Of a stretch of 64,000 nt of DNA, positions 1 through 64,000 are shown one piece after another. The notes below the pieces were generated by a model. The model was not told the origin of the DNA and made no database searches. It was given only the letters and a program-made list of their open reading frames with translations. The DNA lies in assembly GCF_003441615.1 (NCBI RefSeq), contig NZ_CP031842.1:2488001-2552000 (forward strand), read 5' to 3'. The translations under genes were made by a program, and so were the position numbers. Numbering within the stretch: position 1 is the stretch's first letter; each line of letters starts with the position of its first letter. The DNA is from Dechloromonas sp. HYN0024. Lineage in GTDB: Bacteria > Pseudomonadota > Gammaproteobacteria > Burkholderiales > Rhodocyclaceae.

Positions 1-779
1 TGAAGCTGAAGCCGATGGGCAAGGTTTTGCTGGCCGAAAAAGTCGATTCGCGCGAGCAGATGGAACAATGCCTCAAGCTCGGTTTCACGCTCTTCCAGGG
101 CTATTACTTTGCCAAGCCGACGATCATTTCCGGCAAGAAACTCGATCATTCGCAGCTGTCCCTGATGAAACTGATGGGCTTGCTGCTCGGCGACGCTGAT
201 ACCTCGGAGCTTGAAGCCGCGCTCAAGACCGAACCCGGTCTGACCATCAACCTGCTGCGCATGACCAACTCGGTCGGCTCAGGCGGATCGGAAAAAATCA
301 ACTCGCTGGGTCATGCCATCACCGTCCTTGGCCGCCGCCAGTTACAACGCTGGCTGCAACTGCTGGTTTTTGCCGCCGGCCCGCAGACCAGCGGCTGCAA
401 TCCCTTGTTATTGCTCGCCGCCACCCGTGGTCGCCTGATGGAAATCCTGGCCGGCGAACTGCAGCCGGGCGACGTAGGCTTCGCCGACCAGGCCTTCATG
501 GCCGGGATCATGTCGCTGATGCCGGCACTGGTCAATTTGCCGATTGCCGATGTGGTGGCCCCGCTTGGCCTGACGCCCAGCCTGCGCGATGCCCTGTGCG
601 ACGGTAGTGGCCGCCTTGGCAGCCTGCTGCGCGTGGCACAAGGCAGCGAAGATGGCGATCTGCCGACGCTCTCGGCCGCCCTGGCCGAACTGCCGGAACT
701 CAGTCCGAAGGCCCTCAACAAAGGTCAGACCCAAGCCTTGCAATGGGCTAACTGCATCGGCCAGGAACAACCGTCATAA
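1..779 (+). CDS. EAL/HDOD-domain signalling protein, C-terminal part
   Basis: The frame is open from the first bases of the window, so the gene starts upstream and only its last roughly 258 codons are seen. The first 40 or so residues (KVLLAEKV, GFTLFQGYYFAKP) match the end of an EAL c-di-GMP phosphodiesterase domain. The rest is a HDOD domain, with SLMKLMGLL, EPGLTINLLRMTNS and a glycine-rich INSLGHAITVLGRRQLQRW stretch. This architecture is that of YuxH/CdgJ-type regulators, many of which have a degenerate EAL domain. The catalytic EAL residues lie outside the window, so enzyme activity cannot be judged. It is separated by 94 bases from the next gene and no terminator is evident. Confidence 0.85.
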   Translation, partial: KLKPMGKVLLAEKVDSREQMEQCLKLGFTLFQGYYFAKPTIISGKKLDHSQLSLMKLMGLLLGDADTSELEAALKTEPGLTINLLRMTNSVGSGGSEKINSLGHAITVLGRRQLQRWLQLLVFAAGPQTSGCNPLLLLAATRGRLMEILAGELQPGDVGFADQAFMAGIMSLMPALVNLPIADVVAPLGLTPSLRDALCDGSGRLGSLLRVAQGSEDGDLPTLSAALAELPELSPKALNKGQTQALQWANCIGQEQPS

Positions 780-873
780 GCGCTACCCGCTGTTACAAAA
801 AGGCGACAGCACCAGCACAATGGGGGGCTGGCCGTGATCTACAATCGCTCCATTTTCATTAGACGGAAAGATC

Positions 874-1188
874 ATGGACAGCACCCGGCCGAATTCCCCG
901 TTTCAACAAGGCAGCACCCCCGGCCCTGTGGCCAGGCTGGTCGCCTTTGTCCTGAGCGCGAGCCTGCTGGTCCTCGGTTTCATGTTTTCGCTGGTCGCCC
1001 TGGCCGTTGTCGCCGTTATTGGCGTCGTGCTCGGTGGCTGGCTATGGTGGAAAACGCGCCCCCTGCGCAAGCAGATGCAGCAAATGCGCGAGACTCAGCA
1101 AATGGGCAACCCCGAGCCGGCCTTTGATGAGCCGGCCATCGAAGGTGAATTCATCCGTGAACTGCCGCCAGAACAGCGGCTGCGCTGA
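874..1188 (+). CDS. small membrane protein of unknown function
   Basis: A 104-residue protein with one long hydrophobic segment at about residues 22-53, probably one or two closely spaced membrane helices, followed by a basic stretch (WWKTRPLRKQMQQM) that should stay in the cytoplasm. The tail is polar and acidic, with EFIRELPPEQ near the end. A purine-rich ribosome site (ggaaag) lies just upstream of the ATG. I do not recognise a family with a known job. Its stop codon directly abuts the stop of the convergent gene on the other strand, with no spacer. Confidence 0.72.
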   Translation: MDSTRPNSPFQQGSTPGPVARLVAFVLSASLLVLGFMFSLVALAVVAVIGVVLGGWLWWKTRPLRKQMQQMRETQQMGNPEPAFDEPAIEGEFIRELPPEQRLR

Positions 1189-1487
1189 TCAGCGCAGCTT
1201 GGGGTTGAGCGACCCGCGGTTGTAATCCTTGTCGCCGGGCATGAGTAGCCGGCCAACACCAAAAACACCCCCTTGCGCTTCGGCCGGACGCGCCTTGTTT
1301 TCTGGATACTCACCGGCCAGCTTCTCGGCCTCGGCCGCCTTTGCGGCATCAACAAACTTCCAGCGGCCATTGGGATAAAGGCGCACTTTCTCGCCGCCAA
1401 CGGTCGTCGCCTCGAGGGGTGTCCGGTCGAGTTCGGTGGCGAGGCCCGGCCCCGCCACCAGCATCAGCATCAGCGCAAAAGCCGTTT

Positions 1488-1491
<4 letters not shown>
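1189..1491 (-). CDS. small secreted protein of unknown function, coupled to alaS
   Basis: A 100-residue protein with a clear signal peptide ([19 protein letters not shown]), so probably periplasmic. The mature part contains [11 protein letters not shown], a pattern common in short periplasmic proteins of unknown role, and charged low-complexity sequence. The start is a GTG at 1489-1491 that overlaps the alaS stop codon (GTGA), so it should be translated by coupling from alaS and share its transcript. No function can be assigned. An exported protein translationally coupled to a tRNA synthetase is unusual, but may reflect only compact gene packing. Confidence 0.75.
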
Positions 1492-4103
<2,612 letters not shown>

Positions 4104-4190
4104 AAGCTGGCGGCCCTAAATGGCATTGATGTTCGAAGCCCGTGATTTTAAATCAAAGCTCAGGCCGGTGAAGCAGCAATGCGTTGAGCC

Positions 4191-4217
4191 AAACAAAAAA
4201 CCCGCCGGGCGGCGGGT
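4191..4217 (-). terminator. Rho-independent terminator of the periplasmic protein gene
   Basis: Read on the minus strand, a stem formed by cccgcc and ggcggg around a gggc loop (4201-4216) is followed by a run of T interrupted once (4191-4200). It lies between the small periplasmic protein gene and alaS and should end transcription of the former. Confidence 0.8.
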
Positions 4218-4240
4218 CATTTGCGCACAGATGTGAGATA

Positions 4241-4594
4241 TCAATGGCGATGCGGACGATCGACGCGACCATTGTGGTTGTAATCGTGCTGGCGATCATG
4301 CTTTTCGTTGTAGATGCGCCGGCTCTGCACGTTCTGCGCGTGATTGAGCTGGCCCCGTTCCTGGCGCGTCACGACACCATCGGCCTTGGCTCTGGCTTCC
4401 ATGTTGTCGACGCGCTGCTGGCCGCGCTCGAGACGATTGGCCTCGCGCTGGGTCAGACTGCCGGAAGCAACGCCCTGCTCGATACGGCGCTCCTGATTGG
4501 CTTCGCGCTGATCGACCCGCGGCGTATTGGCCTGGGCAAAGACAAGGGACGGCAGAACAAGGGAAAGGATGGCGATGGACTTGGCGATTTGCAT
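4241..4594 (-). CDS. small periplasmic protein rich in Arg, Glu, Gln and Asn
   Basis: A 117-residue protein with a signal peptide (MQIAKSIAILSLVLPSLVFA). The mature part is very polar and predicted helical. It has a repeated pattern: DQREANQERRIEQG, TQREANRLERGQQ and TRQERGQLNHAQN each resemble the others, suggesting internal duplication of a roughly 25-residue helical unit. The C-terminus is His/Asn/Arg-rich (YNHNGRVDRPHRH), which could bind metal or simply be disordered. I do not recognise a named function; similar small exported proteins occur in many betaproteobacteria. It is transcribed alone, with its own terminator downstream. Confidence 0.8.
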   Translation of the reverse strand: MQIAKSIAILSLVLPSLVFAQANTPRVDQREANQERRIEQGVASGSLTQREANRLERGQQRVDNMEARAKADGVVTRQERGQLNHAQNVQSRRIYNEKHDRQHDYNHNGRVDRPHRH

Positions 4595-4658
4595 GTTGAT
4601 CTCCTGATGGTTAGGGCTGACTCCCTGGCAATCATTAGAAAATAAAACCGGCTAAAAA

Positions 4659-5402
4659 TCAGCCGCCTAAATGCAAGCCTTTGTAAGCACTTGTTTCTGG
4701 TGCAAAGAGGTCAAGGCGGTCGGTAAAAACCGCACTGACGCCGCGCCTGAACAGCGCACCCGCCGACGTTTCACTGTTGACGGTATAACAGAGCACCGGA
4801 ATCTCGTTGGCCCGCGCCTCCGCCAATACTGCATCGGTCAGACCTTCGGCGGCACAATGCAGGGTGACAGCCTGAAGGCGAAGCAACACGGCCAGCCAAT
4901 CATCAGGCACTTGCTCGAACAGCACCCCGCGAGGAATCTGCGGCGCCAGATCACGGGCAATTTCCAACGCTTCCAGCGAGAAGGATGAAATCAGGGGCGG
5001 CACCCGAGCGTCCTGCCACAACTTGACACTCTGGCGAGCCACCGCTTCGGCGGTTTCGCGCTCGAAACCGGCGGCCGGCTTGATCTCGACATTGGCCAGC
5101 AGATCGTATTGACGGCACAAGGCAACCGCCTCGGCATAACCGGGAACGCGTTCGCCACCGCCAGCATCGAGCCGGAAAAGCACGGCATCCGACGTGGCAC
5201 TGACGTGCCCCTGTCCGTTGGTCGTCCGCTCCAGCGTTTCATCGTGCATCAGCAGCGGCGTACCGTCGGCCGATAACATCACATCAAACTCGACCGCCGC
5301 GAAACCCAGTCGGGCGGCGAGACGAATGCCGGCCAGGGTGTTTTCCGGCGCCAGCGAACCGCCACCGCGATGGGCAATCCAGCGCGGCAGCGGCAAGCGC
5401 AT
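4659..5402 (-). CDS. ugpQ: glycerophosphodiester phosphodiesterase
   Basis: Hydrolyses glycerophosphodiesters to glycerol-3-phosphate and an alcohol. The start at 5400-5402 gives 247 residues beginning MRLPLPRWIAHRGGG; a longer upstream frame exists but lacks homologous sequence. The GDPD signature is complete: HRG near residue 10, the PENT pair of the active site, EFDV with the metal-binding acids, then MHDETLERTT. No signal peptide, so it is the cytoplasmic UgpQ type rather than periplasmic GlpQ. Its ATG overlaps the ugpB stop (ATGA), so the two are translationally coupled and probably serve one uptake route for glycerophosphodiesters or glycerol-3-phosphate. Confidence 0.92.
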   Translation of the reverse strand: MRLPLPRWIAHRGGGSLAPENTLAGIRLAARLGFAAVEFDVMLSADGTPLLMHDETLERTTNGQGHVSATSDAVLFRLDAGGGERVPGYAEAVALCRQYDLLANVEIKPAAGFERETAEAVARQSVKLWQDARVPPLISSFSLEALEIARDLAPQIPRGVLFEQVPDDWLAVLLRLQAVTLHCAAEGLTDAVLAEARANEIPVLCYTVNSETSAGALFRRGVSAVFTDRLDLFAPETSAYKGLHLGG

Positions 5403-6688
5403 CAGAAGGGCTGCGCCTTCTTCAGCAGCGGCTTGGCACCGAGCAGGACATTGCCGCGATGCACCGAGGTATCGAGCGCCGCCTTGGCCGGCTTCCTGTC
5501 GTCCCACACCGCTTCCAGCTCCTCGTTGGTGATGATACGCACCGGATCGATATTGGCGACGCGCACAGCCGACTTGCCGCCGTTTCCATTCAGCGAGGCG
5601 TAGGCAACGTCGAGCGTCTTGTCGCCGTCCTGCAGCAGCTTGCTGCGCATCGCGGCACGGGCTGCCGAGGTCAGCGGCAGGCCGCCATAGACACGGACAA
5701 TTTCAAGCTGCATTTCGGGCGAAATCAGGAAGCTGACAAATTTGGCTGCCTGCTTGTACTGTGCCGCCGAACGGCCAGCGCCGATCCACAGCGACGCACC
5801 ATCGGCCAGCGAAGACTGACGACCGCCATAGACATCATCGTGATAAGGCAGAGGCGCGACCCCGAGTTCGACGCCCTTGGCATCCCGGAAATCGGTATGT
5901 TCGCGCGAATCGGTGGAAATCATCGCGCACTCACCTTCGTGAAAACGCGCACTGGCTTCGTTGCGACGACCAAAGAGCTTGAAATAATTGGCCTTGGTCC
6001 ACGTCGCCATCATCGCCAAATGCTTGACCTGCGGCAGGCCGTTGAAGGCCAGCACGCCCTTGTCGGAAACCGCCGGCAAACCGGAAATGGCGCTGACGTT
6101 ATCGACATGCACCCAGACCGGCCACGACGAGGTGTACGGGCAGGCATAGCCGGCGTCCTGCAACTTGTCGAGCATGCCCTGCATTTCAAACCAGGTCTTG
6201 GGCGGCTGATCGGGATTCAGGCCGGCCTTGCGGAAGGCGTTCTTGTTATAGAACAGCACCGGCGTCGAATACAGCACCGGCAAGGCGACCAGCCGGCCCT
6301 TGGCGTCCAGCGAACCGGCCTTGAGATCAGCCGACAATTCGCCCATTTTGAGGGGCTCGCCGGCCTTGGTCATCATCTCGTACAGCGGCACGAATTGTTT
6401 GGGCTGGCTGAGCACATCACTCATGTCGTAACGACTGACCAGATTCAATGCCGCCGGCTTGCCGCCCTTTTCCAGACGGACCAGCTTGAGGGTGCTGCCG
6501 GATTCTTTGTTGAAGCGATCGACAATGGCCTGTAGACGATCTTCGCCAACCGCACCAAGATTGTGTGCCAGCTCGAATTCGGCGGTCGGCACCGGCGCAG
6601 GTGCTGGCTTCGGCGGCTTGGCTTGGGCCAGGGAACTGGCCAGAGCCAGGGCGAGAACGAGTGCCAGGGGACGAACACAATGCGACAT
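5402..6688 (-). CDS. ugpB: UgpB-like sn-glycerol-3-phosphate ABC transporter substrate-binding protein
   Basis: A 428-residue periplasmic solute-binding protein with a signal peptide ending near residue 23 (SSLAQAK). The mature protein is an extracellular-solute-binding family 1 type: DRFNKESGS, LPVLYSTPVLFYNKNAFRKAG, PKTWFEM and the C-terminal FVSFLISPEMQ are characteristic of UgpB. The Pro/Ala linker PPKPAPAPVPTAE after the signal is unusual. It is coupled to ugpQ downstream. The membrane and ATPase subunits (ugpA, ugpE, ugpC) are not in this window, so it must rely on a transporter encoded elsewhere. A minus-strand -10 like TATAAT lies at 6718-6723. Confidence 0.88.
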   Translation of the reverse strand: MSHCVRPLALVLALALASSLAQAKPPKPAPAPVPTAEFELAHNLGAVGEDRLQAIVDRFNKESGSTLKLVRLEKGGKPAALNLVSRYDMSDVLSQPKQFVPLYEMMTKAGEPLKMGELSADLKAGSLDAKGRLVALPVLYSTPVLFYNKNAFRKAGLNPDQPPKTWFEMQGMLDKLQDAGYACPYTSSWPVWVHVDNVSAISGLPAVSDKGVLAFNGLPQVKHLAMMATWTKANYFKLFGRRNEASARFHEGECAMISTDSREHTDFRDAKGVELGVAPLPYHDDVYGGRQSSLADGASLWIGAGRSAAQYKQAAKFVSFLISPEMQLEIVRVYGGLPLTSAARAAMRSKLLQDGDKTLDVAYASLNGNGGKSAVRVANIDPVRIITNEELEAVWDDRKPAKAALDTSVHRGNVLLGAKPLLKKAQPF

Positions 6689-6754
6689 GGATACTCCAGC
6701 GGTTCTTAAAGATGCAAATTATAACGGCCAAGCACTATCACGCTCGCCACACAT

Positions 6755-6774
6755 TTTTCGCAAATATGCGAAAA
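6755..6774. promoter_or_regulatory. Perfect 8-bp inverted repeat in the ugpB / lipoprotein divergent region
   Basis: ttttcgca, spacer aata, tgcgaaaa: perfect 8-base arms with a 4-base spacer. It ends 8 bases before the lipoprotein ATG and sits about 50 bases upstream of the start of transcription expected from the ugpB -10 at 6718-6723. It could be an operator for a dimeric regulator, or an RNA hairpin at the lipoprotein translation start, which has no obvious ribosome site. Confidence 0.5.
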
Positions 6775-6782
6775 TTCCACCC

Positions 6783-7196
6783 ATGATCAAGCCAACTTTT
6801 CTTATTCTCGCCGTCCTTGGACTGGGCGCCTGCGACCAGGTGAACCAGAAGCTCGGTCTTGAGGATCTAGCCAAAAAGGAAGCCAAGGCCGAACAGGAAG
6901 CGAAGGCGGTTGGCAGCGCCTGCCGCCAGTCCGGTCGAGCCATCGAGGACTGCTATTCGATTTACGGCTGGCTACCCAAGGCTGGCATCTACACCGGCTG
7001 GCGCGAGATGGACGAATACATGCGCGAAAACAAGCTCGAGACCATCGCGCCGCAACTGCCCCCGCCAGAACCACCGGGCGCCAAGAAAAAGAAGAAAGCA
7101 GAGGCGGCAGGCGAAGGCGATGCCAAGGCAGATGCCAAGGCAGATGCCAAGGATGAGCACAAGGCTGAACCCGAGAAAAAAGCCGACAAACACTAA
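6783..7196 (+). CDS. putative lipoprotein with Lys/Ala-rich repeat tail
   Basis: A 137-residue protein. MIKPTFLILAVLGLGAC is a lipoprotein signal with a clear lipobox (LGAC), so the mature protein should be anchored by Cys17. The middle has a conserved-looking block with CRQSGRAIEDCYSIYGWLPKAGIYTGWREMDEYM, holding two cysteines that could form a disulfide. The last 45 residues are low complexity: a KKKKK run, then DAKADAKADAK from a tandem 12-base repeat at about 7120-7150. The function is unknown. It is followed by a histidine kinase gene on the same strand and may be co-transcribed with it. Confidence 0.8.
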   Translation: MIKPTFLILAVLGLGACDQVNQKLGLEDLAKKEAKAEQEAKAVGSACRQSGRAIEDCYSIYGWLPKAGIYTGWREMDEYMRENKLETIAPQLPPPEPPGAKKKKKAEAAGEGDAKADAKADAKDEHKAEPEKKADKH

Positions 7197-7214
7197 ACAG
7201 GCGAGGAGACTTCA

Positions 7215-7247
7215 ATGCTGCTGACGACGAGAAGACAGACACCATGA
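7215..7247 (+). CDS. candidate 10-codon leader ORF coupled to the kinase gene
   Basis: ATG at 7215-7217, ten codons (MLLTTRRQTP), TGA at 7245-7247. It has the best ribosome site in the region, gaggag at 7203-7208 at good spacing, while the kinase ATG at 7244 has none close by. The stop overlaps the kinase start as ATGA, so ribosomes ending here could restart on the kinase. Two adjacent aga codons, normally rare in GC-rich genomes, occur in it. Too short to call by homology; this is an inference from signal placement. Confidence 0.4.
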   Translation: MLLTTRRQTP

Positions 7248-9790
7248 AGCTTCCCAATTTTCTTGGCGGCATTCGCGGCAAGCTGATCGGCGTTTTTGTC
7301 CTGATCAAGGTAGTGCCGCTGCTCCTGCTGGCAGGATTTGCCTGGCACGCCACCAGCCAGTTGGGCGAAGACGTTTCGGCCAAGGCGGGCAGCATGGCCG
7401 ATGCCATGCTGACGACGATCAAGACGGTAGGCAAGACCGTTACCGATGACTCGATTCGCGCCCTCGACCTGCGTTCACGTGAAGCCATCGAGGCACTGAC
7501 CACCGAAACAGCCAAGGAAATCGCCACTTTCCTCTATGGCCGCGACGCCGACATCCGGCAAGCAGCGGCGCTCGAACCTTCCGAAGCGGCGTTCCGCAAC
7601 TTTCTCAGTGAACGGACCCGGCCGGTTTATCAGCATGGGCCGTGGAAACTCGCTGAAGATGGCAAGTCGTGGGTACCCGAACAGCCTGTTGTGCGCGAGG
7701 CCAAGGTAACGCGCCCGATACTGCCCGATAACGCCAAGGATTTCCATGCCCGTCCGGCGGAATATTTTGGCGAGAAGGAGCAACGCCCGCTGTTCGTCGA
7801 AATGACCTTTATCGACCTCAACGGCAACGAGACCGTCAAGGTCACCACCAGCCAGCTGACCGACAAAGGGCGCAAGAACATCAGCGTCCGCAACAACACC
7901 TTCGTCAGGGCGGAAACCTATTTCGCCGACCTGAAAAAACTGAAGCCGGGCGACATCTACGTCTCCGAGGTGATCGGTGCGTACGTTCCGACCCAGCTCA
8001 TCGGGCCTTACCTGCCAGCCAGCCTGGATAAGGCCGGCAAGCCCTTCAAGCCCGAAGAATCTGCCTACGCCGGCACCGAGAACCCCGTCGGCAAGCGATT
8101 TCGGGGCATTGTCCGCTGGGCCATGCCGGTCCTCCGGGGCGGCCAGACCATCGGCTACGTCACCCTCGCCCTTGACCACGACCACATTCGCCAGTTCTCC
8201 GACCGGCTAATGCCGACCGAGGAGCGCCATACCCCGATTGCCGATGCCATCAAGGGCAATTACGCCTTCCTCTGGGACCACCGGAGTCGCTCCATTTCCC
8301 ATCCGCGGGATTACTTCATCACCGGCTACGATGCGCAAACCGGGCAACCAGCCACTCCCTGGATGGATGCCGACCTGTACGCCGAATGGCAGGCTAGCGG
8401 CAAGCCTTCGCACGAGTTTCTGGCGGGCACGCCACCCTTCCGTAACCAGAACCTCAAACTCAAGCCGGCCAAGGAGCTGATCAAAGCCGGCACGGTCGGC
8501 CTTGACTGCCGCTACCTCAACTTCTCGCCACAATGCGACGGCTGGAATGCACTGACCGAGCATGGCGGCTCCGGCTCCTTCGTCATCTTCTTCTCCGGCC
8601 TGTGGAAGCTCACCACTGCCGCCGCCATCCCGTACTACACCGGCCAGTACGGCAAATCGCCCCAGGGCTTCGGTTTTGTCACCATCGGCGCTAATGTCGA
8701 CGAGTTCCACAAGGCGGCGACCGAGACAGCCGGACGCATCAACACCCTGCTCGAAGAAAAGGATGCCAGCCTTGCCGCCCAACGCAGCGAACTGCTTGAC
8801 CACATTGCCGACGGTCTGACCACAACCGCCATCGGCCTGTGGGGCTCGACATTGCTCATGGTCGTTATCGTCATCGGCATTGCCGTGTGGATGGCCGGGT
8901 TGCTCACCCGCCGCATCACGGCAATGATCTCGGGCATTCGTGCCTTCCAGCAGGGAGATCTGAAACGACGACTGGAGGCGAACTCCTCCGACGAAATGGG
9001 CGAACTTTCCCGCTCCTTCAACCGCATGGCTGATTCCGTTGAAGAGTCCTTTAAGCGTCTCGAAGAGGCGAAAGAGAAAGCCGAGGAGGCCAGCCGGCAA
9101 AAATCCGCCTTCCTGGCCACCATGTCACACGAACTGCGCACCCCGCTCAACGGTATTCTCGGGTTTGCCGATCTCCTCAAGGACGATCTCGAAGATCCCG
9201 ATCAACGCAGTCATGCAGAAATCATTGCGCAGAGCGGCAACCACCTGCTTCAGTTGGTCAACGAAATTCTCGACCTGGCGAAGATCGAGTCCGGCGAAAT
9301 GCACTTCAACATCAGTGCAGTTCCACTTGCCGGCATGCTCTCTGAATGCATTGCCAGCCAACGGGCCATAGCCGAAGAAAAAGGCCTGAAACTCGAACTG
9401 CAGCTGGCCGATGACCTACCCGATACATTCAATACCGACCCGACGCGCCTGCGCCAGATCCTCAATAATTTGCTCGGCAATGCGGTCAAGTTCACGGCGG
9501 TCGGCCAGGTCAGCCTTCATGTCTCCCGTGCCGAACGCGACATCGCCTTCGCCATTCGCGACTCCGGCCCCGGCATTGCACCGGAACACCACGAAACAAT
9601 TTTTGAGAAATTCAAACAGCTGGACAATTTCCTGACCCGGGAACATGGTGGCACCGGTCTGGGGCTAGCCCTCGTTCGCCAGTTGGTGGAACACATGGGC
9701 GGAAGCGTGACCCTCGACTCAGACATTGGTGCCGGATCGACCTTCACTGTTTACCTGCCATTGGATATCGGCCATGACCGAACAACGTAA
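7244..9790 (+). CDS. membrane sensor histidine kinase (sensory domain, HAMP, HisKA, HATPase)
   Basis: An 848-residue kinase. A first membrane helix at about residues 13-30 is followed by a large extracytoplasmic domain of roughly 500 residues, probably Cache-like. It contains HPRDYFITGYD and a Cys pair (GLDCRYLNFSPQCDG). The second helix is near residues 528-552, then HAMP (RRITAMISGIRAFQQGDL). A coiled coil (EEAKEKAEEASRQK) leads to HisKA with phospho-acceptor His629 (MSHELRTPLNG). HATPase motifs are intact: [17 protein letters not shown] and GGTGLGLAL. The ligand is unknown. The gene overlaps its receiver partner by 17 bases and may be translated through the short leader ORF ending at its start. 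Confidence 0.93.
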   Translation: MKLPNFLGGIRGKLIGVFVLIKVVPLLLLAGFAWHATSQLGEDVSAKAGSMADAMLTTIKTVGKTVTDDSIRALDLRSREAIEALTTETAKEIATFLYGRDADIRQAAALEPSEAAFRNFLSERTRPVYQHGPWKLAEDGKSWVPEQPVVREAKVTRPILPDNAKDFHARPAEYFGEKEQRPLFVEMTFIDLNGNETVKVTTSQLTDKGRKNISVRNNTFVRAETYFADLKKLKPGDIYVSEVIGAYVPTQLIGPYLPASLDKAGKPFKPEESAYAGTENPVGKRFRGIVRWAMPVLRGGQTIGYVTLALDHDHIRQFSDRLMPTEERHTPIADAIKGNYAFLWDHRSRSISHPRDYFITGYDAQTGQPATPWMDADLYAEWQASGKPSHEFLAGTPPFRNQNLKLKPAKELIKAGTVGLDCRYLNFSPQCDGWNALTEHGGSGSFVIFFSGLWKLTTAAAIPYYTGQYGKSPQGFGFVTIGANVDEFHKAATETAGRINTLLEEKDASLAAQRSELLDHIADGLTTTAIGLWGSTLLMVVIVIGIAVWMAGLLTRRITAMISGIRAFQQGDLKRRLEANSSDEMGELSRSFNRMADSVEESFKRLEEAKEKAEEASRQKSAFLATMSHELRTPLNGILGFADLLKDDLEDPDQRSHAEIIAQSGNHLLQLVNEILDLAKIESGEMHFNISAVPLAGMLSECIASQRAIAEEKGLKLELQLADDLPDTFNTDPTRLRQILNNLLGNAVKFTAVGQVSLHVSRAERDIAFAIRDSGPGIAPEHHETIFEKFKQLDNFLTREHGGTGLGLALVRQLVEHMGGSVTLDSDIGAGSTFTVYLPLDIGHDRTT

Positions 9791-10139
9791 CGCCCTGGTC
9801 GTGGACGACCATCCGACCAACCGACTACTTGCCTGCGCGTTGCTCAAGAAATTCGGCTGGACGGTATTCGAAGCCGAATGCGGCACCATGGCGCTGACCA
9901 TGGCCGCCGAGCATCAATTCCGCCTCGTCCTCCTCGACATCAGCATGCCCGGCCTGTCCGGCGAAGAAACCTGCGCCGCCCTAAGGGCGGCCGAGACCGC
10001 CCAGCGGCTGCACATCGTTGCCTATACGGCACATGCCTTCCCGGAGGATGAGCAACGCCTCCTCGCCTGCGGGTTCGACGAAGTTCTCGTCAAACCGATC
10101 AGCCGCCAGCGCATTGAAGATCTGGTGGCCAAACTTTAG
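9774..10139 (+). CDS. single-domain response regulator (receiver only)
   Basis: A 121-residue CheY-like receiver without an output domain. The acidic pair is in LVVDDHP, the phospho-acceptor is Asp55 (LLDISMPG), the conserved Thr/Ala is in VAYTAHAF, and the Lys is in VLVKPIS. The start at 9774 (MTEQRN) was chosen over a longer frame because it begins directly before the receiver fold. It overlaps the end of the upstream kinase gene by 17 bases, so it is almost certainly its direct partner. With no output domain it may act by protein contact or as an intermediate in a phosphorelay. Confidence 0.92.
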   Translation: MTEQRNALVVDDHPTNRLLACALLKKFGWTVFEAECGTMALTMAAEHQFRLVLLDISMPGLSGEETCAALRAAETAQRLHIVAYTAHAFPEDEQRLLACGFDEVLVKPISRQRIEDLVAKL

Positions 10140-10212
10140 TTTTGGCGCAGCCGCTCGGGATTCGTTTTTAAGGCCGGGCTCAAGCAGCCGGGTGCTTGGC
10201 GGCAGGTAGGCG

Positions 10213-10218
10213 TATAAT
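10213..10218 (+). promoter_or_regulatory. TATAAT -10-like box next to the rhlE start
   Basis: A consensus TATAAT ends 8 bases before the rhlE ATG (10227). Transcription from it would begin at or within a base or two of the ATG, giving a leaderless message. No convincing -35 is seen at normal spacing, and no ribosome site lies between the box and the ATG. Chance occurrence is possible. Confidence 0.35.
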
Positions 10219-10226
10219 TCGGCCCC

Positions 10227-11774
10227 ATGTCTGAAATCAATACCTTAGCCGGCGATAACGCCGTAGCCATCGCTGCCGATGCAGCGCCTGAAATCACCTT
10301 CGCCGACCTCGGCCTGGCGCCCGAACTTCTGCGTGCCGTCCTCGATGAAGGCTACACCAAGCCGACGCCGATCCAGGCCCAGGCCATCCCCCTCGTCATC
10401 AGCGGCAAGGACATCATGGGCGGCGCCCAGACCGGCACCGGCAAGACGGCCGCGTTCACCCTGCCCATCCTCCAGCGCATCCTGCCCTTTGCCAGCAGCA
10501 GCCCGTCGCCGGCCAAGCACCCGGTACGCGCCCTGATCCTCGCCCCAACCCGCGAACTGGCCATGCAGGTCTTCGAGTCGGTCAAGACCTACAGCAAGCA
10601 CACACCGATCCGCGCCATGTGCGCCTTCGGCGGCGTCGACATCAAGCCGCAGATCGCCGAACTCAAGAAAGGCGTCGAAATCCTCGTCGCCACGCCGGGC
10701 CGCCTGCTCGATCACGTCGAAAACAAGAGTGTCAGCTTTAATTCCGTCCAGGCCCTCGTCCTCGATGAAGCCGACCGCATGCTCGACATGGGCTTCGTGC
10801 CTGACGTCACGCGCATCCTCAACATGCTGCCGGCGCAGCGCCAGAGCCTGCTTTTTTCGGCCACCTTCTCGGAAGAAATCAAGAAGCTGGCCGATAGCAT
10901 GTTGAAGTCGCCGATCCTGATCGAAGTCGCCCGCCGCAACCAGGTCTCGGACACCATTACTCACCGCGTCCACCCGGTCTCCGAATACGGCAAGCGCGGC
11001 CTGCTCACCAAGCTGCTGAAATCCGGCGAAATCCGTCAGTGCATCGTCTTCTGTCGCACCAAGCAGGGTTGCTCGCGCCTGACCCGAGAACTCCAACGTG
11101 CCGGCATCAAGGCCGACGCCATTCACGGCGACAAGAGCCAGCTTGAACGCATCAAGGCACTCGAGGCGTTCAAGGGCGGCGAGACCGACGCCCTCATCGC
11201 CACTGACGTCGCCGCCCGTGGTCTCGACGTTGATGATCTGCCCTACGTCATCAACTACGAACTGCCGCACACCCCGGAAGACTACGTGCACCGCATCGGC
11301 CGTACCGGCCGCGCTGGCAAGATGGGCAATGCCATCTCGCTGGTCAGCGCACGCGAAGTTGTCTATCTGGTCGATATCGAAAAGCTCATCAAACGGCCGA
11401 TCGAACAGATCGAGGTGGCCGGGTTCGAACCCGAACCGGAATATGAATATCCGCTCGGCAACAAGAGAAAGCGCAGCGCCCCGGTAGTCGCCCCGACCGC
11501 CCAGCGCCCCGAACGCAGTGAGCGTCCAGAACGATCAGAACGCCCCGAGCGTAGCGACCGCTCGGCTCGACCGGAACGCAATGACCGGCAGGATCGCCGA
11601 CCACCCCGGCGCAACCCGATGATCGCCGCCGACGGTTTTGACTTCAGCAAGCCCTACGAAGACAACTCACCACGCGGCGATGTACCGGATTCACCGACGG
11701 CCCCGGCCAAGGTGGACCCGCATAAGCCGAAACGGGTTGTTGCGGCCTTGCTCGGTGGTCTCGGACGCAAGTAA
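10227..11774 (+). CDS. rhlE: DEAD-box ATP-dependent RNA helicase RhlE
   Basis: A 515-residue RNA helicase. The Q motif region reads ITFADLGL with PTPIQAQAIP. Motif I is AQTGTGKT, Ia PTRELA, motif II DEAD starting near residue 180 (LDEADRMLDMGF), motif III SAT, and motif VI HRIGRTGRAG. The C-terminal roughly 110 residues are a basic, disordered RNA-binding tail with repeats of the type RPERSERPERS, as is usual for RhlE. The role is ribosome assembly and RNA remodelling. It appears monocistronic, with a strong terminator immediately downstream. The tail repeat is encoded by imperfect tandem DNA at about 11500-11580. Confidence 0.95.
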   Translation: MSEINTLAGDNAVAIAADAAPEITFADLGLAPELLRAVLDEGYTKPTPIQAQAIPLVISGKDIMGGAQTGTGKTAAFTLPILQRILPFASSSPSPAKHPVRALILAPTRELAMQVFESVKTYSKHTPIRAMCAFGGVDIKPQIAELKKGVEILVATPGRLLDHVENKSVSFNSVQALVLDEADRMLDMGFVPDVTRILNMLPAQRQSLLFSATFSEEIKKLADSMLKSPILIEVARRNQVSDTITHRVHPVSEYGKRGLLTKLLKSGEIRQCIVFCRTKQGCSRLTRELQRAGIKADAIHGDKSQLERIKALEAFKGGETDALIATDVAARGLDVDDLPYVINYELPHTPEDYVHRIGRTGRAGKMGNAISLVSAREVVYLVDIEKLIKRPIEQIEVAGFEPEPEYEYPLGNKRKRSAPVVAPTAQRPERSERPERSERPERSDRSARPERNDRQDRRPPRRNPMIAADGFDFSKPYEDNSPRGDVPDSPTAPAKVDPHKPKRVVAALLGGLGRK

Positions 11775-11794
11775 GGAAAAATCCTCGCTAGACA

Positions 11795-11820
11795 AAACGG
11801 CGCCTATCAGGCGCCGTTTC
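11795..11820 (+). terminator. Rho-independent terminator after rhlE
   Basis: A perfect 10-base stem (aaacggcgcc / ggcgccgttt) with loop tatca, flanked by A-rich and T-rich sequence. It ends rhlE and, being symmetrical, may also serve the convergent phosphatase gene. Confidence 0.85.
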
Positions 11821-11840
11821 TTATGGAGCGGGGAGAAAAC

Positions 11841-12617
11841 TCAGCCTCGCACCGACACCTTCTTCGTCGCCGGTACATCAACCAGCTTGATAATGGCCAG
11901 CGACAGATTGTCGCCAGTGCCACGCGCGCGATGCCGCGCCATGTCAATCAAAAGTTCGCAGGCCTGCCGGGCCGAGTTCTGGGCGACCATCATGCCAAGT
12001 TCGGCATCGTCAAAATACGCCCAGAGGCCGTCCGAACAGAGCACGAAAGCATCGCCAGCGACCAGTTCAGCGGGTTCGGAGAGGGTTATTTTGGGCGCTT
12101 CCTGCCCCCCGAGCGAAGCCAGCAGCACATTGCGGTTGGGGTGGGTCAGCGCCTGCTCGGCGGTGATCTTGCCTAGGGCGACCAGATGTTCGACGTAGGA
12201 ATGATCGACTGAGCGGTGGACCAGCTTGTCGCCGCGAAAATGGTAGAGACGGCTATCGCCGCAATGCCCCCAGGTGACCTGCCCCGGCTGCAGGAGCAGC
12301 ATGACTGCAGTGCTGTGAGGATCCATTTCGTTCATGAAACGCGACGCCTTGATCATCGTATGCGCTTCTTGCATGCTGCTTTCCAGCATTTTTTGCGGGC
12401 TTTCATCGGCCGATGAAAACTGGTCGAGGTTGGTTTTAGCGGTATGAACGACCTGCTCGGCAGCCAGTGCACCACCGGTATGACCGCCCATGCCGTCGGC
12501 CACGACGGCCAGCGCCACGCCGCGTTGACGGCCGTGCGGCAGGATCGCAACGCGATCCTGTTGTTCCTTGCGATCCCCTTGATGCTGCGCCGCGCAGGCG
12601 TCGACTCCTATTGCCAT
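11841..12617 (-). CDS. PP2C-family Ser/Thr protein phosphatase
   Basis: A 258-residue cytoplasmic PPM/PP2C phosphatase (Stp1/PrpC type). Metal-binding and active-site motifs are in order: QQDRVA near residue 20, VADGMGGHTGG, HSTAVML, WGHCGDSRLY, LCSDGLW and GTGDNLSL near the end. The ATG is preceded by a strong ribosome site (ggaggaagg). No transmembrane segment or extra regulatory domain is present. No Hanks-type kinase or FHA protein is next to it, so its partner kinase is unknown; relatives often work with type VI secretion or with Stk kinases encoded elsewhere. Confidence 0.92.
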   Translation of the reverse strand: MAIGVDACAAQHQGDRKEQQDRVAILPHGRQRGVALAVVADGMGGHTGGALAAEQVVHTAKTNLDQFSSADESPQKMLESSMQEAHTMIKASRFMNEMDPHSTAVMLLLQPGQVTWGHCGDSRLYHFRGDKLVHRSVDHSYVEHLVALGKITAEQALTHPNRNVLLASLGGQEAPKITLSEPAELVAGDAFVLCSDGLWAYFDDAELGMMVAQNSARQACELLIDMARHRARGTGDNLSLAIIKLVDVPATKKVSVRG

Positions 12618-12667
12618 CCTTCCTCCCTGAAGCCGGCAAGATTATCACGAAAGGCATAAATTCTCGA

Positions 12668-12702
12668 TGACACGATAGCCAACTGTACGCTATCGCCTGT
12701 CA
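12668..12702 (-). repeat. Imperfect hairpin overlapping the glcF stop codon
   Basis: Arms tgacacgatagc and gctatcgcctgtca pair over 12 bases with a 2-base bulge, around the loop caactgtac. It covers the glcF stop codon. There is no T-run, so it is not a classic terminator; a 3'-end stabilising or Rho-assisted hairpin is possible. Confidence 0.35.
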
Positions 12703-13935
12703 TGCCAGCGCCTCATCTATCAATTCTATCCAGTGCCGGACCGGAACCAGGCTGCCGGCCTGCAGATGCATCAGGCAACCAATGTTCGCCGTCGCCGTGA
12801 GCGCCGGTTTGCCGGCCGCCAGGGCCGCCAGCTTGTTGTCCCGCAACTGTCCGGCCAACTCGGGTTGCAACAGAGAATAGGTGCCGGCCGAGCCGCAGCA
12901 CAAATGGTTGTCGGCCACCAGCGTCAGCTGGTAGCCGGCTGCCTGCAACAATACTTCAATACTGCCGCGAATCTGCAGGCCATGCTGCAGCGTACAGGGC
13001 GAGTGAAAGGCCAGCGCCCCCCGCGGCTCCGGATGAGCCGCCAGCAAAGCCAGCAAGCGGGTCTTTTCGGCGGTCAGCACCTCGGACGGATCGCGGCACA
13101 GGGCACTGATTGCCGCAGCCTTGTCGCGGTAGGCCGGATCATCGGCCAGCACATGCCCGTAGTCGCGGACCTGGACGCCACAGCCAGAGGCAGTAACGAC
13201 GATGCCCTCAATACCGCCTTCGACATGCGGCCACCAGGCATCGATATTGCGCCGCATATCATGGCGACCGGCGTCCTGGTCATTGAGATGAAAGCGCACG
13301 GCACCGCAGCAACCAGCCTTGGCCTCCTCGAACAATTCGATGCCCAGTTTATTCAGGACGCGCGCTGTCGCAGCATTGATATTGGGGGCCAGCGAGGACT
13401 GCACGCAGCCGGCCAGTATCAGCATCCGGCGGGGATGGCCAGCCGGTGACGGCCATGGTCCACCAACCGGCTGAAATGCCGGCAGTTGGTCAGCCACACT
13501 CGATGGCAACAGGGTTTTGGCCAGACGGCCAAGTTTCACTGCGCTACCGAACAGCGCCTGTCGCGGCAAAACGGCCTTAAGGACCCAGCGCCTCAGCGTA
13601 TCGGCCAGCGGTCGCGGCAACCGTGCCTCAACGACCTGACGCCCGACATCAAGCAGATGGCTGTACTTGACGCCCGACGGGCAGGTCGTTTCGCAGGAGC
13701 GGCAGGTCAGGCAACGGTCAAGATGGGTACGCGTCTTTTCCGTCACCGGCTTGCCCTCGAGCGCCTGCTTGATCAGGTAGATACGGCCACGCGGGCCGTC
13801 GAGTTCATCGCCAAGCAATTGGTAAGTCGGGCAGGTGGCGGTACAGAAACCGCAATGCACACACTTGCGCAGGATTTCCTCGGCAATCCGGCCGGCCTGG
13901 GTAGCGCGCAGTTCGTCGGTCAGCGTGGTATCCAT
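12700..13935 (-). CDS. glcF: glycolate oxidase iron-sulfur subunit
   Basis: A 411-residue Fe-S subunit of membrane-associated glycolate dehydrogenase, passing electrons from the flavin subunit to the quinone pool. Two ferredoxin-type clusters are visible: CVHCGFCTATCP near residue 25 and CLTCRSCETTCPSG near residue 75. Two cysteine-rich CCG domains follow (AGCCGAVRFH, and HSPCTLQH with CCGSAG). The start at 13933-13935 (MDTTLTDEL) was chosen because it overlaps the glcE stop as ATGA and begins at the conserved region; a longer upstream frame has no homology. It is the last gene of the hyi-to-glcF operon. Confidence 0.95.
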   Translation of the reverse strand: MDTTLTDELRATQAGRIAEEILRKCVHCGFCTATCPTYQLLGDELDGPRGRIYLIKQALEGKPVTEKTRTHLDRCLTCRSCETTCPSGVKYSHLLDVGRQVVEARLPRPLADTLRRWVLKAVLPRQALFGSAVKLGRLAKTLLPSSVADQLPAFQPVGGPWPSPAGHPRRMLILAGCVQSSLAPNINAATARVLNKLGIELFEEAKAGCCGAVRFHLNDQDAGRHDMRRNIDAWWPHVEGGIEGIVVTASGCGVQVRDYGHVLADDPAYRDKAAAISALCRDPSEVLTAEKTRLLALLAAHPEPRGALAFHSPCTLQHGLQIRGSIEVLLQAAGYQLTLVADNHLCCGSAGTYSLLQPELAGQLRDNKLAALAAGKPALTATANIGCLMHLQAGSLVPVRHWIELIDEALA

Positions 13936-14996
13936 CAAAACTCCGCGTAGAGACGGCCGGGATTGAGGATGCCCTTCGGATCGAAGGCCTTTTTCAAGCG
14001 TCGGTGCAGGGCGAGCAGGGCCGGCGACAACGGCGCAAAGGCCCCTTCCAGGCAGCGTAGCGACTCTGGCCCACGGTAGAGCACGGCATGTCCACCGAGA
14101 CCGGCTGCCGCGCCACGAATCGCCGACGGCTCGCCGGCATACCAGCGCAGCGCACCACCCCACTCGATGGCGCACAGCCCGTCGAGCCCGGGACACGGCG
14201 CGGTGGACGGTACAGCCAGTCGCCACAGCAACGGGCCGGCAAAGGCCGGGTGCGTTTGTTCGCGGACCGACAGCCAGAACTTTTCGGCATCAGGCACTGG
14301 CGTACCGCCCAGTTTGGCGGCGGCCGCCTCGACCGCTGCCCGCGCCCCGGAGAGGCGCAGCGACAACTGACCGTCATGCCAGAAAGAGGCAGAAACCGGC
14401 AGCGGCTGGCCGCCCCATTCGTTGAGCCGACGGATTGCCTCGGCGGCATCGCAGACAAATAGCAAGGTGGTTTCGGCCACTGGCCGGGGCAGTACCTTGA
14501 GCGTCGCTTCAGCAATCACGCCGAGCGTACCAAGGCTGCCCGAGATCAGCCGTGAGACGTCGTAGCCGGCGACATTCTTCATGACCTGACCGCCGAAATT
14601 GAGGACCTGCCCCGTCCCATCGACCAGCTTCACCCCGAGTACGAAGTCGCGCACGGCGCCGGCCTGCTGCCGACGCGGCCCCGCGAGGCCGGCAGCGATA
14701 CAACCCCCCACCGTTGCCGAGCCGAAATGCGGTGGTTCGAAGGCCAGCATCTGCCCCTGCCCGGCCAGCACCGCCTCAATCTCGGCCAGCGGCGTCGCGC
14801 CGCGGGCGGTGATGTACAGTTCGGTTGGTTCATAGGCAACGATGCCGCGATGGCCGGAAACGTCAAGAACCTCACCGGCCAGCAGGCCGCCGTAGAAGTC
14901 CTTGCTGCCACCACCCCGGATACGCAGCGGCATCTGGTGCTCATGGGCCGCCCGAACGGCAGAAACAATGTCGTCGAGTTCACACAGGACCGGCAT
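13935..14996 (-). CDS. glcE: glycolate oxidase FAD-binding subunit GlcE
   Basis: A 353-residue FAD_binding_4 subunit, smaller than GlcD, as is normal. The N-terminal half contains MPLRIRGGGSKDFYG and the AGLAGPRRQQAGAVRDFVLG segment that binds FAD, then GGQVMKNVAGYDVSRLISGSLG. The C-terminus ends with FDPKGILNPGRLY, the shared signature of the GlcD/GlcE family. It overlaps glcD upstream and glcF downstream by ATGA junctions. Together the three subunits oxidise glycolate to glyoxylate. Confidence 0.95.
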   Translation of the reverse strand: MPVLCELDDIVSAVRAAHEHQMPLRIRGGGSKDFYGGLLAGEVLDVSGHRGIVAYEPTELYITARGATPLAEIEAVLAGQGQMLAFEPPHFGSATVGGCIAAGLAGPRRQQAGAVRDFVLGVKLVDGTGQVLNFGGQVMKNVAGYDVSRLISGSLGTLGVIAEATLKVLPRPVAETTLLFVCDAAEAIRRLNEWGGQPLPVSASFWHDGQLSLRLSGARAAVEAAAAKLGGTPVPDAEKFWLSVREQTHPAFAGPLLWRLAVPSTAPCPGLDGLCAIEWGGALRWYAGEPSAIRGAAAGLGGHAVLYRGPESLRCLEGAFAPLSPALLALHRRLKKAFDPKGILNPGRLYAEF

Positions 14997-16477
14997 CAGA
15001 AACGCTCCAGTTCGGGAAATTTCACCTCGCCCTGATGCACGTGCATGCGACCGTATTCGGCACAGCGGTGGAGGCTTGGTACGGCCTTGCCGGGGTTGAG
15101 CAGGCCGCTCTCATCAAAGGCCGCCTTGACGCGATGGAAAGCCTCAAGTTCCGGCGTCGCGTACTGGACGCACATCTGGTTGATTTTCTCGATCCCGACC
15201 CCGTGTTCGCCGGTGATCGAGCCACCGAGCGCCACCGACAATTCGAGTATCTCCGCCCCGAAGGCCTCGGCCCGTTCCCAGTCGCCCGGTTGCGAGGCGT
15301 CGTACATGATCAGCGGATGCAGGTTGCCGTCACCGGCATGGAAGACATTGGCGCAGCGCAGGCTGTACTTCTTTTCCATGGCGGCAATGGCCGACAGCAT
15401 GTCGGCCAAGCGCTTGCGGGGAATGGTCCCGTCCATGCAGTAATAATCCGGCGTGATGCGCCCGACTGCCGGAAAGGCCGCCTTGCGTCCGGCCCAGAAA
15501 CGCAGGCGCTCCGCTTCCGACTGCGACACGCGAATATCACTGGCGCCGGCTGCCGTCAGCACTTCGGTGACCCGGGCGATTTCCTCGGCGACCTCTTCCG
15601 GCGTGCCATCGGACTCGCAGAGCAGAATGGCCTCGGCATTCATGTCGTAGCCCGCCTTGACGAAAGGCTCGACGGCCGCCGTTGCCGCCTTGTCCATCAT
15701 CTCCAGACCAGCCGGGATGATGCCGGCGGCGATGATCGCGGCGACCGCATCGCCAGCCTGCGCGACATCGTTGAACGACGCCATCACCACTTGGGCCAGT
15801 TCAGGCCTGGGGATCAGCCTGACGGTCACCTCGGTGACCACGCCAAGCATCCCCTCGGAGCCGATGAGCAGGGCGAGCAGATCGTAGCCGGGCGCATCGG
15901 GCGCCTCCGAGCCAATATCAAAAACCTCGCCCTCGATGCTGACAACACGGATGCGCAAGACGTTATGGACGGTCAGGCCGTATTTCAGGCAATGCACCCC
16001 CCCCGAGTTTTCGGCGACGTTGCCTCCCAGCGTGCAGGCAATTTGCGATGACGGATCGGGCGCGTAGTAGAGACCGAAGGGTGCCGCCGCTTCGGACACA
16101 GCCAGGTTGCGGACGCCGGGCTGAACGACGGCAAGGCGGGCCACCCGGTCAACACGCAGAATTTTGTTGAAGCGGGCCAGCGACAGCACAACGCCCTCGG
16201 CATGCGGCATCGCCCCGCCCGACAGCCCCGTACCCGCACCGCGCGCCACGACCGGCACGCCCATCTGGTGACAGGTACGCAGGATATGGATGACCTGCGC
16301 CTCGGTCTCGGGCAGACAGACTGCGAGGGGCAATTGGCGGTAGGCGGTAAGGCCGTCGCATTCGTAGGGCCGTAAATCCTCTTCGCCGAGCAGCAGGCAA
16401 TGGGCCGGCAGAAAGCGCTGCAGGCGACGGGCCAGGCTAGCCTGATCGGTCGAGAAAACAGGATCGGATAAATTCAT
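14996..16477 (-). CDS. glcD: glycolate oxidase FAD-linked subunit GlcD
   Basis: A 493-residue catalytic flavoprotein subunit of glycolate dehydrogenase. The FAD-binding region contains PVVARGAGTGLSGGA, GVRNLAVSEAA, and the ACTLGGNVAENSGG loop. The FAD-oxidase C-terminal domain includes CANVFHAGDGNLHPL, with histidines expected at the active site, and GSITGEHGVGIEK; it ends with LLNPGKAVPS. It lies 4 bases after the glycerate kinase gene and is coupled to glcE. The D-E-F set distinguishes it from a stand-alone D-lactate dehydrogenase. Confidence 0.96.
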   Translation of the reverse strand: MNLSDPVFSTDQASLARRLQRFLPAHCLLLGEEDLRPYECDGLTAYRQLPLAVCLPETEAQVIHILRTCHQMGVPVVARGAGTGLSGGAMPHAEGVVLSLARFNKILRVDRVARLAVVQPGVRNLAVSEAAAPFGLYYAPDPSSQIACTLGGNVAENSGGVHCLKYGLTVHNVLRIRVVSIEGEVFDIGSEAPDAPGYDLLALLIGSEGMLGVVTEVTVRLIPRPELAQVVMASFNDVAQAGDAVAAIIAAGIIPAGLEMMDKAATAAVEPFVKAGYDMNAEAILLCESDGTPEEVAEEIARVTEVLTAAGASDIRVSQSEAERLRFWAGRKAAFPAVGRITPDYYCMDGTIPRKRLADMLSAIAAMEKKYSLRCANVFHAGDGNLHPLIMYDASQPGDWERAEAFGAEILELSVALGGSITGEHGVGIEKINQMCVQYATPELEAFHRVKAAFDESGLLNPGKAVPSLHRCAEYGRMHVHQGEVKFPELERF

Positions 16478-16481
16478 GCCG

Positions 16482-17738
16482 TCATTCTACGAGGATGGCG
16501 CGAAAGTCGTTGACGTTGGTCCGTGTCGGACCAGTCACCAACAGGTCGCCAAGCCCGGCAAAAAAGCCCCAGGCATCGTTGTTGGACAAATGCCGGCGCG
16601 GGTCCAGTCCGGCAGCGCGCGCCCGAAGCAGCGTATCCGGGCCGACAAAAGCACCGGCATTGTCTTCGCTGCCATCGATGCCATCGGTATCGGCGGCCAA
16701 CGCGTGGATGCCGGTAGCACCATCCAATGCCAAGGTGAGCGCAAGCAGAAATTCCGTATTACGCCCACCGCGTCCATCGCCCTTCATGGTCACCGTCGTT
16801 TCGCCACCGGATAGCAGCACGCATGGCTTTTTCGCCGGGAAACCATGCAGCCCGGACGAGCGCGCCATGCCCGCCATGACCTTGGCGACCTCCCGTGCTT
16901 CGCCCTCGATGGCGTCGCCCAGAATGAGCGGCGTAATGCCGAGCCGTTGCGCTTCGGCAGCTGCCGCCTGGAGCATCTGGCGCGGACTGGCGATCAGGCG
17001 AAAATCGCTGCGCACCAGCCGTGCATCGCCCGGTTTGGGCGTTTCCAGCTCCCCCGAAACCAGCCGCTGGCGCAGCACGGCCGGCAGTTCGATACCGTAG
17101 AAATCGAGCACCTTGAGCGCATCGGCTGCTGTAGAGGGGTCACCGATCGTCGGGCCGGAGGCAATCACCGCCGGGTCGTCACCGGGCACATCCGAGATCG
17201 CCAGCGTCAGCACCTGGGCCGGCCAGGCAGCAGCGGCCAGCCGCCCACCCTTGAGGGCCGACAAATGCTTGCGTACGCAATTGATCTCGCCAATGCTCGC
17301 CCCCGAACGCAGCAGTGCAGAGGTGAGCGCCCGCTTCTCGGCCAGCGTGATGCCGACAGCCGGTGCCGCCAGCAGGGCCGAGCCACCGCCGGAAATCAGT
17401 GCCAGAACTCGGTCTTCTGCCGTCAGTCCGGAAACTTGCTGAACAATAGCCAGCGCGGCTGCCTCGCCCGCCGCGTCGGGCACCGGGTGTGCTGCCTCGA
17501 CGATCCTGATCCGCTCGCACGGCACACCGTGGCCGTAACGCGTCACCACCAGACCGTCAAGCGGCCCCGACCAATGGTGCTCGACGGCCTGCGCCATCGC
17601 CGCCGACGCCTTGCCTGCGCCGATGACGATCAGCTGGCCACCGTCATCCGGCGGCAGATGGGGCGGCACGCACAGGGCCGGATCGGCCGCCGCAATGGCC
17701 GCATCAAAAAGGCGGCGCAGGGTGTCACGTTGATTCAT
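16482..17738 (-). CDS. glycerate 2-kinase (MOFRL family)
   Basis: A 418-residue kinase expected to turn D-glycerate into 2-phosphoglycerate, feeding lower glycolysis. The N-terminal DUF4147 part has VIGAGKASAAMAQAVE, the phosphate-binding ALISGGGSALL, and NCVRKHLSALKGGRLA. The C-terminal MOFRL domain has VLLSGGETTVT, GRGGRNTEFLLAL and DTDGIDG. The start (MNQRDTLRRLF) is at 17736-17738 and overlaps the hyi stop as ATGA; the frame continues upstream without homology. Older annotations call this family TtuD hydroxypyruvate reductase. Its place between hyi and glcD fits glycerate production from glyoxylate. Confidence 0.93.
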   Translation of the reverse strand: MNQRDTLRRLFDAAIAAADPALCVPPHLPPDDGGQLIVIGAGKASAAMAQAVEHHWSGPLDGLVVTRYGHGVPCERIRIVEAAHPVPDAAGEAAALAIVQQVSGLTAEDRVLALISGGGSALLAAPAVGITLAEKRALTSALLRSGASIGEINCVRKHLSALKGGRLAAAAWPAQVLTLAISDVPGDDPAVIASGPTIGDPSTAADALKVLDFYGIELPAVLRQRLVSGELETPKPGDARLVRSDFRLIASPRQMLQAAAAEAQRLGITPLILGDAIEGEAREVAKVMAGMARSSGLHGFPAKKPCVLLSGGETTVTMKGDGRGGRNTEFLLALTLALDGATGIHALAADTDGIDGSEDNAGAFVGPDTLLRARAAGLDPRRHLSNNDAWGFFAGLGDLLVTGPTRTNVNDFRAILVE

Positions 17739-18508
17739 TGCTGACGCCAGCCGAGGCCTGCCTCGGTCGTCGTCAGTGGCTTGTATTCGCAGCCAACCCA
17801 GCCGTCGTACCCCAGTTTGTCGAGCCAATCAAAAAGAAATGGGTAGTTGATTTCGCCGGTACCAGGCTCGTGGCGACCGGGATTGTCGGCGATCTGAATA
17901 TGGCCGATGCGGCCGAGATTGGCCTCAATCGTCCGCGCCAGATCGCCCTGAATGATCTGCGCGTGATACAGATCGAGTTGCAGCTTGACGTTGCTGCGAT
18001 CAATGGCGCCGATCAAGGACACCGCCTTGTTAATGTCATCCAGCCAGTAACCCGGCATATCGATGCGGCTGTTGATCGGCTCGATCAACACGGTAGCGCC
18101 CACCGTGGCAAAACGGTCAGCTGCGAATTGCAGGTTGGCGATGTAGGTCGCCTCCAGTGCCGACTCAGCGACGCCTTGCGGCCGCAGGCCGGCCATACAA
18201 TGGACCCGCTCACAGTCGAGGACCATGGCGTAGTTGAGCGCCAGTTCGACACTTTCGGCAAACTCGCCCTGACGATGCGGCAGACAGGCCAGGCCCCGCT
18301 CACCAGCCGCCCAGTCGCCGGGTGGCAGATTGAACAGCACCTGCTCGACATCGGCCGCCTTGAGCCATTCCGCTACATCATGCGCCGGCCAGTCGTAGGG
18401 GAAAAGATATTCCACACCGCGAAAGCCGGCAGCAGAAGCCCGCTCGAAACGTTCAGCAAATGGCACATCGGCAAACAAAAAACTGAGATTGGCAGCGAAC
18501 TTGGGCAT
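17735..18508 (-). CDS. hyi: hydroxypyruvate isomerase
   Basis: A 257-residue TIM-barrel protein of the xylose isomerase-like family that interconverts hydroxypyruvate and tartronate semialdehyde. Family features are PKFAANLSFLF at the start, GFRGVEYLFPYDW, LIEPINSRIDMPGY with the metal-binding Glu, LQLDLYHAQI, and HIQIADNPGRHEPGTGEI. The ATG at 18506-18508 (MPKFAANL) is the usual start for Hyi; a 14-codon extension is possible. It is the first gene of a tight minus-strand operon (hyi, glycerate kinase, glcD, glcE, glcF). Glyoxylate carboligase, its normal operon mate, is absent here. Confidence 0.93.
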   Translation of the reverse strand: MPKFAANLSFLFADVPFAERFERASAAGFRGVEYLFPYDWPAHDVAEWLKAADVEQVLFNLPPGDWAAGERGLACLPHRQGEFAESVELALNYAMVLDCERVHCMAGLRPQGVAESALEATYIANLQFAADRFATVGATVLIEPINSRIDMPGYWLDDINKAVSLIGAIDRSNVKLQLDLYHAQIIQGDLARTIEANLGRIGHIQIADNPGRHEPGTGEINYPFLFDWLDKLGYDGWVGCEYKPLTTTEAGLGWRQQ

Positions 18509-18538
18509 GATGGAGCAGTCATTAGCGTGAGCCAAAAG

Positions 18539-18544
18539 TATAAT
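18539..18544 (+). promoter_or_regulatory. TATAAT -10 box upstream of the adenosyltransferase gene
   Basis: A consensus -10 within the 60-base divergent region between hyi and the adenosyltransferase gene. A weak -35 (cagtca, 18516-18521) is 17 bases upstream. Transcription would start near 18551, just before the aggag ribosome site. Confidence 0.4.
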
Positions 18545-18568
18545 CTGCACTTATCAGGAGAACGCAAC

Positions 18569-19147
18569 GTGAATGACAACGAACAAGAACGCAAGGGCAA
18601 CCGCCTGTCGAAGATCGTCACCCGCACCGGCGACGCCGGCACGACCGGGCTCGGCGACGGCAGCCGGACGACCAAGGACAGCCTGCGCATCGACGCCATC
18701 GGCGAGGTCGATGAACTGAACTCCGGCCTGGGTGTGCTGCTTTGCGAAGACATGCCGGAAGCCATGCGGGCGGCCCTGCTCGATGTCCAGAACGACCTTT
18801 TCGACCTTGGCGGCGAACTCTGCCTGCCCGGCATGGCAGTCATGAAGGATGCCCAGGTAGCCCGTCTCGAAGCACAGGCCGAGGCCTTCAATGCCGACCT
18901 GCCCATGCTCAAGGAATTCATCCTGCCCGGCGGCACCCGCGCCGCCGCGCTTGCCCACCTCAGCCGCACGGTCTGCCGCCGCGCCGAGCGCTCGATGGTT
19001 CGCCTGCACGGCGCCGAACCGCTGTCCGACGCGGCACGCCGCTACGTCAACCGTCTCTCCGACCTGCTCTTCATCCTTGGTCGCGCCCTCAACCGGGCGG
19101 GCGGACGTGGCGACGTCCTGTGGCAAAAGGGCAAGAATGCAGCCTGA
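18569..19147 (+). CDS. pduO: cob(I)alamin adenosyltransferase, PduO type
   Basis: A 192-residue enzyme that transfers the adenosyl group of ATP to cob(I)alamin to make coenzyme B12. The N-terminal ATP loop is KIVTRTGDAGTTGLGDGSR, followed by AIGEVDELNSGLG. The C-terminal half contains FILPGGTRAAALAH, RTVCRRAERSM and YVNRLSDLLFILGR, all typical of the PduO fold. The start is GTG at 18569: aggag lies at 18556-18560, 8 bases upstream, and the nearby ATG at 18573 is out of frame. No other cobalamin gene is in the window. Confidence 0.95.
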   Translation: MNDNEQERKGNRLSKIVTRTGDAGTTGLGDGSRTTKDSLRIDAIGEVDELNSGLGVLLCEDMPEAMRAALLDVQNDLFDLGGELCLPGMAVMKDAQVARLEAQAEAFNADLPMLKEFILPGGTRAAALAHLSRTVCRRAERSMVRLHGAEPLSDAARRYVNRLSDLLFILGRALNRAGGRGDVLWQKGKNAA

Positions 19148-19184
19148 GCCTTTCGCCCTCCTTTTCCCTGGGATCGGATAAGCC

Positions 19185-19388
19185 GTGTACCGGGTCAAGA
19201 CCATCTACCGCAACCGCGGCTCTGATCCGATCATCGAGCGCGGCCCCTGGCACGACTCGCGCAAGGATGCCGAGTACTGGGCCGAACAACTGCGCCTGGC
19301 CGGCTACGCGGTGAGCATCGAAAGCCAGCAGATCAAGTCCGACGACGACAACTCGGATCTCGCTGCGGCACTTGCCGGGATGGCGTGA
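19185..19388 (+). CDS. small protein of unknown function (67 aa)
   Basis: A GTG-initiated 67-residue soluble protein. It reads YRVKTIYRNRGSDPIIERGPWHDSR, then an amphipathic segment AEYWAEQLRLAGYAVSIESQQI, and an acidic Ala-rich tail. The repeated strand-helix-strand look resembles small single-domain folds such as SPOR-like units, but there is no family assignment I trust. It follows the adenosyltransferase gene by 37 bases and is probably co-transcribed. Start choice is not certain because no strong ribosome site is visible. Confidence 0.62.
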   Translation: MYRVKTIYRNRGSDPIIERGPWHDSRKDAEYWAEQLRLAGYAVSIESQQIKSDDDNSDLAAALAGMA

Positions 19389-19440
19389 GTGTGCGCCGAG
19401 CGCCTGGAGTGAATTTCGGAGAAATCTCTTGCAGGTCTTG

Positions 19441-21459
19441 ATGGGTTCAGCAAATTCGACCCGGGCATTATTGCTGACATTCGCCATCACCATCATGGTG
19501 CTGATACTCGGCGCATGGTTGATGCTCTACGATTTGCGACAAACCGACGTTCAACAAGCCCAAAATCAACTGGCTGGACTCAGTCGCGTACTTTCAGACC
19601 AGACTGCAAATAGTCTGGAAAGTGTGTCGCTAGTGATGCGCAGCGCCAGGGAAAGGCTGTCTGACCCCGTTGGGAGACGCCTTGATCTTGATGACACACC
19701 GGTCACGTTTCTGCTCAAGGCACGCGTCGCAGGTCTTCCGCAGCTGCGCTCCCTGTTCATCGTGGACCGCGCCGGCATGCTCGCCAATTCGTCATTTGCC
19801 GACCGAACCCAGGTCATGTCCCTTGCCGACAGGGACTACTTCCAGCATTTTCTGAACAAGCCCGATGACAGCTACTTTCTCAGCCCGCCGTTGCGTAGCC
19901 GGCTTGATGGGGAGTGGAGCATCTTCATGAGCATCCCGTTCTTTGACGAAGCTCATCACTTGCGCGGCATTCTCGTGGCTTCCATCAGAATTGACTATTT
20001 CAACAAACTCTATCGGCAAGTCGGCACCAATCTGGCTGATGGAATCGAATTGCTCGATGACAGGGGCTTGCGCGTCGCCAGTTTTCCGCAGAACGATGAG
20101 TTGATGGGGATATTTATTGAAGATTTACCCTCGTTAGGGCCAATTACAGATGGTGAACCAGAACGGCATCAGGTAGCGCCCGTAATTTTGAAAGGGGTGC
20201 CCGGCTTTGCCGGCCTGAATCGGGTCAACGGTTTTCCATTGACCATAGCGCTCTTTTATTCCGAGCAACGTGTGCTGGCCCCCTGGCGCAAAATCGCCGC
20301 AATGGTCATTCTCGGCGTTGGATTCGTCGTCCTGCTTATTCTGCTGGCCACTGTCAGCCTGGTAAGCCATCTGAAGCAGACCGATGCGTTGACCCTTGCC
20401 CTGCACAAGCAGGACGAACGAATGCGCCAACTTATCCAATCGGTCCACGATGCCATCGTAACGGTAGATGCGGGCTTGAACATCGTGATGCTCAATGCAG
20501 CTGCCAGAAAGATGTTCAGCATTCCCGAGCCGGCGACAGAAACCTTCCGGTTCGCCAACTGCCTCGATGACAAGTCTGCCCACAAGCTTTCCCTCTGGTT
20601 GCATGAAGGTGACGCACCAGCAGACCCCGACGAGAACTCACTCGACGAAATCACAGCCAAGCGTCCCAATGGTCAATCAGTCGTTCTTGAAACAAGCTAC
20701 TCAAGTGTCCGGGTTCAGGACCAACGCTACCTCACCCTTGTCTTGCGCGACGTTTCCGAGCGCCACCGCGTCGAGCAAGCCTTGCGCGAAAGCAACAGAC
20801 AGCTGAAAGAACTGACGGCCATGCTGCAAAAGGTACGCGAGGACGAGCGAAGCCGTATCGCTCGTGAAATGCATGATGAACTGGGGCAGTTGATCACAGG
20901 TATCCGTTTTGAGTTGCGCTGGCTGGAAAGTCGTCTGCCGGCACAACGTCCGGATCTATCGAGCAAACTTGGCGCAATGGTCAAACAACTGGATGTCACC
21001 ATTGCCGCTGTCAGGCGGATCACGACAGAGTTACACCCCCTGATTCTCGACGATCTCGGGCTGACTGCCGCAGCCAGCTGGCTGGCAGACCAATTCGCCC
21101 AGCGCACGGGCATCGAGGTTGATCTCCGGCTTGCCGATGAAGAACCCACCCAAGGAGGCCCAGTCGCCCTCGCCCTGTTCCGGATCATGCAGGAATCCCT
21201 GAACAACGTTGCCAAGTACGCCGAAGCAAGCCTGGTCGAAATCCGGCTGCACCGAAATACATATCACTGGCAACTGGTCATCAAGGACAACGGTGTCGGC
21301 ATCCAGGTCGAAAGCACAAAGCGGGAAGGTTTTGGATTGATCGGCATGCGAGAGCGTTCGACACTGCTCGGCGGCAGCTTTGATGTAGACTCCGTACGCG
21401 GCCGGGGAACACGAATCGAAGTGCGCATCCCGGTTGAAATCGAGCAGAGGCAGGCATGA
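19441..21459 (+). CDS. membrane sensor histidine kinase, NarX/DegS class (HisKA_3)
   Basis: A roughly 672-residue kinase. A membrane helix near residues 11-32 precedes an extracytoplasmic Cache-type sensor (LRSLFIVDRAGMLANSS, ADRDYFQHF, FMSIPFFDEAHHLRGILVASI). A second helix lies near residues 288-312. A PAS domain follows (MRQLIQSVHDAIVTVDAGLNIV). The HisKA_3 dimerisation helix has phospho-acceptor His478 (REMHDELGQLITG). HATPase motifs are LNNVAKYAEA, DNGVGI and GFGLIGMRER. The ATG at 19441 is used; TTG at 19429, with ggaga six bases upstream, is an alternative. It overlaps the next regulator gene as ATGA and is immediately upstream of the porin-cytochrome cluster. Confidence 0.93.
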   Translation: MGSANSTRALLLTFAITIMVLILGAWLMLYDLRQTDVQQAQNQLAGLSRVLSDQTANSLESVSLVMRSARERLSDPVGRRLDLDDTPVTFLLKARVAGLPQLRSLFIVDRAGMLANSSFADRTQVMSLADRDYFQHFLNKPDDSYFLSPPLRSRLDGEWSIFMSIPFFDEAHHLRGILVASIRIDYFNKLYRQVGTNLADGIELLDDRGLRVASFPQNDELMGIFIEDLPSLGPITDGEPERHQVAPVILKGVPGFAGLNRVNGFPLTIALFYSEQRVLAPWRKIAAMVILGVGFVVLLILLATVSLVSHLKQTDALTLALHKQDERMRQLIQSVHDAIVTVDAGLNIVMLNAAARKMFSIPEPATETFRFANCLDDKSAHKLSLWLHEGDAPADPDENSLDEITAKRPNGQSVVLETSYSSVRVQDQRYLTLVLRDVSERHRVEQALRESNRQLKELTAMLQKVREDERSRIAREMHDELGQLITGIRFELRWLESRLPAQRPDLSSKLGAMVKQLDVTIAAVRRITTELHPLILDDLGLTAAASWLADQFAQRTGIEVDLRLADEEPTQGGPVALALFRIMQESLNNVAKYAEASLVEIRLHRNTYHWQLVIKDNGVGIQVESTKREGFGLIGMRERSTLLGGSFDVDSVRGRGTRIEVRIPVEIEQRQA

Positions 21460-22109
21460 ACAAGATACGCGTATTGCTAGCCGACGACCACGCCATCATT
21501 CGCGACGGTATTCGGCAGATCCTGGAGGATTCAGAGGATTTTCTGGTTGCCGGCGAGGCCGCCAACGGTATTGAAGTCATGCAGCACATTCGGGCCGCGA
21601 CTTGCGACCTTCTAGTGCTCGATATCTCGATGCCCGGACGAAACGGCATTGATCTGATACGGCACGTCCATGATGAAAAGCACGACCTGCCCATCCTCAT
21701 CCTCAGCATGCATCAGGAAGAGCAATATGCCGTGCGAGCCCTGCACGCTGGTGCTTCCGGATACGTCACCAAGGAAAGCGACAGCGAACTGCTGCTCGCA
21801 GCGATGCGCCGGGTAGCTGGTGGCGGCGTCTTTGTCAGCGAGAAGGTTGCCGAGATCATGGCGCGTGGTTTGCACCCGATCAGTGAGGTTTTCCCGCACA
21901 CACTGCTATCGGATCGCGAATTTCAGGTTTTCGAGATGCTCGCTCAGGGCCTGGGGCTAACCGAAATCGCCAATGAGTTCTCTCTCAGCGTCAAAACAAT
22001 CAGTACGCACAAGAGCCGCATTCTGCAAAAGATGAATTTCAACAACATGGCGGATCTGATCCGCTATGCCATCACGCACAAACTCGTCGAGCAGGACGAT
22101 ATGGCCTGA
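21456..22109 (+). CDS. NarL/FixJ-family response regulator
   Basis: A 217-residue regulator: receiver domain (LLADDHAIIRDG, phospho-acceptor Asp56 in VLDISMPG, ILSMHQEE, GYVTKES) and a C-terminal LuxR-type helix-turn-helix (LSDREFQVFEMLAQGLGLTEIANEFSLS, then VKTISTHKSRILQKM). It is translationally coupled to the kinase upstream and is certainly its partner. The four cytochrome/porin genes start 146 bases downstream on the same strand, so control of that cluster is a reasonable guess that the sequence does not prove. Confidence 0.95.
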   Translation: MNKIRVLLADDHAIIRDGIRQILEDSEDFLVAGEAANGIEVMQHIRAATCDLLVLDISMPGRNGIDLIRHVHDEKHDLPILILSMHQEEQYAVRALHAGASGYVTKESDSELLLAAMRRVAGGGVFVSEKVAEIMARGLHPISEVFPHTLLSDREFQVFEMLAQGLGLTEIANEFSLSVKTISTHKSRILQKMNFNNMADLIRYAITHKLVEQDDMA

Positions 22110-22174
22110 CGCGAGGCCAGAATCAGAAAATTCCTACACGCAAATTAATCCCCTTCCGATAAAGGGGGCTGAAG

Positions 22175-22229
22175 AACCGGAAGACAATGTCGCTAGTTAA
22201 ATGTAACTAGTTTGTGTCCTTCGGTTTTT
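22175..22229 (+). promoter_or_regulatory. Long imperfect hairpin followed by a T-run, upstream of the cytochrome cluster
   Basis: Outer arms starting aaccgg (22175) and ending cggtt (22226) pair over about 12 positions with one mismatch. After an internal loop there is a perfect 7-base inner stem, ctagtta / taactag (22193-22199 and 22204-22210), with loop aatg. The stem is followed by ttt(g). It looks like an intrinsic terminator or attenuator between the regulator gene and the cytochrome genes; the inner dyad could also be an operator. A smaller hairpin (cccctt / aagggg) lies at 22150-22167. Confidence 0.55.
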
Positions 22230-22254
22230 GAATATTTGCAACAGGAGTCAGATG

Positions 22255-22596
22255 ATGAAGTTTTCCGCCAAGACCCTCGCCACGCTGGGCATCTTTTCCG
22301 CACTGATCATGACCGCAACGAGCGCCAGCGCGCTCAGTGACGACGAAGTCAAGTCATTGATGAAGAAGAACAATTGCTTCAAGTGCCACGCCGAAAACAA
22401 GGCCAAGGACGGTCCCTCGTACAAAGAGATCGCCGAAAAGAACCGCGACAAGCCGGATATCGCTGCGAAGTTCTACAAGCGCGTCACATCCTTCGAGCAA
22501 GTCGAAATCAAGGGCAAAAAGGAAGACCACGAACCGCTTAAAACCAAGGACGACGCTGAAATCAAGGCCATCGTCCAGTGGATCCTGACTCGTTAA
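22255..22596 (+). CDS. small monoheme cytochrome c of the porin-cytochrome cluster
   Basis: A 113-residue exported protein with a signal peptide (KFSAKTLATLGIFSALIM, cleavage after SASA). One heme site, CFKCH, is followed by DGPSYKEIAEK, as in class I cytochromes c. Where such cytochromes have the distal Met (in a PMP context), this protein has EDHEPLKTKDD, and there is no Met after the heme region, so bis-His ligation is likely. The start at 22255 has aggag seven bases upstream; ATG at 22252 is an alternative. It is probably a periplasmic shuttle between the inner-membrane cytochrome and the decaheme protein encoded next. Confidence 0.9.
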   Translation: MKFSAKTLATLGIFSALIMTATSASALSDDEVKSLMKKNNCFKCHAENKAKDGPSYKEIAEKNRDKPDIAAKFYKRVTSFEQVEIKGKKEDHEPLKTKDDAEIKAIVQWILTR

Positions 22597-22619
22597 ATAG
22601 TTTTCTGGGGGTAACAATA

Positions 22620-23603
22620 ATGATTACAAAAATGCGCAAGGCTGCCTTGGCGTCGCTGATGCTCGTCGGGTTGTGCCTAACAGCATCACCGGCTCTGGCC
22701 GCAGACAGCAAGTTGCCGGTTCCGGGCAGCAAGGATGTCATCTACAAGGACGACGCCAAATGCACCAGCTGTCACGATGAAAGTGAAGTTGTGCCTGTTC
22801 TGTCCATCGCCAAGACGAAGCACGGGGTTGCCAAGGATGGCCGCGTCCCAAGCTGCACGTCTTGCCATGGAGAGAGCGAGAAGCACGCCAACAAGCCTGA
22901 AGACGTCAAGGTCCGCCCGGCTACCGAGCGCAATTTTGGCAAGAAATCCACCCTGACTGCTGAAGAAAAGAGTGCCGTGTGCACCGGCTGCCACCAAGGC
23001 GGCAAGCACATGAACTGGAATACCAGCGCGCACTCAAGCAATGACGTCGCCTGTACTTCCTGCCACCAGGTACATACCGGTCACGACAAGGTTCGCGACA
23101 AGCGCGCCCAGCCGGAAGTCTGCTACACCTGCCACAAGCAGCAGCGCGCAGAAGTTAACAAGCCTTCGCATCACCCGATCCCGGAAGGCAAGATGACTTG
23201 TTCGGATTGCCATAATGCTCATGGTTCGGCTGGTCAGAAAATGCTGGTTAAAGACACGACCAACGCCACCTGTTTCACTTGTCACGCAGAAAAACGTGGG
23301 CCTTTCATCCACAATCACCAGCCGGTCGTTGAGGACTGTTCAAACTGCCACAACCCACATGGCACCGTAGCGGAAAACATGCTGAAGTCCCGTATGCCAT
23401 TCCTGTGCCAGCAGTGTCACGGTTCTTCTTCGCATCCTGGTAACGTACCCGGCGTACGTAGCAATATGCCAAACGCGATCAGCAGCAATATCGGCCCCGG
23501 ATACGCCCAGGCCCGAGGATGCAGCAACTGCCACACCAATATCCATGGCAGCAATAATCCAAGTACCGCCACATCTAGCGGTGCTGGCCGTTTCTTCCGC
23601 TGA
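22620..23603 (+). CDS. mtrA: decaheme c-type cytochrome, MtrA/MtoA/DmsE family
   Basis: A 327-residue periplasmic multiheme cytochrome with a signal peptide ending in ASPALAADS. Ten CXXCH sites are visible in the mature protein: CTSCH, CTSCH, CTGCH, CTSCH, CYTCH, CSDCH, CFTCH, CSNCH, CQQCH and CSNCH. Length and heme number fit MtrA/PioA/MtoA, which sits inside an outer-membrane barrel and conducts electrons across it. The ATG spans 22620-22622 with ggggg upstream. The next gene encodes the matching barrel. The direction of electron flow (Fe(III) reduction or Fe(II) oxidation) cannot be told from the sequence; the symbol is a family label only. Confidence 0.95.
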   Translation: MITKMRKAALASLMLVGLCLTASPALAADSKLPVPGSKDVIYKDDAKCTSCHDESEVVPVLSIAKTKHGVAKDGRVPSCTSCHGESEKHANKPEDVKVRPATERNFGKKSTLTAEEKSAVCTGCHQGGKHMNWNTSAHSSNDVACTSCHQVHTGHDKVRDKRAQPEVCYTCHKQQRAEVNKPSHHPIPEGKMTCSDCHNAHGSAGQKMLVKDTTNATCFTCHAEKRGPFIHNHQPVVEDCSNCHNPHGTVAENMLKSRMPFLCQQCHGSSSHPGNVPGVRSNMPNAISSNIGPGYAQARGCSNCHTNIHGSNNPSTATSSGAGRFFR

Positions 23604-23620
23604 TCTCAAGGAAAATGATC

Positions 23621-25744
23621 ATGAGCAAGCAAACGAATTTTATGCGGACTGCAATTTTTGTTGCCCTCTCCGCCGCATTTCCATTCGCCGAAGTACAAGC
23701 GGATGATGAAATCGATGCCTTGGTAAATCCCAATGCAACCGAAGCCACCTTCAAACTACCTTACATGGATAAGGTCAATCCGCTGTATCGCCAATATAAC
23801 GGTGTCAATCAAACCGGCATTAGCGGAAATATTGATCTAAATATCGTCAATCGTAACAATCAGGGTCAGTGGTTCAAACTTCAGGCTGAAAACCTTGGGC
23901 TAAGCACCCAGGAGATTGGAATCTCCTACGAACAACAGGGTGATTGGGCGCTAGGCCTGGACTACAACCAGATTCCTCGTTATGCGCCGTATCAGGTAAA
24001 TACGGCAGTAGCTGGTATCGGCTCGAATCAAATTACCCAACCATCCTATGCCAATGGCGCATTTAGTGGCGGTACTTTAACCAACCCTGTGGTCTATGAA
24101 ACAAACCTGAAGACCCAACGCGATATAGCAACGTTGTCTGCAAGCAAGTTTTTGATGGAAGGCCTAAAGCTGAGCTTTTCGTTCAAAAATGAAGAAAAGA
24201 CCGGTACGCGCATGGACGGTGTTCGCGGCGTTGCTGGAACAGGAACACCAAACCGCTATAGCGGCTATCTTTTTTCACCTGAGCCCATCAACCAGTCACA
24301 CCAGCAATTTGAAGCCACGCTTGATTACTCGGCGGCCAAATTCCAACTTTCTGCTGGGTATTACGGCAGTTTCCTGAGTGCCAAAAACAATTCGCTGGCG
24401 ATTGTTGGTGGCACCAATACTGCTCTCGTATCTACCGGAGCCGGTGGTCTTTCACCGATCGCATTGTCGCCCGATAATCAGGTTCAGCAAATTTACGTAA
24501 ACGGTGCTTATAACTTTACGGACAGTACCCGGGGCTCACTCAAAGTCGCCTATTCGGAGGGCCGCCAGAATGAAAACTTCCTGTTCCGCACCGACGTAAA
24601 TCCAGGAATCGGTAGCAATCTGGATGCCAAAGTTCAAACAACCGAAGCCTTTGCCTCACTAACCTCGCGTATCACGAAGGACTTCAAATTGCTTGGATCA
24701 TGGCGATACGAAGATAAAAGTGACAAAACGCCAGTTCGCTTGTTCTATACGGGCTACCCGAACAATCCTGAATCCCATGTCGCAAATTGGGGGAAGGCCG
24801 AGGCGGACTACCGGATCGGCGGTGGATTCAGCATCAACGGCGGCTTCGATTACACACATAAGCGTAGCCTGGAGTGGGAACGACGCGAAGTTGAGGAACT
24901 TACTACCCGCCTTTCCCTCCGCAAATCGATGGGTGAAACAGTTAACGGCACGATTACCCTAGCCCACGCCGACCGTACTGGCTCAGACTGGGAAGGCGGG
25001 AATCCTACAATTTATCCCGTCTACCTGGCTGACCGGCAGCGAGAAAAGGTCCGTGGCATGGTGGACTGGTCACCTGCGGAGCGCTTAAATCTCCAATTTG
25101 CCTATGAGGCATTTTTCGACAAGTACACCAAGAGTGCATACGGTCTCGACTCCGGAGAAGGGCAAGTCTTTTCATTTGATGCAAACTACGACATCTCCGA
25201 CAACTGGAAACTGAACGGGTGGTACTCAAAGCAAACTGGCAACATTCAGCAAAACATGCAGGGAGCGGTTTGCTCCGGAACTGGAACATGCGCGTCAGGA
25301 ACGACCACATTCCGCACGGGGGGCTTGATTCAGTGGGATGCGAAACTAAATCAGGATTCAGACCAGTTTGGATTTGGAATAACAGGAAAGCTGTCTGTAT
25401 TTGATGTGGGTGCCAAGTATTTTTATACCCGCGACTTGACCAAGCAGGAAATCAGCCCACTCCCAGCAACAACATGTCTAAATGCGGCCTGTACATCAAC
25501 GGGAGTTGTCGCCACAGGCATGGGAATTATTCCCGATGCAAAATATACGCAGAACACATTCAGTCTTTATGGAACATATCAGGTCTCGAAAGCGACGAAA
25601 CTGCGGCTTGATTACATCTACGACCTGCGCAAGATGGATGACTACACTTGGCAAAACTGGGTGTATGCGGATGGCACAAGAATCTACGTTAAGCCGGAAC
25701 AGACAACGCAGATATTTGGAATAAGCCTTATCCAGTCGTTCTGA
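23621..25744 (+). CDS. mtrB: MtrB/PioB-family outer-membrane beta-barrel protein
   Basis: A 707-residue outer-membrane protein with a signal peptide (TAIFVALSAAFPFAEVQAD). The mature protein alternates polar and aromatic residues in repeated strands and ends in Phe (LIQSF), as outer-membrane barrels do. Family cues are LPYMDKVNPLYRQYNGVN near the N-terminus and repeated GxFSxxNxxDYTHKRS-like turns. The N-terminal CXXC seen in Shewanella MtrB is absent; four cysteines lie in two later loops. Start 23621 is preferred over 23615 for spacing to aagga. The gene is visibly more AT-rich than its neighbours, which may reflect barrel codon use or transfer. It should form the sheath for the decaheme cytochrome. 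Confidence 0.92.
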   Translation: MSKQTNFMRTAIFVALSAAFPFAEVQADDEIDALVNPNATEATFKLPYMDKVNPLYRQYNGVNQTGISGNIDLNIVNRNNQGQWFKLQAENLGLSTQEIGISYEQQGDWALGLDYNQIPRYAPYQVNTAVAGIGSNQITQPSYANGAFSGGTLTNPVVYETNLKTQRDIATLSASKFLMEGLKLSFSFKNEEKTGTRMDGVRGVAGTGTPNRYSGYLFSPEPINQSHQQFEATLDYSAAKFQLSAGYYGSFLSAKNNSLAIVGGTNTALVSTGAGGLSPIALSPDNQVQQIYVNGAYNFTDSTRGSLKVAYSEGRQNENFLFRTDVNPGIGSNLDAKVQTTEAFASLTSRITKDFKLLGSWRYEDKSDKTPVRLFYTGYPNNPESHVANWGKAEADYRIGGGFSINGGFDYTHKRSLEWERREVEELTTRLSLRKSMGETVNGTITLAHADRTGSDWEGGNPTIYPVYLADRQREKVRGMVDWSPAERLNLQFAYEAFFDKYTKSAYGLDSGEGQVFSFDANYDISDNWKLNGWYSKQTGNIQQNMQGAVCSGTGTCASGTTTFRTGGLIQWDAKLNQDSDQFGFGITGKLSVFDVGAKYFYTRDLTKQEISPLPATTCLNAACTSTGVVATGMGIIPDAKYTQNTFSLYGTYQVSKATKLRLDYIYDLRKMDDYTWQNWVYADGTRIYVKPEQTTQIFGISLIQSF

Positions 25745-25755
25745 TAGTCTCTTTG

Positions 25756-25787
25756 AACCGGGCTGGCAACAGCCCGGTTTGTATTTA
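25756..25787 (+). terminator. Hairpin between the barrel gene and the b-type cytochrome gene
   Basis: A perfect 9-base stem (aaccgggct / agcccggtt) with loop ggcaac, followed by an interrupted T-run (ttgtattt). It resembles a Rho-independent terminator inside the gene cluster and may reduce transcription into the downstream cytochrome b gene. Confidence 0.65.
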
Positions 25788-25805
25788 TAGTTAGGAAAAC
25801 AGCAA

Positions 25806-26609
25806 ATGAGCGAACAAGAAACCAACACCCCGCCCAAGCGGGTCTTCGTCAAAGTATGGAACCCGCTTATCCGCATTGGCCACTGGGTCATGGTTCTATG
25901 CTTTGCCGCCCTGTACATCAAGGCATCAAAGTTTCCCCTGCATGCGTACGCCGCCTACATCATCATGGGCTATATGTGCTTCCGCATCATCTACGGGCTA
26001 GTCGGGCCGCGGGCAGTGCGTTTCTGGACTTTTATCTACAGCCCGAAGACGATGATCAAATACGGCATCGACTCGGTGGTCGGCCATCCGATGCATACCA
26101 TTTCGCATAACCCGCTGGGTGGGCTGATGGTTTTCGGGCTGCTTTTTGCCATGCTGGGTACCGGCGCTCTGGGCATCATGCTTTACAGCTCTGGCCAGGA
26201 ACTGGGGCCGCTCGGCAACATGGTTCCCAGCGAGTGGGAAGATGAGTTTTTCACGATGACCGTGTTTGGTCAGGATCTGGTTGTCGGCCTCAAGGACCTC
26301 CATATCTTCTGTGGCAATGTGGCCGCATCGCTTGTAACCTGCCACCTGCTGGGCACCCTGTGGGCTACCGCCGTGCATAAATCCGGGCACGTCATCGGCA
26401 TGATCACCGGCGTCAAGGATGCGATGGCTGATGATCCGGAGCTGAAGCACTACAAACAAGTCCCCGCACCGCGCTTTGCCAAGAATCTTTCTGATTCCGT
26501 CGGCCCGGCAATCACGGAGGTCATTCTGGTTTCCGGTATTTTGATCTGCCTTGTCTGGCCGCTGATCGAACTTTTCGGCTGGATAAACAAATTCATCCCG
26601 TCGTATTGA
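25806..26609 (+). CDS. b561-type membrane cytochrome b of the porin-cytochrome cluster
   Basis: A 267-residue integral membrane protein of the cytochrome b561/Ni-hydrogenase b-type family. Four hydrophobic segments can be seen, at about residues 22-40, 44-62, 101-127 and 226-248, with another around 165-185. Candidate heme-ligating histidines are in IRIGHWVMV, PLHAYAAYI, HPMHTISHNPLGG, and DLHIFCGNVAASLVTCHLLG. It likely links the quinone pool to periplasmic cytochromes, in place of the tetraheme CymA used by Shewanella. It comes 61 bases after the barrel gene, across a hairpin, and is followed by a strong terminator, so it is the last gene of the cluster. Confidence 0.88.
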   Translation: MSEQETNTPPKRVFVKVWNPLIRIGHWVMVLCFAALYIKASKFPLHAYAAYIIMGYMCFRIIYGLVGPRAVRFWTFIYSPKTMIKYGIDSVVGHPMHTISHNPLGGLMVFGLLFAMLGTGALGIMLYSSGQELGPLGNMVPSEWEDEFFTMTVFGQDLVVGLKDLHIFCGNVAASLVTCHLLGTLWATAVHKSGHVIGMITGVKDAMADDPELKHYKQVPAPRFAKNLSDSVGPAITEVILVSGILICLVWPLIELFGWINKFIPSY

Positions 26610-26632
26610 TCTGACAATCACCCGTCGTCAGG

Positions 26633-26666
26633 AAGGGCTTGCGCCGTCAGCAAGCCCTTTTCTTTT
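26633..26666 (+). terminator. Rho-independent terminator ending the porin-cytochrome cluster
   Basis: A 10-base stem (aagggcttgc / gcaagccctt) with loop gccgtca, followed by ttctttt. It separates the cluster from the convergent aroG gene and may act in both directions. Confidence 0.85.
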
Positions 26667-26682
26667 GGCCTTTCCGGGCTCG

Positions 26683-27774
26683 CTACTCAGCCGCTTCAGC
26701 TACCCGGCGGGCACGCACGGCCGCAGCCAGGCGGTCCAGTACGGTCACACTGTCTTCCCAGTTGATACAGGCATCGGTGACGCTCTGGCCGTAAACAAGC
26801 GGCTTGTCCGGGGAAATATCCTGACGTCCCTCGACCAGATGCGATTCGACCATGACCCCGACGATACGGTCCTCGCCACCAGCCAGCTGGGCGGCGACGC
26901 TGTCGCAGACTTCCATCTGCAACTTGTATTGCTTGCGGCTGTTGCCATGCGAGAAATCGACCATCAGCCGGGCCGCAAGGCCGGACTTGGCGATTTCGGT
27001 GCAGGCCGCTTCGACGCTGGGCGCATCGTAATTCGGCTCCTTGCCGCCGCGCAGAATGACATGGCAGTCTTCGTTGCCCACGGTCGACACAATCGCGGTG
27101 TGGCCGGACTTGGTAACCGACAGGAAGTGGTGCGGCGAATTGGCCGAACGAATGGCATCGACCGCGATGCGCATGTTGCCATCCGTGCCGTTCTTGAAAC
27201 CGACCGGACAGGACAGACCCGATGCCAGCTCGCGATGCACTTGTGACTCGGTGGTGCGCGCGCCGATCGCCCCCCAGGAAATCAGGTCGGCCGTGTATTG
27301 CGGCGTGATGGTGTCGAGGAATTCAGTGGCGCAGGGCAGATCAAGCTCGTTGATCTCGAGCAGGATGCGGCGGGCCAGGCGCAGGCCTTCGTTGATGCGG
27401 AAGGTGTTGTCCATGCGCGGATCGTTGATCAGTCCTTTCCAGCCGACCGTGGTGCGCGGCTTCTCGAAATAGACGCGCATGACGACAATGAGGTCGTCGG
27501 CGTACTTTTCGGCTTCCTTGGCCAGTTTCTTCGCGTAGTCGATGGCCAGTTCGTAGTCGTGAATCGAGCAGGGGCCGATGACCACCAGCAGGCGGTCGTC
27601 AGCACCATGCAGCACACGGTGAATGGCTTGCCGGGCCGCATAGGTCGTCTGGGCGGCGCGGGTAGACACCGGATATTCGCGGAAAACATGGGCCGGCGGT
27701 ACTAGCTCCTTGATTTCCTTGATGCGCAGATCGTCGGTATTCGGTTTGCTTTGCGGCGTCATGGTCAGGCCCAT
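26683..27774 (-). CDS. aroG: 3-deoxy-7-phosphoheptulonate (DAHP) synthase, class I
   Basis: Condenses phosphoenolpyruvate with erythrose-4-phosphate, the first step of aromatic amino acid synthesis. The 363-residue length and motifs fit the AroF/G/H type: DDLRIKEIKELVPP at the start, VIGPCSIHD, MRVYFEKPRTTVGWKG, GARTTESQVHRE, GFKNGTDGN, and the metal-site HGNSRKQ. Which aromatic amino acid inhibits it cannot be told from these motifs. The start at 27774 (MGLTMTPQSK) is used; ATG at 27762 is equally possible. It is a lone gene between two unrelated transcription units. Confidence 0.96.
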   Translation of the reverse strand: MGLTMTPQSKPNTDDLRIKEIKELVPPAHVFREYPVSTRAAQTTYAARQAIHRVLHGADDRLLVVIGPCSIHDYELAIDYAKKLAKEAEKYADDLIVVMRVYFEKPRTTVGWKGLINDPRMDNTFRINEGLRLARRILLEINELDLPCATEFLDTITPQYTADLISWGAIGARTTESQVHRELASGLSCPVGFKNGTDGNMRIAVDAIRSANSPHHFLSVTKSGHTAIVSTVGNEDCHVILRGGKEPNYDAPSVEAACTEIAKSGLAARLMVDFSHGNSRKQYKLQMEVCDSVAAQLAGGEDRIVGVMVESHLVEGRQDISPDKPLVYGQSVTDACINWEDSVTVLDRLAAAVRARRVAEAAE

Positions 27775-27842
27775 TCAGGAATGCTTGAAAACTCCGCATT
27801 CTACCGGACGCCCGCTTGTCGCGGGACGCCCCCAGACACCGA

Positions 27843-28475
27843 TCAGGGTAGCTGCGTCAGGTAATTGGCCAGGGCCAAAATCTCTTCGTTCTTCAGCCCC
27901 GCCGTGGCAATGCTCATCAACTGGTTGTTGCGCACACCGGTCCGGTCGCGATATCGGGTGATCGTTGTCTGCAGGTAGGGCAGCTTCTGGCCGGCCAAGC
28001 GGGCGATGGCTTCATTGCCGCGAGCCTGCTCGCCGTGGCAACGGACACAAAGACGCTCGAACAAGACCTTGCCCTTGGCCACCTGGGCTGCATCGGCGGC
28101 CGACGGGCGAACCGGCAGGCTGGCAAAGTAGGTAGCAACCTGAACCCGCTCTTCATCCTTGAGCACCTTGATCAGGCCCTGCATGAAGGCATCCTTGCGC
28201 TCGCCGGCACCAAATTTGCGAATCTGCTCAAGCAGGTAGGCCGGATTCTGCCCCGCCAGATTGGGCACGTCGGGGGTCTTGCTGATACCGTCATCGCCAT
28301 GGCAATTGGCACAAAAGAACGTGGCCTTCTTGCCGGCGTCGACCGCTGCGCGCAGCGCCACCGGGTCGCCACTCAGCGCCTTCAGGCGATCCTGCGCCGG
28401 GCTCGGCGTCGGCAGCGATTGAGCAAAAGCCGAAGCGGCTACCAGACAGCCCACAAGAACCAAAAATGCACGCAT
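27843..28475 (-). CDS. diheme cytochrome c4
   Basis: A 210-residue exported protein with a signal peptide ending in ASAFAQS and two cytochrome c domains. Heme sites are CANCH (about residue 56) and CVRCH (about residue 143). Each half also holds a probable distal Met (KDAFMQGLIKVL and NNQLMSIATAGL), the layout of periplasmic cytochrome c4, which carries electrons to terminal oxidases. The ATG at 28475 has ggggg(t) about seven bases upstream; a TTG one codon earlier is less likely. It lies 28 bases after tldD on the same strand and may share its transcript. Confidence 0.93.
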   Translation of the reverse strand: MRAFLVLVGCLVAASAFAQSLPTPSPAQDRLKALSGDPVALRAAVDAGKKATFFCANCHGDDGISKTPDVPNLAGQNPAYLLEQIRKFGAGERKDAFMQGLIKVLKDEERVQVATYFASLPVRPSAADAAQVAKGKVLFERLCVRCHGEQARGNEAIARLAGQKLPYLQTTITRYRDRTGVRNNQLMSIATAGLKNEEILALANYLTQLP

Positions 28476-28503
28476 CAAATTACCCCCACAAAGTAGCTAC
28501 TTA

Positions 28504-29949
28504 TTATGCAGTACCGCCTACCGTCAGTCCATCAATGCGCAAGGTCGGCTGGCCGACGCCAACGGGGACACTCTGGCCATCCTTGCCGCAGGTACCGACA
28601 CCCGGATCGAGTTTGAGGTCGTTGCCGATCATCGAAACCCGGGTCAGCGCATCCGGGCCATTGCCGATCAGCGTGGCCCCCTTGATCGGGCGGGTCACCT
28701 TGCCATCCTCGATCAGATAAGCCTCGCTCATCGAAAAAACGAACTTGCCACTGGTGATATCAACCTGGCCACCACCGAAATTGGCGGCGTAAATACCCTT
28801 CTTGACCGACTGGATGATTTCCTGCGGGTCATGCTGGCCGGCCAGCATCATGGTGTTGGTCATGCGCGGAATGGGCAGGTGGGCGAAAGATTCGCGCCGC
28901 CCGTTGCCAGTCGGTGCAACACCCATGAGGCGGGCATTCAGGCTGTCCTGCAGGTAGCCCTTGAGAATGCCGTCCTCGATCAGCACGGTACGTTGGGTGG
29001 TATTGCCTTCGTCGTCGATATTGAGCGAGCCACGGCGGTCGGCGATGGTGCCATCGTCGATGACGGTGACGCCCTTGGCCGCGACCCGCTGACCAACCCG
29101 GCCACTGAAGGCCGAGCTCCCTTTGCGGTTGAAGTCGCCTTCGAGACCGTGGCCGACTGCTTCGTGCAACAGGATACCGGGCCAGCCAGAACCGAGCACA
29201 ACGGTCATCTGACCAGCCGGGGCAGGATCGGCGTGCAGATTGACCACCGCCTGATGGACGGCCTCGCGCGCATACTGCTGGAGGATTTCGTCGTCAAAAT
29301 AGCCAAAGTCGAAACGGCCGCCGCCACCCGAGGAGCCCTGCTCACGCTTGCCGTTTTCTTCGATGATGACCGAGATCGAGCAGCGCACGAGCGGCCGGAT
29401 GTCGGCAGCGAGACGGCCATCCGAGCCGGCAACGAGGACCACTTCGTACTCGCCGGCGAGCGAGGCCATGACTTGCAGGACACGCGGATCGAGCGCCCGG
29501 GCAAAGCCTTCGAGGCGCTCGAGCAACTTGACCTTGGCATCGGCCGGCAGGGAGGCGATGGGGTCGTGCGGGACGTATAGCGAATGCGCAGCAGTGGACC
29601 GGACAAACTGCCCAAAGCGGGCATTCTGGCCCGACGAACCAATCGCCCGCACGGCGTTGGCAGCATCGCCGAGCGCCCGCGAACTGATGTCGTCGGAGTA
29701 GGCAAAAGCTGTCTTTTCGCCGGCCAGGGCGCGCACACCAACCCCCTGGTCGATGCTGAAGCTGCCCGACTTGACGATGCCCTCATCGAGACTCCAAGCC
29801 TCGGAACGCGAATACTGGAAATAGAGATCGGCGTAATCGACCTGATGCGTGAGGATCTGGCCAAAGGTCCGCGACAGGTCACCCTCGCTGAGCGAGAAGG
29901 GGGCCAGCAGCAGGGATTCGGCCTGGGCCAGCGCGCTGTTTTGCATCAT
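28504..29949 (-). CDS. tldD: metalloprotease TldD
   Basis: A 481-residue member of the TldD/PmbA family, which works with TldE in maturing modified peptides and degrading the CcdA antitoxin. The zinc-binding motif [11 protein letters not shown] starts at residue 262, and the third metal-ligand region ([16 protein letters not shown]) is near the C-terminus. Length is normal. It follows the amidase gene by 8 bases. The partner gene tldE/pmbA is not in the window. The order yhdP - amidase - tldD is common in betaproteobacteria. Confidence 0.96.
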
Positions 29950-29957
29950 GAAAATCC

Positions 29958-30767
29958 TTAAAGTTTGCGGTGAGCGAGCGCCGGCAGGCTCTCGCGAATA
30001 TCGGCGATACGCTGGTGATCGAGGTCGGCAATGACGACGCCCGGCCCCTTCTGCTTGCGGTCGAGAATTTCGCCCCAGGGATCGATGATCATGCTGTTGC
30101 CGTGCGTCATGCGGCCATTCTCATGGCGACCACCCTGACCAATAGCGAGAAGATAGCACTGGTTCTCGATGGCCCGGGCACGCAGCAGGATTTCCCAATG
30201 CGCGCGTCCGGTGGTTTCAGTGAAGGCGGCCGGCACGAGGATCAGGTCGACCGGTGCCAGGGCACGGTAAAGCTCGGGAAAGCGCAGGTCATAGCAGATC
30301 GACAAGGCAATCGAGCCGAAGGGCGTATCGACCGCAACGGGTTGATCGCCCGCCTCGATAAAGCCAGCCTCGTCGTAGGTTTCATCGCCTTTTCTGAAAC
30401 CGAACAGATGTATCTTGTCGTAGCGTTTGACGCATTCACCTGCCGGATTGAAGACCAGGCTGGCGTTGCGCATCTTGTCCGGACTGCTGGCTGCCAGCGG
30501 GATCGACCCGGCAAAAAGCCAGATGCCATGCCGCTGCGCGGTTTCAGCCAGCCAGGACTGGATCGGGCCGGTACCGAAGTCCTCGCGGGCGCGCACACGG
30601 TCGGCATCGGCGGCACCGATGATGGGAAAATACTCGGGCAGCGCGACCAGTTGCGCCCCCTGACTGACCGCCTCATCAATCAAGCGGCCTGCGGTCACCA
30701 GATTATCCGCGACGCGCGGCCCGGAAATCATCTGCACGCCAGCCATTCGACAGTTTTGCTTGGTCAC
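29958..30767 (-). CDS. nitrilase-family carbon-nitrogen hydrolase (Nit1-like amidase)
   Basis: A 269-residue cytoplasmic amidase of the nitrilase superfamily. The catalytic triad is visible: Glu in ALPEYFP (near residue 45), Lys in RYDKIHLFG (near 117), and Cys in [13 protein letters not shown] (near 157). The RFPELYR sequence places it in the Nit1/Nit2 branch, which often acts as deaminated glutathione amidase in metabolite repair. The start is a GTG at 30767 overlapping the yhdP stop (GTGA); an ATG seven codons later is possible. The substrate is inferred from family membership only. Confidence 0.92.
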
Positions 30768-33700
30768 GGTTTGCTTTCCACGGGTGGACTCTCCTCTTCC
30801 GGTTTGACGGCCGGTGCAGTCAGACCACCGACTTTGTCGACCTGGGGATCGGCCCAGGTACCGGTCACATGATATCGGTAGCTGAAGAGACGATTGAGCG
30901 GTTTTTGCAGGACCGTATTGGCAACCAAGGCGGCCGCCCCGACCACCGGGTTAACCAATGCCGCCGCACCAACGGCAGCCAGCCCGCCGAGCTCAGGCCG
31001 AACGACCACCTGCATGTCCTGGGTTTCGGCTCGCAAGTCGGTTTCACCCTGCATTTCGATCTGGACCGCCGGGCCAAATATACGCAGCGGCTCATTCGTG
31101 CGCATGACCCCCTTGCGGACCGACAGCTTGCCTTCAATGCTATCGAAGGCCAGACCATCACTGAAAACATCCCGGAAATCGAGGGTCAGCCGACGCGGCA
31201 AGGATTGCAGCGAGATCAGGCCAAGCAACTTGCCAACCCCCGGCTCAAGCTTGTTGAACTGCCCCTTTTCCGCCTCCACGGTGAGCTGGCCGGTCAGGGT
31301 CGGATAGTGGATACCGGTCAACGGACCGCTCCATTGCAGGTCGCCAACCAATTTAGCCTTGCCGCGCCGCACCGAGTCGGCGTAACCGAGCCGGCCGAGC
31401 AGTTTGCCGGCATCCTTGGCGTTCAGCTCGAAATCGAGCCGGGTCTGATGGCGGCCGGTATTGACCCAGACGCCTTTACCCTTCAGGCCACCATCCGGAT
31501 TTTCCAGATTCAGGTTGTCGAGATACCACGCTCCCTTGTCGTTACGGGCCTTTAGCTCGAGTCTGCCCAACGCCTTGTCGCCCAGATAGAAATCATCCAC
31601 CGATAAACTCATGCCGGGCAGGGTATTGATCAGCGACGAAGCGCCATCGCCCCCTCGGCGAGCGGGCGAACCACCAGACGCTTGAAATTTCCCTCGACCC
31701 AACCCGCCCCGGCACTGTTCCAGAAGACATCGCCAACTGCCTCGCGGGTATTAAAACCGATCTGCCAGCCGCCATCACGCGGGCGGAGGCTGACATCGAC
31801 CTGGTTGTAATCTCGATCCATGAGGTGCAACTGGGGCGTCTTCAGCGTCACAACGCTGAGCGCCAGACCACCGCCATCGGCCCCGCCGGTTCCTTCCGGC
31901 AGGAAGTTCTTCCAGGCATCGGCATCGATGCGCGGCACCGAGACACGGACGGCCAGCCCTTTCTCCGGCAACCGCGGCTCGGCGTCGCCAACCGCCAGCA
32001 CGCCGCGCTCCCAATTGCCCAGCCGGTTGACGACCAGGCCCTGGGCAACTTTGCCCAAGGTAATCCGGTATTGCTCACGCTGGGCATCCGGCGTGGACCG
32101 GACGATGCGCAAGGGAAGCGGCATGGTGGCGTTCTTGTTCAACGGCTCGGGGAGGGGCGAACTGATCCCGAGCAAATCCGACTCGATGAGGACATCTGCG
32201 TTGCGCCGGCGGATATTGATGTCGGCCCGCCAGCCGGCCCGTCCGCTCAGGTGATTGATCAGGGGCCAGCCAAAGTACTTGCTGACTTCTCCGATCGCGG
32301 CAGTCCCAGTGGCGACAACGCCAATCCTGTCACCGGCATTTTTCACGTTCACCTTGAGCGGGCCGCCAAAGACCTGGCCCGTGATGTCCTGAGCACTCAC
32401 CGTGCTTTCCGTCAGCAACAGGCGACCATTGACCTGGGTCAGCGGCGGCAGACCCGCCACTGGCTGCAACTGGTTATTCTGAAAGCGATAGTCGCCGCGC
32501 ATCCTGGTATCGAGGGCATGACGCAGCGGAATATCGAGTTCAAGATTCAGACTGCCGCTGCCACCTGCCTTCATGCCATCGGTAAAGTGGTCGATGGTTT
32601 CGGCCACCGGGCTCTGCTCGATGAAACGCAGGAACTCGCTGGTCGGCCCTTGGGCGACGCCGCGCACCAGCAGCATCTCCTCGTGCGACTCGAAATCGGG
32701 AATATCGACCTTCACATCAGCCAGCGAGGCACCGAGGATGCGCCCCTTGCTGGCGACAATCTTCATGCCGGTATCGAAGGTCATGTCGGCATCGATATCG
32801 TCAATCACCGGCCAACCATCCGCGTAATCGACCTTCGCGCCGGTCGCCTTGGCGGTCACGATGAACTTGCCACCCTTGCCATCCCGGAAGGGAAAGTCTT
32901 TCAGATTGCCCCTGAGGATCAGCTTGCCGTCATAGCCACGGCCAGCCACGATGCCGCGGCGAATCCAGTTACGGGCGACGGCATTGACCGCATGCGGCAT
33001 GTAGCGCCAGACGGCGCGCCCTTCGCCACGCTCGACACTGGCCGTCAGATCGATTTCACCCGGCCCTTCGCCGGTGAACCGATACGTCCCCTGGGCTGAA
33101 CCGGCCGCGTCCGGTCCGGCGAATTCAAGCCGGGACAGCTTGACGTCAACCGCTTGCGGGCTGGCCTTCCAGCTGGCCTTGACGGCCAGGGCATCGAGGG
33201 CGATATCCGGCTCGGGAAAGATGGCCGGCAGCGACAGGCTGGAGGTCGTTGAATCGATGACCAGCTCCCCCCCTTTTTCGGTCAGATCGACACGGCCGGA
33301 AATGCCCGCCCCACCGGGAAAATATCGGTCGGCGACGAGGCCCATGTCGCGGAAACCGGCCTTCAGGCTGTAGCGCTTCAGGGTCTCGTCATCGAGCACC
33401 CAGCTGGCCTTCAATTCGGAAATTCTGCCCTGCGGGCGATGCCGTGTCAGCAGATCGCGACTATGGGGATCGAGCGGCAAATGGGCCGCCAGGCGACCGA
33501 GCACCCCAAGGTCGAGAAAGCTGGCGCTTGAATTACCGTTGACCAAGCCGGTTTTGGCATCCTGTCGCCATTCCACCTTGAAGTCAGTCGGCGCCACGCG
33601 CAGACCGGCCTGCGTCTGCAATTCGACCTGATGACCGGCGACGGCCCAGGCATCGCTCTTGTAACTGCCTTCGAGGCGCCCGCGCATGCTGGCCAGATCA

Positions 33701-34647
33701 AGTTCGGGCGGTTTGCGGCCAAGACGGATACGCAGCTCCTCAAGGGCCACATCGGCCGTCAGCTTGCCGGCCCCATCGTCGAGGTCGCCCCAGATCCGCA
33801 AGGCACCCCGCCCTTGCGGCAGGAGAACGGGATAATCGACCCAGGGTCGCCAGCCGGCCAGATCGGCATAGGCCAGTTCGACAAAAACACGCCCGGACAA
33901 GCGGTCCAGCGCCTCGCCCAGATCGCCCTGCACTTCCCCGCGAATATCGACGCGGGCGGCCAACGCATCGGGTGGTGCCGCCGACAAGCCAAAGCGATGC
34001 CGGCGACCACTGTTGTCGAGCGCCAGTTGCAAATCTTCGAGAACCAGCGGCGGCGCCTTGCGCAGCCTGTCATCCCAAACAATCGTTGCATTGTGGATAC
34101 GAATGCGCTTTTGCTGGAGCACCCATTCGGCAAAACCCGAGTCGCTATCCCCCTCGGTATCGACACCGGCCACCGTGATCTTGCCATTGGCGTCGCGCCG
34201 GACATGCAGCACCGGGCCATCGAAAACGAGCAAGGCCAGGGTTGGCCGCAAGCGCCACAGGGACTGCCAGGACAGTACGCCTTCGACGCGGGCCAGCGAG
34301 AAAGCCGAGCCCCCGGAGCGGTCGGCGATGACCACGTCGTCGAGCACCAGATCGGGATTCAGGCCTTGCCAGCGGGCCTCGATGCGGCCAATTTTGACGG
34401 CCTGTCCAACCGCCTGCGTCGCCGCCTGCTCGATCTGGCTCTGGTAGTCGCCAATTTTGGGCAGCACGACATAGCGCAGGGTCAGGATCAGGGCAGCAAA
34501 TAACAACCATGCGCCGAACAGCGTCCAGCCGAGCAGCCGGACGGGACGTCCGGCGAGCAGAGGCCACAGCCAATGCAGACGGTGGTACAGGGCAACGCGC
34601 AGATCGGATGGAATCACCGGAGAGTTTCGCGCATCCAGATCACGCAC
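30764..34647 (-). pseudogene. yhdP: YhdP-family AsmA-like envelope protein, frameshifted
   Basis: Two minus-strand frames together make one YhdP protein (DUF3971/AsmA-like), a large inner-membrane-anchored periplasmic protein implicated in phospholipid transport to the outer membrane. The first part (34647-31630, 1005 codons) has the N-terminal membrane helix (WTLFGAWLLFAALILTLRYVV) and ends abruptly after VRPLAEG. The second, open in another frame, resumes with GDGASSLINTLPGMSLSVDDF and runs to 30764. Restoring one base in the five-C run at 31650-31654 joins them as AEGGDGASS and gives about 1294 residues, normal for the family. Both parts look well conserved, so a sequencing error or a very recent mutation is likely. 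Confidence 0.88.
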
Positions 34648-34660
34648 GCGTCAAACCGTT

Positions 34661-34690
34661 TTGCCAGGAAGGGGAATAGATCACTACAAT
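34661..34690 (+). promoter_or_regulatory. sigma70-type promoter for glnE
   Basis: ttgcca (34661-34666) and tacaat (34685-34690) are separated by 18 bases, in the 100-base divergent region between yhdP and glnE. Transcription would begin near 34697, leaving a leader of about 50 bases. Confidence 0.5.
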
Positions 34691-34747
34691 CAGTTACTGA
34701 ATAAAAATGACATTCTACCTTTTCGGCCAAGCTGCCGACTGATCATC

Positions 34748-37444
34748 ATGGACAACACGCTCGATTCCCGCTGGCAATCTGCCATCCACCACAGCCGTTA
34801 CCTGGCCAATTTGCTCCAGGCGCACCCGGCCCTGATTCCCGAACTGGAGGCCAGCTGGCAGCAACCGCTGACCGAGGCCATGCTGCTCGCCCCGCTGCAA
34901 CAGGAATTTGCCAATGACGAAGCGGTCAGGTCCACGCTGCGCCGTCTGCGCCACCGCGCCATGGCGCATTTCGCCCTGCGCGACCTGGGCGGCCTCGCTC
35001 CGCTGGCCGAAATCGTCGAGGGCATGACCCTGCTCGCCGACGTAACCACCAACTTTGCCCTCGACTACTACCACCGCCAGCTCGTCGCCTCCTATGGCGA
35101 GCCGCTCGACAAGGCCGGCCAGCCGCAGCGCCTGATGGTCGTCGGCATGGGCAAACTGGGCGGACGCGAGTTGAACGTGTCGTCCGATGTCGATTACATC
35201 TTTGTTTACCCCGAAGATGGCGATACCGCCGGGCCAAAGAGTATCGAGAACTTCGATTTCTTCACCCGTCTCGGCAAGCGGATTATTGGCGCCCTCGGCG
35301 ACATTACCGCCGATGGACAGGTTTTCCGCGTCGACATGCGCCTGCGCCCGAACGGCGACTCCGGCCCGCTGGTCTGCTCGCTCGACGGGCTGGAAAGCTA
35401 CTTCATCACCCAAGGTCGGGAGTGGGAAAGGTACGCCTGGATCAAGGGACGCACCATGAACGCCGGCAGCAACCTGCAGCCGGAATGGGTCAGCGCCATG
35501 CAGGCCGTGGCCCGCCCCTTCGTCTTCCGCAAGTATCTCGATTTCGGGGCCATCAACGCCATGCGCGACCTGCATGCCCAGATCAGCCGCGAAGTGGTGC
35601 GCAAGGACATGGCCGACCACGTCAAACTCGGCCCCGGCGGTATCCGCGAAATCGAGTTCATGGCCCAGGTTTTCCAGCTCATACGCGGCGGCCGCGACCT
35701 CGGACTGCAGATCCGGCCGACCCTGCCCGTCCTCAAGCTCCTGGCTGAACGCAAACTGATTCCCGCCGACACCGAGCAGGAACTGCGCGAGGCCTATGTC
35801 TTCCTGCGCCGTCTCGAACACCGGCTGCAATATGTCGAAGACAAGCAGACCCACATGCTGCCGGTTGACCCTCAAAGTCGTCTGAATATCGCCACCAGCA
35901 TGGATTTTCCCGACTGGCCAGCGATGCTGGCGGTGCTTGACGAACATCGCGAAAAAGTCAGCCGCCACTTTGGTGCCATTTTCTCCGATCCGGAGGCAGG
36001 GGAACATCCGCTGACCGGACTGTGGCAAGGACAGCTCGACGAGGACACAGCTATCGAAGCCTTCGGCAACCTCGGTTACCGCCACCCCAAAGAGGCCATT
36101 ACCCGCCTGGCCGAACTGCGCGCTGCCAGCCGCTACCTGCAACTGCCGGCGACCAACCGGGCCCGTCTGGACGCCGTTGCTCCCCGCCTGATCGAGGCCG
36201 CCGGTGCGACGCCAGCACCCGATACGACACTGGCTCGCGGCCTCGCTTTTCTTGAAGGCATCGCCCGGCGCGGTGCCTATCTGGCACTGCTCCAGCAGTA
36301 CCCGATGGCCCTGCGTCGCGTCGCCGACATGATGTGCGCCTCGAGTTGGGCCGCCGATTACCTCAACCGCCACCCCCTGCTGCTCGACGAACTGCTTGAC
36401 CCGCGCCTCTACGAAATCGCCACCGACTGGGCAGGCTTCCGCGAAATCCTGCGCGACAACCTGGCCCAGCACGCCGACGACACCGAACGGGAAATGGATA
36501 TCCTGCGCGAAATGCACCATGCCCAGGTATTCCGTCTGCTGGCTCAGGATCTGGCCGGTCTGCAGACCATCGAACACCTTTCCGACCACCTCACTGAACT
36601 GGCCGACACCATCGTCCAGGAAACCCTGCCGCTGTGCTGGAAAACGATCAAGAAGCGGCATTGCGAGACGCCCAAATTCGCCGTCATCGGCTACGGCAAA
36701 ATGGGCGGCAAGGAACTCGGCTACGCTTCTGACCTTGACCTCGTCTATCTCTTCGACGACGACGCCAGCGATGCCGAGGAGAATTACGCCCGCCTCGGTC
36801 AGCGCCTCAACACCTGGCTATCGAGTCAGACCCCGGCCGGCATCCTCTTCGAGACCGACCTGCGTCTACGCCCGAACGGCGACTCTGGCCTACTGGCCGT
36901 ATCGGTCGACGCCTTCCGCGACTACGAACTGAAAAAAGCCTGGACCTGGGAACATCAGGCCCTGACCCGCGCCCGCTTCTGCGCCGGCGACCCCACCGTC
37001 GGGCGGCGTTTCGAGGAAATCCGCTGCGAAATCCTGCGCCAGCCGCGCGACCTTGCCCTGTTGAAGGCTGACGTCGTCGCCATGCGCCAGAAAATGGTGG
37101 ACGCCCATGCCTCGAAGAGCGAAACCGGCTTTGGCCTCAAGCACGACCCGGGCGGCATCATTGATGTCGAGTTCATCGTCCAGTATCTGATCCTCGGCTA
37201 TTCGCACCAGCACGCCAGCCTGACCGGCAATCTCGGCAATATCGCCCTGCTCCGCATGGCCGGCGAACTCGGGCTGATCAACCCGGCGCAAGGCGAAGCC
37301 GTCGGTAACGCCTATCGCGAATACCGCCGCCTACAGCACGCCAAGCGCCTTTCCGCTGACCCCAAGGCCCCGATCCCCCGTGACGAAGTCGAAAAGCACA
37401 TCGCCGCAGTCAGCCAGCTCTGGAAGGCGGTTTTCTCCGAATAG
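34748..37444 (+). CDS. glnE: bifunctional glutamine synthetase adenylyltransferase/deadenylyltransferase
   Basis: An 898-residue enzyme that adds AMP to, or removes it from, glutamine synthetase in response to PII protein, so tuning nitrogen assimilation. Two nucleotidyltransferase domains are seen. The N-terminal adenylyl-removing domain has GMGKLGGRELNVSSDVDYIFVY, and the C-terminal adenylylating domain has GYGKMGGKELGYASDLDLVYLFD; each is followed by a DxRLRPNGDSG segment and a GGIxxxEF motif. The ATG at 34748 (MDNTLDSRWQ) is preferred over an in-frame upstream start. It is divergent from yhdP, a common arrangement in betaproteobacteria. Confidence 0.97.
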   Translation: MDNTLDSRWQSAIHHSRYLANLLQAHPALIPELEASWQQPLTEAMLLAPLQQEFANDEAVRSTLRRLRHRAMAHFALRDLGGLAPLAEIVEGMTLLADVTTNFALDYYHRQLVASYGEPLDKAGQPQRLMVVGMGKLGGRELNVSSDVDYIFVYPEDGDTAGPKSIENFDFFTRLGKRIIGALGDITADGQVFRVDMRLRPNGDSGPLVCSLDGLESYFITQGREWERYAWIKGRTMNAGSNLQPEWVSAMQAVARPFVFRKYLDFGAINAMRDLHAQISREVVRKDMADHVKLGPGGIREIEFMAQVFQLIRGGRDLGLQIRPTLPVLKLLAERKLIPADTEQELREAYVFLRRLEHRLQYVEDKQTHMLPVDPQSRLNIATSMDFPDWPAMLAVLDEHREKVSRHFGAIFSDPEAGEHPLTGLWQGQLDEDTAIEAFGNLGYRHPKEAITRLAELRAASRYLQLPATNRARLDAVAPRLIEAAGATPAPDTTLARGLAFLEGIARRGAYLALLQQYPMALRRVADMMCASSWAADYLNRHPLLLDELLDPRLYEIATDWAGFREILRDNLAQHADDTEREMDILREMHHAQVFRLLAQDLAGLQTIEHLSDHLTELADTIVQETLPLCWKTIKKRHCETPKFAVIGYGKMGGKELGYASDLDLVYLFDDDASDAEENYARLGQRLNTWLSSQTPAGILFETDLRLRPNGDSGLLAVSVDAFRDYELKKAWTWEHQALTRARFCAGDPTVGRRFEEIRCEILRQPRDLALLKADVVAMRQKMVDAHASKSETGFGLKHDPGGIIDVEFIVQYLILGYSHQHASLTGNLGNIALLRMAGELGLINPAQGEAVGNAYREYRRLQHAKRLSADPKAPIPRDEVEKHIAAVSQLWKAVFSE

Positions 37445-37586
37445 TCAAAGCAATCAATAATCCTCTAGTGCCGCAAATTTAGATTTTGGTTTAGATGTCG
37501 ATTAACAATCTGACTACGGGTGATAATTAATCCGCCAACCATGGCCGAAGTAGGTACATAACCGATACGGCAACCCGGTTTTAGGA

Positions 37587-37605
37587 CGCGCACCCCGGGG
37601 TGGCG
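37587..37605. repeat. 12-base perfect palindrome upstream of the GFA gene
   Basis: caccccggggtg at 37590-37601, flanked by further partly pairing bases (gcg and cgc). It lies about 30 bases before the GFA gene, inside the longest gap of the window (37445-37630), in which I see no gene. It may be an operator or a chance GC-rich palindrome. Confidence 0.3.
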
Positions 37606-37630
37606 CTCACTTCACACAAAAGGAGACATC

Positions 37631-38029
37631 ATGAAATTCGAAGGCGGTTGTTACTGTGGCAGCGTACGTTATCGCGCCGAAGGCGAGCCCATCCTGGAAG
37701 GGCAATGTCACTGCCGGGAATGTCAGTACATTACCGGCGGCGAGCCAAACACCTTCATCGCCCTGCCGCTCGGTAGTGTTCAATACACGAAGGGAAATCC
37801 TGCGGCTTTTACGCGCAGCGATGTTCCGAATGCGGTCACGCGCCGGTTTTGTCCGACCTGTGGCACGGCAATCGGCACCGAGATCCCTGGCGGCCTGATG
37901 GCAGTCAAGGTCGGGACCATGGATGACCCCACGCTCTTTACCCCCAAAGTCGCGATATTTACCGTCGACCAGCAGGCATTCCACATGATTCCCGAGGGTG
38001 TTGCGCCCTTCGAGCGCATGCCGGGATAG
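37631..38029 (+). CDS. GFA-family zinc protein (CENP-V/GFA domain)
   Basis: A 132-residue cytoplasmic protein of the glutathione-dependent formaldehyde-activating (GFA/CENP-V) fold. The zinc-binding cysteines are in place: GGCYCGSVRY at the start, CHCRECQ near residue 26, and FCPTCGTAIG near residue 79. Proteins of this family bind zinc and sometimes glutathione, but few have a proven reaction, and formaldehyde chemistry should not be assumed. A clean aaggag ribosome site precedes the ATG. It is a single gene followed by a bidirectional terminator. Confidence 0.92.
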   Translation: MKFEGGCYCGSVRYRAEGEPILEGQCHCRECQYITGGEPNTFIALPLGSVQYTKGNPAAFTRSDVPNAVTRRFCPTCGTAIGTEIPGGLMAVKVGTMDDPTLFTPKVAIFTVDQQAFHMIPEGVAPFERMPG

Positions 38030-38076
38030 AGTCGTTGACCGATGGCGAGGGCAAGTTCCTGCCATCCCTCAAAAAG

Positions 38077-38102
38077 AAAAGCCGCCCGAGGGCGGCTTTT
38101 TT
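38077..38102. terminator. Bidirectional terminator between the GFA gene and mscL
   Basis: A symmetrical stem (aaaagccgcc / ggcggctttt) with a four-base loop, with A-run on the left and T-run on the right. It can end transcription of both convergent genes. Confidence 0.9.
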
Positions 38103-38114
38103 GCTTTTGCCGAA

Positions 38115-38540
38115 TTACTTCTTCAGCGAATCACGAATCTCGCGCAGCAGGGCAATATCTTCCGGCGTCGGCGGCGCTTCGGCCGGGGCTGCCGGCGCCT
38201 CGTTGCGCAGGCGGTTCATCTGCTTGACCATCATGAAGATGATGAAGGCAAGAATGACGAAGTTGACCAGGATGGTCAGGAAGGAGCCGTAGGCGAAGAC
38301 GGCGATGCCCGCCTTCTTGAGATCGGCCAGGGTGGCCAGATTATTCGGGTTATCACCGAGGACGACGAACAGGTTGGAGAAATCGAGCTTGCCAACGATG
38401 CGGCTGACCAGTGGCATGATCAGGTCGCCGACGATGGAATCGACAATCTTGCCGAAGGCGCCACCGATGATGACACCGACAGCCAGATCCATTGCATTGC
38501 CCTTGACGGCAAACTCCTTGAATTCCTGAATCATTCCCAT
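38115..38540 (-). CDS. mscL: large-conductance mechanosensitive channel
   Basis: A 141-residue inner-membrane channel that opens under turgor stress. The start ([22 protein letters not shown]) gives the canonical N-terminal helix and the first membrane helix with [17 protein letters not shown]. The second helix is at about residues 80-101 ([18 protein letters not shown]), and the C-terminal helix reads [13 protein letters not shown] after a Pro/Ala linker. The ATG has an aggaa ribosome site, and a TATAAT-like -10 lies at 38563-38568 on the minus strand. Length is typical. Confidence 0.97.
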
Positions 38541-38623
38541 GTTTTTTCCTCTGTTGATGGTGATTATAAGTCGGCGATTATTTGCCCTGGCAGCAAACAG
38601 CGTCAAGTAATTTTTGTCTGGTT

Positions 38624-39781
38624 TTACAAGCCTTTACAAAGGCGCTCGGCAGCCGCCCGCAAGGTTGCTTCCTGTTTGGCGAAGCAGAAGCGAACCACCT
38701 TGTCATCCCGACCATCGGCATAAAACACCGAAACCGGGATGACAGCAACCCCGATTTCGCGCGTCATCCATTCGGCAAAGGCGCGGTCGGGCAGATCAGA
38801 AATCCGGTCATAGCGTGCCAGCTGGAAATAGGTGCCACGGCAGGGCAGCAATTCGAAGGGGGTTGCCACCATCAGGCTTCGAAAGAAATTGCGTTTTTCC
38901 TGATAGAAGGCAGCCAGCCTGAGATGGCGCTGGGCATCCTGCATGTACTCGGCGAGTGCCAGTTGTGACGGGGTATGCACGGTAAAGACATTGAACTGGT
39001 GCACCTTGCGGAATTCGGCCATGAGCGCAGCCGGACCGACGACATAGCCGATTTTCCAGCCTGTGATGTGATAGGTCTTGCCGAAGCTGGAGACAATGAT
39101 GCTGCGCGCTGCCAGTTCGGGATGAGCGCACAGGCTGGCGTGGACTTCACCGTCGAACAGGATGTGCTCGTACACCTCGTCGGAGAGCACGACGATGTTG
39201 CTACCGGAGACCAAATTGGCCAGCTGTTCCCGGTCGTCCGCCGAGAACAGGCTACCGGTCGGGTTATGGGGCGAGTTGACGATGATCATCCGCGTCTGCG
39301 GCGTGATGAGTTTCGCCACCTGCCGCCAGTCCGGCGCGTAATCGGGGAAGGTCAATTGGGCAAAGACCGCCTTGCCGCCGACCGTTTCGATGGCCGGCAC
39401 ATAGGAATCATAGACCGGCTCGAAGACGATCACCTCGTCACCGGGCCGGACGAAAGCCGCGATGGCCGTAAAAATGGCCTGCGTCGCCCCGGCCGTGACG
39501 GTGACCTCGGCTTCGGCATCGAAACGCACGCCATAAAGCGCCGCCACCTTGTCGGCAATGGCCTGACGCAACTCCGGCATGCCGGCCATCGGCGCGTACT
39601 GGTTGCGCCCGGCCAGCATGTGACGATGCACCGCATCGAACAGCGCCGGCTCAGCCTGAAAATCAGGGAAGCCCTGCGACAGGTTGACCGCCCGGCACTC
39701 GGCGGCCATTTTCGACATCACTGTGAAAATCGTGGTCGTCATATGGGGAAAGCGGGAGTCGATCTGGATCGGTGTTTGCAT
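38624..39781 (-). CDS. PLP-dependent aminotransferase, methionine (YbdL-like) type
   Basis: A 385-residue fold-type I aminotransferase. The start ([12 protein letters not shown]) is at 39779-39781; the longer frame upstream is not homologous. Signatures are [39 protein letters not shown], and the PLP-binding Lys in [14 protein letters not shown], which is the YbdL/kynurenine aminotransferase pattern. YbdL favours methionine and related amino acids, so transamination of ketomethylthiobutyrate is plausible. It is divergent from mtnA with only 49 bases between them, which supports a link to methylthio-sugar salvage. Other specificities of the class I family cannot be excluded. Confidence 0.92.
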
Positions 39782-39830
39782 GGCATTTCCGGTAGTTCTG
39801 GATCGCGCCACTATGCCACAATGCGACCCC

Positions 39831-40919
39831 ATGAACATCGACGGCACCCCCACCCGCACCCTGCGCGCCCACCCCAAACAGCGCGTCATCGACATCATTG
39901 ACCAGACCCGTCTGCCCCACGCCCTGCACTGGGTTCGGGTCGCAACGCTGGACGAGGCGGCCCATGCCATTCGCGCCATGCAGGTGCGCGGCGCACCGCT
40001 GATCGGCGCAACCGCCGCTTACGGGCTGGCTATCGCCCTTGGCGACGGGGCTGACGACGCCCGGCTGGCCGACGCCGCCGCGTTGCTACGATCAACCCGC
40101 CCGACCGCCGTCAACCTGCATTGGGCACTGGCCCGCATGGAAAGCGTACTCCGGCCGCTGGCCGCCGATCAGCGCGGCCGGGCAGCCTGGACCGAGGCCG
40201 CCGCCATTGCCGAGGAGGATGTCGCCCAGAACGCCGCCATCGGCCAGCACGGTCTCAAGCTGTGGAACGAGTTGATCATTGCCGATGGCAAGACCCTCAA
40301 TGTGATGACCCACTGCAACGCCGGCTGGCTGGCAACGGTCGACTGGGGCACCGCCCTCTCGCCGGTCTATGCCGCGCACGACGCCGGCGTGCCGGTGCAT
40401 GTCTGGGTCTCGGAGACCCGGCCGCGCAACCAGGGCCTGCTTACCGCCTGGGAACTCGAACAGCACGGCGTGCCGCACACCCTCATCGCCGACAACGCCG
40501 CCGGCCTGCTCATGCGGTCCGGCAAGGTCGATGCGGTGATCGTCGGGGCCGACCGCATTGCCGCCAATGGCGATGTAGCCAACAAGGTGGGCACCTACCT
40601 CAAGGCACTGGCCTGTGCCGACAACGGCATTCCCTTCTATGTCGCCGCGCCGCGCTCGACCCTCGATTTCGCCTGCGCCGATGGCGCCGACATTCCCATC
40701 GAGGAACGCGACGGCGATGAGTTCCGGCTCGTCCATGGCCTCGACCGCCACGGCCAGCCGTCAGCCTTGCGCCAACTGGCGGCCCGGGAAGATGTCGCCA
40801 ACCCGGCCTTTGACGTGACTCCGAACTGGCTGGTCAAGGCCATCATCACCGAGCGCGGCGTCTGCCCGGCCAGCCGCGACGGCCTGCTGACGCTTTACCC
40901 GGAGGAAAACCATGGCTGA
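39831..40919 (+). CDS. mtnA: S-methyl-5-thioribose-1-phosphate isomerase
   Basis: A 362-residue aldose-ketose isomerase of the eIF2B-like family, converting methylthioribose-1-phosphate (and probably 5-deoxyribose-1-phosphate) to the ribulose form. Motifs are MQVRGAPLIGATAAYG, THCNAGWLATVDWGTAL with the catalytic Cys, and VGADRIAANGDVANKVGTY with the catalytic Asp. The start at 39831 (MNIDGTPTRTL) is preferred over a longer in-frame extension. The next gene overlaps its stop by 8 bases. No mtnC, mtnD, mtnK or mtnP gene is nearby. Confidence 0.95.
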   Translation: MNIDGTPTRTLRAHPKQRVIDIIDQTRLPHALHWVRVATLDEAAHAIRAMQVRGAPLIGATAAYGLAIALGDGADDARLADAAALLRSTRPTAVNLHWALARMESVLRPLAADQRGRAAWTEAAAIAEEDVAQNAAIGQHGLKLWNELIIADGKTLNVMTHCNAGWLATVDWGTALSPVYAAHDAGVPVHVWVSETRPRNQGLLTAWELEQHGVPHTLIADNAAGLLMRSGKVDAVIVGADRIAANGDVANKVGTYLKALACADNGIPFYVAAPRSTLDFACADGADIPIEERDGDEFRLVHGLDRHGQPSALRQLAAREDVANPAFDVTPNWLVKAIITERGVCPASRDGLLTLYPEENHG

Positions 40920-41541
40920 TCTACGCAGCGAACTGATTGCCACGGCTCGCGCCATGCAACCGGCCGGCCTCAATCGCGGCACCTCGGGCAATGTCAGCGT
41001 GCGGCATGGCGACGGCTTTTACATCACGCCCACCGGCATGAGCTACGACCGCCTGTGTGACGACGATATCCCCTGCATGGCGCTCGATGGATCGCACATC
41101 GGTAGCCGCAAACCGTCGTCCGAATGGCGCTTCCACCGCGACCTCTATGCCAGCCGGCCGGATGTCGGCGCCGTACTTCACGCCCACTCGCCCTTCGCCG
41201 TCAGCCTGGCCTGCCTGCGTCTCGACATTCCGCCCTTTCACTACATGATTGCCCGCTTCGGTGGCGACACCATCCGTTGCGCCGAGTACGCCATTTTCGG
41301 TTCGCAAGCCCTGTCGACCAACGCCATTGATGCAATGAGCGACCGTCAGGCCTGCTTGCTGGCCAACCACGGGCTGCTCGTCGCCGGACGTGATCTAGGC
41401 GAAGCGTTTTCCCTGGCTGTCGAACTGGAAGAACTCTGCGAACAATACTGGCGCGCCTGCCAGCTTGGTCAGCCGGCCCTGCTATCGGCGGCAGAAATGG
41501 CTGCCGTACTGGAAAAATTCACAGGCTACGGCCAACAATGA
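40912..41541 (+). CDS. class II aldolase, fuculose-1-phosphate aldolase-like
   Basis: A 209-residue zinc-dependent class II aldolase/adducin protein. It follows E. coli FucA closely in pattern: GLNRGTSGNVSVR, ITPTGMSYD, KPSSEWRFH with the catalytic Glu, HAHSPFA and NHGLL with zinc-binding histidines, and the C-terminal EMAAVLEKFTGYG. This is unlike MtnB dehydratases in the N-terminal region. Being translationally coupled to mtnA, it is a good candidate for the Ald2-type aldolase of the DHAP shunt, splitting 5-methylthioribulose- or 5-deoxyribulose-1-phosphate to dihydroxyacetone phosphate and an aldehyde. MtnB activity is the alternative. It overlaps the next gene as well. Confidence 0.9.
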   Translation: MADLRSELIATARAMQPAGLNRGTSGNVSVRHGDGFYITPTGMSYDRLCDDDIPCMALDGSHIGSRKPSSEWRFHRDLYASRPDVGAVLHAHSPFAVSLACLRLDIPPFHYMIARFGGDTIRCAEYAIFGSQALSTNAIDAMSDRQACLLANHGLLVAGRDLGEAFSLAVELEELCEQYWRACQLGQPALLSAAEMAAVLEKFTGYGQQ

Positions 41542-42494
41542 CTGTAACCAAGGACCATGACCTGTCGCGCTGGGCGCACGACCACCGCTATGGCGCCGGC
41601 AACGCTGCGGCCGAACGCGGTACCCGCCTCGTCACCTGGATCACCATCGCCACCATGCTGGTCGAGATCATCGCCGGCTGGTGGTACAACTCAATGGCGG
41701 TCCTGGCCGATGGCTGGCACATGAGTTCGCACGCACTGGCCATCGGCCTCTCTGCTTTCGCCTACCGCGCCGCCCGCAAATACGCCAGCGACCCGAGCTT
41801 CGCCTTTGGCACCTGGAAAATCGAGGTGCTGGCCAGCTACACCAGCGCCATCTTCCTGCTCGGCGTCGCGGCGGCGATGATTTTCGGCTCGCTTGAACGC
41901 CTCTGGGACCCGCAGGAAATCCACTACGCCGAGGCCATGGCCGTCGCCGTCTTCGGCCTGGCGATCAACCTGATTTGCGCCTTCATTCTCGGCAATGCCC
42001 ATGATCACGGCCACCATCATGGTCATGATCACCCCCATGAACACGACCATCACCACGATCTCAACCTCAAGGCGGCCTACATCCACGTCATCACCGATGC
42101 CGCCACCTCGGTCCTCGCCATCGCCGCCCTGGCTGGCGGCTGGCTCTACGGGTGGGCCTGGCTCGATCCGGCCACCGGCATCGTCGGCGCCTTACTAGTC
42201 GCGCTGTGGGCGAAAAATCTGATCGTACAAAGCGGCCGCGTCCTGCTCGACCGCGAAATGGATCACCCGGTGGTCAATGAAATCCGCGAAGTCATCGACC
42301 AGCTACCCGTTACCGGCCAGACCCAGCTTACCGACCTGCACGTCTGGCGCGTCGGTACCGGCGCCTACGCCTGCGCGCTCAGCCTGCTGACGCACGACCA
42401 GACGCTGACCCCGTTACAGATCCGGCAAGCACTGGCGGTGCACGGCGAAATTGTCCATGTCACCGTGGAAATCCACCGCTGCGACGTCTGTTAG
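41538..42494 (+). CDS. cation diffusion facilitator (DmeF/CzcD-like metal exporter)
   Basis: A 318-residue inner-membrane metal/proton antiporter of the CDF family. Six membrane helices can be traced. Metal-site motifs are in helix 2 (ADGWHMSSHALAIG) and helix 5 (VITDAATSVLAI). A His-rich loop between helices 4 and 5 (roughly residues 153-173) has alternating His, Asp and Gly, and the cytoplasmic C-terminal domain includes DLHVWRVGTG. The N-terminal HDHRYG is typical of DmeF-like exporters for Co, Ni or Zn. The start overlaps the aldolase stop as ATGA, so it is the third gene of the mtnA operon, an unexpected pairing. Confidence 0.93.
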   Translation: MTVTKDHDLSRWAHDHRYGAGNAAAERGTRLVTWITIATMLVEIIAGWWYNSMAVLADGWHMSSHALAIGLSAFAYRAARKYASDPSFAFGTWKIEVLASYTSAIFLLGVAAAMIFGSLERLWDPQEIHYAEAMAVAVFGLAINLICAFILGNAHDHGHHHGHDHPHEHDHHHDLNLKAAYIHVITDAATSVLAIAALAGGWLYGWAWLDPATGIVGALLVALWAKNLIVQSGRVLLDREMDHPVVNEIREVIDQLPVTGQTQLTDLHVWRVGTGAYACALSLLTHDQTLTPLQIRQALAVHGEIVHVTVEIHRCDVC

Positions 42495-42536
42495 TCGCTT
42501 GCTGGTCGTCGCTGGCCTTTTAGCTAGAACTCGCGG

Positions 42537-43289
42537 CTAACGACTCGCCAGGAGTTCATGCCGTTCCCGCTCGATACGGGCGATATAGCGCTGAATGCGG
42601 TTTTCCTCAACCGCCGGCATGTTCTCGAAATGCAGGCCGATCCGCCATTGCTGCAGACCCGTCCGGCCAACCATGGGGGTCACGTGGCACACCGTGGCAC
42701 TGAAAAAAAGCTCGTGCGCGTCGTCCGGCAGGGCAAAGTGGCAACCTTCCAGGCGCGCCCCGACAACCAGCCCTTCGGGCAAGTTCGTTGCCGTCATGCC
42801 CATGCCGGCCACCGAGATATCATGGGCCTGCAGATTGACCAGGCGACCATCAAGGAGACGGCCGAAGAACTGCAGTGGCCGCCCTATCGGCGTTTCGATG
42901 CGAAAGGCGTCGCGCCGCTGGAGGCGGACGATATGGTCCGGCAAAGCCGCCGAAAAAGCCTTGCCACCGCCAAGAATCGTTTCCGCTGCACGTCCGGTGG
43001 CGAACTGTACATGAATACCACCGGGACGCCCGGCAAACACGTGACGATTGCCCTGCTGGAAACGACGATTGATGTCATCGCTACCGCTGCAATCGAAAAC
43101 AAACAGGTTTCTTTCCGGCTGAACGGCCAGCAAGGTAGTGAGCATCATTTCCTCGCCATCGCCGAACGATACCGAGAACTGATCGCTGGTCCGGACATAA
43201 CCTGCCAGCAGAAAGGCGACCGGGCGCGAACCGGTGATGTGGAAGCGCTCTTCGATTTCCGCTTCGGAAAGCTGGGCCAGCTGGCTCAT
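42537..43289 (-). CDS. PilZ-domain protein, YcgR-like c-di-GMP effector
   Basis: A 250-residue cytoplasmic protein with the two-domain layout of YcgR: an N-terminal YcgR-like beta domain (SFGDGEEMMLTTLLAVQPERN) and a C-terminal PilZ domain. The c-di-GMP-binding signature is present: RRDAFRIETP for the RxxxR motif near residue 125, then DISVAGMGM for the D/NxSxxG motif. It could brake flagellar rotation or control another surface structure. The start (MSQLAQLSEAE) overlaps the stop of the upstream reductase gene as ATGA, so it appears to be translated in an operon with metabolic genes, which is odd. Confidence 0.9.
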   Translation of the reverse strand: MSQLAQLSEAEIEERFHITGSRPVAFLLAGYVRTSDQFSVSFGDGEEMMLTTLLAVQPERNLFVFDCSGSDDINRRFQQGNRHVFAGRPGGIHVQFATGRAAETILGGGKAFSAALPDHIVRLQRRDAFRIETPIGRPLQFFGRLLDGRLVNLQAHDISVAGMGMTATNLPEGLVVGARLEGCHFALPDDAHELFFSATVCHVTPMVGRTGLQQWRIGLHFENMPAVEENRIQRYIARIERERHELLASR

Positions 43290-44140
43290 GCCTGCTCCAG
43301 TACGCGCAACAGTGAAGACGTGTCGTCCTGCCCCCAGCCCTGGGCCATCAGGGCGTTCAGTTGCTGAGCGATGACCGCCGCAAGCGGTAGCGGCACACCG
43401 CTTTGCCGCGCCGCCGCGAGCACCAGTCCGAAATCCTTGTGATGCAGGCGGGCTTCGATGCCCGCCGAGAAGTCGCGCCGAACCATACGCTCGCCCATGA
43501 CGTCGAGCACCCGCGAGGCGGCCGAGCCACCGGCTAGCGCCTGTCTGACCTTGGCGCAATCGACACCGGCTCCGGCGGCCAGGCGCATCGCTTCGGCTGC
43601 CGCTTCAATGGCGGCGACCATGATCATCTGGTTGCAGGCCTTGGCCACCTGCCCGGCACCATTCGGGCCAATGTGGACGATGCGCTGGCCAAGACACGCA
43701 AGCAAAGGCCGGATGCGCGCCAGCACAGCGGCCTCACCCCCGGCCATGATGGCCAGCGTGGCGTCGATGGCCCCCTGCTCGCCTCCGGAGACCGGGGCGT
43801 CAATGAAGTGAATGCCTTTCTCGGCCAGTTGACCCGCAATATGGCGCGCCATATCGGGTGCGATGGTCGAACAGTCGACCAGCACCGATCCGGGAACCAT
43901 GCCATCGCGAAGCCCGTGCGCACCGAGCACGACGCCTTCGACATCGGAACTGGAGGTAACCACGGTAAATACCACCTCGCAGTAACGCCCCAACTCGGCC
44001 GGCGTGGCGCAAACATGCGCCGGCAGATCGACCAGACTTTGCGGGCGACGCGCCCAGACGGCCAGTTCATGGCCGGCACGGTGCACATGGAGGGCCATTG
44101 GCCGCCCCATCGCGCCGAGGCCGATAAAACCTACTCTCAT
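43286..44140 (-). CDS. NAD(P)-dependent beta-hydroxyacid dehydrogenase, GlxR/MmsB family
   Basis: A 284-residue dehydrogenase of the 3-hydroxyisobutyrate/tartronate semialdehyde reductase family. The Rossmann motif is GFIGLGAMGRPMA, the substrate loop is DAPVSGGEQGA, and the catalytic Lys is in GAGQVAKACNQ; all are intact. The VWARRP sequence after the second strand gives arginines consistent with NADPH. It is the second of two tandem paralogues, overlapping the first as ATGA, and the less similar of the two to classic GlxR. It might act on a different small hydroxy acid, such as succinic semialdehyde or 3-hydroxyisobutyrate. The start is ATG at 44140. Confidence 0.9.
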   Translation of the reverse strand: MRVGFIGLGAMGRPMALHVHRAGHELAVWARRPQSLVDLPAHVCATPAELGRYCEVVFTVVTSSSDVEGVVLGAHGLRDGMVPGSVLVDCSTIAPDMARHIAGQLAEKGIHFIDAPVSGGEQGAIDATLAIMAGGEAAVLARIRPLLACLGQRIVHIGPNGAGQVAKACNQMIMVAAIEAAAEAMRLAAGAGVDCAKVRQALAGGSAASRVLDVMGERMVRRDFSAGIEARLHHKDFGLVLAAARQSGVPLPLAAVIAQQLNALMAQGWGQDDTSSLLRVLEQA

Positions 44141-45003
44141 GCCTGTCCCGACAGATGTTCAAGCAACTTGAGGACGGCAATCGAGTCTTCTTCGCCCATA
44201 CCCGAACCAACCATGGCATTGAACATCTGCGCCGTCGCCGCCGACCCCGGCAGGCAGAGGCCAAGTTCATGCGCCGTTTGCATGACGATATTCAGATCCT
44301 TTTCGTGCATCCAGCTCTTGAAACCCGGTTTGAAATTACGGTCGAGCATGCGCTGACCGTGATTTTCGAGAATCTTCGAATAGGCGAAGCCCCCGAGCAG
44401 CGCTTCGCGCACCTTGCTGCGATCGACCCCGTTCTTGGCGGCAAAGGCGAAGGCTTCAGCCACCGCCAGCACGCCCATGCCGGTGACGATCTGGTTGGCC
44501 GCCTTGGTGACCTGCCCGGCCCCGCTGGCACCAACGTGAACAATGTTCTTGCCCATGCACTCGAAAGCCGGCTTCGCCCTGGCAAAGGCCGCTTCGGAAC
44601 CACCCGCCATGATCGACAGGGTGCCAGCGATGGCACCGACTTCGCCACCGGATACCGGAGCATCGACGAAATCGACGGCGGCTGCCGCCAGTTCCTCACC
44701 AATTTTGCGGGCCGCGGCCGGCGCGATGGTGCTCATGTCGACAGCGACCAGGCCAGCCTCGGCGGCGCTGGACACGCCGCGCATGACCTCGGCCACATCA
44801 GGCGCATCGGCGACCATTGAAATAACCAGTTGATTGCCCCGGGCCGCTTCAGCCGGGCTGGCGGCGGCCGTCGCCCCGGCATCGAGCAGCGGCAGCATGG
44901 ATTCGACGCGGCGCGCCCAGACGGTAACGGCATGGCCCCCCTTGATCAGGTTGAGGGCCATCGGGCGCCCCATGATGCCAAGGCCGATAAATCCGATTTT
45001 CAT
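44137..45003 (-). CDS. glxR: 2-hydroxy-3-oxopropionate (tartronate semialdehyde) reductase
   Basis: A 288-residue GlxR/GarR-type reductase that should turn tartronate semialdehyde into D-glycerate. Key elements are GFIGLGIMGRPMALNL, the DAPVSGGEVGAIAGTL substrate-binding block, GAGQVTKAANQIVTG with the catalytic Lys, and MHEKDLNIVMQTA. The C-terminal block LPGSAATAQMFNAMVG is characteristic of GlxR. It fits with hyi and glycerate kinase at 16.5-18.5 kb to complete the glyoxylate-to-glycerate branch. It is the first gene of a three-gene unit with a paralogue and a PilZ protein. Confidence 0.92.
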   Translation of the reverse strand: MKIGFIGLGIMGRPMALNLIKGGHAVTVWARRVESMLPLLDAGATAAASPAEAARGNQLVISMVADAPDVAEVMRGVSSAAEAGLVAVDMSTIAPAAARKIGEELAAAAVDFVDAPVSGGEVGAIAGTLSIMAGGSEAAFARAKPAFECMGKNIVHVGASGAGQVTKAANQIVTGMGVLAVAEAFAFAAKNGVDRSKVREALLGGFAYSKILENHGQRMLDRNFKPGFKSWMHEKDLNIVMQTAHELGLCLPGSAATAQMFNAMVGSGMGEEDSIAVLKLLEHLSGQA

Positions 45004-45064
45004 ACTGAGCTCCTTGCCGCAAAGCTTGGAATTCTAGCCGCCGACGCCCCAGGGTCAAGTCGTT

Positions 45065-47001
45065 TCAGGCAGCCAGCGGAATGCATTCTTCATATCGACC
45101 ACAGGCTACCACCTCTTCAGCGGATACCGGCTGGTAAAAGTGGAAGCCCTGCACACGCTCGCATTCGAGTGTCCGCAGGAATTCAGCCTGGGCAAAGTTC
45201 TCGACGCCTTCGGCGACCAATTGCAGACCGAGCGAGCGACCAAGCATGACGATCGAGGTGACCAGTGCCGCCGCATCAACATCGGTTTCGACGTCAGCCA
45301 GGAAAGAACGGTCTATCTTCAAACGATCAAGCGGGAAGCGACGCAGGTAGGCAAGCGACGAATAGCCCGTGCCGAAATCGTCAATCGCCAGACGAACCCC
45401 CATGGACTTCAGTTCGGCCAGCGTTTCGATCGCCGCATCAACGCCCTGCATCACCGTGCTTTCGGTAATCTCGAGTTCCAGCCGCTGAGGTGGCAGACCG
45501 GTTTCGGCCAGGACGGCCTTTACCGTCGACACAAAATCCGGCTGCCTGAACTGGTGGGCCGAAATATTGACCGCCATTTCCCCCATGTCGATACCGGTAT
45601 CAAGCCAGGACCGGACCTGCCGGCAGGCGGTCAGCAACACCCAGTGTCCAAGGGGAGGATCAGGCCACACTCTTCGGCCACGGGGATGAATTCGGCCGGC
45701 GCGATCATCCCGCGCAAGGGGTGGGACCAACGCACCAGCGCCTCGACACCGACAACCTCACCGCTAAGGAGATCAATTTGCGGCTGGTAGTGAAGCACCA
45801 GCTGATTTTCGGCCAGGGCTCGCCACAGCTCGCTTTCCAGGTGGAGGCGCTTGTTGGCAGCGACATTCATCGAGTCAGCGAAGAACTGGTAATTGTTGCG
45901 CCCGCCGGCCTTGGCAGCATACATCGCGGCATCGGCATTGCGGATCAGGGCCAGACCATCCCTGCCATCTTCCGGATACAGGCTGATGCCGACCGACAGG
46001 GTACTGTGCAGGAGATGGCCGTCAATGTCACAGGGCTGGCCGGTAGCCCGCACCAGCCGGTCAACCAGACAGACGACGGCAGCTTCGTTGTCGAGCTGAT
46101 CAATCACCACCACGAACTCGTCGCCGCCGAGGCGAAACAGGCGCTTGGTCCTGTCCATCTCACTCCCCAAGCGGCGCGCAACCTCAGCCAGCAAGCGATC
46201 ACCGGCATGGTGGCCAAGGGAATCGTTGACCGTCTTGAAGTTATCCAGATCGATGATCACCAGGGCCATGCGATTGATGCCGGGCACAGCGCTGGCAAGC
46301 AGATTATGCAGATGGCCATCGAGCGCCAGACGGTTCGGCAGATTGGTCAGCTGATCATGATTGGCCAGGTAATCAAAGCGATCTGCCTGGGCCTTGGCTT
46401 CACTGATGTTGGTGAAGCTGGCAATGAAGTGGGTGGCCAGCCCCGCGCCATCGCGGATGGTCGTAATGCGCATCTGCTTGGGATAGAGCGCACCATCCTT
46501 GCGCCGATCCCAGACCTCGCCTTCCCAGTACCCGCATTCGGCAACCTGGTCCCAGATGTTGCGGTGAAAGCTCAGGCCGGGATGCCCTGCACTAAGCATG
46601 GTGGGCGTCAAACCCACGACGTCCTTAGCCGCATAGCCGGTCGTTTGTTCGAAAGCGACATTGACTGACAGTATGCGCTGCGCACCATCGGTCAGGATGA
46701 TCGCCTCGGCCGCATGGTCGATGATTTGCCGTTGCAGGACATGCTGACGGGAGGCCTGGTCGCGGATGCGGAAAAGCAGGCGACAGCCTTCAATGACCAG
46801 GACTGTCATGGAAAAACCGGTCGCCAGCAGCACCCCGCCCCAGGACGGGGAGTCCATCACCGAAGAAGAGGGCGAGTCGCCGGCGTCTGCGAGACGACTG
46901 ACCGACCACCAATCGAGGCCGAGGGAGCACCAGATCAGGGCAATCGCCGCCAGGGCGAAAAAGACGAGTTTATGGCCGGCGAAAACCGGATTCTGAGTCA
47001 C
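45065..47001 (-). pseudogene. PAS-GGDEF-EAL c-di-GMP enzyme, frameshifted in the EAL domain
   Basis: Two frames make one membrane-bound c-di-GMP protein of about 645 residues. The first (47001-45631) has two membrane helices, a PAS domain (RQIIDHAAEAIILTDG, NISEAKAQADRFDYL), GGDEF with an intact RLGGDEF site, and the EAL start (YQPQIDL, GVEALVRWSHP). It breaks after CGLILPL. The second (to 45065) continues with GHWVLLTACRQVRSW, the catalytic DDFGTGYSSLAYLR, LKIDRSFL and AEGVE. One extra base in the four-G run at 45652-45655 would restore ILPLGHW. All catalytic motifs are preserved, so the break may be a sequencing error. The start is a GTG and has no clear ribosome site. Confidence 0.87.
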
Positions 47002-47020
47002 GGAGCTTTGCGTATTTTAA

Positions 47021-47107
47021 GTATGTGAAATCCAGTTTAACTCAATAAAAACAATGTTTCACGAAGTTTTTTTAAACTGGTTTCACAGCAAAACTCAATT
47101 CACATAC
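47021..47107. repeat. Nested inverted repeats upstream of the GGDEF-EAL gene
   Basis: Outer arms gtatgtgaa (47021-47029) and ttcacatac (47099-47107) are a perfect 9-base pair. Inside them gtgaaatccagtttaa (47025-47040) and ttaaactggtttcac (47072-47086) pair over 15 bases with a single bulge. A further gtttcac lies at 47056-47062. The area is AT-rich and sits in the 155-base gap between the DUF2892 gene and the GGDEF-EAL gene. It could be a multi-site operator or a large RNA hairpin. Confidence 0.6.
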
Positions 47108-47156
47108 CGGCACGCCAAATGGGTATGCCGTTTTACCTGTTGGCAGATACGGCTAA

Positions 47157-47381
47157 TCAGCTCCCGCAGCTGCCGTTACTGCGTTTTACGCCCATCTTGG
47201 CCAGCAGAAGCTCTGGCGGGCAAAAGCCCGTGAAACCACTTTGCAGCAGGTTGAAGCCAACGAAGGCGGTAAACGCGAGAAACCATTGGGAGACGAAAAT
47301 CGGACTGCCTTCGATACCCAGCACCAGGGAAAGAAGGATGAATGAACCCGCCATGATGCGGATGATGCGTTCGATGGTCAT
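47157..47381 (-). CDS. DUF2892 small membrane protein
   Basis: A 74-residue protein with two hydrophobic segments, matching the DUF2892 / YgaP-type membrane domain: ERIIRIMAGSFILLSLVLG, then SQWFLAFTAFVGFNLLQSGFTGFCPPELLLAKMG. The FCPPE Cys lies right after the second helix; another Cys is near the end. Such proteins often accompany rhodanese or thiol-stress genes. Its start overlaps the RND pump stop as ATGA, so it is the third gene of the efflux operon. Function is not established. Confidence 0.88.
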   Translation of the reverse strand: MTIERIIRIMAGSFILLSLVLGIEGSPIFVSQWFLAFTAFVGFNLLQSGFTGFCPPELLLAKMGVKRSNGSCGS

Positions 47382-50300
47382 TGTTGATGCTCCTTGCGGA
47401 AAGCCGAGAAATAGAGGACAGGGATAACCACCAGCGTGAGCAGGGTGGACACCATGATGCCGAAGATCAGGCTGATGGCCAGACCATTAAAAATGGGGTC
47501 GTCGAGGATGAACATGGCACCGAGCATGGCCGCCAGTGCGGTCAGCGCAATCGGCTTGGCCCGCACGGCGGCTGACTGGACGACCGCTTCGCGGAAGGGC
47601 ATGCCGGCTGCCACCTGCAGCTTGATGAAATCGACGAGCAGGATGGAGTTGCGGACGATGATGCCGGCCAGCGCGATCATGCCGATCATCGAGGTAGCGG
47701 TAAATTGCGAACCGAACAAGGCATGACCGGGCATCACGCCGATGATGGTCAGGGGAATCGGCGCCATGATGATGAGTGGCACCAGGTAGCTACCAAAGTG
47801 AGCCACCACCAACAGGTAGATGAGGATAAGGCCAACGGCATAGGCCAGCCCCATGTCGCGGAAGGTTTCGTAAGTCACCTTCCATTCACCGTCCCATTTG
47901 ACACTGTAGCCAGCGTACGGGTCGTTGGGCTGGCGGATGAACCATTCGCCCAGCGTCCCACCCTCCTTGAGCGCCATGCCGTTGATCTGGCGACGAATAT
48001 CGAACATGCCGTAGAGGGGTGAATCGAGTTTGCCGCCCATGTCGCCGACAACATAGACGACCGGCAGGAGGTCCTTGTGATAAATGGCCTTCTCGCGCGC
48101 CACATCGCGTACCTCAACCAGCTCCGAGACCGGTACCAGTTGGCCGTCGCGCGAGCGAACGCGCAATTTGAGCAGGGCATCAAGGGTGGACTGTTTTTCC
48201 GCGGGCAGCGTGACGCGCACCGGGATTTCGAACTTCGATTCGGTATTGCGGGCTGGCGTCACATCCTGCCCGGCCAGCCCCATGCCAACCACCTCGACGA
48301 TGTCGCTCTGTGCCACCCCGAGTTGCGCCGCCTTGCCCTGGAGCACATGCAGCACGACCTTGCGGGCATCAGCTTCGACATAGTCATCTACCGCGACAAT
48401 ATCCGGCGTCGTGGCAAAGACCTGCCGCACCTGCTTGCCGACGCTCATCTGCCCCTTCATGTCCGGGCCGTAAATCTCGGCGACGATGGGCGACATGACC
48501 GGCGGCCCGGGCGGCACTTCGACCACCTTGGCCACCCCGCCATTCTTCTGGCCAATGGCCTCGACGCGATCCCGCAGGGAAACGGCAATCTCGTGACTCT
48601 GGCGCGAACGGTGGTGCTTGTCGGCCAGATTGACCTGGATGTCGCCTTTTTCCGGTGCGGCACGCAGGTAATACTGGCGAACCAGACCGTTGAAATTGAT
48701 CGGGCTGGCCGTACCGGCATACGCCTGATAGTTCGTCACATCCTTCTCGAGGGCCAGTTCGCCGCCGATTTCATGCAGGACACGCGCCGTTTCTTCGACC
48801 GGCGTTCCCACCGGCATGTCAAGAATGACCTGGAATTCACTCTTGTTATCAAATGGCAGCATCTTGAGAACAACGAGCTGGAAGTAGGCCAGCGACACTG
48901 AGCCAAGAATGAGCAGAACCACGGCAATGGCCAGCTTGACCCGCGCCGCTGCACCGCCCACCGGATCGAGGAAGGGCGTCAGCAATTTGCGGAAGGTTTG
49001 GTCAAGACGGGCATCGAGGCTGGATGGCTGGGCACCATCGCCATGCCCGTGCGACTTCATCAGCCGCGCCGCGAGCCAGGGCGTGACAACGAAAGCGACA
49101 GCCAGGGAAATGGCCATGCCCATCGACGAGTTGATCGGGATCGGACTCATGTACGGCCCCATCAGGCCGGACACAAATGCCATCGGGAGCAGTGCCGCGA
49201 TAACCGTCAATGTCGCCAGGATAGTCGGGCCGCCAACCTCGTCGACGGCAGGCGGAATGATCTCGAACAAATTCTTTTCGGGATACAAGGCCTGCCAGCG
49301 ATGGATATTCTCGACCACGACAATGGCGTCATCGACCAGGATGCCGATGGAAAAAATCAGCGCGAACAGCGAAACCCGGTTGAGCGTAAAACCCCAGGCC
49401 CAGGAGGCAAACAGCGTGGCGGCCAGAGTCAGCGTAACGGCGATACCGACAATCAAAGCCTCGCGTTTGCCCAGCGCAAAGAAAACCAGGAGTACGACAA
49501 AGGCCGTGGCAAAAATCAGCTTGCCGATCAGCTTTTGCGCCTTTTCCGTCGCCGTCGCGCCATAGTTACGTGTCACGGTGACCTCGACGCCCTCGGGAAT
49601 GACCGAGTTCTTGAGATCGTTGATACGGCTGATGGCAGCACTCGCCACGTCGGCCGCATTGACCCCGGGCTGCTTGGAAATCTGCAGGGTCACGGCCGGG
49701 AACTCCCCGCTCTGATCGCCAAACCAGGCGTAGCGTCGGGGTTGATCCGGTCCATCATCAACGGTCGCCACGTCACTCAGGTATACCGGTTTGCGTTCGC
49801 CGGCATCGCCCCGCACGGCAACCACCAATTGCTTCACATCAGCCGCCGATTCAAGATAGGTACCGGTCTGGACCAGTACTTCGCGGTTACCGGCAGTCAG
49901 ACTTCCGGAAGACTGCAGCGCATTTGAAACCTTGAGCGCGCCAGCGATATCCTGCGGCGTGACGCCAAAGGCATTCATCCGCTCGCCATCCATGAGCACG
50001 CGGATAGCGTGATCCGGGCCGCCGATGGTGGCAATGTCACGCGTCCCCTTGATCCGCTTCAATTCGATCTCGGTAGCCCGCGACACTTGCTGGAGATCGT
50101 AGGCAGAACGCGCCGGGTCCTTGGTCCAGAAAGTCAGCGCCACGATGGGCACATCATCAATGCCGCGCGGCTTGATAACCGGGGTCATGACGCCAAGATT
50201 GGCCGGCAGCCAGTCACTGTTCGAATTGACAGTATCGTAGAGGCGAAGGACCGCATCGTTATATTTGACGCCGACCTCAAACTGCACGGTAATCACCGCC

Positions 50301-50593
50301 ATGCCGGGACGGGAGGCGGAATAGACGTGCTCGACGCCGTGCATCCGCGACAGCACCTGCTCGCCCGGACGCGCCACGAGACTCTCGACGTCTTTGGCCG
50401 AAGCCCCCGGGAAGGCGATCATGACATCGGCCATCGTCACGTCGATCTGCGGCTCTTCCTCGCGCGGCGTGACGAGCGTCGCAAAAACCCCGAGCAGAAA
50501 GGCGACCAGGGCGAGCAGCGGGGTCATCCGGGAGTTCTGGAAGGCTGCTGCGATCCGCCCGGAGATGCCGAGCGAGCTTGTTTCGTGGCGCAT
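47378..50593 (-). CDS. RND-family efflux pump inner-membrane subunit
   Basis: A 1071-residue AcrB/MexF-class transporter with the expected twelve helices in two halves. It shows TPREEEPQIDVTMADVMIAFPGASAKDVE at the first periplasmic part, then SIGILVDDAIVVVENIHRW with the charged residues of helix 4 used in proton relay, and the second-half motif SMIGMIALAGIIVRNSILLVDFIKLQ. It resembles the hydrophobe/amphiphile efflux (HAE) type more than the heavy-metal CzcA type, since the DE/DD pattern is VDDAIV. The adaptor gene lies 3 bases upstream and a DUF2892 protein downstream. No outer-membrane factor is in the operon. Confidence 0.95.
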   Translation of the reverse strand: MRHETSSLGISGRIAAAFQNSRMTPLLALVAFLLGVFATLVTPREEEPQIDVTMADVMIAFPGASAKDVESLVARPGEQVLSRMHGVEHVYSASRPGMAVITVQFEVGVKYNDAVLRLYDTVNSNSDWLPANLGVMTPVIKPRGIDDVPIVALTFWTKDPARSAYDLQQVSRATEIELKRIKGTRDIATIGGPDHAIRVLMDGERMNAFGVTPQDIAGALKVSNALQSSGSLTAGNREVLVQTGTYLESAADVKQLVVAVRGDAGERKPVYLSDVATVDDGPDQPRRYAWFGDQSGEFPAVTLQISKQPGVNAADVASAAISRINDLKNSVIPEGVEVTVTRNYGATATEKAQKLIGKLIFATAFVVLLVFFALGKREALIVGIAVTLTLAATLFASWAWGFTLNRVSLFALIFSIGILVDDAIVVVENIHRWQALYPEKNLFEIIPPAVDEVGGPTILATLTVIAALLPMAFVSGLMGPYMSPIPINSSMGMAISLAVAFVVTPWLAARLMKSHGHGDGAQPSSLDARLDQTFRKLLTPFLDPVGGAAARVKLAIAVVLLILGSVSLAYFQLVVLKMLPFDNKSEFQVILDMPVGTPVEETARVLHEIGGELALEKDVTNYQAYAGTASPINFNGLVRQYYLRAAPEKGDIQVNLADKHHRSRQSHEIAVSLRDRVEAIGQKNGGVAKVVEVPPGPPVMSPIVAEIYGPDMKGQMSVGKQVRQVFATTPDIVAVDDYVEADARKVVLHVLQGKAAQLGVAQSDIVEVVGMGLAGQDVTPARNTESKFEIPVRVTLPAEKQSTLDALLKLRVRSRDGQLVPVSELVEVRDVAREKAIYHKDLLPVVYVVGDMGGKLDSPLYGMFDIRRQINGMALKEGGTLGEWFIRQPNDPYAGYSVKWDGEWKVTYETFRDMGLAYAVGLILIYLLVVAHFGSYLVPLIIMAPIPLTIIGVMPGHALFGSQFTATSMIGMIALAGIIVRNSILLVDFIKLQVAAGMPFREAVVQSAAVRAKPIALTALAAMLGAMFILDDPIFNGLAISLIFGIMVSTLLTLVVIPVLYFSAFRKEHQQ

Positions 50594-50596
50594 CGC

Positions 50597-51574
50597 TTAG
50601 TTTGCCGACTTCAACTGGATGCCGGCCCGAACTGGATCGGTGACGATTTTTTCGCCGGCCGACAGGCCCGCCAGAACCTCAATTTCACCTTGCCCGACAA
50701 GTTCACCAAGACGCAACTGGCGAAGTGACAGGCGATTGTCGGCGGTCTGCACATAGACCGCTGCGACCTCGCCACGACGCAGCACGGCAACGGCAGGCAC
50801 GGTCAGCTTTTCGGCCTGGCCGGTCACGAAATAAACGCGGGCAAACATCCCCGGTGTCGCCTCCGGCACTTCGGGCAAGGTCACGCGAACAAGCGACACG
50901 TGGGTAGCTGCATCAGCCGTCGGCAGAACCTGAACCTTAACGGCATCAACCCATTTGCCCAGTTCGGGAAACTCGACGCGGGCACTGGCCACCGTCCGCA
51001 TCGCCTTCAGCCGGTATTGAGGAACACTGGCCGTGACGCGCAGGCTGCCCGGCTGGTAAATGGTAAATAAAGGCTTGCCGGGCGTCGCCATGTCGCCCAT
51101 CTCGGCGTGACGACGGGCGATTACACCGGTCATCGGGGCAACGATCGTGGCGTGGCTTTGTCCGGCTCCAGCGGCGGCACGATTGGCCGCTGCCGAGTCG
51201 AGATCGGCTCTGGCCTTGTCAAGAGCAGCAGCGCTCATGAATTTCTGCGTAACAAGACTTTTCGTCCGCTCGAAACCGACTTTGGCATTGGCGTACTGCG
51301 CCTCAGCTGCCCGCGCCGCTTCGGCTGCCTCACGGGCATCTATGCGCATCAGCACATCGCCCTTGCGAACCGCCTGACCGGCATCGGCCTTGACTTCAAG
51401 AACCCGCCCCGCCACCTGAGCGCCAACCGTTGCCTGCTGCACCGCCTCAACCAGCGAGTCGGCGGGAAAGGCCAGATCGACGGCATGAGGCTGAACGGTG
51501 ACCACCGGCAACGGCTCCACCGCGACAGCCAGGGTCGAAAGGCAAAAAAAACCGAGCAGGAAAGGACGGAGCAT
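50597..51574 (-). CDS. RND efflux periplasmic adaptor protein (membrane fusion protein)
   Basis: A 325-residue adaptor with a signal peptide (LRPFLLGFFCLSTLAVAVE). The lipoyl/barrel-sandwich halves (GAQVAGRVLEVKADAGQAVRKGDVL and ATIVAPMTGVIARRHAEMGD) flank a short helical hairpin (AEAARAAEAQYANAKVGFERTKSLV), followed by beta-barrel and membrane-proximal parts. The short hairpin is typical of small adaptors. Starts at 51574, 51586 and 51598 are all in frame; 51574 is chosen because the upstream dyad and promoter-like AT-rich sequence occupy the others. It should link the RND pump to a TolC-like channel encoded elsewhere. Confidence 0.9.
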   Translation of the reverse strand: MLRPFLLGFFCLSTLAVAVEPLPVVTVQPHAVDLAFPADSLVEAVQQATVGAQVAGRVLEVKADAGQAVRKGDVLMRIDAREAAEAARAAEAQYANAKVGFERTKSLVTQKFMSAAALDKARADLDSAAANRAAAGAGQSHATIVAPMTGVIARRHAEMGDMATPGKPLFTIYQPGSLRVTASVPQYRLKAMRTVASARVEFPELGKWVDAVKVQVLPTADAATHVSLVRVTLPEVPEATPGMFARVYFVTGQAEKLTVPAVAVLRRGEVAAVYVQTADNRLSLRQLRLGELVGQGEIEVLAGLSAGEKIVTDPVRAGIQLKSAN

Positions 51575-51584
51575 GTGTGTTCTC

Positions 51585-51610
51585 ATAAATATAAGCATAC
51601 GCTAATTTAT
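51585..51610. promoter_or_regulatory. AT-rich imperfect dyad at the start of the RND operon
   Basis: ataaatataagc (51585-51596) and gctaatttat (51601-51610) form an imperfect inverted repeat around atac, with a near-palindromic core agcatacgct. On the minus strand it contains TATAAAT-like -10 sequence. The placement suits an ArsR- or TetR-type repressor site for the efflux operon, but no regulator gene adjoins it. Confidence 0.4.
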
Positions 51611-51662
51611 AGCTTGCACACAAGCAAAGCGCTAGGTTTTCATTGATTTGACAGCGATTTAC

Positions 51663-52940
51663 TCAGGCTGCCTGCCAGATGTTCCGACAGCGGGTTTCCT
51701 TGATCCACCAGCACGAAGCGGCCCCGAGAATGGCGCAGACAGTGACCACCAGCACCCCGTGGCGCCAAGTGTCGACATCGTAGACGCGGGCACCGCTGAC
51801 CAATTCTCCCGTCCAGCCGAGGTCCATGACCCAGCCGACAAAAGGTTGCAACAGGGCGGCCGTCATGAACCCCCCCATATTGGCAACGCTGGTCGACATG
51901 CCGGAAAGCAGCGGCGGATTGACTTCCTTGGAACAGGCCCAGGTCAGGCTGAAACCTGCCGTGGTCAGGCCAAGCAGGGCAAACAGCAGATAGGAAAGGA
52001 CAACCGGCATGCTGACGCAAGACAACAGAATCAGCCAGATCAGGCTGTACAGATGCGAGGTCACGATGAGTACCGGCTTGCGTCTCCCCAGGCGATCCGA
52101 CAGGCCGCCAAGGAACAGGCAACCCACCGCAAAACCGCCGAACCACAGGGATAAATGGGCAGTGGCGACCGACCTGGCCAGACCATGCACCTGAATCAGG
52201 TAGGGGGTGGCCCACAGCCCGGCAAAGGTAAAAAACGCCCCGCACATGCCGGTATTAACCAGGACGGCTGGCCAGGTATCGCGGTTCCTGACCACCGACA
52301 GCAGCCCGGCAAGCACCTGCGTCCGGTCGACATGGGGCTTGGGCGCGGCATCGCCCCCGTCCGGCGCGTCGCGGACAATGATCCAGCACAGCCCGCCGAG
52401 AAGCATCGAGGCAACACCGACCCCGATGAACACACCGCGCCAGCCGGTCGCCTGGGCGACGGCGGAAAGCGGCGCGCCGGCCAGCACCGAGCCGAGATTG
52501 CCGATCAGCATGCAGATGCCGACCATGGTGGCAAACCGGCTCTCCTCGAACCAGACGGCGATCAGCTTGAGCATGGCGATGAAGGTCACCGACACGCCCA
52601 GTCCGATCAAGGTCCGCCCGACCAGCGCCAGCTCAAGTGACGGCGCCATGCCGAAGAGAAAGCTGCCGACCCCGCCCACCAGTCCGCCAAGCGCCAGAAT
52701 CCGGCGCGGTCCCAGGGTATCGGCGAGGATGCCGGTCGGTATCTGCATCAGGGTATAAACGTAAAAATAGGTCGCCGCGAGCACCCCCAGCGACGCCGCC
52801 GACGTCTCGAAAGCGGCGGCCAGGTCGGGCGCAATGCCGGCCGGAGCAAAACGCTGGAAGAAGGACAGAATGTAAGCAACGGCAACAACGCCGAGAGCCA
52901 GCCAGCGACGGCGCATCTGTTCCGTGGTCAGTGTTTTCAT
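51663..52940 (-). CDS. MFS transporter
   Basis: A 425-residue major facilitator with twelve predicted helices. The start (MKTLTTEQMRRRWLALGVVAVAY) is at 52938-52940; the longer frame upstream is not homologous. Family signatures are QIPTGILADTLGPRRILALGG between helices 2 and 3 (motif A), GRTLIGLGVSVTFIAMLKLI in helix 4, and a second-half motif A (FLGGLSDRLGRRKPVL). It most resembles the nitrate/hexuronate-like anion MFS group with FFQRFAPAGIAPDLAA, but the substrate cannot be assigned. It stands as its own unit downstream of a cytochrome c gene on the same strand. Confidence 0.88.
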   Translation of the reverse strand: MKTLTTEQMRRRWLALGVVAVAYILSFFQRFAPAGIAPDLAAAFETSAASLGVLAATYFYVYTLMQIPTGILADTLGPRRILALGGLVGGVGSFLFGMAPSLELALVGRTLIGLGVSVTFIAMLKLIAVWFEESRFATMVGICMLIGNLGSVLAGAPLSAVAQATGWRGVFIGVGVASMLLGGLCWIIVRDAPDGGDAAPKPHVDRTQVLAGLLSVVRNRDTWPAVLVNTGMCGAFFTFAGLWATPYLIQVHGLARSVATAHLSLWFGGFAVGCLFLGGLSDRLGRRKPVLIVTSHLYSLIWLILLSCVSMPVVLSYLLFALLGLTTAGFSLTWACSKEVNPPLLSGMSTSVANMGGFMTAALLQPFVGWVMDLGWTGELVSGARVYDVDTWRHGVLVVTVCAILGAASCWWIKETRCRNIWQAA

Positions 52941-52978
52941 CCTGCTCCCAGCCTTGTCTTCGGGTGCCGCTACCGGGC

Positions 52979-53281
52979 CTATTTCTGCGAAAGAACCCAC
53001 TTGGCGAGGGTGGCTGCCTCTGCATCGGTGACGTTGTTCGGCGGCATCGGCACCTGGCCCCACTCGCCCTTGCTACCCGCCTTGATCTTGGCAGTCAGCG
53101 CAGCTTCTGCCGTCTTGTCGCCAGCCCGCTTGGCGGCGATGTCCTTGTAGGCCGGGCCAACGATTTTCTTGTCGATGGCATGGCAGGTCATGCAGTTCTT
53201 AGCCTTTGCCAGCTCCGGTGAAGCCTGGGCAGCGCCGGCAATAAGCAGGAAAGCGCAGGTTAACAGAATTGATTTTTGCAT
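52979..53281 (-). CDS. cytochrome c551/c552-type monoheme protein
   Basis: A 100-residue protein with a signal peptide ([17 protein letters not shown]) and one heme site (CMTCH, near residue 30). The distal Met is in WGQVPMPPN, the classic class I cytochrome c8/c551 motif. The core [15 protein letters not shown] and the C-terminal helix [11 protein letters not shown] agree. It should be a small soluble periplasmic electron carrier, for example to a terminal oxidase or a nitrite reductase. This contrasts with the monoheme cytochrome at 22.3 kb, which has His where this one has Met. It lies upstream of the MFS gene and may share a transcript with it. Confidence 0.95.
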
Positions 53282-53347
53282 GATTCTTCCCCCGTAAAAA
53301 TTAAATGGACTGCACGAATAAAACTGTTTTATGACCTTCAGGCCCTG

Positions 53348-54388
53348 TCAGGCCGCCATCTCGATCAGCAGCGTCTCGATTTCCGTGCGTCCGACCGGGC
53401 TGGCCATGGCAATCAGCGTAAAGCCCGGCTTGAGCAGAAAATCCCTGTCGGGATTGAACTGCCAGCTGCCATTACGCTCACGCACGGCAAGAAATACGTA
53501 GTTCGCACTGCGCAATTTCAGGGCCTCGAGTGGCTTGGGAATGAATCCAGCCGGCACCGGCACCTCTTCGATGCGCAGATTTTTTTCCGACTTGAGCATT
53601 TCGTCGAGGAAAGAGACGACGTGCGGTCTGATCATCGCCGAAGCGATGCGCATGCCACCGGTGAAGTCTGGCGAAACAATCGCGTCAGCCCCGGCCTTGC
53701 GCATTTTTTCGACATTGCGGGTTTCGGTACAGCGGGCGACGACGCGCAGTTCCGGCTTCAGTTGCTTGGCGGTGATGACAATCATCAGATTGCGCGAATC
53801 ATCACCGGTCACCGCGAACAGCCCCTTGGCATCCTCCAGGTCGGCGGCCAGCAGCACGTCATCGTCACTGGCATCACCGTTCAAATAAAGGAAACCCATG
53901 TTCCGCTCCTTGTACTCCTCGAGCCGGTGCAGGTCCTCATCGATGCCGACATAGTGGCGGTGGGTGGCCTCCAGCTCGTGTGCGATATTGCGCCCGACAC
54001 GGCCGAAGCCACAGAGAATGTAGTGACCCTTGAGTTTCTTGATTGCTTTTTCCATGCGTTTTCTCCGCAGGGTTCCATTGAGATCGGTTTCGAGCAGGGC
54101 GACGGTAACGACCGAGAAGAGCAACGACAGATTGCCCGCCCCGAGAATACCGATGATGACGGTCAGAACACGTGCCGGCTGATTGCTCGACATGTCGATG
54201 ATTTCACCGAAGCCGATGGTGGCGACGGTGATGAAGGTCATGTAGAAGCAGTCGAACCACGAATACTTGCTATCGGTCAGCACCATGTAGCCAATGGTGC
54301 CAAAGAGGTGCACGGCAAACAGCATGCCCAGCGCGACATAGACCAGCCGAAAGATATATCCGGCCTGTGTCGTATTGATCGATGCCAC
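53348..54388 (-). CDS. two-helix potassium channel with RCK (TrkA-N/TrkA-C) domains
   Basis: A 346-residue protein: two membrane helices flanking a pore loop, then a cytoplasmic RCK domain ([48 protein letters not shown]) and a C-terminal TrkA-C-like region. The selectivity filter is TVATIGFGE near residues 54-62, with IGFG in place of the usual VGYG, so ion selectivity may differ. The start is GTG at 54386-54388: ggaga sits seven bases upstream and no ATG precedes the first helix. The downstream frame of DUF3124 is a separate gene 14 bases upstream on the same strand, so the two are likely co-transcribed. Confidence 0.9.
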
Positions 54389-54402
54389 GCGCGACTCTCC
54401 GC

Positions 54403-54900
54403 TTACTCGGCCAGCGGCACCGACTGGGTCATGAAGATCACCGCCTTGCCACCATCCATGTTGGCATGCAGGGACTCGACCAGGGGCGGACTGACCGCTT
54501 GCTCGGCCTCCCACTTGATGATGAAGTTGGCCCCCGAGCCGCCGGAGGCGTCGTTCAGTTCAACGAACAGTTCAAGCGTACCGAAAGGCTGAACAACCAC
54601 CGGGACGGGAACCCGCTCGCTGATCAGCTTGCCGTTGGTGTCGTAGTAGCGGGCCGAAACGACGCGGACCGGACGTTTCCCATCGGTATTACGGATACTG
54701 ACCAGCGCCGACAACAGGACTTGGGAGGCCTTGCCGCTCTTGCCCAGATTGCCATACAGCATGTGCGAGTAGATCGGCAGGTAGAGCGTCTGCCCTTTGG
54801 CCGAAGGTCGTGCGTCCTGGGCGAATGCCGCGGTCGACGGCAGCAGAATGGCCATTGCAGCGCCGCACAGAACGCCACGCCAGAATCCCCGATTTTGCAT
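54403..54900 (-). CDS. DUF3124 periplasmic protein
   Basis: A 165-residue exported protein with a signal peptide ([24 protein letters not shown]). The mature part matches DUF3124: [64 protein letters not shown]. No activity is known for this domain. The start (MQNRGF) at 54900 has a gggaga ribosome site five bases upstream; ATG 8 codons earlier is less likely. It lies directly upstream of the K+ channel gene in what looks like a two-gene unit. Confidence 0.88.
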
Positions 54901-54958
54901 ACCATCTCCCTTTACCTGCGGCATGGCCTTGAGGCCATTTGCCCCGATTCTGCCACAA

Positions 54959-54975
54959 GCCCTGCCCCTCAGGGC
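54959..54975 (-). terminator. Small hairpin after the receiver gene
   Basis: gccctg and cagggc pair perfectly around a five-base loop, 18 bases beyond the end of the minus-strand receiver gene. The following T-run is poor, so this is a weak terminator candidate. Confidence 0.3.
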
Positions 54976-54992
54976 AATCAGGCGAGGCTCCG

Positions 54993-55369
54993 TTACCGCG
55001 GCGGGCTGCCCAGCATGGTGCGCAGGCGGTCAGCCAGGCCCGCCCAGTCCACCGGCTTGCTCAGGCGAGTGGCCGAAAGCCGCTCTGCCTGCTCGACAAA
55101 TGCGGGATCGGTCCGCCCGGTCACCAGCAGTACCGGGAATCCTGCACCGTACCGCCGGCGAATGGCGGAACACACCGCCAAGCCATCGAGGCCAGGCATT
55201 TCGACATCGAGCAAGGCCATATCAAACGGGGAGGCCTCGAGCCGGGCCAGGGCATCGTTACCGTTGTCGACCACGGTCAGGGCGAAGTCACCACCGCCCA
55301 GCGCCGCCCGCACGAGGAACCCAGCCGTCGGATCGTCATCAGCAAAGAGCACGCGCCAAGGCCCGGCAC

Positions 55370-55373
<4 letters not shown>
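54993..55373 (-). CDS. receiver-domain response regulator of the phosphorelay
   Basis: A 126-residue single-receiver protein. The acidic triad is VLFADDDP and Asp56 (LLDVEMPG), with VTGR and SKPVDW supplying Thr and Lys. No output domain. The start ([10 protein letters not shown]) at 55373 overlaps the hybrid kinase stop as ATGA, so it is the last gene of the Hpt-kinase-receiver operon. It probably relays or sinks phosphate from the kinase or Hpt protein. The partner transcription factor may be the OmpR-type regulator encoded divergently at 58647. Confidence 0.92.
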
Positions 55374-58098
<2,725 letters not shown>

Positions 58099-58099
<1 letters not shown>

Positions 58100-58488
58100 C
58101 AAGCCTTCCCCGCAGCATCCGATGAACAGGATTTCCAGGCTACCGAGGCTGCCGCCCAGGTCTGCTGAAAAGAGGCGAGCAGTCGCCGACGCAACGCTTC
58201 GGGAACCGGATCGACCTTGCCGGCCAGCCGCATCAGCAGGACATTCTCCAGCCTGGCAGCATCTTCCGTCAAGATTTCGGCACCGACATTTGCCGCTGCA
58301 CTGCGCAGGGCGTGAACGCATTTCCTTTCCTGCATATCGTTACCAACGCATTTCTCCCAGTCCTCCGCCCAGTTGGCAAAATGGGCAACAAAAATACCCA
58401 CGGCCTGCCACCAGAGGGCAGGGTCGCCGAGCATGCGCCCAACGGCGGCGGTCACGTCAAAACCATCCAGAGTGCGCGGAACAGACAT
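58099..58488 (-). CDS. stand-alone Hpt-like phosphotransfer protein
   Basis: A 129-residue, mostly helical protein. A motif resembling Hpt domains, [16 protein letters not shown] (around residues 57-72), has the expected His followed by a basic residue and small side chains, and [13 protein letters not shown] like the next helix. The Lys normally found in HxLKG is Arg here. It has no other domain. It is the first gene in an operon with a hybrid kinase that already ends in its own Hpt, so a role as a second phosphotransfer module or an interfering paralogue is possible. The assignment is moderate because the match is short. Confidence 0.7.
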
Positions 58489-58576
58489 TGAATGTCGCTA
58501 GAAGAAGAATCAGGCAGAAAACTTACGTATGAAAGTCGATTGTCGCCCGGGCGCGACGATGCAATGTTAAAAAATA

Positions 58577-58599
58577 GTAAAACAAATCCTTTGTTTTAC
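58577..58599. promoter_or_regulatory. Perfect 10-bp inverted repeat between the phosphorelay operon and the OmpR-type regulator
   Basis: gtaaaacaaa, spacer tcc, tttgttttac: perfect 10-base arms. It lies in the 158-base divergent region (58489-58646), 47 bases before the OmpR-type ATG and 89 bases from the Hpt start. An operator for one of the neighbouring regulators is the likely role; a hairpin in the regulator leader is the alternative. A nearby GC-rich near-palindrome (gtcgcccgggcgcgac) lies at about 58540-58557. Confidence 0.55.
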
Positions 58600-58646
58600 G
58601 TTGAGCATACAATTCCTCCTTTATCGTTCAATCGAAATGAAGAATC

Positions 58647-59351
58647 ATGCGTCAGACTGCGCTTATCGTTGAAGACGACCCAGGAACCCGCCTTGTACTG
58701 AGTGCCACCCTCGCTACAGCCGGCATCGACAGCATTTTTGCCGAGACTGGCACGGCCATGTGGCGACAACTCGACGAAAAGCCCGATGTCATCATTCTTG
58801 ATCTAAGCCTGCCCGATGCCGACGGCCTCGAGTTGCTCCGCCTCTTGCGCCAGAGTTCGGACATACCGGTCCTCATCCATTCGACGCGCTCGGATGAAAT
58901 TGAGCGCATCATCGGCATCGAGATCGGGGCTGACGATTTTCTGCCCAAACCCTGCAACATGCGCGAGCTTCTGGCCCGCACCCGTGGCCTGCTGCGGCGC
59001 ACCCAGCGCCCGTCAACCGCGCGCGGCGATCAGCGTCGCCTGCGTTTCGGCAACTGGACACTGGATACCGCCTCGCGCGAACTCGCCATGACCGGCGCCG
59101 CGGCCACCCCGCTAGGCGTCTCGGCCTTTGCGCTCCTCGCTGCCTTCCTTGAGCGCCCCTTCGAGCCGCTCTCGCGCGAACACCTGTCGCGCGTTCTGAA
59201 ACGCGAATATATCCCTTACGACCGGATCATCGACGTCCATGTCAGCCAGATCCGCCGCATTCTCGGCAAGCAGGCCGATGGCAGCGGGTTCATCAAAACG
59301 CTGCGCTCGCAGGGCTATGTCTTCATCGCCGAGGTAGAAACCGTCAACTGA
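58647..59351 (+). CDS. OmpR/PhoB-family response regulator
   Basis: A 234-residue regulator with receiver and winged-helix DNA-binding domains. Receiver motifs are IVEDDPGTR, Asp52 (ILDLSLPD), HSTRSDEIE and LPKPCN; the conserved Thr/Ser at the phosphorylation switch is in the HSTRS segment. The effector domain reads LDTASRELAMTG, FALLAAFLERPFEPLSREHLSRVL and DRIIDVHVSQIRRILG with GYVFIAE at the end. It is encoded divergently from the Hpt/hybrid kinase/receiver operon, so it is the probable output of that phosphorelay. It has a strong terminator downstream. Confidence 0.94.
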   Translation: MRQTALIVEDDPGTRLVLSATLATAGIDSIFAETGTAMWRQLDEKPDVIILDLSLPDADGLELLRLLRQSSDIPVLIHSTRSDEIERIIGIEIGADDFLPKPCNMRELLARTRGLLRRTQRPSTARGDQRRLRFGNWTLDTASRELAMTGAAATPLGVSAFALLAAFLERPFEPLSREHLSRVLKREYIPYDRIIDVHVSQIRRILGKQADGSGFIKTLRSQGYVFIAEVETVN

Positions 59352-59372
59352 GCGGGACCGCTTCTGAATGAC

Positions 59373-59402
59373 AAAGGCCATGCTTGCGCATGGCCTTTTT
59401 TC
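59373..59402 (+). terminator. Rho-independent terminator after the OmpR-type regulator
   Basis: An 11-base stem (aaaggccatgc / gcatggccttt) with loop ttgc and a T-run to 59401. It lies between convergent genes and may also assist the TolC-family gene. Confidence 0.9.
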
Positions 59403-59434
59403 CATCGCCGGCCGGCTGGCCGGCCCAAAGATAC

Positions 59435-61318
59435 CTACTTGACCAGGCCCTTGCAGCCCCCCACGGTGCTGCCCGAGCAAGGGACAGACGTCTCGCGGTT
59501 GATCAGCCACTTGCCGTTCACGCGGATCATCTCCAGCGTTTTTTGCGTCGTATCGTTGTAGCCCCGCGACTGATAGATCTGGCGGAATTCGGCAAAGGCA
59601 CGGTCATTGCCGTCCAGGCGGACTTTCAGATCCTGGATATCGACGCTGATCTCACCCCGCGCCGAGATCCGGCCACGGCGCAACTGGGCCCAGTCCTCGC
59701 GGGTCAGGCCACCATCCGGGGTGAAAGTCGGCGCATAGAAGCTGCTGTAGGCCGCGTAGTCACGTGCCGACCAGGCTGCCGCCCAGGATTTGACCTGCCC
59801 CTGAACCTGCGCATCGGCGCCGGCCACGACCGGAGCCGCCGGTGCCACAGGCGACACCGGGACGACCTGCGTACGACTGGCGTTGAGGGCTGCGGCCTTG
59901 GCATTGAGGGCATCACGGTCAGGCAAACCGAGGGCGACCGGATCATTCGGGCAGAGTTGGCTCGGATCAACATCGGCCAGATCGCCGCTGTCCGGTGTCG
60001 CGGCATCAAGACGCTGGAGGCCGAGACGCTCAAGCAGGGTACCCATGCCGGCGTAGGTACGCAGATAGGCGAGGGTCAGGTCGCTGTCAGCATTGACGTT
60101 GGAACGACGGGCAGCAAGAAGTTCGTTCTCCGTGTCGAGGAGGTCGAGCAGGCTACGCTGACCAATATTGAACTGGTCACGATAAGCGTCGCGGGTCTTC
60201 TCAAGAAGGGTGACCTGACGGGAGGTAAACACCGATTGTTCCTTGAGGCGCTGGACATCGTTATAGGCAATGAGGAGGGTTTGCCGGGTATCGCGGCAGG
60301 CCTTTTCACGCAGATCGAAGGCCAGATTCTTTTTCTCCACCGTCTGCTTTTCACGGGCGCGATCCGAGCCGCCGTTAAAGAGATTCCAGCTGACCACCAG
60401 CTCAGCCACGTTGTAGTCACGCTGACCGGTATCGCCGAGATAGTTGCGGGTATGGTCGGTACGGGCGCGGAAATCGAGTTTGGGCGAATAAGCTGCGCGG
60501 CGGGCGTAGATTTCGTACTGGCTGGCTTCGATATTTTCGGTGGCCGCCAGCAGCGCAGGGTTTTTCCGCAGCAGCGTATCGAGCGCCGTCTTGGCCTGCC
60601 CCGGGATGCCGCTGCCCAGTTCGCTCGGCGGCACGATGGCATCGGCCGGCTGACGACCGATGAGGCGCTGGTAGCGGGCGCTCACATCGTGCAGATTGGC
60701 CATTTCGGTAATCAGGTTGATTTCGGCCAGGGCCAGTCGGCTGCCTGCCTGTTCGGTATCAACACGACGACCGACACCGCTTTGGGTACGCCGTTCGATC
60801 TGGTCGAACGTGGCCTTGTGCTGAATATAATTATCCTTGGCCAGATCGACCAGGTGGCGATAGCGCAGGACATCGAGGTAGGCGCGGCCAGCTTCAAGGG
60901 CGACACCTTCGGAGGCATCGAGGAGTTCGTAATAACGGACGATCCGCGCCTTGTCGAGGCGACGCACTTCATTGCGTGTGGCGAACCCGTCGAAAATCAT
61001 CTGGTTAAGACTGAGCAGGTAACCGCTGCGCGTGTAATCGCGGTCTGACGCCGACGGCTGGCGCAGGCTTTCGCGGCCACTGCCGGCGGTCAGGTCGACA
61101 CGCGGAAAATACCCGCCGCGAGCCACGCCGATCTCTTCTTCCGCGGCGCGGTAGGCATGCCACTTGGACGTCACTTCCGGGCTGTTGAGCACTGCAGTTT
61201 GCGCCACTTCCTTGAGTGTCGAAGGGGACGACATGCTACCCGGCAGATTCTCCGCCGCCATGGCGAACAGGGGAAATACGACAGGCATCAGCAGGAAGAG
61301 GCTTTTTTTGATTTTCAT
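59435..61318 (-). CDS. TolC-family outer-membrane channel with C-terminal SnoaL/NTF2-like domain
   Basis: A 627-residue protein with a signal peptide (FLLMPVVFPLFAMAA). Residues about 35-455 are a TolC/OEP channel of the type I secretion sort: AVLNSPEVTSKWHAYRAAEEEIGVARGGYFPRVDL, LNQMIFDGFATRNEVRRLD, LVVSWNLFNGGSDRA, FNIGQRSLLDLLDTENELL. A Pro/Ala/Val linker follows (around 485-505). The last 110 residues form an extra domain, AAAWSARDYAAYSSFYAPTF and a strand-rich part ending near two cysteines, like SnoaL/NTF2 folds. Divergent from lapG and lapD, it is a LapE-type candidate for exporting a large adhesin; the ATG is 61318. The fused domain should be periplasmic. Confidence 0.9.
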   Translation of the reverse strand: MKIKKSLFLLMPVVFPLFAMAAENLPGSMSSPSTLKEVAQTAVLNSPEVTSKWHAYRAAEEEIGVARGGYFPRVDLTAGSGRESLRQPSASDRDYTRSGYLLSLNQMIFDGFATRNEVRRLDKARIVRYYELLDASEGVALEAGRAYLDVLRYRHLVDLAKDNYIQHKATFDQIERRTQSGVGRRVDTEQAGSRLALAEINLITEMANLHDVSARYQRLIGRQPADAIVPPSELGSGIPGQAKTALDTLLRKNPALLAATENIEASQYEIYARRAAYSPKLDFRARTDHTRNYLGDTGQRDYNVAELVVSWNLFNGGSDRAREKQTVEKKNLAFDLREKACRDTRQTLLIAYNDVQRLKEQSVFTSRQVTLLEKTRDAYRDQFNIGQRSLLDLLDTENELLAARRSNVNADSDLTLAYLRTYAGMGTLLERLGLQRLDAATPDSGDLADVDPSQLCPNDPVALGLPDRDALNAKAAALNASRTQVVPVSPVAPAAPVVAGADAQVQGQVKSWAAAWSARDYAAYSSFYAPTFTPDGGLTREDWAQLRRGRISARGEISVDIQDLKVRLDGNDRAFAEFRQIYQSRGYNDTTQKTLEMIRVNGKWLINRETSVPCSGSTVGGCKGLVK

Positions 61319-61347
61319 GGGTGATAATCCACTATGTTTGTGGCCGG

Positions 61348-61355
61348 ATTATAAA
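61348..61355. promoter_or_regulatory. Shared -10 region of the TolC/lapG divergent promoters
   Basis: attataaa contains TATAAT on the minus strand (61348-61353) and a TATAAA on the plus strand (61350-61355). It lies in the gap between the TolC start and the preferred lapG start, so both genes may be driven from overlapping -10 elements. No clear -35 was identified for either. Confidence 0.35.
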
Positions 61356-61374
61356 TACACGCCGCCGGACGAAT

Positions 61375-62100
61375 GTGAAATATCCGACATTTCTCTCTAA
61401 ACAATTCAACGACTTGACGCGTCCATTGCGTAATAAATCTGCGCTGCTCCGTTTGTTGACCATCGTCGTCGCCATTGGCTTGCTTTCGCTGAGTGGCCTG
61501 CGTCTGGCCATCGGCGTCGACTTCGAGCGGCTGCAACAAGCCCTGGTCAGCCGCTTTGGTGCCGACCGTGCGCCCTTGCTGCTCGACTGGCAGCGGATGC
61601 TGGGCGACGGGCGCAAGGCCTCGGAAACAGAGAAGCTACGTCGGGTCAACGATTTCATCAATCAGCGTATCACCTTTGACGACGACATGTCGGTGTGGGG
61701 CAAGAGCGACTACTGGGCCACCCCGCTTGAGCTTTTCGGCCAGGGGAGCGGCGACTGCGAGGACTTCGCCATCGCCAAATACTATTCGCTGCTTGATCTC
61801 GGCATTCCCATCAACAAGCTTCGTTTGGTCTATGTCAAGGCCGCGCAGACCGGCCCGGCCGGAACCTTCCTGCAGGCCCACATGGTGCTGGCCTATTACG
61901 CCACACCGACGGCAGTTCCGCTCATTCTCGACAATCTGAACCCGCAGATACTGCCCGCCTCGCGGCGCAGCGATCTTTCCCCCATTTTCAGTTTCAACAG
62001 CGCGGGGCTGTGGCAGGGCACCGGCAATAACGCCAGCACGAGCAGTCTCTCGCGCTGGCAGGATTTGCTGGCCCGGGCACGCGCTGAAGGCTTCCAGTGA
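61375..62100 (+). CDS. lapG: LapG-like periplasmic cysteine protease (BTLCP)
   Basis: A 241-residue transglutaminase-like cysteine protease that cleaves the N-terminus of a surface adhesin when c-di-GMP is low. One membrane helix or signal anchor is at about residues 24-43. The catalytic triad is Cys128 (GDCEDFAI), His169 (QAHMVLAYY) and Asp186 (ILDNLNP), counted from the GTG at 61375. That start is preferred over the GTG at 61321, which would leave 2 bases to the TolC ATG and no room for a promoter. Calcium-binding acids of the family appear around FDDDMSVWG. It is followed 10 bases later by lapD, which should sequester it. Confidence 0.93.
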   Translation: MKYPTFLSKQFNDLTRPLRNKSALLRLLTIVVAIGLLSLSGLRLAIGVDFERLQQALVSRFGADRAPLLLDWQRMLGDGRKASETEKLRRVNDFINQRITFDDDMSVWGKSDYWATPLELFGQGSGDCEDFAIAKYYSLLDLGIPINKLRLVYVKAAQTGPAGTFLQAHMVLAYYATPTAVPLILDNLNPQILPASRRSDLSPIFSFNSAGLWQGTGNNASTSSLSRWQDLLARARAEGFQ

Positions 62101-62110
62101 GGTAATCGAC

Positions 62111-64000
62111 ATGTCCTTATTCCGACAACTCTGGCTTGCGGTCATCGCCAGCGCGGTGATCGCCTTTACCGGCAGCATGGTCGTCAGCACGCTGACGGCC
62201 CGCCATTATCTGGAGCGCCAGCTAGCCATCAAGAACAACGACAACGCTGCCACCCTGGCGCTGGCCATGTCGCAACTCGACAAGGACCCGGTCACCATCG
62301 AACTGCAGATTTCTGCAGTATTCGACAGCGGCCAGTACGCGCTGGTTCGCCTGACCGACCCGGACGGCAAGACAATGATCGAGAAGGCCGGGCCGCAAAA
62401 TGCCGGGCGCAATGTTCCCGAGTGGTTCATCCGCCTTTTGCCGATTGAGTCAAAGCCGGGACAAGCCCAGGTTTCGTCGGGCTGGAACCAGTTTGGCACG
62501 ATCGAACTGATCAGCCACAGCAGCTTTGCCTACACCGAACTGTGGTGGGGCGCGCTGCAGTTGCTCGGCTGGTTTGCCATTGGCGGGATTCTGGTCGGTT
62601 TGCTCGGCATGGAGTTCCTCGGCCGCATCCGGCGGCCGCTCGACGCTGTCGTCGGGCAGGCGAAAGCAATCAGCGAACGTCGCTTCACGACGATCAGCGA
62701 ACCGTCGACGCCCGAACTGAAAAGCCTGGCCAGGGCGATGAATGCCATGGTCGAACGGCTCAAGGCGATGTTTGCCGAAGAAGCTGCGCGTCTCGAGCAA
62801 CTACGCCGTGAAGCCAACCACGACAGCGTAACCGGGCTGGCCAACCGCGCCTTTTTCATGAACCAGCTGGCGGCCGCCCTCAGCGATGATGACGCACCAC
62901 CGTCCGGCTCACTCGTCCTTCTGCGCCTCGCCGACCTGGCCGGCATCAACAAGCGGGCCGGGCGCGAAATGGCCGACGAAGTCCTCCGTCGCATCGGCAG
63001 CACCCTGAACGGGCTGATCGAGGAAAAGCCGAACGCGGCCGCCGCCCGCCTGAACGGTGCCGATTTTGCGCTGCTTCTGCCGGGGGTGCTCAACCCCGCG
63101 CCGTACGCTGAAATACTCCTCCACGCCCTCAACGACCTGGTGGCGGCCGGTCAAATTGACGGCGAGCGGATCGGCTACGTCGCCAGCAGCAGCTATCAGC
63201 ACAATCAGGGCATGGCCAAACTGCTGGCCGGTGTCGATGCAGCGCTAGCCTCAGCGGAAACCGAGAGCGGGCTGGGCTGGTGTCGGGCCGACAGCTACGA
63301 CGAACAACAGCCGACTTCCAGCGCCGACTGGAAAAAGCTGCTCGATGGCGCCATCCAGGCCCAGCGCCTGCGCCTGATCGACTTCCCGGTGGCCGGCTAT
63401 GGCGGCCAGTTGCTCCATCTCGAATGTCCGCTGCGCCTGCAAACCACCGAAGGCGGCGAATGGCTGGCCGCCGGCAGCTTCATGCCCATGGCAGCCCGCC
63501 TGGCGATGACTTCCGAACTCGATCTGGCAGCAGCCCGGCTGGCCATCGAGCGGGTTGCTGCCGGTGCCCTTGCGGTGGCGGTCAACCTGTCAGGCGAGTC
63601 GATTATGGACGCCACCTTCCGTAACCGGCTTTTCGCCCTGATTGCCGCCCGCAAGGATCTGGCCCCCCGTCTCTGGCTGGAAGTATCGGAGATTGGCGTC
63701 TTCAAGCACTTCAATGCCTTCCATGCTTTCTGTGACGCCATGCGTCCGCTCGGCTGCCGTCTCGGCATCGAGCACTTCGGCCGCCAGTTCAGCGAAATCG
63801 GCCGCCTGCACGGCATTGGCCTCGATTACCTCAAGGTAGACGGCAGCTTCATCCGGGCCATCGATAGCCAGACCGGTAACCAGACTTTCATCAAGGGCCT
63901 GTGCAGCATCGCGCATAATATCGGCCTGACGGTCATCGCCGAGGGCGTGCAGAGCGCCGGGGAACTGGCCATCCTGCCCGAACTGGGCTTCGATGGCGCG
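62111..64000 (+). CDS. lapD: LapD-like inside-out c-di-GMP receptor, C-terminus outside the window
   Basis: Membrane receptor that binds c-di-GMP in the cytoplasm and holds LapG in the periplasm. The N-terminal LapD_MoxY_N domain begins MSLFRQLWLAVIASAVIAFTG, with a second helix near residue 150 (LLGWFAIGGILVGLLGMEFL) and HAMP. The GGDEF domain is degenerate (NGADF in place of GGDEF). In the EAL domain ECPLR replaces EALVR and EHFGRQFSE replaces DDFGTGYS, while LKVDGSFI is kept, so it should bind but not cut c-di-GMP. The open frame of 630 codons continues past the window end. Target adhesin and its exporter may lie beyond. Confidence 0.93.
   Translation, partial: MSLFRQLWLAVIASAVIAFTGSMVVSTLTARHYLERQLAIKNNDNAATLALAMSQLDKDPVTIELQISAVFDSGQYALVRLTDPDGKTMIEKAGPQNAGRNVPEWFIRLLPIESKPGQAQVSSGWNQFGTIELISHSSFAYTELWWGALQLLGWFAIGGILVGLLGMEFLGRIRRPLDAVVGQAKAISERRFTTISEPSTPELKSLARAMNAMVERLKAMFAEEAARLEQLRREANHDSVTGLANRAFFMNQLAAALSDDDAPPSGSLVLLRLADLAGINKRAGREMADEVLRRIGSTLNGLIEEKPNAAAARLNGADFALLLPGVLNPAPYAEILLHALNDLVAAGQIDGERIGYVASSSYQHNQGMAKLLAGVDAALASAETESGLGWCRADSYDEQQPTSSADWKKLLDGAIQAQRLRLIDFPVAGYGGQLLHLECPLRLQTTEGGEWLAAGSFMPMAARLAMTSELDLAAARLAIERVAAGALAVAVNLSGESIMDATFRNRLFALIAARKDLAPRLWLEVSEIGVFKHFNAFHAFCDAMRPLGCRLGIEHFGRQFSEIGRLHGIGLDYLKVDGSFIRAIDSQTGNQTFIKGLCSIAHNIGLTVIAEGVQSAGELAILPELGFDGA

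Follow-up and report, generated by a model that had tools for sequence, protein, structure and literature searches.

How could a conduit that moves electrons across the outer membrane exchange them with the quinone pool when no CymA/ImoA or multiheme MtoC is encoded beside it? This question is raised by a locus of Dechloromonas sp. HYN0024, which we analyzed within a window of 64,000 nucleotides (contig NZ_CP031842.1, positions 2,488,001 to 2,552,000). Neither quinone module was present among the six genes of the cluster, and their place was occupied by a cytochrome b561-type protein of 267 aa that contains no CXXCH motif. Judged from sequence, a switchable Mto-type conduit that combines this b561 protein with a two-component system and a promoter box is a fairly probable explanation of the whole locus.

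Gene content of the cluster

An ORF check showed that the six genes were intact and all on the forward strand (19441–26609), and the six-gene, one-strand cluster described in the first-pass annotation of this DNA was recovered in full. A sensor histidine kinase gene (19441–21459) overlaps by 4 bases with a response regulator gene (21456–22109). These are followed by genes for a MtoD-type periplasmic monoheme cytochrome c, predicted to be bis-His (from ATG 22252 or ATG 22255 to 22596), a MtoA/MtrA-type decaheme cytochrome c (22620–23603), a MtoB/MtrB-type outer-membrane barrel (23615–25744), and the stand-alone b561-family membrane protein (25806–26609).

Profile searches bore out the proposed pairing of a decaheme cytochrome and an MtrB-type barrel. 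The decaheme protein carries 10 CXXCH motifs and belongs to the MtrA/DmsE family, with 278.8 bits against TIGR03508 (cut-off 192.2) and 236.5 bits against the MtrA chain 6r2q_A. The adjacent protein is an MtrB/PioB-type barrel, scoring 394.7 bits against PF11854 (cut-off 23), 320.8 bits against TIGR03509, and 93.6 bits against the MtrB chain 6r2q_B. The family scores of the decaheme, barrel, and b561 proteins are far beyond chance, and they support the prediction of a MtoAB-type porin-cytochrome conduit. The barrel gene had been described as AT-rich, and its GC content of 0.492 was indeed the lowest among the 43 barrels compared; since 36 of these 43 were below the GC content of their own stretch, part of this AT-richness is general for such genes.

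The monoheme cytochrome had its best solved match in 4xxl (79.1 bits), which is listed in the MtoD paper as a bis-His MtoD. By our count, the distal-His column of the alignment held His in 28 of 28 monohemes, so that the earlier description as bis-His-like was well founded and the MtoD-type component of the Mto pathway is present. However, when purified, MtoD of Sideroxydans ES-1 failed to bind either MtoA or ImoA, the homologue of CymA (PMC13390432), and a chain running from MtoA through MtoD to b561 is therefore not a safe assumption.

Comparison with known conduits

We regard the cluster as a variant of the Mto conduit that is already known. The Mto clusters with MtoC, as described in PMC5566968 and PMC6295460, share with it a decaheme cytochrome, a barrel, a monoheme MtoD, and the lack of MtrC, but their MtoC is multiheme, whereas the b561 protein studied here stands alone without CXXCH. 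The mtoABD-cymA/imoA cluster of Sideroxydans lithotrophicus ES-1 likewise encodes MtoA, MtoB, and a bis-His MtoD, with the tetraheme NapC-type ImoA where our locus has b561. In Gallionellaceae of culture KS, a b561 domain beside MtoAB was also proposed as a quinone module; there, according to PMC5566968, b561 forms one protein with a diheme c domain (Cytbc), encoded in a separate downstream operon with no MtoD, in contrast to the stand-alone form found here.

Compared to Shewanella MtrCAB, with which it shares MtrA and MtrB homologues (6r2q), the locus has no MtrC/OmcA and no CymA, two absences noted in the first-pass annotation. The first held for all six genes and, with zero TIGR03507 matches, for the genome by that model, but the genome does encode a 76-CXXCH protein (L025) elsewhere, in a separate PCC3-like locus that also contains a 24-CXXCH ORF and one resembling an outer-membrane protein. 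We rejected this protein as a surface partner, as nothing links it to the cluster. The second held for the cluster, but the genome has one NapC/NirT-family protein; it adjoins a small 2-CXXCH ORF that we read, without a family search, as a putative NapB. Among the six proteins, there was no match to the HiPIP PioC of PioABC and none to the DMSO-reductase subunit families of DmsEFAB.

Only ubiquinone genes are reported for ES-1 in PMC13390432, whereas menD, the sole menaquinone gene that we looked at, was present in the HYN0024 genome. RuBisCO had no match in this genome. Because of these two findings we lean against lithoautotrophy. As for the direction of flow, a heterotroph respiring outward or drawing in electrons as an auxiliary source appears likelier than a lithoautotroph oxidizing Fe(II).

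The b561 protein

The b561 protein scored 50.4 bits against PF01292 (cut-off 30.1), and H26, H46, H166, and H180 were conserved in all 33 alignment rows. We take these four residues to be the heme ligands, by their presumed equivalence to those of CybB and FdnI. The proposed b561-type cytochrome was thus confirmed as a member of the cytochrome b561/Ni_hydr_CYTB superfamily by the PF01292 match and the four His. In the structure model, the predicted fold is FdnI/CybB-like, with the best match to FdnI, the gamma subunit of E. coli formate dehydrogenase-N, which has the same four-helix diheme b fold. Unlike FdnI, the b561 protein has no dehydrogenase partner, and its modeled C-terminal helix extends past the CybB-length part.

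Matches to this protein above 100 bits were found in seven loci, directly downstream of mtoB in five of them, while the other two (L069 and L071) had no MtoAB in the stretch. MtoC-type partners contain a PF01292 region of their own. A descent of b561 from the b-domain of MtoC was considered and rejected, as hhalign against seven MtoC-like proteins gave a probability of 1.0% (E 0.052), and we therefore claim a relation only at the superfamily (PF01292) level. Together, the four His, the modeled fold, the place after mtoB, and the PF01292 region of MtoC partners make it plausible that b561 is the quinone link of the conduit; L069 and L071, together with the non-binding MtoD of ES-1 (PMC13390432), weigh against it. 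Should b561 serve as the quinone module, it would be a very small inner-membrane partner without c-heme, useful for understanding conduits and for rebuilding them in laboratory strains.

Between mtoB and the b561 gene lies a terminator-like hairpin on the forward strand (25754–25781), a possible attenuator with 12 pairs followed by a T-rich tail (−21.5 kcal/mol, z −3.32). Its presence might place b561 outside the mto transcript. At the equivalent position in locus L024, the structure was not significant (z −1.27).

Two-component system and promoter box

The kinase and regulator had been called NarX-type and NarL-type. For the kinase, this held for the transmitter (HisKA_3 and HATPase_c, by Pfam) but not for the sensor, which consists of a dCache-like region (36.7 bits, under the 45-bit cut-off) and a PAS domain; the score against the NarX model was 88 bits, with a cut-off of 578. 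The regulator has a receiver and a GerE DNA-binding domain of the LuxR/NarL type, but it reached only 133.6 bits against the NarL model (cut-off 250). Ten related kinases beside other MtoAB loci were 42–56% identical in the transmitter and 22–35% in the sensor, and the regulator shared 63–72% identity with the five regulators from such loci to which it was compared. A heme-c sensor in the kinase was rejected, as all 11 aligned kinases lacked CXXCH.

A 38-bp box (TAGGAA-N2-TTCCTA-N8-TTAATCC-N6-GAT; 22123–22160, forward strand) lies between the regulator gene and mtoD, 91 bp upstream of the latter, with 2 mismatches in the window copy. Among 43 MtoB loci, several of which had served to find the box, it was present with 0–4 mismatches in 11 of the 11 with this kinase/regulator pair and in two of the 32 without it (L024 and L164, whose stretches, as far as covered, lacked the pair); the remaining 30 had at least 6 mismatches. 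A scan of 150 genomes gave 13 matches and the reversed control none, a count that is partly circular because six of the 13 were sites that had defined the box. No match occurred in 100 shuffles of the window. These results suggest that the box is likely the binding site of the adjacent regulator, and they support the earlier proposal that the two-component system controls the cluster.

Downstream of the box, GACAAT (22182–22187, forward strand) is a possible −10 hexamer, corresponding to a weakly conserved A.aaT that keeps a fixed spacing from the box across the 14 sites aligned; a simple promoter scan did not list it. A second palindrome, CTAGTTA-N4-TAACTAG (22192–22209), was rejected as a shared regulatory site, being absent from L023 and L024.

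Proposed working and alternatives

In the mechanism that we propose, the dCache-PAS kinase would read a periplasmic signal and phosphorylate the regulator, which would bind the box and switch on mtoD-mtoA-mtoB, while the b561 gene would be transcribed at a lower level through the partly terminating hairpin. Electron passage through the outer membrane would be the work of MtoA inside MtoB. As the cluster encodes no surface cytochrome, the contacts of MtoA would be limited to small soluble partners, such as chelated Fe and shuttles of the humic or quinone type, or to the product of a gene located elsewhere. At the inner membrane, b561 would exchange electrons with the quinone pool, the role of CymA or MtoC in other Mto loci, and would be reached from MtoA directly or via a periplasmic carrier, either MtoD or another.

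The conduit might instead feed a high-potential chain, with MtoD handing its electrons over to a terminal oxidase or to some other acceptor in the periplasm, and without b561 as the quinone link. A high-potential acceptor is proposed in PMC13390432 for the ES-1 MtoD (+155 mV), which binds neither MtoA nor ImoA, and the terminator-like hairpin precedes b561. Yet b561 is 75–77% identical in three loci and directly follows mtoB there, even with the barrel at 32%, and three other locus types have a CymA- or MtoC-like protein in its role; we regard this chain as unlikely, while granting it some weight. It is quite improbable that b561 works as a superoxide oxidase, as CybB does in E. coli, protecting the Fe-handling conduit and carrying none of its electrons, given the best match to the quinone-reducing FdnI and the C-terminal helix beyond the CybB-length part.

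The DmsE name of TIGR03508, with which the decaheme cytochrome scores, would fit a cluster dedicated to one particular soluble acceptor, for example DMSO, iodate, or tetrathionate. This model also covers MtrA/MtoA-type proteins, however, and no molybdopterin-enzyme family matched any of the six proteins, making such a role improbable. A recently acquired or decaying island without current function could account for a site, between an adenosyltransferase-like and a DAHP-synthase-like gene, that varies within the genus, for the lowest barrel GC of the 43, and for the lack of b561 matches in three other genomes of the genus in one search and five in another. With six intact frames and the 10 CXXCH, the four His ligands, and the promoter box all kept, we give this last account very little credence.

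Recurrence of the gene order and of the box

A comparison of gene order in Rhodocyclales, recommended in the first-pass annotation, showed it again, complete in Thauera linaloolentis, and in a Rhodocyclales MAG without the kinase and regulator beside it. A scan of genome contigs with one protein as query gave two loci. Between the window and Thauera, b561 was 77% identical and the barrel 32%, and we therefore consider that modules have been swapped. None of the literature matches listed described a b561 protein standing alone next to MtoAB, in a search covering sources other than subscription journals.

Returning to the switchable conduit, we think it somewhat better than an even chance that one regulator family and one DNA code govern many swappable conduits, with varied sensors set against a conserved regulator and the 38-bp box, and that the window holds the version with a bare diheme cytochrome b. 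The literature search returned no paper on the 14-letter box core and, among the matches listed, no description of the switching of Mto-type conduits. With the regulator family named and the box defined exactly, control of the conduit becomes testable in a genetically tractable Thauera or Azonexus relative, and the box allows a genome to be searched for co-regulated electron-transfer genes.

The reading of one shared code takes in kinase/regulator pairs with the box that precede MtoAB loci having b561, MtoC-like, NapC-like, or 7-heme partners. Elsewhere, the box precedes a chemoreceptor with CXXCH, and a related regulator and the same box stand before a nitrous oxide reductase gene.

A conserved promoter element accompanies the kinase/regulator pair

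Alignment of ten loci by eye revealed a shared element between the regulator and the first conduit gene. The pattern of this promoter box, TAGGAA-N2-TTCCTA-N8-TTAATCC-N6-GAT, was scanned with up to three mismatches allowed and matched the window once, at 22123–22160 (2 mismatches), with no match in 100 shuffled versions of the window. Across 14 aligned sites, a weak -10-like A.aaT followed the box at a constant distance; it was absent from the output of a simple promoter scan. Just downstream of the box, the window carries a perfect palindrome, CTAGTTA-N4-TAACTAG (22192–22209), with none at the same place in Thauera linaloolentis (L023) or a Rhodocyclales MAG (L024).

Scanning 150 family genomes yielded 13 box matches in 11 genomes, while a reversed-pattern control yielded none in the same genomes. 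Six of the 13 were sites from which the pattern was derived; among the seven new ones are three MtoAB loci, of which two carry the sensor kinase and NarL-type regulator (the pair). For nine matches, an MtrB match followed 1.2–2.2 kb downstream, on the same strand. Of the others, one preceded an MtoD gene located where its contig ends (L166), one a chemoreceptor gene (L165, 4 kb from the MtrB match) and two (L167, L168) a gene encoding nitrous oxide reductase propeller repeats that comes immediately after a related regulator. In L167 (5948–10584) and L168, a kinase with a Tll0287-like sensor and the related regulator are followed by the box and then the nitrous oxide reductase-type gene.

Among 43 loci with an MtoB match, the box was found in all 11 that contain the pair, with 0–4 mismatches (four only in L091). 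It was found in two of the 32 loci lacking the pair, L024 (0 mismatches) and L164 (3 mismatches), and the best candidates in the remaining 30 had at least six mismatches. A subset of 32 loci comprised the window and those selected solely by an MtoB match; here the box occurred in 7/7 loci with the pair versus 0/25 without it (Fisher p 3e-7). This value is optimistic, since box discovery had drawn on the window and on six further loci of the subset that carry the pair. The pair was absent from all three further loci with an MtrB match that were unlabelled in the locus scan (L165, L170, L172). The kinases diverge most in the sensor (22–35% identity to the window) and least in the transmitter (42–56%), as would be expected if differing signals feed a single conserved output. 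The conserved box is a putative binding site of the regulator.

Stand-alone b561 and exchange of conduit modules

A b561 protein search returned 57 proteins, of which 32 had at least 54% identity across at least 96% of the query. The b561 was rare among family genomes, with matches in 7 of 150 (E 1e-20), six of them distant (35–40% identity), and was found in 6 of 399 genomes of the order (threshold 1e-40, alignment as query). Of seven loci exceeding 100 bits, five had it downstream of mtoB (window, L023, L024, L070, L072), with a chemoreceptor gene between the two in L070; MtoAB was absent from the stretches examined in L069 and L071. Thauera has all six cluster genes in the order of the window; in the MAG the last four are present, with no kinase and regulator alongside. 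A hairpin lies between mtoB and b561 in the window (25754–25781, z -3.32), L023 (8901–8995, z -2.56) and L024 (8936–9003, z -1.27, not significant). The Thauera cluster is preceded by the end of another MtrB_PioB-type barrel (123.8 bits) and by two 2-CXXCH cytochromes (L023 21–2290), and followed by genes read as cytochrome c maturation genes.

Of 150 family genomes, 39 had a match to the MtoB barrel family PF11854, and nearby inner-membrane candidates were recorded at 31 MtoB loci drawn from these 39. The candidate was b561 at two loci, an 8-CXXCH protein of about 650–700 aa at five (the one searched, from L089, has a PF01292 region, 35.1 bits), a 3–4-CXXCH protein of about 200 aa at five (NapC/NirT in 2/2 searched) and a 7-CXXCH protein of about 320–365 aa at seven; no candidate was recognised nearby at 12. 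Large 10-CXXCH proteins (at least 789 aa) were additionally present at six of the 31 loci, as expected for MtrC types. Identities to the window differed between genes: 77% for b561, 72% for the regulator, 62% for the decaheme and 32% for the barrel in Thauera; 75%, 79% and 65% for b561, decaheme and barrel in L024; and 72% and 65% for decaheme and barrel in L100, where the partner has 7 CXXCH and no b561 was seen. These differences indicate that barrel and inner-membrane partner were exchanged independently of each other.

The conduit core, MtoD and the b561 domain as a quinone module are already described, a b561-diheme fusion included (PMC5566968). As far as our searches show, three things are new within the literature searched: the stand-alone b561, which is conserved across at least three genomes; the pair as a recurrent MtoAB partner; and the promoter box.

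The site of the cluster within the genus

The DAHP-synthase-like gene was matched in 38 of 40 genus genomes, and 20 relatives were examined. In 12 of these, the stretch also carried an adenosyltransferase-like gene (names of the genes here were read from translations, not family searches). In one of the 12 (G539, L129), the gap between them is filled by a different Mto cluster, oriented opposite to that of the window relative to DAHP synthase, with an 8-CXXCH MtoC-like protein in place of b561 and identities of 39% (kinase), 70% (regulator) and 50% (decaheme). The other 11 had gaps of about 2.0–5.2 kb without conduit matches (ORFs read in three).

Electron transfer and other cytochrome loci

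The sequence shows the gene content of the window cluster, its conserved heme ligands and the conserved box. We infer that b561 would act as the quinone module, and infer the direction of electron flow likewise. The genome contains menD (440 bits), and has no match to PF02621 (futalosine pathway) or RuBisCO. In Sideroxydans lithotrophicus ES-1, monoheme MtoD bound neither MtoA nor ImoA, and PmcA, a His-Met cytochrome, did bind (PMC13390432); any carrier linking MtoA to b561 may thus be MtoD or another periplasmic protein.

ORFs of 542–546 aa with one CXXCH adjoin MtoAB loci at L070 8674–10302, L072 5595–7223, L088 4693–6333 and L094 4064–5692. The two searched were methyl-accepting chemotaxis proteins, which may serve energy taxis by sensing redox state or heme. 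Near the window cluster, on the opposite strand (27843–28478, minus), a protein of 211 aa contains two cytochrome c stretches and reads as c4-like. Outside the window, the same genome holds a PCC3-like locus (L025 5925–17743) with ORFs of 335 aa, 614 aa (24 CXXCH), 2032 aa (76 CXXCH) and 826 aa (outer-membrane-protein-like); the largest CXXCH count known to the authors of a 2017 paper was 85 (PMC5566968).
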